From NCBI GenBank assembly GCA_013360495.1, contig JABWBM010000010.1:1-36720 (forward strand): a DNA stretch of 36,720 nucleotides, given 5' to 3'. The position numbers and the translations under genes were made by a program. Positions within the stretch are counted from its first letter, which is position 1; every line of letters starts with the position of its first letter. The DNA comes from Planctomycetaceae bacterium (GTDB lineage Bacteria > Planctomycetota > UBA8742 > UBA2392 > JABWBM01). Shown in pieces: positions 1 to 36,720 of this stretch. Under the pieces are notes generated by a model. It saw only the letters and a program-made list of their open reading frames with translations. It was not told the origin of the DNA and ran no database searches.

Positions 1-638
1 AGCGCCCCCTGCCATCGGGCCGCATGACGCCGCGCGAGGCGCTGCTCTTCGGCATTGCGTGCTGCGCTCTCGGCTTGCTGGCATTGCTGGCGTTCGTCAA
101 TGAACTGTCGATGTGGCTCGCTCTCGCAATCATCGTGACCTACATCTTCATCTACACGCCGCTCAAAGTTCGCACTTCGTTCAATACTCTCGCTGGCGCA
201 ATCCCCGGGGCGCTGCCGCCAGTGGTCGGCTGGGCAGCCGCGAGTGATAACGTCGACTATCACGCGCTCGTGATGTTCGCGATTTTGTTCTTCTGGCAGA
301 TCCCGCATTTCTGGTCCATTGCATGGTTGTATCGCGACGACTATGCCGCCGGCGGCATGAAAATGCTCAGCACCATGGACAAAGACGGCGGCATGATGGC
401 GCGGCAAATCGCGCTCTGGAGTTTGCCTTTGCTACTGGTGAGCCTGCTGCCAACAAAGGTGGGACTCAGCGGCGAGATGTATACCCAGTGCGCGTTGCCA
501 TTGGCGGTTGCGTTCACCTGTTTCGCCTTCGTGCTCTTGATCCGGCACACCCGTGGCGTCGTGCGCGGCTTCTTCTTCGCCTCGATCGCGTATCTGCCGC
601 TCTTGTTCGCAATCATGCTGCTGGACAAGGTGCGCTAG
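1..638 (+). CDS. ctaB: Protoheme IX farnesyltransferase (heme O synthase), 5' end outside window
   Basis: Integral membrane enzyme that adds a farnesyl group to heme B, giving heme O for terminal oxidases. The frame is open to the left edge: the residues before the first internal ATG (position 24) read RPLPSGRM, the conserved TRxRPLPxGR loop of the UbiA/CtaB family, so the real start lies upstream and roughly the N-terminal third is missing. The visible part holds about six hydrophobic segments and the second conserved loop, YRDDYAAGGMKMLS near residue 110 of the visible part, followed by MDKDGG. It ends in TAG. No partner genes (cox, ctaA) are in the window; what follows is a toxin-antitoxin pair. 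UbiA relatives are the alternative, but these loops match the heme O synthase branch. Confidence 0.93.
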   Translation, partial: RPLPSGRMTPREALLFGIACCALGLLALLAFVNELSMWLALAIIVTYIFIYTPLKVRTSFNTLAGAIPGALPPVVGWAAASDNVDYHALVMFAILFFWQIPHFWSIAWLYRDDYAAGGMKMLSTMDKDGGMMARQIALWSLPLLLVSLLPTKVGLSGEMYTQCALPLAVAFTCFAFVLLIRHTRGVVRGFFFASIAYLPLLFAIMLLDKVR

Positions 639-690
639 CGAATCCTTTTCACCTATTAAGTCCGAGCGAAAATCTGCTAAACTACCGGCT

Positions 691-888
691 ATGAAGACTT
701 CTATACAGGCCCTTTTACCGCAAGAACTCGTCGATGAAGCAAAAGCCTTCGTTGAGCAGGGTGGTGCCGACAATTTCGATAGTCTTCTGGCGGAAGCATT
801 GCGCCGCTATCTGGAATCACACTCGCTACACCTCACCGAAACATTCCTCCGGGAAGATCTCGCTTGGGGCCTCGATGGTCGAGAATAG
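691..888 (+). CDS. Ribbon-helix-helix-like antitoxin of a PIN toxin
   Basis: A 65-residue protein whose first half, LLPQELVDEAKAFVEQGG followed by LLAEALRRYLESH, has the strand-helix-helix pattern of CopG/RHH DNA-binding antitoxins. The C-terminal tail (ETFLREDLAWGLDGRE) would be the toxin-binding part; similar tails ending in WGLxGR occur in antitoxins paired with DUF3368-type PIN proteins. The ATG at 691 is chosen because earlier in-frame starts run back into ctaB. No strong Shine-Dalgarno is seen. A TGCTAAACT (extended -10 type) lies at 675-683, leaving almost no leader, so transcription may start just before the gene. The last 14 bp overlap the toxin gene, implying coupled translation. 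Expected role: neutralise the toxin and repress the operon (inference). Confidence 0.7.
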   Translation: MKTSIQALLPQELVDEAKAFVEQGGADNFDSLLAEALRRYLESHSLHLTETFLREDLAWGLDGRE

Positions 889-1390
889 AACGACGATTGT
901 CGTCGTATGTGACGCCGGACCGCTTATTCATCTCGACGAGTTAGAGTGCATCCATCTTTTGAGCGACTTTCCGCGCGTTCTTGTTCCAGAAGAAGTATGG
1001 AAAGAGGTCGAACACCATCGGCCTGCCGCATTGACAAAACGTCATTCAGGATTTGAAAAGACGACGCTCGCATCGCCTCCGTCACCTGTGTTGAAAACAC
1101 TGGTTAAACTCTACTCCCTCCATGGCGGAGAGCAAAGCGCGATCCGGATAGCTCAAATGTATGTTCCGTCATTACTTCTCACCGACGACAATGCAGCGAG
1201 ACTGGCAGCCCAAAGTCTCGGCTTGTCGGTACATGGAACCATAGGCCTTCTGATACGTTCGATCCGGCGCAAGCAAATGACCAAAGCGCGTGTTATCCGA
1301 TTGTTGCAAACCATCGACAGCGTTTCGACCCTGCATATCAAACCTGCGCTATTGCATGACATCATTCGAGAAATCGAACAACGAGATTGA
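875..1390 (+). CDS. PIN-domain toxin (DUF3368/VapC-like ribonuclease)
   Basis: A 171-residue PIN-fold protein, probably an RNA-cleaving toxin. Visible acidic residues of the metal site are D13 in VVVCDAGPLIHL, the EEVWKEVE stretch at about 39-46, E86 in LHGGEQSAI and D104/D105 in LLTDDNAAR; the GGE and TDD patterns are typical of the DUF3368 branch. The ATG at 875 overlaps the antitoxin by 14 bp and puts the first catalytic Asp at the expected distance from the N-terminus. The pair sits between ctaB and a hydroxylase gene with no functional link to either, as expected for a mobile toxin-antitoxin module. The RNA target cannot be read from sequence. All key acidic residues are present, so the toxin looks intact. 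Confidence 0.8.
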   Translation: MVENRTTIVVVCDAGPLIHLDELECIHLLSDFPRVLVPEEVWKEVEHHRPAALTKRHSGFEKTTLASPPSPVLKTLVKLYSLHGGEQSAIRIAQMYVPSLLLTDDNAARLAAQSLGLSVHGTIGLLIRSIRRKQMTKARVIRLLQTIDSVSTLHIKPALLHDIIREIEQRD

Positions 1391-1455
1391 AGTTCTCATT
1401 TGACCGCTTCTAATCCCTTGCGCCAACTGTTGGCGAGACGGAAACTCAATATCTT

Positions 1456-2034
1456 ATGGGCACGATTGCGCTCACATCTCACGGCGCGGGAATCATGACG
1501 CTTCCCCTGCTCTCGCGGACACGCTGCGCGGAACTCCTTCGCTCGCTCGACGAGCATGGCGCATGGAATCGCGACCATCCGAAAACCCGCTACATGGGCG
1601 GAACGAATGACGGGGCGGAAATCATCTCGCCCGTAAACTTTCCTCCCGATGCTCCCGGAGCGCCGTGGCGCGAGTTCGAGGGGCTGCTTAACGATTCAGT
1701 CCGGCCATTGCTCGCTGAACATGGCCACCATCTCCCCCACCATCGCCACCATCAATTGCTGCGCTATGAACCCGGCGCCAACGGCTATGTCCACAAGGAC
1801 ACTGACGCCGACCCGACGGGCTTTCGCCGCTATACGGTGCTTGTTTACCTCAACGACAACATGCTCGGCGGCCACACCTATTTCCCCACGCAGGACGTAT
1901 TGATCAAACCCGAGGCTGGCATGGCGCTGCTCTTTCCCTCGGCCCTTGACCACGCTGGCACCAAGGTGCATACGGGGATCAAATACGCCTACGCCGCGTT
2001 TCTCGGAAGAAACTCCACGGAGACCAACGCCTGA
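1456..2034 (+). CDS. 2-oxoglutarate/Fe(II)-dependent oxygenase, prolyl 4-hydroxylase-like
   Basis: A 192-residue protein with the double-stranded beta-helix signature of 2OG-Fe(II) oxygenases. The iron triad is H113 and D115 in GYVHKDTDA and H172 in TKVHTG, and K176 follows in the position that binds the 2OG carboxylate (Lys instead of the commoner Arg is usual in the P4H group). RRYTVLVYLND and GGHTYFP form the characteristic central strands. The substrate is unknown; protein-bound Pro or another residue is possible. The start is uncertain: ATG 1456 is used here, but ATG 1495 (MTLPLLS) would give a compact domain. The stop TGA shares its A with the selB start (TGATG), so the two genes are probably co-translated. 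Confidence 0.85.
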   Translation: MGTIALTSHGAGIMTLPLLSRTRCAELLRSLDEHGAWNRDHPKTRYMGGTNDGAEIISPVNFPPDAPGAPWREFEGLLNDSVRPLLAEHGHHLPHHRHHQLLRYEPGANGYVHKDTDADPTGFRRYTVLVYLNDNMLGGHTYFPTQDVLIKPEAGMALLFPSALDHAGTKVHTGIKYAYAAFLGRNSTETNA

Positions 2035-3971
2035 TGTCAGCAAGCGCCACAGCCGCCGAACCCATCCTGCCCATCGTCATCGGCACCGCCGGCCACGTCG
2101 ATCATGGCAAGTCGAGCCTCGTGCGCGCGTTGACCGGCATTGATCCCGACCGTTTAAAGGAAGAGAAAGAGCGCGGCCTGACCATCGACATCGGCTTCGC
2201 CAACTTCCTGCATCGCGGAAAATTCCGCGTCGGCATGGTGGACGTCCCCGGCCATGAACGGTTTATTAAAAACATGGTGACGGGCGCCACCGGCGTCGAC
2301 CTCGTCATCCTCTGCGTCGCTGCCAACGACGGCGTGATGCTTCAAACCCGCGAACACCTCGAAATTCTTACGCTGCTCGGGATCAAGCGCGGCGTCATCG
2401 CCATCACCAAGGCCGACCTCGCCGACAAGGAGACTATCGAACTGGTGAAGATGGACATCGCGGAGGCGACGAAGGACACCTTCATCGAAGGCGCCGAGAT
2501 GATCCCCTTCAGTGTCCAGACCGGCGAAGGTTTCGACGCGTTCAAGGAAAAGCTCGCGGCAATGATCGACAAGGTCCCGCCCCACGACGGCTCCGGCGCG
2601 TTCCGCATGCCGGTGCAGCGCGTGTTCTCCGTCAAGGGCCACGGCGCAGTGCTGACGGGTATTCCGCTCTCCGGCGCGGTGGCGATCGGCGACACGGTCG
2701 AAACCATGCCATCGAACCAGCAGGGTAAACTTCGCCACATTCAGGCCTACCACGGCGACCGCGAGCGAGCGCAGGCCGGACACTCCAGCGCGCTCAACAT
2801 CAGCGCCATCGACCACCACCGCATCCACCGTGGCCACGTCGTCGCGCAGCCGGGCTATGCGAAAACCTTGCGCTCGGTGATCGCGCGCATCAACACCGCA
2901 CGCACGCTCAAACGCGCCCTCAAAAAAGGCACGGAACTCAAATTGCTGATCGACAACAGCGAAGTGACCGGCTCGCTGCACATCCTCGACAGCAACCGCC
3001 CGAAGATCGCCGCGAGTGAAACGGCGCTGGTGCGCCTCGAACTACAAGAACCGGTGGTAGCCGCCACAGGCGATCGTTTCATTCTGCGTATTCCCTCCCC
3101 AGCAGTCACTGTCGCGGGTGGCCGCGTGCTGAGCACCAGCCAGGAGACGATCACCCACAAAGACGAAAAGCGCGTGAAGCTCTTCGAGAAGAAGGCGGGC
3201 GCTCTGGATAACCGCAACGAGCTCGCGGCCATGACCTGCCTCGAAGCCGGCGGCACGGGGCTCTCCGACACAGAACTCGCGCAGGAGTTGTGGTTGCTGC
3301 CGAAGGAAGCGGAGCCGCTGATCGAGGAATTATTGAAAAAGGGAACGTTACTGCGCAGCAGCGCTCGCAAGCTGGTGCATAAGGACGCATGGGCCGACTT
3401 GGGCAAGAATATCCTGGCACTCTTGGAAACCTATCACAAAGAGCACCCACAGGCCGCCGGCATGCCCGAAGCCGAGTTACAGCAACGAACTGCTTTGGAG
3501 CCGCGCCTGCTCAACGAAGTGCTCGCCATGCTCTCGACGGACAAGAAAATCGTGCGCGAGGGCGAAGTGGTCTGTCACGCAAAACACGCCGTCCAGCTCA
3601 GCGCAGCGCAGAAAAAAGCCCTCGACCTGATCCGCGCGGAACTCAAGGCAGGAGGCTTTTCGCCGCCGGAGTTGGCCGACCTCGAGAAGCGTTCCGGCCT
3701 CGCTAACAAAGACTTCCGCGCCGTGATCAGTTACCTGACTTCGCGGGGGGAAGCGGTGTTGCTTGACGCGACCTTTATCATGATGGCGACGAGCATCGAC
3801 GAGGCGGTGAGCCGCGCACGAAAATTTATTGGTGAAAAAGGCGAAATGCGCGCCGCAGATTTCCGCAATCTACTCGACACCACAAGGAAATACGCGATTC
3901 CGCTGCTGGAATACCTCGACGGCCGCGGCCACTTCATCAACCGCGACGGCGTGCGGATCATGAAGCGGTAG
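2034..3971 (+). CDS. selB: Selenocysteine-specific translation elongation factor SelB
   Basis: A 645-residue GTPase that carries Sec-tRNA to the ribosome at UGA codons marked by a SECIS hairpin. Motifs: GHVDHGKS (G1) at 20-27, DVPGH (G3) at 69-73 and TKAD (G4) at 124-127; TKAD replacing NKxD is usual in SelB. EF-Tu-like domains II and III follow to about 350, then a long C-terminal region of winged helices ending in [20 protein letters not shown], the conserved SECIS-binding WH4 segment. Full length, with no break. The start ATG overlaps the stop of the hydroxylase gene. selA, selD and the selC tRNA are not in the window, but SelB implies that the organism makes selenoproteins. Convergent with clpC, 4 bp apart. 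Confidence 0.97.
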
Positions 3972-3975
3972 TTGC

Positions 3976-6540
<2,565 letters not shown>

Positions 6541-6588
6541 GGGTTACCTTATGTTATGGCCCATTTTCCCGTCGAACCTCACCGACCG

Positions 6589-6617
6589 ACCATAGCAGCC
6601 ATTCCGGCATCCGGCAA
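6589..6617 (-). promoter_or_regulatory. Predicted sigma70-type promoter of clpC
   Basis: On the minus strand, TTGCCG (6617-6612) and TATGGT (6594-6589) are separated by exactly 17 bp, four of six matches to each consensus. It would start transcription near 6582, leaving about 40 bases before the clpC ATG with its AAGGTAA ribosome site. The match is modest; support comes from position and from similar TTGCC boxes elsewhere in the window. Confidence 0.45.
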
Positions 6618-6727
6618 CGGCCACGGCGGAGGTCTCCGGCACGGCCCATTTTAGTGCAAAACGCGGGCCGATGGCCGAAATTCCCACTTTTTCTGCCGAC
6701 TGGGCAGACGCCGAAAATTCCCGTGTC

Positions 6728-6756
6728 AAACGAAAACCCCGCCGGAAGCGGCGGGG
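6728..6756 (-). terminator. Rho-independent terminator of the double-glycine peptide gene
   Basis: Perfect 8-bp GC stem (CCCCGCCG paired with CGGCGGGG) with a four-base loop, followed on the minus strand by TTTTCGTTT. It lies about 50 bases after the stop of the small peptide gene and before the clpC promoter, so it separates the two transcripts and supports real expression of the peptide. Confidence 0.85.
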
Positions 6757-6805
6757 TGAGGTCGCAAAGCTTGGACAATGAGAAACTTGAAGATTGACCA
6801 CCTGG

Positions 6806-6955
6806 TTACGGGCGCGAAAGAATGATCTTTCCCTTTCTGCTTCCCTGACGGCACCACGGATTCGGCCACTCCGGGCAATTGTTCACGCCGGACATGGTCT
6901 GCGTTCTGACGCCGCCCACAACTGACTTCATCTCGTTCGTTGATATCGTTTTCAT
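6806..6955 (-). CDS. Small peptide with double-glycine leader, bacteriocin/RiPP-like precursor
   Basis: A 49-residue peptide. The first 15 residues, MKTISTNEMKSVVGG, have the form of double-glycine leaders cut by C39-peptidase ABC exporters (pattern: short basic start, polar helix, E-M/L, hydrophobics, GG). The predicted 34-residue mature part is basic (six Lys/Arg, one Glu), rich in Gly/Ser/Asn and Trp, and has two cysteines flanking PEWPNPW, which could form a disulfide or thioether loop. The start at 6955 is chosen over the upstream GTG/ATG frames because AAAGGA lies nine bases before it. A strong terminator follows. No exporter, immunity protein or modifying enzyme is in the window. Alternatives: a secreted signalling peptide, or a chance GG in a short hypothetical protein. 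The function is inferred only. Confidence 0.6.
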   Translation of the reverse strand: MKTISTNEMKSVVGGVRTQTMSGVNNCPEWPNPWCRQGSRKGKIILSRP

Positions 6956-7203
6956 CGCCTCTCGTCCTTTCTCGTTATCAGCCAACCAAGTTATGAAAGC
7001 CCTGTTCCAACAACTCATCCTCTACGCACAAAAGGATACTCGTGGTCTTTAATTTCGACCATTCAATACTCTTTCGCCTCACACTTTTCGGTACGATTTC
7101 AGACCACCCTATCGTCCAAGGTTCCAAAGACGGACCACCGGCACCAACCGTGGATGGTGTATGCATCGCTGCTGTTTCTCGCGGTATTACCAATGGCGAA
7201 ACA

Positions 7204-7223
7204 CCGAACCATCCATGGTTCGG
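7204..7223. repeat. Perfect 9-bp inverted repeat
   Basis: CCGAACCAT and ATGGTTCGG separated by two bases form an almost loopless palindrome. A related, inverted sequence (AACCGTGGATGGTGT) lies at about 7146-7160, so the two may also pair with each other. No T-tract follows on either strand, so it is not an obvious terminator; an operator or RNA hairpin is possible. Confidence 0.6.
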
Positions 7224-7259
7224 ATAACAGGCCAATTTTCAACTGCCTGCTAAAATCAC

Positions 7260-7288
7260 ACTGCCCGCGACATCGCGCCGCGGGCAGT
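7260..7288 (-). repeat. Perfect 10-bp stem-loop, possible weak terminator
   Basis: ACTGCCCGCG pairs perfectly with CGCGGGCAGT across a nine-base loop. On the minus strand it is followed by GTGATTTTA, a poor T-tract, so it could act as a weak terminator or attenuator for a transcript started at the promoter near 7694-7722. Confidence 0.5.
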
Positions 7289-7325
7289 TGCTATGAACTT
7301 CATAGGGGCGGTGGACCTGCGATCG

Positions 7326-7346
7326 GCGGCGCATCAATCGCGCCGC
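7326..7346. repeat. Perfect 7-bp GC stem-loop
   Basis: GCGGCGC and GCGCCGC flank a seven-base loop (ATCAATC). Read on the minus strand, it lies about 40 bases after the stop of the 12-codon frame at 7387-7425, where an attenuator hairpin could be expected. The structure is seen; the function is a guess. Confidence 0.5.
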
Positions 7347-7386
7347 AGCGCCGTGTCATTCCGGCGACAGGACCCCGTCAGATCCG

Positions 7387-7425
7387 TTACAGGTTCCACC
7401 TCTGCTTACATTGACCTTCGATCAC
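7387..7425 (-). CDS. Possible 12-codon leader peptide with a maximal ribosome site
   Basis: GTG-initiated frame MIEGQCKQRWNL, ending in TAA. It is preceded, six bases before the start, by AAAAGGAGGTGATCC (minus strand, 7440-7426), which matches the complement of the 16S rRNA tail over at least 12 bases, far longer than any other ribosome site in this window. Hairpins follow. The arrangement resembles a leader-peptide attenuator, but no regulated gene follows closely, and a frame this short can arise by chance. The extended Shine-Dalgarno is the real signal; translation is speculative. Confidence 0.2.
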   Translation of the reverse strand: MIEGQCKQRWNL

Positions 7426-7693
7426 GGATCACCTCCTTTTCTAAGAATGGGCGCGAGCGTCATGGACGCGCGCGCGATTTATCCCCGCTCTGGCCGTCTC
7501 ATAAGCGTGCTTGTACGAGCCGACGGCTGCGAGGCGATGGTTCTAAGCCCGCGTCCGGGCACAGCGTTTCCGCGGGGAACGACGCCCCAGCGGTTTCTTC
7601 TATAAGTGAGGTTCGGGATGGATTGGCGTTCTGACACGAGGGACGTATATCCTCCAAAGTGTCTCAAAGCTGCCAAAAGGCGCTGCCATAGAC

Positions 7694-7722
7694 AATATAT
7701 CCTTTACACTATCGAGTGGCAA
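7694..7722 (-). promoter_or_regulatory. Predicted sigma70-type promoter reading into the hairpin-rich interval
   Basis: Minus-strand TTGCCA (7722-7717) and TATATT (7699-7694) with exactly 17 bp between them, five of six matches to each consensus. This is among the best promoter matches in the window. Transcription would begin near 7687 and run toward the extended Shine-Dalgarno at 7426-7440 and eventually the double-glycine peptide, with no intervening gene. It is either the promoter of an untranslated RNA or of a very long leader. Confidence 0.55.
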
Positions 7723-7784
7723 ATTTCCGGAGCGGATTTTCTCGGTTTTTTTGAGGGATTTGCGCGGGATTTACAAACGCCCTG

Positions 7785-7861
7785 CGTGTCATTCCCGCGG
7801 AGACACGATGCAAGCGAGCGAGTAGTGAGCGTTGCGCCGAGTGACCGGAAATCCAGTTCTC
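7785..7861. repeat. Degenerate REP-like sequence
   Basis: Begins with GTGTCATTCCCGCG and later contains CGGAAATCCAG, the same word order as the intact palindromic element between mraY and murF (GTCATTCCCGCG, then CGGGAATCCAG), but with an unrelated insertion of about 45 bases between the parts. Probably a decayed copy of that dispersed repeat, lying just after the zinc-ribbon gene. Confidence 0.35.
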
Positions 7862-7866
7862 GTAGG

Positions 7867-8139
7867 TCACATTCTCCCGCAGTCGTAATTGAAAAAGCGC
7901 GAACTCGTCCCATGGGGGGCTATGCCCACACGCACTTCTTTCATGCACTTCGGGCAGCGGCCAGTGTACGCCGTCCCATCTTCGTTCTTGTACATGCGGG
8001 TGTAGGCTTCGTTGGCGCAGAGAAAACGCACGCCGATGAACTTGCGCGCGCCCGATTGTTCGGGCGGCTCTTCGCCGGACTTTCCGCCGATGGTGATGTC
8101 GACCGGAGGCATGTTCTGCCATTCAAAAATATTTGCCAT
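7867..8139 (-). CDS. Small zinc-ribbon-like protein of unknown function
   Basis: A 90-residue protein. The first third (MANIFEWQNMPPVDI, then a Gly/Glu-rich linker) is polar. The rest holds four cysteines: VRFLC, a CPKC knuckle in YTGRCPKCMKEVRV, and a final NYDCGRM, spaced like a small zinc ribbon, with the clear strand pattern RVGIAPHGTSSRFFNYDC. I have the impression that short proteins of this design recur in PVC-type bacteria, but I cannot name a family. The cysteine pattern is why this minus-strand frame is preferred over the longer frame on the other strand. The ATG has no clear Shine-Dalgarno, and its upstream side abuts a palindromic repeat element, so its promoter may have been altered. 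An alternative start is the Met at residue 10. Confidence 0.65.
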   Translation of the reverse strand: MANIFEWQNMPPVDITIGGKSGEEPPEQSGARKFIGVRFLCANEAYTRMYKNEDGTAYTGRCPKCMKEVRVGIAPHGTSSRFFNYDCGRM

Positions 8140-8155
8140 GGATAGCGCAAAAAAG

Positions 8156-8309
8156 ACGGAAGAAATTTAGCCGCGGATGAACGCAAATGAACGCGGATAA
8201 AGAACATACGAGATGAATCCCTTCTTTTTCGAATTCATTCTTTCGCTATGTCGTGGCCTTTTTCTCATATGCGTTTATCCGCGTCTATCTGCGGCCAAAA
8301 TTCTTCCGT
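8156..8309. repeat. Palindromic dispersed element, copy 1 (GCGGATGAACGC family)
   Basis: About 154 bp with imperfect terminal inverted repeats. The left end reads ACGGAAGAAATTTAGCCGCG and continues with GATGAACGCAAATGAACGC; the right end, read in reverse complement, starts ACGGAAGAATTTTGGCCGC and continues with the same words more diverged. A second copy lies at 28671-28841. It encodes nothing. It fills the space between the zinc-ribbon gene and sfsA and may carry or disrupt their promoters. No target duplication is visible. Confidence 0.65.
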
Positions 8310-8339
8310 ATTCTCTCTGACGGAGTTTAGCATGGGTCA

Positions 8340-9056
8340 ATGGCGATCATCATGCCATTTGAGAAGCCACTGCTGCGCGGCGTTCTGCTCAAGCGCTACA
8401 AGCGCTTTTTGGCCGATGTCAAGCTCGACGACGGGCGAGTTCTTACCGTCCATTGCCCCAACTCCGGCTCCATGAAAGCGTGCTGCGAGCCGGGCCGGCC
8501 CGTGATCGTGAGCGATTCGCAGGACGCCAAGCGCAAGCTTCGCTATACATGGGAGATGATCCAGATGGGCGAGACCTGGGTCGGCGTCAACACCAGCAAC
8601 CCAAACCGCGCCGTCGCGCAATTCATCGAGCAAGGCGCGATCGCGGAGTTGGCTGGATACGCAGCGCTCAAGCGCGAAGTGAAATACGGCAAGGAAGGCA
8701 GGAGCCGCATCGATATGTTGCTCAGTGGCGGCGGCAAAGCCGACTGCTACGTCGAGGTGAAGAACACGACCATGCGCGTGGGCGAGCACTCGGCGTTCCC
8801 TGACGCCCAGACCGAGCGTGGCCGAAAACATCTTGAAGAGTTGGCGCGGGAGGTGAAGGGCGGAAAGCGCGCGGCGATGTTCTTCTTCGTGGGTCGCGCG
8901 GATTGCTCACGCTTTCGGCCCGCCGACGAGATCGACCCCGAGTATGGTGCACTGCTCCGCAAGGTCGTGAAATCCGGCGTCGAAGCCCTCGCCTACCGCA
9001 TGTCCGTTTCACCCGATGGCATCGAGCTACGCGATCGTTTGCCGGTGGATTTGTGA
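8340..9056 (+). CDS. sfsA: SfsA family protein (sugar fermentation stimulation)
   Basis: A 238-residue protein with the hallmark SfsA motifs: VHCPNSGSM near the start, WVGVNTSNPN, SRIDMLL, CYVEVKNTT, FPDAQTERGRKHLEEL and CSRFRPADEIDPEYG. The family has an N-terminal OB-like part and a C-terminal restriction-endonuclease-like fold in which the Asp of RIDML and the Glu/Lys of VEVK form a PD-(D/E)xK site. A DNA-binding or nuclease role has been proposed, while the name comes from enhanced maltose use in E. coli. All catalytic-type residues are kept. ATG 8340 is used; the Met five codons later (8352) is equally plausible. It stands alone, convergent with the TPR lipoprotein gene, and just downstream of a palindromic repeat element. 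Confidence 0.93.
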   Translation: MAIIMPFEKPLLRGVLLKRYKRFLADVKLDDGRVLTVHCPNSGSMKACCEPGRPVIVSDSQDAKRKLRYTWEMIQMGETWVGVNTSNPNRAVAQFIEQGAIAELAGYAALKREVKYGKEGRSRIDMLLSGGGKADCYVEVKNTTMRVGEHSAFPDAQTERGRKHLEELAREVKGGKRAAMFFFVGRADCSRFRPADEIDPEYGALLRKVVKSGVEALAYRMSVSPDGIELRDRLPVDL

Positions 9057-9076
9057 AAACGACGCAGATAAAGAGT

Positions 9077-10321
9077 TCAGTCGCTAAGATCCTTCAGCAA
9101 TGCTTTTATCGCGTCAATACGATCTTTCTCCGTACATTTGTTTACGCCCTCCGCCAATATTTTTCGAGCTTCAGCGATATCTTGCTTGTGTTTCGCATAT
9201 AAAAGTCCAAGCGAGATATAGGCGTCCGCAACGTCTGCGGTCAGTGCAATACATTTTTTGTGATCTTCGATCGCGCCGTCGATGTCGTTTCTATATTCTT
9301 TTACCAAAGCTCGGTTGTAAAAGGCGAAGTGTTGGCTTGCGTCCAGTTCGATGGCTTTGTTGAGTTCTCGCAGGGCGTCGTCAAGCCGCTGCAAGCGTAA
9401 CAACGTTGCGCCCATGCTGACTCGGTACGTCGCAATATCTGGCCGGAGTTCGATAGCTTTGGCGAATTCTTTTAACGCTGATTCTTGATCGTTTCGTTGG
9501 TCGTAAACTCTACCTCTCCCGTAGTAAGCGCCTGTATCGGCATGGTTGATTTCGATTGCCCGGTTAAAATCTTCAAAAGCACTGTCCAACTGACCCAACT
9601 CAAAAAATGCCCAGCCTCTGTCCCTGTTCGCATCCCGATAGTTTGCATCGATGTATAACGCCGCTGAAAAAGCATCAATCGCGTCCTGAAGTAATCCCTG
9701 TTCGGCTTTCAGGATTCCCTTGTTGTAGTGGGAGGTCGGATTGGTCGAGCATAGCGCGATCGCCTTTTCGTAGTCAGCAAGCGCGCCACTAGTATTTCCA
9801 AGGTGGTCTTTGGCCGCGCCTCTGTTATCGAATGCCTTGTAGTTGGACGGATCTAATGCGATGCACTGGTCGAGGTCGGCGATAACGTTCCGATAATCGC
9901 CCAATTGGAAGTACGCCGAACCACGAACATAAAATATTTCCGCATCACGAACCCCAAGCTCGATCACTTTGGTGTACTCCGGAACCGCCTCCTGCCAACG
10001 TCCTTGTTCAGCGTAAAGGTCGCCACGATTGTAGTATCCATAGGGATAGCTCGGGTCGGCATGAATGGCCCGATCGAAATCAGCCATGGCTTCGTCGGTC
10101 TTTCCCATGTAGCGAGCACACAATCCTCGATACACATATGCAGCGGCAACATGTTCTTTTTGCTGAATGGCCGACGAGAAGTGTTCAGCCGCGCGTGAGT
10201 AATCCTGCTCTGCAAATGCTGATTTTCCGGCATCGTAGCTGGATGGTGTTGACGAACATCCGAATACGCCGCAAAAGCAGATACTTAACATGAATATGAG
10301 ACGTAGCGTCGGCGTGTTCAT
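9077..10321 (-). CDS. Tetratricopeptide-repeat lipoprotein
   Basis: A 414-residue protein with an N-terminal secretion signal ending in GVFGC at residue 22, a lipobox-like site (Phe at -2 is unusual), so it is probably lipid-anchored. From about residue 27 to the end it is made of roughly eleven 34-residue TPR units of the pattern ...AYxxRGxxxxxxGxxxxAxxDxxxAIxLDP, with the recurrent A-Y-N-R-G and AI-x-LDP words. Such all-TPR lipoproteins act as scaffolds; the partner is not evident. No Shine-Dalgarno is obvious. It is followed by sfsA in the opposite direction, 20 bp away. Base composition is somewhat lower in GC than the neighbouring metabolic genes, as judged by eye. Confidence 0.88.
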   Translation of the reverse strand: MNTPTLRLIFMLSICFCGVFGCSSTPSSYDAGKSAFAEQDYSRAAEHFSSAIQQKEHVAAAYVYRGLCARYMGKTDEAMADFDRAIHADPSYPYGYYNRGDLYAEQGRWQEAVPEYTKVIELGVRDAEIFYVRGSAYFQLGDYRNVIADLDQCIALDPSNYKAFDNRGAAKDHLGNTSGALADYEKAIALCSTNPTSHYNKGILKAEQGLLQDAIDAFSAALYIDANYRDANRDRGWAFFELGQLDSAFEDFNRAIEINHADTGAYYGRGRVYDQRNDQESALKEFAKAIELRPDIATYRVSMGATLLRLQRLDDALRELNKAIELDASQHFAFYNRALVKEYRNDIDGAIEDHKKCIALTADVADAYISLGLLYAKHKQDIAEARKILAEGVNKCTEKDRIDAIKALLKDLSD

Positions 10322-10388
10322 GGCAACAGATGATAACTTACTGGAACCACCAGTGAATCTCGTAGTTCAACCTAATGCGGGAGTACTA

Positions 10389-10958
10389 CTACTTCGCGCT
10401 CAGCACACCTTTGGGATCGCGGAGGCCGGGGAGTCCGTCGATGCTCTTGAGGTTGTAGCGCTCAATGCTCTGACAGAGTTGTTCGTCGCTGCGGGCGCCG
10501 ATGGATTGCTGCCGCTGCTTGCGCTGGCCGTTGAAGGTGTAGAGTGGGACACCATAGCCGCACGAGTCTGAAATACGCGTGATCTCGGCGACAATAATCG
10601 CGCGCACGCCGCGCTCGACAGGGAAGTTGGGGGCAAGCTTTTCCCATTCGGCGTCGCAGCGCTCAACCGCGCGGCCAGTGCCATGAAGCCGCAGGATGTT
10701 CGGGTGTCCCTCAAAGCTGCAAAAGCAGATGACGATGCGCCCGTTCTCGCGCAGGTGGGCGACGGTTTCGATCCCGCTGCCGAAGTAGTCCATGTAGGCG
10801 ACGGTTTTCTCGCCGAGGATGCGGAAGGAGTTCATCCCCTTGGGCGAGAGGTTCACATGGCCATTGGCCTTGAGGGGTGCCGTGCCGACAAAGAACATCT
10901 GCTGCTGCTCGATGAAGCTGCGGAGTTTGTCATCGATGTGAGTGTGAAGCTGGCTCAT
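10389..10958 (-). CDS. Pyridoxamine 5'-phosphate oxidase-fold flavoprotein
   Basis: A 189-residue protein of the PPOX split-barrel superfamily. MFFVGTAPLKANGHVNLSPKG near the N-terminus and VAYMDYFGSGIETVAHLRENGRIVICF are the strands and loops that bind FMN (or F420) in this group; the SGIET segment aligns with the phosphate-binding turn. The C-terminal third, with SDSCGYGVPLYTF and a basic stretch, fits the PPOX subfamily of general stress/flavin-binding proteins rather than true PdxH. The reaction is unknown. GGAG lies eight bases before the ATG. Upstream on the same strand are the TPR protein and ispD, about 70 bp away, possibly one transcript but with no functional link. Confidence 0.85.
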   Translation of the reverse strand: MSQLHTHIDDKLRSFIEQQQMFFVGTAPLKANGHVNLSPKGMNSFRILGEKTVAYMDYFGSGIETVAHLRENGRIVICFCSFEGHPNILRLHGTGRAVERCDAEWEKLAPNFPVERGVRAIIVAEITRISDSCGYGVPLYTFNGQRKQRQQSIGARSDEQLCQSIERYNLKSIDGLPGLRDPKGVLSAK

Positions 10959-11028
10959 GGTATATCTCCGGGTTGAAGATCGAGGGCACGATTCAGGGAA
11001 GATTGTGGAGCTCTTGTACGCCGAACGA

Positions 11029-11544
11029 TCACGTCTCTTGCTTCGGGAAGTCTTTGTGCTCGCGTAACGTTTCGAATTCGTCGACTTGGTCGACTATGTC
11101 GTAGAGCGCCTTGTCCAGCTCCAGGGCTTTCTTGAGGTCGGCGATTGCCGCTGCGGCCTTGTTTTGGGATGCATTGACAATGGCGCGGTTAAAGTAGGCG
11201 TCCGCGTGCTCGGGATTCAGTTCCAGCGCTCGATCGATCTTCAGCCGCGCCTCGTCGTACAAGCCAAGCGGCATCAACATGGTGGCCGCGACTACACACC
11301 AGTGCGGATCGTTAGGCGCAGAGCGAATGGCTTGACGGGCAGCTTCGGCTGCGTGCTGGGGCTCATCCATGGCTTCGTAAACGCGGGCGAGTAGCCCCCA
11401 TGCGGCCGCGTTGTCGAAGTCCACATCAACCGAACGCAGCAGTGTGTCACGGGCGCCTTCGAGATCGCCGTGCTGAAAGAGTTTCCAGCCGTGCTGATAG
11501 AACGAGCACGGCGAAAGCGCGCGGGTTGTTTTACGCCTGCTCAT
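11029..11544 (-). CDS. TPR-repeat protein
   Basis: A 171-residue protein starting MSRRKTTRA, with four helical-pair repeats: YQHGWKLFQHGDLEGARDTL, AAWGLLARVYEAMDEPQHAAEAA, HWCVVAATMLMPLGLYDEARLKI and AYFNRAIVNASQNKAAAAIADL. It lacks a signal sequence, so it is probably cytoplasmic and acts as a protein-binding scaffold. The ATG at 11544 is preferred to an earlier in-frame start because it overlaps the end of ispD by only 14 bp and removes an unstructured Arg-rich extension. The last segment, DIVDQVDEFETLREHKDF, resembles the C-terminal cap of TPR-containing hypothetical proteins. Likely co-transcribed with ispD. Confidence 0.8.
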   Translation of the reverse strand: MSRRKTTRALSPCSFYQHGWKLFQHGDLEGARDTLLRSVDVDFDNAAAWGLLARVYEAMDEPQHAAEAARQAIRSAPNDPHWCVVAATMLMPLGLYDEARLKIDRALELNPEHADAYFNRAIVNASQNKAAAAIADLKKALELDKALYDIVDQVDEFETLREHKDFPKQET

Positions 11545-12301
11545 GCGAACCACCCTCACGGACGCGCAGGATCGCCTGCGCATGGGGAATATCGGCCCAC
11601 CCGGTGATCTTGATATTCTCCTCGTCGCCTTCTACTACCGGTACGGGGCGCGCCGCAAGCTCATACATGGCGGCGTCATCGGTGACGTCCACGTGGCGGT
11701 AGCGGCGATGCGCCGCAAGCAGGTCGGAGAACGTAAACGCTTGAGGGGTCTGGATACAGCGCAAGTCCTTGCGTTCGATGGTTCGCGTCACACGTCCCTG
11801 AGCATCCACGGTTTTGATCGTGTCGCGCGGCATGATACCGGGAATTGCTGCTCCGCTTTCTGCGGCCTTGATCGCAACCCGCTCAATCAACATCCTTGTG
11901 GCAAAAGGCCTCGCGGCATCGTGGATCAGCACGAGCGTTGAACTATTCTGCACCGCGCACATGCCGGCATAAACGCTGTCCTGTCTGCGCGCGCCACCGG
12001 CGCAAAGGATCGAAACACCCAAACGGCGCATTTCGGCGACCATGGGGGACGGGGATTGAATGGAAGTCAGTTCGATCCTGTCCGTATTCGGGCGCTTGCC
12101 TGTGGCCAGCGCGTCCAACGTCGCTTGTGGTAGCACAACGATACGCTCGGTGATCCAGGGAATATCCGCAAACGCATCGAGCGAACGCAGTAACAATGAA
12201 CGCCCATCAAGCTCCATGAATTGTTTGGGTGTAGCGCCGCCCATACGCTGGGAGTTGCCTGCTGCGACGACGATGAGCGTGCTCGATGGGATCGCGGACA
12301 T
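11531..12301 (-). CDS. ispD: 2-C-methyl-D-erythritol 4-phosphate cytidylyltransferase
   Basis: A 256-residue enzyme of the MEP isoprenoid pathway: MEP + CTP to CDP-ME. The N-terminal nucleotide-binding loop VVAAGNSQRMGGATPKQF matches AAGxGxRM...PKQ. GGARRQDSVYAGM, LIHDAARPF and TDDAAMYE are the other conserved blocks, including the catalytic Lys of PKQF and the Asp pair in TDDA. The Met at 12301 is chosen because the next upstream start only adds a short basic segment without homology. No ispF follows, although the two are often adjacent or fused; instead a TPR gene overlaps the 3' end by 14 bp. Divergent from the EVE-domain gene across 75 bp. Confidence 0.95.
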   Translation of the reverse strand: MSAIPSSTLIVVAAGNSQRMGGATPKQFMELDGRSLLLRSLDAFADIPWITERIVVLPQATLDALATGKRPNTDRIELTSIQSPSPMVAEMRRLGVSILCAGGARRQDSVYAGMCAVQNSSTLVLIHDAARPFATRMLIERVAIKAAESGAAIPGIMPRDTIKTVDAQGRVTRTIERKDLRCIQTPQAFTFSDLLAAHRRYRHVDVTDDAAMYELAARPVPVVEGDEENIKITGWADIPHAQAILRVREGGSHEQA

Positions 12302-12376
12302 GGGCGCACGATAGCGGCGTAGCAATGGCGTTGCCACTATTGGGCTTGCGTGGTAGAGGTGGTGGCGGAGGAAACG

Positions 12377-12853
12377 ATGGCGGAGAAACAGTATTGGTTA
12401 ATCAAGAGCGAACCTGATGTCTACAGCATCGACGATCTTGCGCGCGATGGACGCACGGGCTGGGAGGGTGTGCGCAACTATCAGGCGCGCAATTTCATGC
12501 GCGACGGGATGAAGGTTGGCGATCTGGTGTTTTTCTATCACTCCAGCGCCGATCCCGCGGGCATCGCTGGCGTGGCAAAGGTTGCGGGTAGAGCCTATCC
12601 CGATCCGTCGCAGTTCGACCGAAAAAGCGAATACTACGACGCAGATTCAGATCCCGACCAGCCGCGCTGGATGATGGTTGATGTGGAGTTCGTCGAGAAG
12701 TGTAAGCGCTTGATCCCGCTCGACGAGCTGCGTGGCGTCAAAGGACTCGAAAAGATGGCCCTGCTCAAACGCGGCCAGCGGCTCTCCATCCAGCCCGTAA
12801 CGCCCGGCGAATGGGCGATCATTGCGAAGCTCGCGGGTTTGAAGTGTCGGTAA
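12377..12853 (+). CDS. EVE-domain (PUA-like) protein
   Basis: A 158-residue single-domain protein of the EVE family, named for a crystal structure and related to YTH and ASCH folds that bind modified bases in RNA or DNA. Diagnostic stretches: YWLIKSEPDVYSIDDL at the N-terminus, GWEGVRNYQARNFMRDGMKVGDLVFFYHS, and RWMMVDVEFVEKCKRLIPLDEL. The aromatic cage residues (Trp of GWEGVRNYQAR, Tyr/His of FFYHS) are present. ATG 12377 is preceded by GGAGGAAACG, an excellent ribosome site, and is used instead of an earlier in-frame codon. Housekeeping EVE proteins of this size are widespread; in others the domain is linked to restriction systems, but nothing like that is near here. Confidence 0.93.
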   Translation: MAEKQYWLIKSEPDVYSIDDLARDGRTGWEGVRNYQARNFMRDGMKVGDLVFFYHSSADPAGIAGVAKVAGRAYPDPSQFDRKSEYYDADSDPDQPRWMMVDVEFVEKCKRLIPLDELRGVKGLEKMALLKRGQRLSIQPVTPGEWAIIAKLAGLKCR

Positions 12854-13099
12854 AAATAAGCAATCGGTAGATTCTTAAAACGCTAAATTGAACCATCATA
12901 GTGGGTTGCAACCCTTGGCTGTATCTTGAGCCGCAGCCTTAAGATTCGCCGAAATGCCAGTTGCAATCCAATGAATCCGCACTAATCTTATCCCTCAATC
13001 GCGGGAAGGCGTGGGCCGATCCCGCTCATGTGTGCGGTGCCGAATATCTGCATGGGCGTCCGCGGGAATGTTGGTTCAATCGACAAACGGAGAAGGCAA

Positions 13100-13366
13100 G
13101 TGGCTGATCAAACCCAGGCCAAGACTGACGACATTGAAGAAAAGGTCATAAGCATCGTCTGCGAACAGTTGGGCGTGAGCCGCGAGAAGGTGCAGGGCGG
13201 AACGTCATTCGTCAACGATCTGGGGGCAGACTCCCTCGACACCGTCGAACTGGTGATGGAGTTCGAGGACGCCTTCGATCTGAGCATCCCCGACGAGGAC
13301 GCCGAGAAGATCACCACCGTCGGCGACGCCGTCAAGTACGTCCGCGAAAAGAAAAAGGGCAGTTAA
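13100..13366 (+). CDS. acpP: Acyl carrier protein
   Basis: An 88-residue acidic helical protein that carries growing acyl chains in fatty acid synthesis. The phosphopantetheine attachment serine is S45 in [17 protein letters not shown], followed by the recognition helix II and the [18 protein letters not shown] segment that completes the bundle. A GTG start at 13100 is chosen: it has GGAGAAGG upstream at good spacing and gives the usual ACP length, whereas the in-frame ATG at 13028 would add 24 atypical residues. The Lys-rich tail EKKKGS is slightly long. Followed by fabF after a strong hairpin, the classical acpP-fabF order. Confidence 0.96.
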
Positions 13367-13394
13367 GCCTCTTCGCAAAAAAAGGTATAAGCCA

Positions 13395-13420
13395 CATCGC
13401 CCCGAGAAGTCGGGGCGATG
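13395..13420. terminator. Strong intercistronic hairpin between acpP and fabF
   Basis: Perfect 11-bp stem (CATCGCCCCGA with TCGGGGCGATG) and a GAAG loop. No T-run follows on the plus strand (CTGATATATG), so full termination is unlikely; partial attenuation or 3'-end protection of a separate acpP mRNA would explain the usual excess of ACP over FabF. On the other strand a run of seven T lies about nine bases beyond the stem. Confidence 0.5.
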
Positions 13421-13483
13421 CTGATATATGTTGATAATGTTTTGGGCGTGTTGATTTCGGGGCGGGGCAGGGAGAGTCCAAGC

Positions 13484-14731
13484 ATGTCGGAACGCCGGCG
13501 AGTTGTAGTGACGGGTCTGGGAGCGATCACGCCCCTTGGCAACGACGTCACAACATTTTGGGAAGCCGCTGTCGCTGGGAAAAACGGCATTGAAAAGGTT
13601 ACCCACACGACGGTCGATGACATGAACTGTCATATCGGCGGCACCATTAAAAATTTCGACCCCACCACATTCCTTGACAAGAAGCTCGCGCGCCAGACCG
13701 ACCCCTGCGTCCACTATGCTCTCGGCGCGGCTATGGAAGCGTTGAAGGACTCCGGTCTTGATGCCACCAAGGAAGACCCATACCGCATCGGTGTAATTCT
13801 TGGCTCGGGTATCGGCGGTATGCGCGAGATCGAGGAGGGCTGTACGATCCTTGTCCAAAAGGGCCCGGGCCGCATGAATCCCTTCTTTATCCCGAAGCTG
13901 ATGCTCAATGCCGCATCGGGGCAGATCGCCATTCAGCTTGGTCTCAAGGGTCCGAACTGGTCAACAGCGTCTGCCTGTGCCAGCGCCAATCACGCGGTAG
14001 GAAGCGCTTTACGCTCCATCCAGTACGGCGATGCCGACGTGATATTCACCGGCGGGACGGAAGCCACCCTCGGACGCCTTGGCATGAGCGGCTTTTGCGC
14101 CGCGCGCGCCATGTGCAGCGATCATAATGACGATCCGGCCCATGCCTCACGCCCCTTCGACAAGAACCGTTCGGGTTTCGTGATGGGCGAGGGCGCAGGC
14201 ATTCTGGTGCTTGAAGAACTCGAACACGCCAAAAAGCGCGGCGCGAAAATCTATTGCGAGGTTGCGGGTTACGGCGCCACCGACGATGCCTTCCATATCA
14301 CCGCGCCGAGCGACGATGGCGAAGGCGCGGCCGTGTGTATGCAGTTGACGCTCAAAGACGCGAAGCTCAACCCCGAACAGATCGGGTATGTCAACGCCCA
14401 CGGCACTTCGACGCCGCACAATGACCGAACGGAGACAAAAGCCATCCGCCGCGCGCTTGGCGCCCACGCAGAGAAAGCTTTGATCAGTTCGACCAAATCG
14501 ATGATCGGCCATTTGCTCGGTGGTTCGGGCGGCGTGGAGCTTGTCGCTTGCGTCAAGACGATCGAAACCGGGCGGGTTCACCCGACACGAAACTACGAAA
14601 CGCCTGATCCTGAGTGCGACCTGAATTACGTCCCGAATGAAGGGAGAGAGGCGCGCGTCGACGCAACGCTCAAGAATTCCTTCGGCTTCGGCGGCCACAA
14701 CGCAACCATTGCGTTGAAACGCTTTGTATAG
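13484..14731 (+). CDS. fabF: 3-oxoacyl-[ACP] synthase II
   Basis: A 415-residue condensing enzyme that elongates acyl-ACP with malonyl-ACP. The Cys-His-His active site is C165 in WSTASACASANHAVG, H306 in VNAHGTSTPHNDRTET and H343 in KSMIGHLLGGSGGVE, with K338 just before. The start MSERRRVVVTGLGAITPLG matches the family; ATG 13484 has GGGAGAG upstream and is preferred to an in-frame start 22 codons earlier. Length and motifs are those of KAS II and not KAS III or KAS I. The C-terminal ANSFGFGGHN equivalent is KNSFGFGGHNATI. It lies 117 bp after acpP with a hairpin in the gap. Confidence 0.96.
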   Translation: MSERRRVVVTGLGAITPLGNDVTTFWEAAVAGKNGIEKVTHTTVDDMNCHIGGTIKNFDPTTFLDKKLARQTDPCVHYALGAAMEALKDSGLDATKEDPYRIGVILGSGIGGMREIEEGCTILVQKGPGRMNPFFIPKLMLNAASGQIAIQLGLKGPNWSTASACASANHAVGSALRSIQYGDADVIFTGGTEATLGRLGMSGFCAARAMCSDHNDDPAHASRPFDKNRSGFVMGEGAGILVLEELEHAKKRGAKIYCEVAGYGATDDAFHITAPSDDGEGAAVCMQLTLKDAKLNPEQIGYVNAHGTSTPHNDRTETKAIRRALGAHAEKALISSTKSMIGHLLGGSGGVELVACVKTIETGRVHPTRNYETPDPECDLNYVPNEGREARVDATLKNSFGFGGHNATIALKRFV

Positions 14732-14739
14732 GCGCTCAA

Positions 14740-16281
14740 TTAGCGGACATTGACTTTGTGTGCTGAGTCGAGCAGTGGTTGGAATACCATGTAGCCCGCC
14801 TTGACGTGTTTCGTGAAAAATTTCAACGCACGATCGCGCGCCTTATCAAGAGTGCTGTTCTCGGCAGCAAGAGCAAGAGCGTTCCGGTGGTGCATTGCGG
14901 CAAAATGGACAGGCAGCGCAATGGCAGGGGCAATACTCGCCAAATAACGGTCGGTGTGGTGAAAGAGGTGGGTCGCTGACTTTCTGTCTCCTGACAGAAA
15001 TGCGATGCGCGTTCGCACCACTGGCGTAAGGCAGCGATTCGCCGCCGCATAGCCTGCGGGAATTATCATGCGTTCCACCGCGGCATCGAACGATGCCAGC
15101 GCCTTCGAAGAAAAGTCTCTTCTCGTGGCAAGGGCCAAAAACTCCGCGTACTTGCCCAGCAGGAGGAGGAAATAATTTGGGGCTCCGTGCCAGTTCCCGG
15201 CGATGCTCTCTGCCTCCCGAAGTTCCTTCGGATCCTCGCTCCACAGCGCCATAGAGCAGACCCAGAGGGGGCCCCACTTGCCGCAGTATGCTTTTGCCTC
15301 TTGAAAGTTCATCGCGCCCGCAAAAAAATTCGCGCCCGCGAGCCTTGGAATCGAGCTTACTTCCTGCTTGTCGCGCGGAAGCCTCGGCAGCGCGCGCAAA
15401 ATCCGGGCGTGTCCCCGTTTCAATCTTCCATTGTCGATGTCGTTGGCTCCGGCCATCTCCAGAAGAAAATGAAATCTTACCGACTTCCGGAAGGCTGGCG
15501 CTGTCAGAGCGATCGCGGCTTCCGTGACCCGCGTCGCCTCGGCGAGGCGAAGTTGTTGCCGCAGTCCGCCAACCAGATTGTGCGTATCGATACAAGCCTG
15601 GTCGTCAAGGCCGTCCTTGCACGACACGAAAGCTGCCAGCACTACCTCCCGAAGATTGTGCTCCGTCGCGGCAAGGTTTCCGGAGAACAGGTCGTACATG
15701 GCCGCCTCACGTAAAAACGCGCGTCGCAGCCCGGTATCGTCGCAGAGCCGCATGACCTGCTCACCGGCTTTGACCAGTTGGCCAGCCTTTCCAAGATCCG
15801 GGTTACCATGAACCGATGTGTGAAGCATATCGATGATCTGCCGAAACGACTCCTGGCTGTGGGCGTTAAGACGCTTGCGAAGCTTGTCGTACCCCACCAT
15901 GGCGTCGTTTAATTCGCGCATCACCTTGAGATGCTGCTTGCCCGCGAGCGCGCCGAGCCGCATTTTCGATACCGCGCTCATCGCCTGAACAAGCTCCAGC
16001 AGATCGGAAGCGTTGCTCGCGACAGCTTTAGGAACGTCAGACAGCTTTGGACTCCCCTCGCCCGTAAGCAGCCACGAAGGGTTGACGCCGAGCCGTTTCA
16101 CGATACGCCGGCAAAACGCCACCGAGGGTTGCGCGCCTTTCATGTACCGTATGATTTTCTGGTGCTTGATATCGAGTTTGCGGGCGAGGCCGCGAAGCTG
16201 GTACTCCTTGACGAGTGCGCCGAGGCGTACGACGAATTCTTGATCTTCTCCTTCATCGCTGTACGCCTGCTGGCTTGACAT
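14740..16281 (-). CDS. HTH-domain regulator with long helical-repeat C-terminus
   Basis: A 513-residue protein. Residues about 15-75 form a Cro/CI-type helix-turn-helix: QLRGLARKLDIKHQKIIRYMKG as helices 2-3, and FCRRIVKRLGVNPSWLLTGEG, whose WLLTGEG ending is typical of phage CI-like repressors. The remaining 430 residues are helical, rich in Ala/Leu/Arg, with TPR-like pairs (AAMYDLFSGNLAATEHNLREVVLAAF; LASFDAAVERMIIPAGYAAANR), suggesting a ligand- or peptide-sensing domain as in Rgg/PlcR-type or MalT-like regulators. The exact family is not recognised. GAGGGA nine bases before the ATG supports the start. A CACAyTG-n-CArTGTG palindrome lies 72 bp upstream and may be its own operator. The target genes are unknown. 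Confidence 0.75.
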   Translation of the reverse strand: MSSQQAYSDEGEDQEFVVRLGALVKEYQLRGLARKLDIKHQKIIRYMKGAQPSVAFCRRIVKRLGVNPSWLLTGEGSPKLSDVPKAVASNASDLLELVQAMSAVSKMRLGALAGKQHLKVMRELNDAMVGYDKLRKRLNAHSQESFRQIIDMLHTSVHGNPDLGKAGQLVKAGEQVMRLCDDTGLRRAFLREAAMYDLFSGNLAATEHNLREVVLAAFVSCKDGLDDQACIDTHNLVGGLRQQLRLAEATRVTEAAIALTAPAFRKSVRFHFLLEMAGANDIDNGRLKRGHARILRALPRLPRDKQEVSSIPRLAGANFFAGAMNFQEAKAYCGKWGPLWVCSMALWSEDPKELREAESIAGNWHGAPNYFLLLLGKYAEFLALATRRDFSSKALASFDAAVERMIIPAGYAAANRCLTPVVRTRIAFLSGDRKSATHLFHHTDRYLASIAPAIALPVHFAAMHHRNALALAAENSTLDKARDRALKFFTKHVKAGYMVFQPLLDSAHKVNVR

Positions 16282-16647
16282 GGCGCGAGTCCCTCGGGCT
16301 TGGGCGAAGAGAAAACGACTGAACCCACGTGGCGAGCCGATCTGGTTGGATACACATTGTCAGTGTGAAAGCTGTCGGCTGGTATCCCAACGAAAAGGCT
16401 TGCTGTGCGCTATGTTGGCTTGGACGTTCGCTCGAAGCAATCGACTTTTTGCGTGCTGGGCAATTAGGGCCGTGAAGTTCGCGCCTCAACGGTTCACGGA
16501 GGCGGGGAAACTGCCGACGACAAGGCGCGTTGCGAAAAAGTTTCGGCGACGTCGGCGCATTACGTCGCTAGGGTGATGCCCGCCTTTACGGGAACCAGTT
16601 ATCTCAAAGAGTAACCCCATAGTTGAAAATATCGTATTGTGCCGCCC
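16282..16647. other. Intergenic region between divergent HTH regulator and Rsm22-like gene
   Basis: 366 bp with no credible gene. It holds the palindrome at 16353-16367, a perfect 7-bp inverted repeat GCGACGT/ACGTCGC at 16546-16568 and a small CCCG/CGGG stem near 16580. A TATCCA (minus strand) adjoining the palindrome could be the -10 of the regulator gene, but its -35 is poor. Nothing else is recognised. Confidence 0.5.
16353..16367. promoter_or_regulatory. Candidate operator palindrome upstream of the HTH regulator
   Basis: CACATTGTCAGTGTG matches its reverse complement at 12 of 14 positions around a central base (CACAyTG-n-CArTGTG). Size and symmetry suit a dimeric Cro/CI-type protein. 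It would fall between a possible -35 and the TATCCA -10 on the minus strand, where a repressor would block transcription. The symmetry is seen; binding is inferred. Confidence 0.4.
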
Positions 16648-17865
16648 ATGGATCAACACCGCCTTTCTCCTTTCGGCTCCCCCACCAGCGCCCCTTATCA
16701 GCGTATGGCTGCTCTTTTTGACGCGATCAATACAAGCACCCGCGATATCCCGCCGCCACGCCTGCGCGCAGCCGTCGAGCAGCTCTCGCTCGGGCTTTCC
16801 CGTAGCCGCAGCTCCATGGTGTTGAAGGATTATCTGGCTTCGCCGCTCTCGCAGGCGGCCTATTGCGTTCACTTTCTACCGTGGAATGTGTACCGCCTCT
16901 GCCTCGCATGGCAAAGCTCACCGATGCAAAACCTCGGCCCCGAGCGCGCGCTGCACGATTGGGGTGCGGGACCGATGACGGGGCTGATCGCGCTCTGGGT
17001 TCAGACGGGCCTAGAAGGATCGAATACTCTTGCGTCGTACACGGCTGTAGAGCGGCAGCGGGATATTCTCGATATGGGCGAAAGCCTCGCTGGGATGCTC
17101 GGCATCGACAAGCTTGTCACCATTCATTCTCATCCTCATGCGCTCAGCTTCGATGAAGAGCCTTCACAAGAGAAAGCCGACATCCTGCTTGTTTCCCAAA
17201 GTTTCAACGAGTGGCTACCGCCTCGTGGCCGCTCAACCGAGCCGATCCGCGCGTTCGCAAAGCATGCGCGCGCCCACGTCAAGACTGACGGCGAACTCTT
17301 TCTGATGGAGCCAGCGTCGCGTGTGGTCTCGTGGGGCGTGATGGAATTGCGCAACATGCTGGCGGAATCGGCGACAATCCTCGCCCCTTGCACGCACGCG
17401 GCGTCTTGCCCGCTACTTGATCCGAGGCTCAAGAGTTGGTGCCACTTCCGGCGGCGCATTGTTCCGCATCCCTTGCATGGAAAGCTGCGCGGCGCGCTGC
17501 CGCCGGAGCGCGAGGCGGTCTCGTACAGCTATCTTCATGCGCGTTTCACTCCCCCCGAACACACGAAAGAGCAGCGCTTCGCATTGGCGCGCGTCATCAG
17601 CGAGCCTTTCTCCATCGAAGATGGCCGCGGGGTCTACGGTTGCAGCGCTCAAGGCCGCATCCTGATGGCGACGCGCAGCAGGCGCTGGTCACAGCCTCTG
17701 ATCGATGCGTTAGCGCCGGATTCAGTGGCGTCGTATCCGCGACAGGGAAAACATCCCCGCGACAAAAAGTCCCGCGCACTGAAGATCTGGCTCAGCGATT
17801 GCCGCAAGCCCGACGGCTCGCGCTATGGCGCGCCTGCGCCCGCGAAGAAGGACAACCCGTCGTGA
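16648..17865 (+). CDS. Rsm22-family SAM-dependent methyltransferase-like protein
   Basis: A 405-residue protein related to Rsm22/METTL17, proteins that act in assembly of the small ribosomal subunit. SAM motif I is LHDWGAGPMTGLIAL at about 102-116, with LDMGESLAGMLG as the following acidic-loop region. Four cysteines, C248 and C254 in APCTHAASC, C265 in SWCHF and C332 in YGCSAQG, match the set proposed to bind a 4Fe-4S cluster in METTL17. The family's methyltransferase activity is doubtful. A basic tail (KHPRDKKSRALK) fits RNA binding. ATG 16648 is used; a GTG three codons earlier opens the same frame and no ribosome site is obvious. The stop overlaps the next gene's GTG (GTGA), indicating coupled translation. 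Confidence 0.85.
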   Translation: MDQHRLSPFGSPTSAPYQRMAALFDAINTSTRDIPPPRLRAAVEQLSLGLSRSRSSMVLKDYLASPLSQAAYCVHFLPWNVYRLCLAWQSSPMQNLGPERALHDWGAGPMTGLIALWVQTGLEGSNTLASYTAVERQRDILDMGESLAGMLGIDKLVTIHSHPHALSFDEEPSQEKADILLVSQSFNEWLPPRGRSTEPIRAFAKHARAHVKTDGELFLMEPASRVVSWGVMELRNMLAESATILAPCTHAASCPLLDPRLKSWCHFRRRIVPHPLHGKLRGALPPEREAVSYSYLHARFTPPEHTKEQRFALARVISEPFSIEDGRGVYGCSAQGRILMATRSRRWSQPLIDALAPDSVASYPRQGKHPRDKKSRALKIWLSDCRKPDGSRYGAPAPAKKDNPS

Positions 17866-18836
17866 ACGCAACGTCGGCACAATCTTTTTCATTGCGACGA
17901 GTATGCGCGTTCACGGGCCATTTGGGGTTCGCTGCGGGAGCGCTGACGCTGATCCCCATCTCGCTCGCGAAGATGTGGTGGCCCTTCGAACTGTTCACGC
18001 ATTTTCCGCTGCAATACTGCGCGGGTTTATTGGTGGCGCTGCTGTGCTACATATTCGCGGGGCACTGGCGTCTGGCGACACTGGTGCTGCTGCCGCTCGC
18101 AGCGCACGGCGCGAAGGTTGTAGCGCTCTATGCGGAGTCAGAGAAGCCACAGGTGCATGACGAGCGGCTCACGCTGCTCTCCGTCAACGTGCTGCGCTTC
18201 AATGAACGTTATGATGACGTCTTCAACCACATCAGATCGCAGAACGCCGATATCGTGCTGCTCATGGAAATCGACTTCGATTGGATGAAACGAATTGAAC
18301 AGGCGCAGCTCCCCTACCGTATTGTCATTGCCGAGCCGCGCTCGGATACATCGGGCATCGTGCTGCTCGACCGCGGCGATATCGTAGAAGCCGCGAAAAT
18401 CGTAACACCGGGCGTCGAATTCACCGCGCCGTCCATTGAAGCAACACTCTGTTGGCGAGGTGAGCGCATGGCGTTCATGGGCACCCACCCCTCACCACCC
18501 AAAGGTGAGTGGGGCGCCAATGCACGCAATGTTCAACTGGCGGAGATTGCGGAGTGGGCGAAGAAGCAGACGCTTCCTGTCGTTGTCATCGGCGACCTCA
18601 ACCTCACGCCCTTCTCGCCATACTTCCGGGACTTCGTCGACGAGAGCGGCCTCGTCAGTTCCCACGAGGGCTTTGGCTATCAGTGGAGCTGGCCCGTCGA
18701 GATTCCGCTTCTGGCAATCCCCATCGATCACTGCCTGCATAGCCCGTTCCTGGTCACGCTCCAGCGCGAGATTGGGTCTGATATCGGATCCGACCATAAG
18801 CCTCTCAAACTTGTTCTGGCTCGCGCCAGGCAGTGA
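17862..18836 (+). CDS. Endonuclease/exonuclease/phosphatase-family membrane protein
   Basis: A 324-residue protein with three hydrophobic segments in the first ~95 residues (GFAAGALTLIPISLAKMWW, LQYCAGLLVALLCYIFAG, LATLVLLPLAAHGAKVVALY), then an EEP (DNase I-like) domain. Catalytic motifs: NVLRFNERYDDVF, the metal Glu in IVLLMEIDFDW, the Asp/Asn in VVIGDLNLTPFSPYF, and GSDHKPLKLVL at the C-terminus. This architecture is that of the YafD/VicP-like membrane-anchored EEP proteins; the substrate is unknown and may be a nucleic acid, a phospholipid or an inositol phosphate. The GTG at 17862 gives a 4-bp GTGA overlap with the Rsm22-like gene. The stop codon lies inside the left target duplication of a MITE. 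Confidence 0.87.
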   Translation: MNATSAQSFSLRRVCAFTGHLGFAAGALTLIPISLAKMWWPFELFTHFPLQYCAGLLVALLCYIFAGHWRLATLVLLPLAAHGAKVVALYAESEKPQVHDERLTLLSVNVLRFNERYDDVFNHIRSQNADIVLLMEIDFDWMKRIEQAQLPYRIVIAEPRSDTSGIVLLDRGDIVEAAKIVTPGVEFTAPSIEATLCWRGERMAFMGTHPSPPKGEWGANARNVQLAEIAEWAKKQTLPVVVIGDLNLTPFSPYFRDFVDESGLVSSHEGFGYQWSWPVEIPLLAIPIDHCLHSPFLVTLQREIGSDIGSDHKPLKLVLARARQ

Positions 18837-18837
18837 C

Positions 18838-18976
18838 GGGCGCATTCCGCGTTGGTTGATCGTAGCGTCACGCGCCCTCACGTGACGGACCGATCACGGA
18901 CAAGACGCCATGCGAGGGCGCACGGCGCTACGACCGCTATGCCTTGTTCATCTTTCAACCAACGCGCAATGCACCC
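18838..18976. mobile_element. 139-bp MITE with 21-bp terminal inverted repeats and 9-bp target duplication
   Basis: The ends are GGGCGCATTCCGCGTT... and, in reverse complement, GGGTGCATTGCGCGTT..., matching at 19 of 21 positions and ending in GGTTG. Inside lie two further perfectly paired 8-mers, TCGTAGCG/CGCTACGA and GCGCCCTC/GAGGGCGC, so the whole element folds into a long hairpin. It is flanked by a perfect direct repeat GGCAGTGAC at 18829-18837 and 18977-18985, the footprint of transposition with a 9-bp duplication. It encodes nothing and must have been moved by a transposase elsewhere. The insertion point is exactly at the 3' end of the EEP gene, whose TGA is inside the duplicated 9-mer, so the gene was not damaged. 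Confidence 0.85.
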
Positions 18977-19038
18977 GGCAGTGACTGCGCGCTTGCGGCG
19001 ATGACACATTCACCGCTATAGTTCACCCTGGAGGCACG

Positions 19039-19707
19039 TTGCCCGGACCGAACCTATCCCTGACCTTTGCGCTGCACTATGCGCCGCAGCCTTCGATCCT
19101 GCGCGGCATTGGCGCGTTCGAGCGCTCGCTCAAGGGCTCGTTGGTGCGCGCGCAAGAGGGCATGGCGCTGCCACTGCGCTTCAAGGATCAGCAGGGGACC
19201 CATGAGATCGTCATCGGCGCGGAAAGTTTTGAAATTACCCAATCACCCTTCGCGCGCATCGACCGCTATACCGCCACCGTCACATCGCTCGCGGCGCAGT
19301 TTCTCAAAGATACGCCCCACCTTTCGCCACAAGAGATGGAACTGCGAGTATTGCTACGCATCCCGGTGCCTGACGCCACGCGCTCGCTTGGCGGCTACGC
19401 GGTCGCGTCGTTTGCGTGGCCGAGGAAGCTCGAACTGCGGCCGGAAGCCCTCGGCAAGGATCACTTCTTGCCAACCGAATCCGGCTTGGTGCGTCTGCGC
19501 TTGAGCGTGCATCAACTGAACGTCGGACATGAGCTGGTGCTCATGATGTCCAACAAGCACGACCGCGTGAACGCCGACCCAGCGGTGCTCGAACCGGCCT
19601 ACGCGCTATGTCTCACTGGAATTCAGAACATCGTCACCAGTCTGACTTCGCCCGCGTGGCAGCGGGTACTGACAGGACTGCTCGGTTCGCCGGCACAGGG
19701 GAAATAG
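19039..19707 (+). CDS. Hypothetical protein, 222 residues
   Basis: Starts with TTG at 19039, supported by GGAGG a few bases upstream. No signal sequence or membrane segment. The N-terminal part (FERSLKGSLVRAQEGMALPLRF, then HEIVIGAESFEI) and the middle (MELRVLLRIPVPDATRSLGGYAVASFAW) alternate strands and helices, suggesting a globular cytoplasmic alpha/beta protein. No catalytic motif or cysteine cluster is recognised. It lies just downstream of the MITE and four bases before the next gene, with which it is surely co-transcribed. Coding quality is good: codon-position bias resembles the neighbours and the frame is open without low-complexity stretches. I do not recognise a family. Confidence 0.7.
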   Translation: MPGPNLSLTFALHYAPQPSILRGIGAFERSLKGSLVRAQEGMALPLRFKDQQGTHEIVIGAESFEITQSPFARIDRYTATVTSLAAQFLKDTPHLSPQEMELRVLLRIPVPDATRSLGGYAVASFAWPRKLELRPEALGKDHFLPTESGLVRLRLSVHQLNVGHELVLMMSNKHDRVNADPAVLEPAYALCLTGIQNIVTSLTSPAWQRVLTGLLGSPAQGK

Positions 19708-19711
19708 CGTT

Positions 19712-20161
19712 ATGGCGCGCGATCGCTCCCACCTTCTGATGATTGGCGGCGTAGTTGCGGTCATTGCCATCGCTATCGCGCTGGTGTTGTTTTGGCCGAG
19801 TACACCGGACGACGATGAAACGCAGATACGTGAATTGGTCGATACGCTGACTGAAGATTTCAATGACCGTGATTGGCAGGAGATCAGTACGCTCTCCTGG
19901 CCGCCCGAAAGACAGCAAGAGGTATTTGACGAATTGGAAAGCTTCGCCTATTTGCGAACCATGAAGGTCGAGCCTCCCGTCAACGTCTCCAATCTCGTTG
20001 TCAACGGCGACATCGCAACCTGCAAAATCTACGTGAAGGGTAAGTACATTGTCGGCACGTCAACGTGGGAGCGGGAGTTCACGGCGACCTTACGCAAGCA
20101 CGATGGACAATGGCTCGTGGACGCCGAAGCCACGCGCGATGCCATCAACGCCGGACGCTGA
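19712..20161 (+). CDS. Membrane-anchored small protein, NTF2/DUF4878-like
   Basis: A 149-residue protein with one N-terminal membrane anchor (LLMIGGVVAVIAIAIALVLFW, residues 8-28) and an extracytoplasmic domain of about 115 residues: TQIRELVDTLTEDFNDRDWQEI, VNGDIATCKIYVKGKY and REFTATLRKHDGQWLVD. The helix followed by strands ending in G-x-W-L-V-D is the pattern of NTF2-like lumazine/SnoaL or DUF4878 domains, which often bind small ligands or stabilise envelope complexes. No catalytic residues are apparent. It begins four bases after the preceding gene, and its 3' end overlaps the 3' end of mraY by 17 bp in convergent orientation. The fold is inferred from pattern only. Confidence 0.7.
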   Translation: MARDRSHLLMIGGVVAVIAIAIALVLFWPSTPDDDETQIRELVDTLTEDFNDRDWQEISTLSWPPERQQEVFDELESFAYLRTMKVEPPVNVSNLVVNGDIATCKIYVKGKYIVGTSTWEREFTATLRKHDGQWLVDAEATRDAINAGR

Positions 20162-21263
20162 CGGCAGGAGAAGGGGTGTGCTTGTTCTGCGCCTGCTGCT
20201 GCGTCGTGGGTGAATCGTGATCGACACGACCAAACCAGACCGCGGCTAATGCAAGCGCGCAGAACATGGCGCAGATTGCCCAGAAGCGGCGAGTCACCTT
20301 CGTCTCATGCCAACCCATAAACTGGAAATGATGGTGAAGCGGCGAGCAGCGGAAGATGCGCTTCCCGCCGGTGAGCCGAAAGTATGTCACCTGAATCATG
20401 ACGCTCAACGCCTCGGCGACAAACACCGCGCCGAAAAGCACGAGCAAGAGCTCCTGCCGCAACGAGACGGCCAACATTCCAAGCCCGGCGCCCAGCGCCA
20501 GCGAACCCGTATCGCCCATGAACACCCGCGCGGGATGCCGGTTGTAGAACAAGAACCCGACGCTCGCTCCTGCGATAATGGCTGCCAACGTTGCTGCATG
20601 TTCAGGAGCATTGGTAAGAAGCGAATCGTTCGCGCTCATCAAGAGCGCCACGGCGGTCAGCCCAGCCGCGGCCATGGCCATCAATCCCGCGGCTAACCCA
20701 TCTAAGCCGTCCGAAAGGTTGACCGCATTGGTCGTCCCGACGCCAACGAAAATCGCCAGGGGGAGCGCCCACCAGCCGACGTCGATGCCTACATTAAAGG
20801 ACGGAATCCAGAGCATCTCCGCGGATTCGCGCGGCAAGGTGCCGAGAACGCCATAGCCGCAGGCGGCCATGATCGCGACCTGCAACACGAACTTGGTGCG
20901 GCTGCGCATACCATCGAGGTGCTTGCCGTCCTTATCGCACTTCTTGTTGAGCTTGATCCAGTCGTCGTACGCGCCAAGCAACGCGCTCGCAACGACGGCG
21001 CCAAGCACGTACCAGTGCGCACCGCCATCGTAGGGAAGCATCGCTAGGGCCACGGCAACTATGGCGGCAATCAAGAACAAACCACCCATGGTGGGAACGT
21101 TGGCCTTGCTCTTGTTGATCTCGTTGAGCGTGTCGCTGGCCTTGCGCGGTGCACCGTCCTTGAACTTGCGCGCCACGAGCCAGGGAATTGTGAAGTGGCC
21201 AAGCGCCACACACACCAATGCTGCTACGGCAAACGCCGCTATCGTCATAAATAGGTCGGACAT
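20145..21263 (-). CDS. mraY: Phospho-N-acetylmuramoyl-pentapeptide-transferase
   Basis: A 372-residue polytopic enzyme that transfers phospho-MurNAc-pentapeptide to undecaprenyl phosphate, forming lipid I. About ten membrane segments. Motifs: KFKDGAPRKASDTLNEINKS with PTMGG after it, YDDWIKLNKK (the DD pair), NAVNLSDGLDGLAAG, FMGDTGSLALGAGLG and HHHFQFMGWHETKVTRRFW (the HHH motif). All are intact. In the dcw cluster it comes after murF, but 180 bp away because a palindromic element lies between. It is the last gene of the cluster here: no murD, ftsW or murG follows, and the next gene faces it. Confidence 0.97.
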   Translation of the reverse strand: MSDLFMTIAAFAVAALVCVALGHFTIPWLVARKFKDGAPRKASDTLNEINKSKANVPTMGGLFLIAAIVAVALAMLPYDGGAHWYVLGAVVASALLGAYDDWIKLNKKCDKDGKHLDGMRSRTKFVLQVAIMAACGYGVLGTLPRESAEMLWIPSFNVGIDVGWWALPLAIFVGVGTTNAVNLSDGLDGLAAGLMAMAAAGLTAVALLMSANDSLLTNAPEHAATLAAIIAGASVGFLFYNRHPARVFMGDTGSLALGAGLGMLAVSLRQELLLVLFGAVFVAEALSVMIQVTYFRLTGGKRIFRCSPLHHHFQFMGWHETKVTRRFWAICAMFCALALAAVWFGRVDHDSPTTQQQAQNKHTPSPAVSVRR

Positions 21264-21299
21264 ATTTCTACTCCGATAAAGATGCGATCCCCACGAAGC

Positions 21300-21411
21300 G
21301 TCATTCCCGCGCAGGCGGGAATCCAGCCAATCGGCCTATCGAGAATTGGCTCTGGATCCCCGGGCGTTCGGCGTAACGCGTTTCACGCTTGCCTCACGTC
21401 GCGGGGATGAC
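21300..21411. repeat. 112-bp palindromic REP/MITE-like element between mraY and murF
   Basis: Outer arms GTCATTCCCGCG and CGCGGGGATGAC match at 11 of 12 positions; inner arms ATCCAGCCAAT and ATTGG-CT-CTGGAT pair around CGGCCTATCGAGA. The left arm itself has a CCCGC-GCAG-GCGGG-type fold. The words CATTCCCGCG and GGGAATCCAG are those of a widespread dispersed bacterial repeat. The flanking AGC on both sides may be a 3-bp duplication. A decayed relative lies at 7785-7861. It forms a hairpin in the murF-mraY mRNA and may modulate mraY expression. Confidence 0.7.
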
Positions 21412-21443
21412 AGCAACGAGAAATATTTCGCTAATGCGAACAC

Positions 21444-22859
21444 TTACATCCTTCGGCTGTCGGCAAGTGGCGCGTCGGGCGATGATGTCGCCATTCGCTG
21501 CGTCAGAACCTCGATCAGCTTTTCCATTTTCATGCCGCGCGAGCCTTTGACCAACAGTACGTCACCGGCCTTAAGCTCGCCTGCCAGCGCCTCGCCCGCC
21601 TGCGTCGCGTCGTCAAAGTAAAGCGTTGGTATCCCGCACTCCTCCACACGTTGGCCGAGCAATCGCATCAATGGTCCGACACAAAGGGCCATGTCCACCT
21701 GCTTCGTTCTGACGTACCAGCCGAGCATCTCGTGCTGCAACGCCGCCTTGCCGCCAAGCTCGAACATATCTCCCAGCGCTACGATGCGACGGCCTTTCGC
21801 CTTGAAATCGTTGATGGTTGCAAGCGCTGCGCGCATGGACGCCGGGTTGGCGTTGTAACAATCGTTGAGAACGATCGCCCCGCCAATGTGTTCGACTTCC
21901 ATTCGCTTGCCGACGGGCTTGAAGTTCGCCAGCGCCGCCTGCATTGCTGCGACATCGACGCCACACACCCAGCCGCAGGCAATGGCTGCGAGCGCGTTGC
22001 GCACGTTATGCTCGCCGAGCATAGGGAGGCGGAAAGCATGGCGGCCATTGACCCGAAAGTGCGCTCCGCTCTGGTCAAAGACGATATCTTGCCCACGGAT
22101 TTCGCAGCGCTGATCGAAACCGAAGCTTACGACGCGGCCTTTGACTTCCTCGCGCGCCCTTACACAATAACGATTGTCGTAGTTCACGATGGCCACACCG
22201 TCGGCCTTCATGCCGCGGAATATCGCAGCTTCTTCGCGCATGACGCCTTCGATGTCGCCAAAACCTTCGAGATGCTCTTCGCCAATACTGGTGAGCACGG
22301 CGATATCCGGTTCGACCATGCCGGCAAGACAGTCCAACTCGCCGGGGTGGTTCGTGCCAAGCTCGATAACAGCGAAACGCGTGCGCGCCTCGATATCGAA
22401 AATCGTCTGCGGCACACCAATGTCGTTATTGTGATTATCTTTGTTGCGGATCGTCTCGCCGCGTTGGGCGAGCACTGCGGCGATCATCTCGCGCGTGGTC
22501 GTCTTGCCGTTGGAGCCCGCGACGCTGACAACGCATGTGCCGACAGCCTGCTTGCGGTAGTGAGAGGCGAACATGCCCAGCGCCCTGCGCGTGTCCCCCA
22601 CCATGATGCAGGGAAGATTCTCCGGTACCGGGCCGTTGTATGCTGCTTCGATCAGCGCACCCGCGGCCCCTTTAGCCGCAGCATCAGCGAGAAAAGCGTG
22701 TCCGTCGAAACGCTCGCCGCGGATGGCAACGTACAGATCGCCTTCCTTCACTGTGCGCGTGTCGTTCGATACACCGTGAACCATACGCTCGCTGGCGTCC
22801 GTGGCGTGCCAGCGGCCGTTGACGGCCAAACGAATCTCGGCGAGGTTCATGCTGCGCAT
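21444..22859 (-). CDS. murF: UDP-MurNAc-tripeptide:D-Ala-D-Ala ligase
   Basis: A 471-residue ATP-dependent ligase that adds D-Ala-D-Ala to UDP-MurNAc-tripeptide in the cytoplasm. The ATP loop GSNGKTTT is at 115-122, followed by REMIAAVL, NKDNHNNDIGVP, VIELGTNHPGEL and, in the C-terminal domain, VLNDCYNANPASM, all MurF signatures. GAGGGA seven bases before ATG 22859 supports this start, which overlaps murE by 13 bp; the in-frame ATG at 22850 would give a 4-bp ATGA overlap and is possible. Translation is coupled to murE either way. Confidence 0.96.
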   Translation of the reverse strand: MRSMNLAEIRLAVNGRWHATDASERMVHGVSNDTRTVKEGDLYVAIRGERFDGHAFLADAAAKGAAGALIEAAYNGPVPENLPCIMVGDTRRALGMFASHYRKQAVGTCVVSVAGSNGKTTTREMIAAVLAQRGETIRNKDNHNNDIGVPQTIFDIEARTRFAVIELGTNHPGELDCLAGMVEPDIAVLTSIGEEHLEGFGDIEGVMREEAAIFRGMKADGVAIVNYDNRYCVRAREEVKGRVVSFGFDQRCEIRGQDIVFDQSGAHFRVNGRHAFRLPMLGEHNVRNALAAIACGWVCGVDVAAMQAALANFKPVGKRMEVEHIGGAIVLNDCYNANPASMRAALATINDFKAKGRRIVALGDMFELGGKAALQHEMLGWYVRTKQVDMALCVGPLMRLLGQRVEECGIPTLYFDDATQAGEALAGELKAGDVLLVKGSRGMKMEKLIEVLTQRMATSSPDAPLADSRRM

Positions 22860-24364
22860 GAAGCGTTCCCTCGTTCCTTGAGAGCAGCGAGAGCTTCCTC
22901 GCGGTCGTCGAAGTGCTGCTTCTTGGTGCCGATGATCTGGTAATCCTCGTGGCCCTTGCCCGCAATTAGCACGACGCCTTGCTCGCCCGCAAGCTCGATA
23001 GCGCGGCGTATGGCGCGCGCTCGGTCAGGTTCAACCTCGTGAGGTGTAAGACGCGCTGACTGCGATGTCGGGATCGGGCCGCCCCGCAAGCCGGCGAGAA
23101 TATCCCGAATGATGGCGTCTGGCTTTTCGGTGCGCGGATTATCCGAGGTAATGATAACACAATCGCTCAAGCGTTCTGCGATGGCGCCCATGAGCGGACG
23201 CTTCTTGACGTCGCGGTCGCCGCCACAGCCAAAGACCGTGACCAGCTTGCGTCCTTTGCAAAGATCGCGCAGCGTCTTGCAGACGTTTTCGAGAGCGTCC
23301 GGCGTATGGGCATAGTCGACGAAGACGGCAGGCGCGTTGCCTTGTGCCTGAACACGTTCGAGCCGGCCTGGCGCGCCATGAAACGTTGTGATGGCCTCGG
23401 TGATAACTTCCTGTTTCACGCCCATGGCAAGCGCGGCTGCCACGCCGCCGAGCAGATTATAGGCGTTGTAGCGCCCAGTGAGCGGCGAGCGGATCGTCAT
23501 GCTCTCCCCCCTCGGGAGACTGACATCGAAGGTCATGCCGTTAATGTCCATGGAGAGGTTCGTGGCGCGCACATCGGCAGCCGGCCCGAAGCCGAAACGA
23601 ATAATGTTCGCGCGCGTATAAGGGAAGAGGCGCTCGCCCCATGTGTCATCGATATTAATCACCGCATGTGCCTTTGTCTCAAGCAGCGAGAACAACCGTG
23701 CCTTGGCTTCGAAATACTCCTCCATCGTCTCGTGGTAGTCGAGGTGGTCCTGCGTAAGATTCGTGAAGATCGCAACGCTGAAATCCACGGCATCAGTTCG
23801 GTACTGCATCAATGCATGAGAGCTGACCTCCATGGCGCAGGCGGTCTGGCCCGAAGCAGCCATGGTAGCCATCCAGCGCTGGATTTCCGTCGCTTCCGGC
23901 GTGGTCATGGCGGCCGGGGAGCGTTCTTTGCCGACAACACATTCCACGGTGCCGATCATCCCGCAGCCGCGCTTGGCATGGTCGAGGATGTGGCGCATGA
24001 GATAGGTTGTCGTGGTCTTGCCGTTGGTTCCGGTGACGCCAATGACATCGAGGCCGTCGCTCGGACGGCCATGGAGCGCAGCGCAGAGATGCGCGAGTGT
24101 GCGGCGGGGATTGAAGGAAATGAGCTGAGGAAGGTTGGTCGGCAGGCGGCGGGACGAGAGAATCGCGACCGCGCCGCGCGCAGCGGCGTCGGGCAGGAAC
24201 ACCGCGCCATCTTGCTTCTCGCCAGGCAGCGCAGCGAAGAGCGAGCCGCGCGTGACATTGCGCGAGTCGAGCGCGATCGACGAGACATCCACGTCGCAGG
24301 AGTTGATGACCGACACGGCGGGGTCCGTGCGGCGCAGCAAACTGACGAGATCACGAAAGTTCAT
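22847..24364 (-). CDS. murE: UDP-MurNAc-tripeptide synthetase, meso-diaminopimelate type
   Basis: A 505-residue ligase adding the third amino acid to UDP-MurNAc-L-Ala-D-Glu. The P-loop TGTNGKTTT is at 111-119; K221 in FEAKARLF is the lysine carbamoylated in the family; D408-N-P-R411 in SDNPRTEKP is the signature that recognises meso-diaminopimelate and not lysine, so the wall is of the Gram-negative type. AAGGAGGAAGT just before the ATG is a strong ribosome site. Only 11 bp separate it from ftsI upstream, and it overlaps murF downstream. If the ftsI TGA blocks translation, polarity on murE would be expected unless this strong site rescues it. Confidence 0.96.
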   Translation of the reverse strand: MNFRDLVSLLRRTDPAVSVINSCDVDVSSIALDSRNVTRGSLFAALPGEKQDGAVFLPDAAARGAVAILSSRRLPTNLPQLISFNPRRTLAHLCAALHGRPSDGLDVIGVTGTNGKTTTTYLMRHILDHAKRGCGMIGTVECVVGKERSPAAMTTPEATEIQRWMATMAASGQTACAMEVSSHALMQYRTDAVDFSVAIFTNLTQDHLDYHETMEEYFEAKARLFSLLETKAHAVINIDDTWGERLFPYTRANIIRFGFGPAADVRATNLSMDINGMTFDVSLPRGESMTIRSPLTGRYNAYNLLGGVAAALAMGVKQEVITEAITTFHGAPGRLERVQAQGNAPAVFVDYAHTPDALENVCKTLRDLCKGRKLVTVFGCGGDRDVKKRPLMGAIAERLSDCVIITSDNPRTEKPDAIIRDILAGLRGGPIPTSQSARLTPHEVEPDRARAIRRAIELAGEQGVVLIAGKGHEDYQIIGTKKQHFDDREEALAALKERGNASCAA

Positions 24365-24375
24365 ACTTCCTCCTT

Positions 24376-26262
24376 TTACTTGTCCTCTTTGGAACGAGGC
24401 ACACCGAGGTGAACGAGCGTTCGCTCGACGATTTCAGCGAGGTAAGGCGCGGCCACCGACCCGCCGTAGGGCAGGAGCGGGTAGCCATACTGATTCACTT
24501 TCCGCTTGTGCGGGTGGCGGGCGACGACGATGGCGCTAATGCGCGGGTCGTTGGCGGGAGCGAAGCCGACAAATGAACATGTATTGGCGTTTTCACCGTA
24601 ACCACCGTTGGTGGAGATGGTGGCTGTGCCGGTCTTACCGGCAAGACGGTAGCCTTCGATGTGCGCCTTTTGCCCGGTGCCGTCATCCACGACATTTTCG
24701 AGCATCTCGCGCATCTGCGCGGCTGTCTCCGGCGATATCCCGGAATGTCCCGCAACTTGCGGCAATTGTTCGAAAAGCACGCGGCCGTCGCGAGCGGACA
24801 CCTTGTCCACCACGAAGGGTTTCATACGCACGCCGCCCGTAGCGATAGCGTTGAAGCAACAGAGCATCTGTAATGCCGTCACTTGTACCTGATAGCCCTG
24901 GGCAATCGAGGGAACCACGTTGCGGATAGCGTAGTTCGGCTTGGTCGACTTGGTCCATTCGGCTAGATCGGGGAGCGTGCCGCGCGACTCACCGCCGGAT
25001 GTGCCACCGAGATCGAAACCTGTGTATTGACCGAACCCGAAGCTGCGGAGCATGACGTCGAGTCGCCCGGCTCCTTCGTAGGGAACGACATTGGCGGGTC
25101 CGTATTCATGACCTCCAAGACGCTTACCGGCAAAGATCGACTGCGCAACGAAGTTCGCGCAGGTATTGGAAGACTTGGTAATGCCCATAGTCGCCGTGAC
25201 AAGGCCACTCGAAGCGTGGTCTTTGGCCATGATGGGGTGAGCGCCGTCAGTCACAACGCGGCCAAGCACCGACACCGTTGGCTTGTAAGGAATCAAGGTA
25301 TCGGGCGTGAAAAGATCGTTTTCAATACCGCCACAGAGAATGAGAGGTTTGAATACCGACCCCGGTTCGAAGGGGTCGGTGATCGCCCTGATCTTGAGCA
25401 TGTCCTGCTTGGCTTCGAAGAATCGCTCAGGCTCGAAGGTTGGGTAATTGGCGAGCGCAAGAATGCGGCCCGTGTTCGATTCGAGGATGACGGCAACACA
25501 CCATTCAGGCGCTCAATCTTCCACCAGATGCCGCAACGCTTCCTCGGCAAATCCCTGAATCGTAGCGTCGAGGGTCAGGTGGACATCTGCGCCATCTTCC
25601 GGCGGGGTGTATTCTTCCTCGCCGTTGGGGATGGCCCGGCGCATGGCGTCAACCTGCACCGATTGATGGCCGTCCTTTCCTTTAAGATAATCGTCGTAAA
25701 TCCGCTCGATACCCGCGCCTCCCTCGTCGTCGCGATTGACAAAGCCGAGGACTTGAGCGGCGTCGCCGCCGTGGGGATAAATACGCTCAACACGCTGGCG
25801 GAACTCGAGACCAGGGGCTTTACCCTGTTCCATCAGTTCGCGAAGCGCGATAATCTGTTCGCTTGTGAGATACCAGGCGAGGGGCAGGCCTGCATTATTG
25901 CGGCGGGTATAGAGACGCTCATAAAGCGCCCGCGCATCGGTGCCGAGAATGGCCGCAAGATTCGTGGCGTAGCTCAAGCGCTCGTCGTCGCGCACCATGC
26001 GCGCGTTAATATAGAGGGATGTGCCGCTGAAGACGGTTTGGGCGAGGACGCTGCCGTTGCGGTCAAAGATCCGGCCGCGTTCGTGCAGGATGGTCGTGTT
26101 ATTGCGCGAATTGCGGAGGCGAAGCGAGTTGTATTCGTCGTAATCTACAACCGAAAGTGCGAAAGTTCGTCCCAGTGCCCCAAAGAGCAGCACCGCGAGC
26201 GCCGCATACATGAGCGCGATACGCGCCCGGACGGGAAATTGCCAGCCCTTCGACGTCGCCAT
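24376..26262 (-). CDS. ftsI: Peptidoglycan D,D-transpeptidase FtsI (PBP3) with in-frame TGA at codon 250
   Basis: Septal class B penicillin-binding protein, bitopic in the inner membrane. One frame of 629 codons counting TAA, of the usual family length, but codon 250 is TGA (25515-25513). Before it: basic tail, membrane anchor at about 14-35 (IALMYAALAVLLFGALG), RGRIFDRNGSVLA and the dimerisation domain to LTLDATIQGFAEEAL. After it the frame continues without shift through TGRILALANYPTF to the transpeptidase motifs: S302-VFK in FEPGSVFK, S364-S-N in TKSSNTC and K543-TGTA. The break therefore removes the whole catalytic domain unless read through. Possible reasons: selenocysteine or other readthrough, a recent nonsense change (CGA to TGA is one step), or a sequence error. 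The aligned position in relatives is variable and polar. Confidence 0.9.
25513..25515 (-). other. In-frame TGA inside ftsI
   Basis: Minus-strand context: GTG GAA GAT TGA GCG CCT GAA TGG TGT, i.e. V-E-D-(TGA)-A-P-E-W-C. A Cys lies five residues after it. Starting eight bases after TGA, ATGGTG and CGTCAT can pair with two G-U wobbles around UGUUGC, a weak hairpin that does not resemble a convincing bacterial SECIS. TGA is also used as an ordinary stop by at least five genes here (PIN toxin, hydroxylase, sfsA, zinc ribbon, murE), so the code is not globally changed. Confidence 0.85.
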
Positions 26263-26273
26263 GCAGTAGCCCT

Positions 26274-26528
26274 TTATGACTTCGCCTTCTCGCCGGGGGG
26301 ATCGAGGGGAAGCTCGAGTTCCTTCACCCGCTTACTGACGCAATCGAGGCTCGAAAGCCTCTCCGCCTCGGCGTTCAAGCGCCGCAGATCCTCCGCCAAC
26401 CGGTTGCGCTCGCGCTCGGCGTGACCGAGCTCATATCCGACACGCGTGAGCGCGAGTTTCTGCATCACCACCACCACGCCGAAGGTGACGGAAATAACGA
26501 GCGCGATGATGATCGTTGCCCAGCGCAT
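26274..26528 (-). CDS. ftsL: FtsL-like cell division protein
   Basis: An 84-residue bitopic protein: a short MRW start, one membrane segment (ATIIIALVISVTFGVVVVMQKLAL, residues 4-27), then a coiled coil rich in Glu/Arg/Leu (GHAERERNRLAEDLRRLNAEAERLSSL) and a Pro-rich tail. Size, topology and position between rsmH and ftsI are those of FtsL, which links FtsB/FtsQ with FtsI/FtsW at the septum. Sequence similarity in this family is low, so identity rests on position and architecture. It lies 9 bp after rsmH and 11 bp before ftsI, so the three are co-transcribed. Confidence 0.8.
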   Translation of the reverse strand: MRWATIIIALVISVTFGVVVVMQKLALTRVGYELGHAERERNRLAEDLRRLNAEAERLSSLDCVSKRVKELELPLDPPGEKAKS

Positions 26529-26537
26529 TCAAGAACC

Positions 26538-27416
26538 TCATAACCACTGGCAAACACGCAGTTTCGCGCTGCTCGCGCGCGGGTTCCGCTCCAGCTCATT
26601 TCTATCGGCACGGATGGGCTTTTTGGTGATGATTTTCGCACGACTTTCTTGCTTCCATTTAAGCAAGCGCTGCTTGACCATCCGGTCCTCCAGCGAGTGA
26701 AAGCAGATCACGCCCAAGCGCCCGCCAGAAGCGAGCCGATCAGGCACCTGATCGAGCATTCGCTCAAGCTCGCCAAGCTCGTCGTTGATGGCGATCCGTA
26801 ACGCCTGAAAGGTCCGCGCGGCAGGATCAAGCCGGTGGCGGCCACGGGGGTAGGATGCGGCGCAGATTTTCGCCAAGTCGGTGGTAGACGAAAGGCTCCC
26901 ACCGGCGAGCGCTTCCTTTATTCTTCGGGCGATGCGGCGCGAAAAGCGCTCTTCGCCATAACGATAGATCACGTCGGCCAGTTCCGATTCGTCGAGCCGC
27001 TCCATGAGTTCAAGGGCGGTTTCGCCCTCGCCGCCCATGCGCATATCGATAGGGCCATCGTGGCGGTAGCTGAAGCCGCGTTCGGGCTGATCGAGTTGCA
27101 TGGAGGAAACCCCGATGTCAAAGAGCAGCATGTCGGCCGTTTGCCACCCGAGCTTGTCCATGCACTCGCCAAACCTGGAAAAATGACTTTGCACCAGAGT
27201 CGTTCTGCCTTCGAAAGGAGCCAAGCGCCGGCGCGCGATGGCAAGCGCATGTTCGTCACGGTCGATGCCAAGAAGTTCAAGCCCGGGATGGCGCTCGAGC
27301 AGAGCCGCGGCGTGGCCTCCGCCACCCACCGTTCCATCCACCAGCCTGCGACACTCGCCCGCCGGCAAGAACTCGAGCACGGCGCCAAGCAAAACTGGCG
27401 AATGGGGTTGGTCCAC
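26538..27416 (-). CDS. rsmH: 16S rRNA (cytosine(1402)-N4)-methyltransferase
   Basis: A 292-residue methyltransferase acting on C1402 of 16S rRNA. Begins VDQPHSPVLLGAVLEFL, matching the family's HxPVLLxEVL; SAM loop VDGTVGGGGHAAALLE; DIGVSSMQLDQPERGFSYRHDGPIDMRM; ICFHSLEDRMVKQRL; and SSAKLRV at the end. The GTG at 27416 is chosen because homology begins there and it lies seven bases after the stop of the upstream gene; an earlier in-frame start would overlap that gene by about 90 bp and add an unrelated Arg-rich extension. No strong ribosome site precedes it, so translation is probably coupled to the small gene upstream. Confidence 0.95.
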   Translation of the reverse strand: MDQPHSPVLLGAVLEFLPAGECRRLVDGTVGGGGHAAALLERHPGLELLGIDRDEHALAIARRRLAPFEGRTTLVQSHFSRFGECMDKLGWQTADMLLFDIGVSSMQLDQPERGFSYRHDGPIDMRMGGEGETALELMERLDESELADVIYRYGEERFSRRIARRIKEALAGGSLSSTTDLAKICAASYPRGRHRLDPAARTFQALRIAINDELGELERMLDQVPDRLASGGRLGVICFHSLEDRMVKQRLLKWKQESRAKIITKKPIRADRNELERNPRASSAKLRVCQWL

Positions 27417-27423
27417 GAGTCTC

Positions 27424-27666
27424 TTATGCTGCCGCGGTGAGCGAAGTGCCGTTGCTCTGCGCGTGGGCTTGCGCGATGCGCACGGCGCGGAGCACATAGG
27501 GCGAGAGCGCGACATCCGGCGCTACTTTTTGAATTTTGCTCGCGAGCGCGAGCAGCTTGCGAATCGTCTCGGATTTTTGAATCACCAGCGCCTCGTAATT
27601 CTCCTCCTTCCCCTTGAGAAGAAGTTCACGAATGGCATCGAAGACCGATTCACCGACTTGAGACAT
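27424..27666 (-). CDS. Unrecognised 80-residue protein inserted between mraZ and rsmH
   Basis: An 80-residue, almost entirely helical protein beginning MSQVGESVFDAIRELLLKGK and continuing through EALVIQKSETIRKLLALASKIQKVAPD to a flexible TSLTAAA end. AAAGGA eight bases before ATG 27666 fits a real gene and excludes the longer frame that starts at 27885. The stop is seven bases before rsmH, so both are translated together. mraZ is normally followed directly by rsmH, so the gene is unusual; its place suggests a link to division or ribosome methylation, but no motif shows what it does. The 224 bp between mraZ and it hold a CCGCC/GGCGG-type stem followed by GTTTTT near 27720, a possible attenuator. 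Confidence 0.7.
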   Translation of the reverse strand: MSQVGESVFDAIRELLLKGKEENYEALVIQKSETIRKLLALASKIQKVAPDVALSPYVLRAVRIAQAHAQSNGTSLTAAA

Positions 27667-27890
27667 GTTGAAGATCCTTTCCCACCGGCGCGCGACACCG
27701 AGAGCAGAGCCGCGCGAAAAACCGCAACGCCCGCCGCAACGCCACGGCGGTTCTTTATGTTGTGAGGCGAAGCCTGACTGGCCCCGGAGAGGAAGCCGCG
27801 CCTGGCGAATCGCCCGCACAGCTTCGCATAAACAGTTCAGGTCCACCGGAACAAGCGCGTTGTGTGTGGGTGCGCTTAGAACCAATGAAC

Positions 27891-28382
27891 CTATTCGATC
27901 GTCCCGTCGCCGGCCATCTCGCTCGCATCACCCGAGCCGGCATCATCCCAAAGCCCGTCAAGCTCATCCTTCGAGAGCGACGCCTGAAAGCGCTGCCAGC
28001 TCGAAGGGCTATACACCGCAAGGTAGTCGCCATGTCCAGCGACCTTGAACTCCCGTGCCGTCACATTGCAGCGCTCGAGAAAGTTCTGCGGGATCAGCGC
28101 GCGCCCCTGCTTGTCCACTTCCACCCGCTCGCTCAGCGCGAGCAGCCGCTTCTTGCGCGCAACCTTTCCGCCACCGATGCCAACCTTCATGATCGTCTGC
28201 GCCCAGCGTCCGCCATGATCGCTATCCATGATCATGAAGTCCGCGTCGCCATATCCGGGGATCACCCAAACCTCGAGGTCGGCATCCGCATCGTCCGACA
28301 TCAGCTTCCGAAATTTTTTCGGAATCGTCAGGCGATTCTTGTCGTCCATCGTCGAGTCAGCTTCGCCAACGTAGAGCGCCAT
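27891..28382 (-). CDS. mraZ: Transcriptional regulator MraZ
   Basis: A 163-residue protein with two SpoVT/AbrB-type repeats. The first is LYVGEADSTMDDKNRLTIPKKFR, the second ALSERVEVDKQGRALIPQNFLE; both keep the D-x-x-x-R...IP pattern that forms the DNA-binding strands. MraZ forms a ring and represses its own dcw operon through repeated TGGG-type boxes. The ATG at 28382 has GGAG seven bases upstream; the GTG one codon earlier is less likely. Somewhat longer than the usual ~145-150 residues because of an acidic insertion (SDDADADLEVW) and an acidic tail. Confidence 0.94.
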   Translation of the reverse strand: MALYVGEADSTMDDKNRLTIPKKFRKLMSDDADADLEVWVIPGYGDADFMIMDSDHGGRWAQTIMKVGIGGGKVARKKRLLALSERVEVDKQGRALIPQNFLERCNVTAREFKVAGHGDYLAVYSPSSWQRFQASLSKDELDGLWDDAGSGDASEMAGDGTIE

Positions 28383-28481
28383 CACATTTCTCCGCGCTCA
28401 CACCGCCATCGATTCAGCCAAGCTCAGCACGACGCGACGCGCCACAACTCCCGCGTTTTCGTTTGGTTTATCGGGCTTCCA

Positions 28482-28520
28482 TCCCCACCACAACACACTA
28501 ACCCACTTTCAACCACTTAC
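28482..28520 (-). promoter_or_regulatory. MraZ-box direct repeats
   Basis: Read on the minus strand, GTGGTTGAAA, GTGGGTTAGT, GTGTTGTGGT and then GGGG follow one another at a 10-base period, matching the TGGGN-N5 tandem boxes bound by MraZ rings in other bacteria. They begin at the predicted transcription start and lie about 100 bases before mraZ, so MraZ bound there would block its own operon. The third unit is degenerate. Confidence 0.65.
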
Positions 28521-28526
28521 GCCCAG

Positions 28527-28555
28527 AATGTATCGCTCGCCACCCATCTTGGCAA
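28527..28555 (-). promoter_or_regulatory. Predicted sigma70-type promoter of the dcw cluster
   Basis: Minus strand TTGCCA (28555-28550) and TACATT (28532-28527), five and four matches to consensus, separated by exactly 17 bp. Transcription would start near 28520, at the first MraZ box. It is probably the main promoter for mraZ to murF or mraY. Confidence 0.6.
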
Positions 28556-28670
28556 GCGGTAAAGCAATAAATTTTCAAGATTTATGACCGAAATAGAATT
28601 TCAAAAACACGCACGATATGGCGTAGCTGGATATCAATTCAGCGGCATTTTTTGTGTGTATATGGATACA

Positions 28671-28841
28671 GAATTTTAGCCGCGGATGAACGCAAATAAA
28701 CGCGGATAAGAAAAACGATCACGAAACCGCGAAATTGAGAAAACACGAAAATGAAAACAATCTTTCGCGCCTTTACTCTTTCGTGCCTGCGCAATGGCCT
28801 TCATCCGCGTTCATTTGCGTTCATCCGCGGCCAAAATTTCT
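28671..28841. repeat. Palindromic dispersed element, copy 2 (GCGGATGAACGC family)
   Basis: About 171 bp. Terminal arms of about 37 bp are nearly perfect: the left begins GAATTTTAGCCGCGGATGAA, the right in reverse complement AAATTTTGGCCGCGGATGAA, then both read CGCAAAT(A/G)AACGCGGAT. An inner pair, CACGAAACCGCGAAA and TTTCGCGCCTTTACTCTTTCGTG, gives a nested palindrome. Compared with copy 1 at 8156-8309 the arms are better preserved, suggesting a younger insertion. No target duplication is seen. Confidence 0.75.
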
Positions 28842-28938
28842 TCAGCTCCCGCGGCGAAATCCATTCGTGCAATTGCATCGGCGGCCCATCGCCGTCAGAA
28901 TCAGACTTTTCGCTGAACCAACGCCCTGGAGGCACACC

Positions 28939-29793
28939 ATGCGCATCTTTGACCCGCATATCCACGTCATTAGCCGCGTCACCGACGATTACGAGCGCAT
29001 GGCAACCTGCGGCATCACGCATATCTGCGAGCCGCAGTTCTGGCTTGGACAGGCGCGCACGAGCGTCGGCACCTTCGTGGATTACTTCAAGCATTTGACC
29101 GAGTATGAGGTCGCCAGAGCCGCCGATTATGGGATTAAGCATTATTGCTGCATCGGGTTGAACCCACGCGAAGCCAACGATGACCGCGTCAACAAGGATG
29201 TGCTCGCGATCCTGCCCGAGTGGATCAAGCACCCGACGTGCCTTGCCATCGGCGAGATCGGCCTCGATGATCACACGAAGAAGGAAGAACTCTATCTCGT
29301 CAAGCAACTGGAACTGGCGAAGAAGAACGACATGCCGGTGTTGATCCACACCCCCCACCGCGAGAAATTCAAAGGTACGAAGCGCATCATCGACATCTGC
29401 AAAGAAGTGGGCAACGACCCCGACCACGTGCTGATCGACCACAACAACGAGGAAACCATTCCGGCTACGAAAGACGCAGGATTCTGGGCTGGCCACACCG
29501 TCTACCCCGTCACCAAGCTCAGCCCCGAGCGCGCCTGCAACATCCTGCGCGAGTTCGGCACCGAGCGCATGATGCTCAACTCCAGTGCCGACTGGGGGCC
29601 GTCGGACTGCACCAATGTCGCGCGCTGCGTCGCCGAGATGCGCAAACAGGGCTTCACGGAAAGCCAGATTCAGGAAGTGGTCTGGGACAACCCCTTCAAC
29701 TTCTACGCCCAGTCAGGCAAGCTCGAAGCGGAATTGGCGGAACTCGAGCCACTCGGCGCGAAGCCACGAACCATGCTCGCCCCCCGGCGATAG
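28939..29793 (+). CDS. TatD-family metal-dependent hydrolase, EboB-like
   Basis: A 284-residue TIM-barrel amidohydrolase. Metal ligands: H8 and H10 in FDPHIHV, E in AIGEIGLDD, H in VLIHTPHREK, H in VLIDHNNEET and D in MLNSSADWG. The specific wording (PHIHVISRVTDDYERMATCG, QFWLGQARTSVGTFVDYF, VLIDHNNEET, SADWGPSD) matches the branch of TatD proteins exemplified by EboB of the eboABCDEF clusters of cyanobacteria and other bacteria, which are associated with export or handling of secondary metabolites. None of the other ebo genes is near. GGAGG six bases before ATG 28939 sets the start. The actual substrate is unknown. Convergent with the large exported protein. Confidence 0.85.
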   Translation: MRIFDPHIHVISRVTDDYERMATCGITHICEPQFWLGQARTSVGTFVDYFKHLTEYEVARAADYGIKHYCCIGLNPREANDDRVNKDVLAILPEWIKHPTCLAIGEIGLDDHTKKEELYLVKQLELAKKNDMPVLIHTPHREKFKGTKRIIDICKEVGNDPDHVLIDHNNEETIPATKDAGFWAGHTVYPVTKLSPERACNILREFGTERMMLNSSADWGPSDCTNVARCVAEMRKQGFTESQIQEVVWDNPFNFYAQSGKLEAELAELEPLGAKPRTMLAPRR

Positions 29794-29846
29794 CGCCTGC
29801 ATGGGGATATCGGCTGTTCAACCGTAACTTCGGGCTTCAAGGAGTC

Positions 29847-32222
29847 TTACTGATACGAGGGCAGGGGGATGACGCCGAGGTCGGTGAGACCGTCGGCTGC
29901 GATGAATTCGACGCGCAGGTCGGGCGCGTTCTCATCGCGGGAGTTCGACCAGAAATACGCGACATAGCCCTTGCCGGGTTCGAGGTCGAGCCCCGAGTGG
30001 CCATTTTCCAGCGTATCCTTCACCATGTAGCCGTGCGGGTCGGAGCGCAGCTTCCGGTTGGTGTTGTACCATGCGCCATTCTTTGCGACATGCAACCGGG
30101 CATCGGTGGTTTCGAGAATGTCGTAGAGTTCCTTGCCGAGGTAATCGCGCAGCCGTGCATCGAATATCTTGCGATCGGCCGGCTTTTTGAGGTCAAGGTC
30201 AGCGGCGGAGAAACTTTCTGTCTTGCCGAAAATCGAAAGGTCTTTGTCGCCGAAGCGCTCTTTGACCAACAAGCCGATGCGCTCTTCCTCGACACTCATC
30301 ACAGAGGCCTCCGCCCACGGCAAACCTTCGCTATTGCCCCCCACCGCGCGGCAGAGGAATGCAGATCCAGACGTATGATGAAAGGTGATTGATTCGGTAG
30401 AGCCTAAAGTTTGTCCTTGTTTGACAGACCAGCGAGTTGCGGTGACTCCAACGGGAATAATTTCATCGTTGGAATAGGAATGACTGGAATTCCCCGAACG
30501 GTCGCGATCCCACATTGCACCATAAACGATCAACTTGATGGGTGAATGCTTCTTCCACAGATCGAGCCTCTCACGATCCATCACCTTTTTGAAAACCAAT
30601 GAAGTGCCGTCATAAGAAAAAACCGAATCTTTGTCAGCAACGACGCTGTGCGGCAATGGATTCGGCCCAAAGTGCATAATCGTCCCATCTGGATAATCGT
30701 AAGCGATCGCACGGATTCCTTTTGTGAAGGGAAGCAATGTCGGCGATAGTCCATGAAGAATGAGCTCACATTCCACCCCATCAAATTCCGCACAAACGAC
30801 TTGCAACGGCTGTTCATTCAGATCATATGCGTAGATGTCTCCCGAAAATGACGGATCAACCCTGAATTGGTATTGGAATGAGACCCAGTGTTCATCGGCG
30901 TCTATGTACCACAAGTCCGGCGCTTCTCGCGCCTTTTGAGGATCTTCTTTGATGACGGCGGGTTCTGGAGGCACTGGCCCGGATTGATTACGCCTGTTTA
31001 TCCAGACGTTGATCGCGGGCGTGATTTCAAGCTCACACTCCGGCGGGCCGACACGGTGAAAAATCACGCGACGCTTGCCTTCAGGAAGCCCGCTGATGTC
31101 AAAGGGATTGATTGGTTCAATTTCATCCGGCAGTGGTGGCGACGGGTTGCCGAAGAATGGCTCGAGCAAATTCGCACGGCCTGGTACGCCACTGGCATCC
31201 GGCAGCTTCTCCATTTGCTCCTGATAATCGTCCGCGAGCGTAAGCTGAATTTCATAAGCATCCCAGCGGCTGTCGAGAAACGTATCCTTGATTTCGAGAT
31301 CACCGTCGCTTACCACGGATGAATTCGCCGGTACGGTCACAGTCCCATGTACTCCTGCGAAAACGCGCAAAGAGTAACGACCGTCATCTGTTGCATGCTT
31401 GACCTCGCCTCTGGCTCCACATCCGCGACTCCACGAGTCGCTGCATGCGCCACCTCCGCCGCCCCCACCCGCCCCCCCGCTGCCCGGCGGGTCGCGAAGC
31501 ACCAAATCTGGAGTTCCGTACCAAGGAAAATCGGGCCGCTTCGGCGTATCCCACGTATATGTCGGTTCCTTCACCAGATACGGCACAGGCTGGCCATACT
31601 GATCGCGGAAGATAAGCGTGATGATCCTGCGCCAGTTGGGCGTCTGGATCGTGTCTTCGCGCTTTTCGCCCCGCCCAACATGAAAGCGATGGGTCACGGC
31701 GCCATAATGAGCGGCGTCCACCTGCAACTCATACTGGCCCGGTTCGAGGCCGCAGCGGGACAACCCCTCGCAGGTGATGACGTTGCGCTTACGATCGAGA
31801 TGTACCTGCTCGCGGATGCCGTACTTCCCAAAGAGCCGCCAGAGATTCACCTGAGTGATCGGTTCGCCTTCGAGCGGCACGCCCAGCACGTCCTTCACGT
31901 GAAACGTGACAACGCTCCCAGACCGCTCCAGCAATGGCCCGTAATCCGGCGTCCATATATTCGCCAGTTCGTCCGGCGAGGCATCCTCGGTCTCTACAAC
32001 CGGATGAGGCGCGCCTTCCGTCGCTGATGGAACTGGCGGCGTGGGAAGCTCCTGTCCGGGCAGAGTCGTGGAATGAACCGGTGGCTCCGGGCGTTGAAGC
32101 GAGGATGTGGACTCTTCGTCGACATCAATGGTTGGCGTGTCGGGACTTAGCCACACGAACGCCACAGCCAGCGCCGCAAGCGCAAGGAGAAGGCATATGA
32201 CTCGTCCACGTCGATCGGCCAT
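29847..32222 (-). CDS. Large exported protein of unknown function, 791 residues
   Basis: Starts MADRRGRVICLLLALAALAV at 32222 (GGAG six bases upstream; the earlier in-frame start adds 24 residues before the signal). One N-terminal membrane anchor or uncleaved signal, a Pro/Thr/Glu-rich spacer (about 30-90), then beta-rich domains: VVTFHVKDVLGVPLEGEPI and LIFRDQYGQPVPYLV resemble carboxypeptidase-regulatory-like (Ig-type) repeats. A Gly-rich insert (GSGGAGGGGGGGACSDSW) separates them from a long C-terminal part with no recognised motif, ending DLEPGKGYVAYFW and GVIPLPSYQ. TATACAAT about 20 bases before the start may be the -10. It may be an envelope or surface protein; no catalytic residues are evident. 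Stands alone between convergent and divergent neighbours. Confidence 0.75.
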   Translation of the reverse strand: MADRRGRVICLLLALAALAVAFVWLSPDTPTIDVDEESTSSLQRPEPPVHSTTLPGQELPTPPVPSATEGAPHPVVETEDASPDELANIWTPDYGPLLERSGSVVTFHVKDVLGVPLEGEPITQVNLWRLFGKYGIREQVHLDRKRNVITCEGLSRCGLEPGQYELQVDAAHYGAVTHRFHVGRGEKREDTIQTPNWRRIITLIFRDQYGQPVPYLVKEPTYTWDTPKRPDFPWYGTPDLVLRDPPGSGGAGGGGGGGACSDSWSRGCGARGEVKHATDDGRYSLRVFAGVHGTVTVPANSSVVSDGDLEIKDTFLDSRWDAYEIQLTLADDYQEQMEKLPDASGVPGRANLLEPFFGNPSPPLPDEIEPINPFDISGLPEGKRRVIFHRVGPPECELEITPAINVWINRRNQSGPVPPEPAVIKEDPQKAREAPDLWYIDADEHWVSFQYQFRVDPSFSGDIYAYDLNEQPLQVVCAEFDGVECELILHGLSPTLLPFTKGIRAIAYDYPDGTIMHFGPNPLPHSVVADKDSVFSYDGTSLVFKKVMDRERLDLWKKHSPIKLIVYGAMWDRDRSGNSSHSYSNDEIIPVGVTATRWSVKQGQTLGSTESITFHHTSGSAFLCRAVGGNSEGLPWAEASVMSVEEERIGLLVKERFGDKDLSIFGKTESFSAADLDLKKPADRKIFDARLRDYLGKELYDILETTDARLHVAKNGAWYNTNRKLRSDPHGYMVKDTLENGHSGLDLEPGKGYVAYFWSNSRDENAPDLRVEFIAADGLTDLGVIPLPSYQ

Positions 32223-32303
32223 GTTCCACTCCACGCTATTGTATACGTTTGAGGCTGCCAAAGGTTCAGTGACCTGTGGCTTTAAATGTCGCAAGGCCGT
32301 AGA

Positions 32304-32332
32304 TTGCCGGAGCTTTTAAATGGGCGTACAAT
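32304..32332 (+). promoter_or_regulatory. Predicted sigma70-type promoter of ftsH
   Basis: TTGCCG (32304-32309) and TACAAT (32327-32332) with a 17-bp spacer; the -10 matches at five of six positions. Transcription would start near 32339, about 50 bases before the ftsH ATG. Confidence 0.6.
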
Positions 32333-32387
32333 GAAGATTTGGGATGCGGCTCGATCCGCCCCGAATCGCAGGAGAGTTTGAGACGTT

Positions 32388-34442
<2,055 letters not shown>

Positions 34443-34465
34443 ATTTCGTATCCGGCAACCACTAC

Positions 34466-34481
34466 CCCGCACGCGGGTTTT
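34466..34481 (+). terminator. Weak terminator-like hairpin after ftsH
   Basis: CCCGC and GCGGG with a two-base gap (or a 4-bp stem with CACG loop), followed by TTTTGT. It lies between ftsH and maeB. The stem is short and the T-run brief, so it would at best reduce readthrough. Confidence 0.35.
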
Positions 34482-34499
34482 GTGGCATGATCCTCGCCT

Positions 34500-36720
34500 A
34501 TGCCGGAAGACATCTATCAGGAATCGCTCAAGTATCACACCATGGGCGGCCGCCCGGGAAAAACCGAGGTCGTCCCCACCAAACCCTGCCTCACGCAGCA
34601 CGATCTGTCCCTCGCCTACAGCCCCGGCGTGGCGGAGCCCTGTCGCGTGATCGCGGCGAATGAAGACGAGATTTATCACTACACCAACAAGGGCAATCTT
34701 GTCGCCGTCATTAGCAACGGCACAGCCGTGCTCGGCCTCGGCGACATCGGCGCCCCGGCCTCGAAGCCCGTGATGGAAGGCAAGGCCGTCCTATTCAAGC
34801 GCTTTGCCGACATTGACGTATTCGACATCGAAGTTTCACAGAAGGACCCCGAAAAATTCATTGAAGCCGTCCACGCCATCTCAATCTCATTCGGAGGCAT
34901 CAACCTCGAAGACATCGCCTCCCCCCACTGCTTCTATATAGAAGAAGAGCTCAAGAAGCGCTGCGACATCCCCGTCTTTCATGACGACCAGCACGGTACC
35001 GCCATCATCGCGGCTGCAGCATTCCTCAACGCCATCGAGGTGACGGGCCGAAAGATCGGCGAAACGAAGTGCGTCTTCAACGGCGCCGGCGCCGCAGGCC
35101 AGAGCGTCGCGAAGCTCTTCCTCAAGCTCGGTGTCAAACCCGAAAACATGGTGGTGTGCGACAAGAAGGGGCCGATCCTCGCCTCGACCAAGAACACCAT
35201 GGATATCAGAAAGCTCGCGTTCGCCAGCCGCCGCGACAATTTGAACTCCCTGGCCGACGCGCTCAAGGGCGCGGATGTCTTTGTCGGATGCTCCGTCGGC
35301 AATTGCGTCACCGCCGACATGGTGAAGAGCATGGCCGACAATCCGGTCGTGTTCGCCATGGCGAACCCGACGCCGGAGATCGACTACCTCGTAGCCAAAG
35401 CTGCGCGCCCCGACGTGATCATGGCAACAGGACGCAGCGACTATCCGAATCAGGTGAACAACGTACTCGGTTTCCCCTTCATCTTCCGCGGGGCGCTCGA
35501 CACTTTCTCACGCAACATCACCGAGGAAATGAAACTCGCGGCCGTCTACTCCCTCGCAGCGCTCGCCAGGGAACCGGTGCCGGAGGTTGTCTCGCGCGCC
35601 TATGGCGGCGAGCATTTCTCCTTCGGCCGCGAATACCTGATTCCGAAACCCTTCGACCCACGCGTGCTGTATTGGGTGTCTGTCGCAGTGGCCAAGGCCG
35701 CCATGGAGTGCGGCGTCGCGCGTAAAAAGCTCGACCTCGATGAGTATCGCGAGCGCCTGCGCCGCAAGGTCGACGCAGGGCGCAATCTGGTAAGCGTTCC
35801 TTTGTCGAGCGTCACCGGCGCGCATCTTAAAATCGCTATCCCTAGCGTAGATAACGACGCTTTGAAATTTGCGATTAAGATGGCAATTCGCCAACAGATC
35901 GCGATCCCTGTGCTTGTCGGCAAGCGCGCGGAGCTCAAGGAAATGATGAGCGACGTTCCGGCAGATACATACGAAATCGTCGACCCTTCCGAAGAAAAGA
36001 ACCTCAAGCAGCTTACAGAACTGGTCAAGCGCCAGCGGCCCTTTGATAACGTCAGCGACGAACAGGCGAAGAAGGAACTTGCCGACCCGTACATCCACGC
36101 CACGATTCTCACCGAAGCAGGCATGTGTGACGGGTTGTTGGCTGCATCGCACCGCATGTACGCAGAAATGGTAAAGCCCATCCTCGTGTACGCGAGCGTG
36201 CGCGAGGGTGTCAGCCGTGTGGCTGGCATGCACTTGCTGGCGCTCAAGGACAAACAGTTATTCTTCGCCGATACCACACTCATCGAAGACCCTTCGGCGG
36301 AAGAACTCGCCGAAGTCGCTGCCCGCACCGCGCGCCTGATCACGCGCCTTGGCGTCACACCCACCGTCGCGTTCGTCAGCTTCACCAACTTCCCGCGCCA
36401 CGGCTCGCCCGAAGTTCGCAAGCTCGACCGCGCCATCAAGCTCATGCGCCGGCACGCGCCAGAGATAGAGGTCTTCGACGGCCCGGTGCAAGCCGACGTG
36501 GCGCTCGAACCCGATCGCTTCCGTGACGTGGTCAATCACAAGATGCCTGAGCACCCGGCCAACGTGTTGATCTTCCCGAACCTTGCTGCAGCCAACGCGG
36601 CCTTCCGCCTCACCCGCGTGATGAGCGGCGGCTCCGCCATCGGTCCCGTCCTGCTCGGCCTGAATCGGCCCTGCAATGTCATGCCCATGGGCAGCACCGA
36701 GGACGAGATCGTCAACATGC
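34500..36720 (+). CDS. maeB: NADP-dependent malic enzyme with phosphotransacetylase-like domain, 3' end outside window
   Basis: Oxidative decarboxylation of malate to pyruvate with NADP(H). 740 codons are visible and the frame is open at the right edge; MaeB proteins are about 760 residues, so only the last few residues are missing. N-terminal malic domain: [47 protein letters not shown] (metal-binding ED) and [12 protein letters not shown](P) loop [10 protein letters not shown]; and [25 protein letters not shown]. After about residue 430 comes the PTA_PTB-like regulatory domain ([47 protein letters not shown]), which is catalytically dead in characterised MaeB and senses acetyl-CoA. ATG 34500 gives the usual [13 protein letters not shown] start. 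It overlaps no other gene. Confidence 0.96.

Follow-up and report, generated by a model that had tools for sequence, protein, structure and literature searches.

Peptides with a double-glycine (GG) leader are usually encoded in clusters together with their exporter and an immunity gene. Where TIGR01847 leaders are served by PCAT/C39 exporters (ComA, PCAT1, LahT), the PCAT leader consensus is L(-12)xxxE(-8)L(-7)xxxxG(-2)G(-1) (PMC6959990), and the locus described here shares with these systems a 15-residue leader, hydrophobic residues at -12, -7 and -4, Glu at -8 and the GG motif, as well as a C39-ABC exporter and an HlyD adaptor in the genome. It differs from them in that about 34 peptides are encoded at scattered loci, with cores mostly shorter than 30 residues that bear paired Cys, and in that no immunity genes were seen, surface-protein modules being found instead. 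Another precedent comes from Synechococcus elongatus, whose small GG-motif EbfG proteins are C39-exported and needed for biofilm (PMC4997328). The EbfG1-4/PteB system resembles ours in its small secreted GG-motif products, C39 export, the lack of homologues elsewhere and an EbfG role other than that of a bacteriocin. Mature EbfG proteins are 6–7 kDa and come from one operon (PMC4997328), whereas the cores here are 1–4 kDa, belong to many modules and have a proposed surface role. Finally, RRNPPA systems such as Alo of Paenibacillus likewise combine numerous HTH-TPR regulators with small peptide genes in their vicinity, but in Firmicutes the propeptide leaves the cell, is processed extracellularly and returns as a short peptide (PMC7425212, PMC9765709), whereas the peptides here have a GG leader and Cys loops, and the regulators are retained in relatives that lack the peptides. 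Taken as a whole, we lean slightly toward an explanation in which the gene encodes one of many C39-matured, disulfide-looped peptides that serve surface-protein modules.

The gene lies on the minus strand of the window, by which we mean the whole 36,720-nucleotide stretch of DNA that was analysed. The window comes from an uncultured Planctomycetota MAG, the single available genome of its family, and represents a little-studied lineage, in line with the first-pass annotation, which had supposed an unstudied one. An open reading frame with its ATG at 6955 and its stop at 6808–6806 encodes a 49-residue product, the leader MKTISTNEMKSVVGG followed by the core VRTQTMSGVNNCPEWPNPWCRQGSRKGKIILSRP. 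The features that matter below are:

6806–6955, minus strand: double-glycine peptide gene, 49 codons plus stop, over the TIGR01847 cut-off
6911–6955, minus strand: 15-residue leader MKTISTNEMKSVVGG, fitting the PCAT consensus, 23.7 bits leave-one-out
6809–6910, minus strand: 34-residue core with a Cys-x7-Cys loop (CPEWPNPWC) in its sequence, the two-Cys pattern recurring in 21/34 sister cores
6965–6970, minus strand: ribosome binding site AAAGGA, read from the sequence, 9 nt before the ATG
6736–6757, minus strand: intrinsic terminator, a 9 bp stem with 8 GC, then TTTTCGTTT
14740–16281, minus strand: HTH-TPR regulator of 513 aa, one of 37 paralogues and the nearest cassette-type gene to the peptide, 7.8 kb away

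Leader, ribosome site and terminator are thus as the first-pass annotation had described them, and so is the basic 34-residue core with two Cys around PEWPNPW, which has a net charge of +5 and its Cys seven residues apart. Sister genes have comparable ribosome sites of the AAGG/GGAG type, and the terminator is identical at 29/30 nt (97%) to the one after a sister peptide (C217:7526). The core itself matches nothing known. A search with the whole peptide found nothing real in its own genome, 98 relatives or GTDB genomes, most of the weak matches being without the leader and several having internal stops, and Rfam gave no match around the gene.

The leader has I at -12, E at -8, M at -7, V at -4 and G at both -2 and -1, and fits the PCAT consensus with hydrophobic residues replacing Leu. 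TIGR01847 (bacteriocin_sig) scores it at 17.3 bits against a curated cut-off of 15.7, aligned over residues 1–15 of 1–15, and a model of the sister leaders that excludes this one gives it 23.7 bits. Scored by a leave-one-out matrix it reaches 45, whereas in a control of the same 520 kb of DNA, reversed, no ATG 15-mer exceeds 13. Profile, consensus and leave-one-out score together bear out the first-pass assignment to the C39/PCAT type. They also bear on the possibility that the frame is spurious or dead, a chance leader-like reading near a terminator. The window copy does sit apart from the cassettes described below, and its frame is known from one genome only; however, a leave-one-out score far above the reversed-DNA background, a ribosome site and a terminator, the recurrence of these features in 33 sisters, the synonymous differences that separate the sister leaders and the pairing of Cys make this reading very improbable.

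The window peptide is one of at least 34 precursors in one genome that have the same leader and different short, variable cores. A TIGR01847 search of the genome gave 21 matches, 10 of them over the cut-off, while only 1/14 control genomes had a match over the cut-off. Traced back to the start of its frame, each of the 21 matches begins with ATG, and a purine-rich ribosome site precedes most of them. A custom leader-profile search found 29 matches in the same genome at E ≤ 0.05, and the list of 34 was compiled by reading contigs; because the search near regulators contributed some of the 34, distances to regulators were evaluated statistically on the unbiased TIGR01847 set only. Cores range from 11 to 40 residues (median about 20), and about half of the genes have a terminator within 160 nt downstream. 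Sought as the first-pass annotation had proposed, peptides sharing the leader number at least 34, and a gene with at least 33 sisters is not an orphan as a lone gene would be. The family is known from this one uncultured Planctomycetota MAG. Possible further members were noted beside regulators at L108 4870 (MKILTSNEMVLASGC followed by GG...), L128 10384 (MKKLSTAEMISCSGS followed by GG...) and L126 2116 (MQILGKSETLAINGG followed by further residues).

Cysteines in the 34 cores are paired. Exactly two are present in 21 cores, none in 12, one in 1 and more in none, whereas shuffling the pooled letters would give about 12 cores with one Cys and seven to eight with two. The spacing between the two is at most seven residues in 19/21 two-Cys cores (P = 0.003), and the C-terminal residue is Cys in 11/21 versus 2 expected. 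Several cores also have a W[ST]xT[KR]-like motif in common. Paired Cys suggest one disulfide loop per peptide, although, with 12 sister cores lacking Cys, the family as a whole does not depend on a disulfide.

The first-pass annotation expected the maturation machinery elsewhere in the genome, and a search for C39-peptidase exporters located both an exporter and an HlyD adaptor on other contigs. The C39-ABC exporter gene is split over two contig ends. QxxxxDCG lies in the first half of the C39 domain, at the end of one contig (C129); the remaining half, with HF..DP, is on the other (C32) and leads into ABC_membrane and ABC_tran domains and then the HlyD-type adaptor. We infer that the two ends form one exporter gene, in which the catalytic residues are present. 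Another C39-related domain, besides a fourth match of 22.8 bits on C222, belongs to a fusion protein (C170, L056, 12256–13713). This domain is related to solved peptidase domains, but in the alignment with them its catalytic Cys and His are replaced, and we rejected an active peptidase on that account. It is followed by a hydrophobic segment with CPSC and CITC and by a tail with CAPC. No Pfam model claims this C-terminal part; assignment to VKOR or thioredoxin, finding no Pfam support, was set aside, and we claim the CxxC motifs alone. HlyB-type transporters also have a C39-like dead domain, and the fusion resembles them in lacking the catalytic Cys and His, but its domain is joined to the CPSC/CITC segment and CAPC tail rather than being part of an ABC transporter. 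The fusion gene shares its contig with two peptides and two regulators and is absent from the 98 Planctomycetota relatives. One hypothesis is that the dead C39 domain holds precursors by their leaders while the CxxC part of this membrane protein oxidises them, that is, during disulfide formation.

Leader and exporter raise the question of whether the family is simply a large arsenal of bacteriocins or microcins, short antibacterial peptides released against competitors through a common C39 exporter. A class II type leader and a PCAT/HlyD exporter favour this, as do cores that are mostly cationic (29/34 have a net positive charge) and highly variable, as diversifying competition expects. Several observations run against it. 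No immunity gene was recognised beside the sisters, whose neighbours are Ig-domain, VWA and HTH genes, and apart from the peptides no recurrent small gene was seen there, though small immunity proteins can escape. Typical class II bacteriocins are longer than cores of 11–21 residues, and self-protection against 34 peptides would be costly. We therefore consider an antibacterial arsenal unlikely. The first-pass reading as a bacteriocin, microcin-like or signalling peptide may still apply.

What surrounds the sisters points instead to surface-protein modules, our preferred reading. Clustering of neighbouring genes recovered three recurrent families, namely Ig-domain proteins, VWA-fold proteins and HTH-TPR regulators, and 29/34 peptides belong to such cassettes (regulator within 4 kb, or Ig or VWA gene within 1.5 kb). 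Among the 21 unbiased leader matches, 12 lie within 4 kb of an HTH gene, while at most 9.3% of the genome does so (P = 5e-8); in the full list it is 21/34. Peptide and Ig gene are on the same strand in 22/23 cases, with the peptide before the Ig gene in half and after it in half. The Ig neighbours are large secreted proteins with He_PIG Ig domains, at whose C-termini a GCS or GCA signature precedes a hydrophobic stretch and then a basic tail. They thereby recall MYXO-CTERM and JDVT-CTERM proteins, whose ends likewise consist of a Cys signature, then a transmembrane helix, then a basic tail (PMC11980579), but their GCS-type tail is distinct and scores below the curated cut-offs (10.9 vs 20 bits for MYXO-CTERM, TIGR03901, which matched 1/10 proteins at all; 12.5 vs 27 bits for JDVT-CTERM). 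Membership of MYXO-CTERM was rejected for this reason. Often present as well is a secreted protein of about 300 residues that carries DxSxS and LTDG motifs and is predicted to fold like a VWA domain (structure match at E about 1e-10). It belongs to a six-member VWA-fold family that includes copies on C190, C254, C251, C165 and C72 (L060, L063, L068, L072, L075), and the two members tested have no Pfam or NCBIfam match. The regulators, transcribed divergently within the cassettes, are 504–543 residues long, with an N-terminal HTH_3 domain and a helical-repeat (TPR-type) remainder. About 37 copies are present in the genome, many of them within peptide cassettes, and profile searches match them to HTH_3 and, weakly, to TPR only.

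The window peptide is one of five family members that stand apart from cassettes. Its nearest regulator is 7.8 kb away, no Ig, VWA or regulator gene lies closer than this, no Ig gene occurs within the window, and a remnant regulator, sought beside the peptide, was not found. With more than 7 kb between it and cassette genes, only family membership connects it to the surface module. The window also contains other features. An 80-bp repeat at 7174–7253 that contains the near-palindrome CCGAACCATCCATGGTTCGG recurs at 81–84% identity on C33, C82 and C249, the C82 copy lying at the 3′ end of a GCS-tail gene, and we regard it as an interspersed element. Short repeats of the CCGCGGATGAACGCAAATGAACGCGGATAA type form inverted pairs at 8159–8304 and 28670–28843 and occur at several places in both the window and C82. 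Between the peptide and the gene at 8340–9056, a minus-strand ORF at 7867–8139 encodes 90 residues with a CPKC...C pattern and has no Pfam match.

Proximity to regulators is also what an RRNPP-like arrangement would produce, in which the peptides are pheromones read by the HTH-TPR proteins and each module pairs a peptide with a sensing regulator that switches the surface-protein operon. The regulators combine an HTH with a TPR-type superhelix, their weak best Foldseek matches include AimR and Rap receptors, peptides occur within 4 kb of them far above expectation, and copy numbers are similar (37 regulators, 34 peptides). However, these structural matches have E about 1e-3 or worse (best 1.2e-3) and are generic to TPR folds, and regulators are multi-copy in 16/16 order-level relatives, all without peptides. 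Regulators and cores show no significant co-variation (Mantel rho 0.14, P = 0.14, 16 pairs), on which basis cognate regulator–core pairing was rejected, and Cys-looped cores of 20–34 residues do not resemble the short pheromones that cells take back up. We doubt, then, that the peptides are pheromones of this kind.

Relatives allow the modules and the peptides to be considered separately. With the custom leader profile, peptides were found in 0/98 other Planctomycetota genomes (16 of the same order), so a homologous leader, whose absence from relatives the first-pass annotation had named as a refutation, did not appear, a point made moot by the sisters within the genome. Nor were GG or other small-peptide families seen beside the relatives' regulators within the flanks read. 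The regulators are multi-copy in all 16 order-level relatives and nearly absent elsewhere, and there too they adjoin proteins with GCS or GCA tails; since the two occur together in relatives without peptides, the peptides are dispensable to those modules there. We could match this pairing of a regulator with a GCS/GCA, transmembrane and basic-tail protein to no system described so far. In the order-level relatives, C39 turns up only as short or weak matches. It therefore seems that this lineage added the peptides, the exporter and the fusion to an older regulator–surface-protein module, with one genome of the family available and their co-occurrence resting on that single positive. Separately, we note that the HTH-TPR regulator expansion (window 14740–16281 and about 36 loci) is lineage-specific.

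On the preferred reading of C39-matured peptides serving surface-protein modules, the gene would make the precursor of a small secreted peptide. An ABC exporter encoded elsewhere would, through its C39 domain, recognise the 15-residue leader and cleave behind Gly-Gly, and the 34-residue core would be exported and closed by one disulfide. Such precursors would be part of modules whose other products are a large secreted Ig-domain protein bearing a sorting tail at its C-terminus, in some cases a VWA-fold protein, and an HTH-TPR regulator encoded divergently, and the peptides may act with these proteins at the cell surface, in adhesion, matrix or neighbour recognition. Judged from the sequence (gene, leader, family, Cys pairing, cassettes and the presence of an exporter), it is highly probable that this is an exported, C39-processed peptide family. 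What favours a role in the surface module is that the peptide genes are linked, much as in an operon, to those of Ig and VWA surface proteins, together with the EbfG precedent; we offer it tentatively, as a suggestion that falls somewhat short of probable. Bolder still, and in our view a long shot, about three dozen C39-exported disulfide-loop peptides could be wired into HTH-TPR-controlled surface operons and served by a purpose-built oxidase, whose dead C39 domain would bind GG leaders while the fused CxxC membrane and CAPC part makes the disulfide; in each module one or two peptides would then serve as address tags of the surface or as contact signals.

These at least 34 mini-peptides, all but one with two Cys or none, are spread over surface-protein modules. 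They bring together, in one small genome and at many sites, 34 GG peptides that are tied to surface proteins rather than immunity, that have paired Cys and that come with a candidate leader-guided thiol oxidase. If the HTH-TPR proteins were to read the peptides, their count would exceed the more than 25 peptide–receptor pairs called a single-genome record in 2020 (PMC7425212). If the surface role is true, the use of C39 export for purposes other than bacteriocins, known from cyanobacterial biofilms, would extend to planctomycetes and to modular surface identity.
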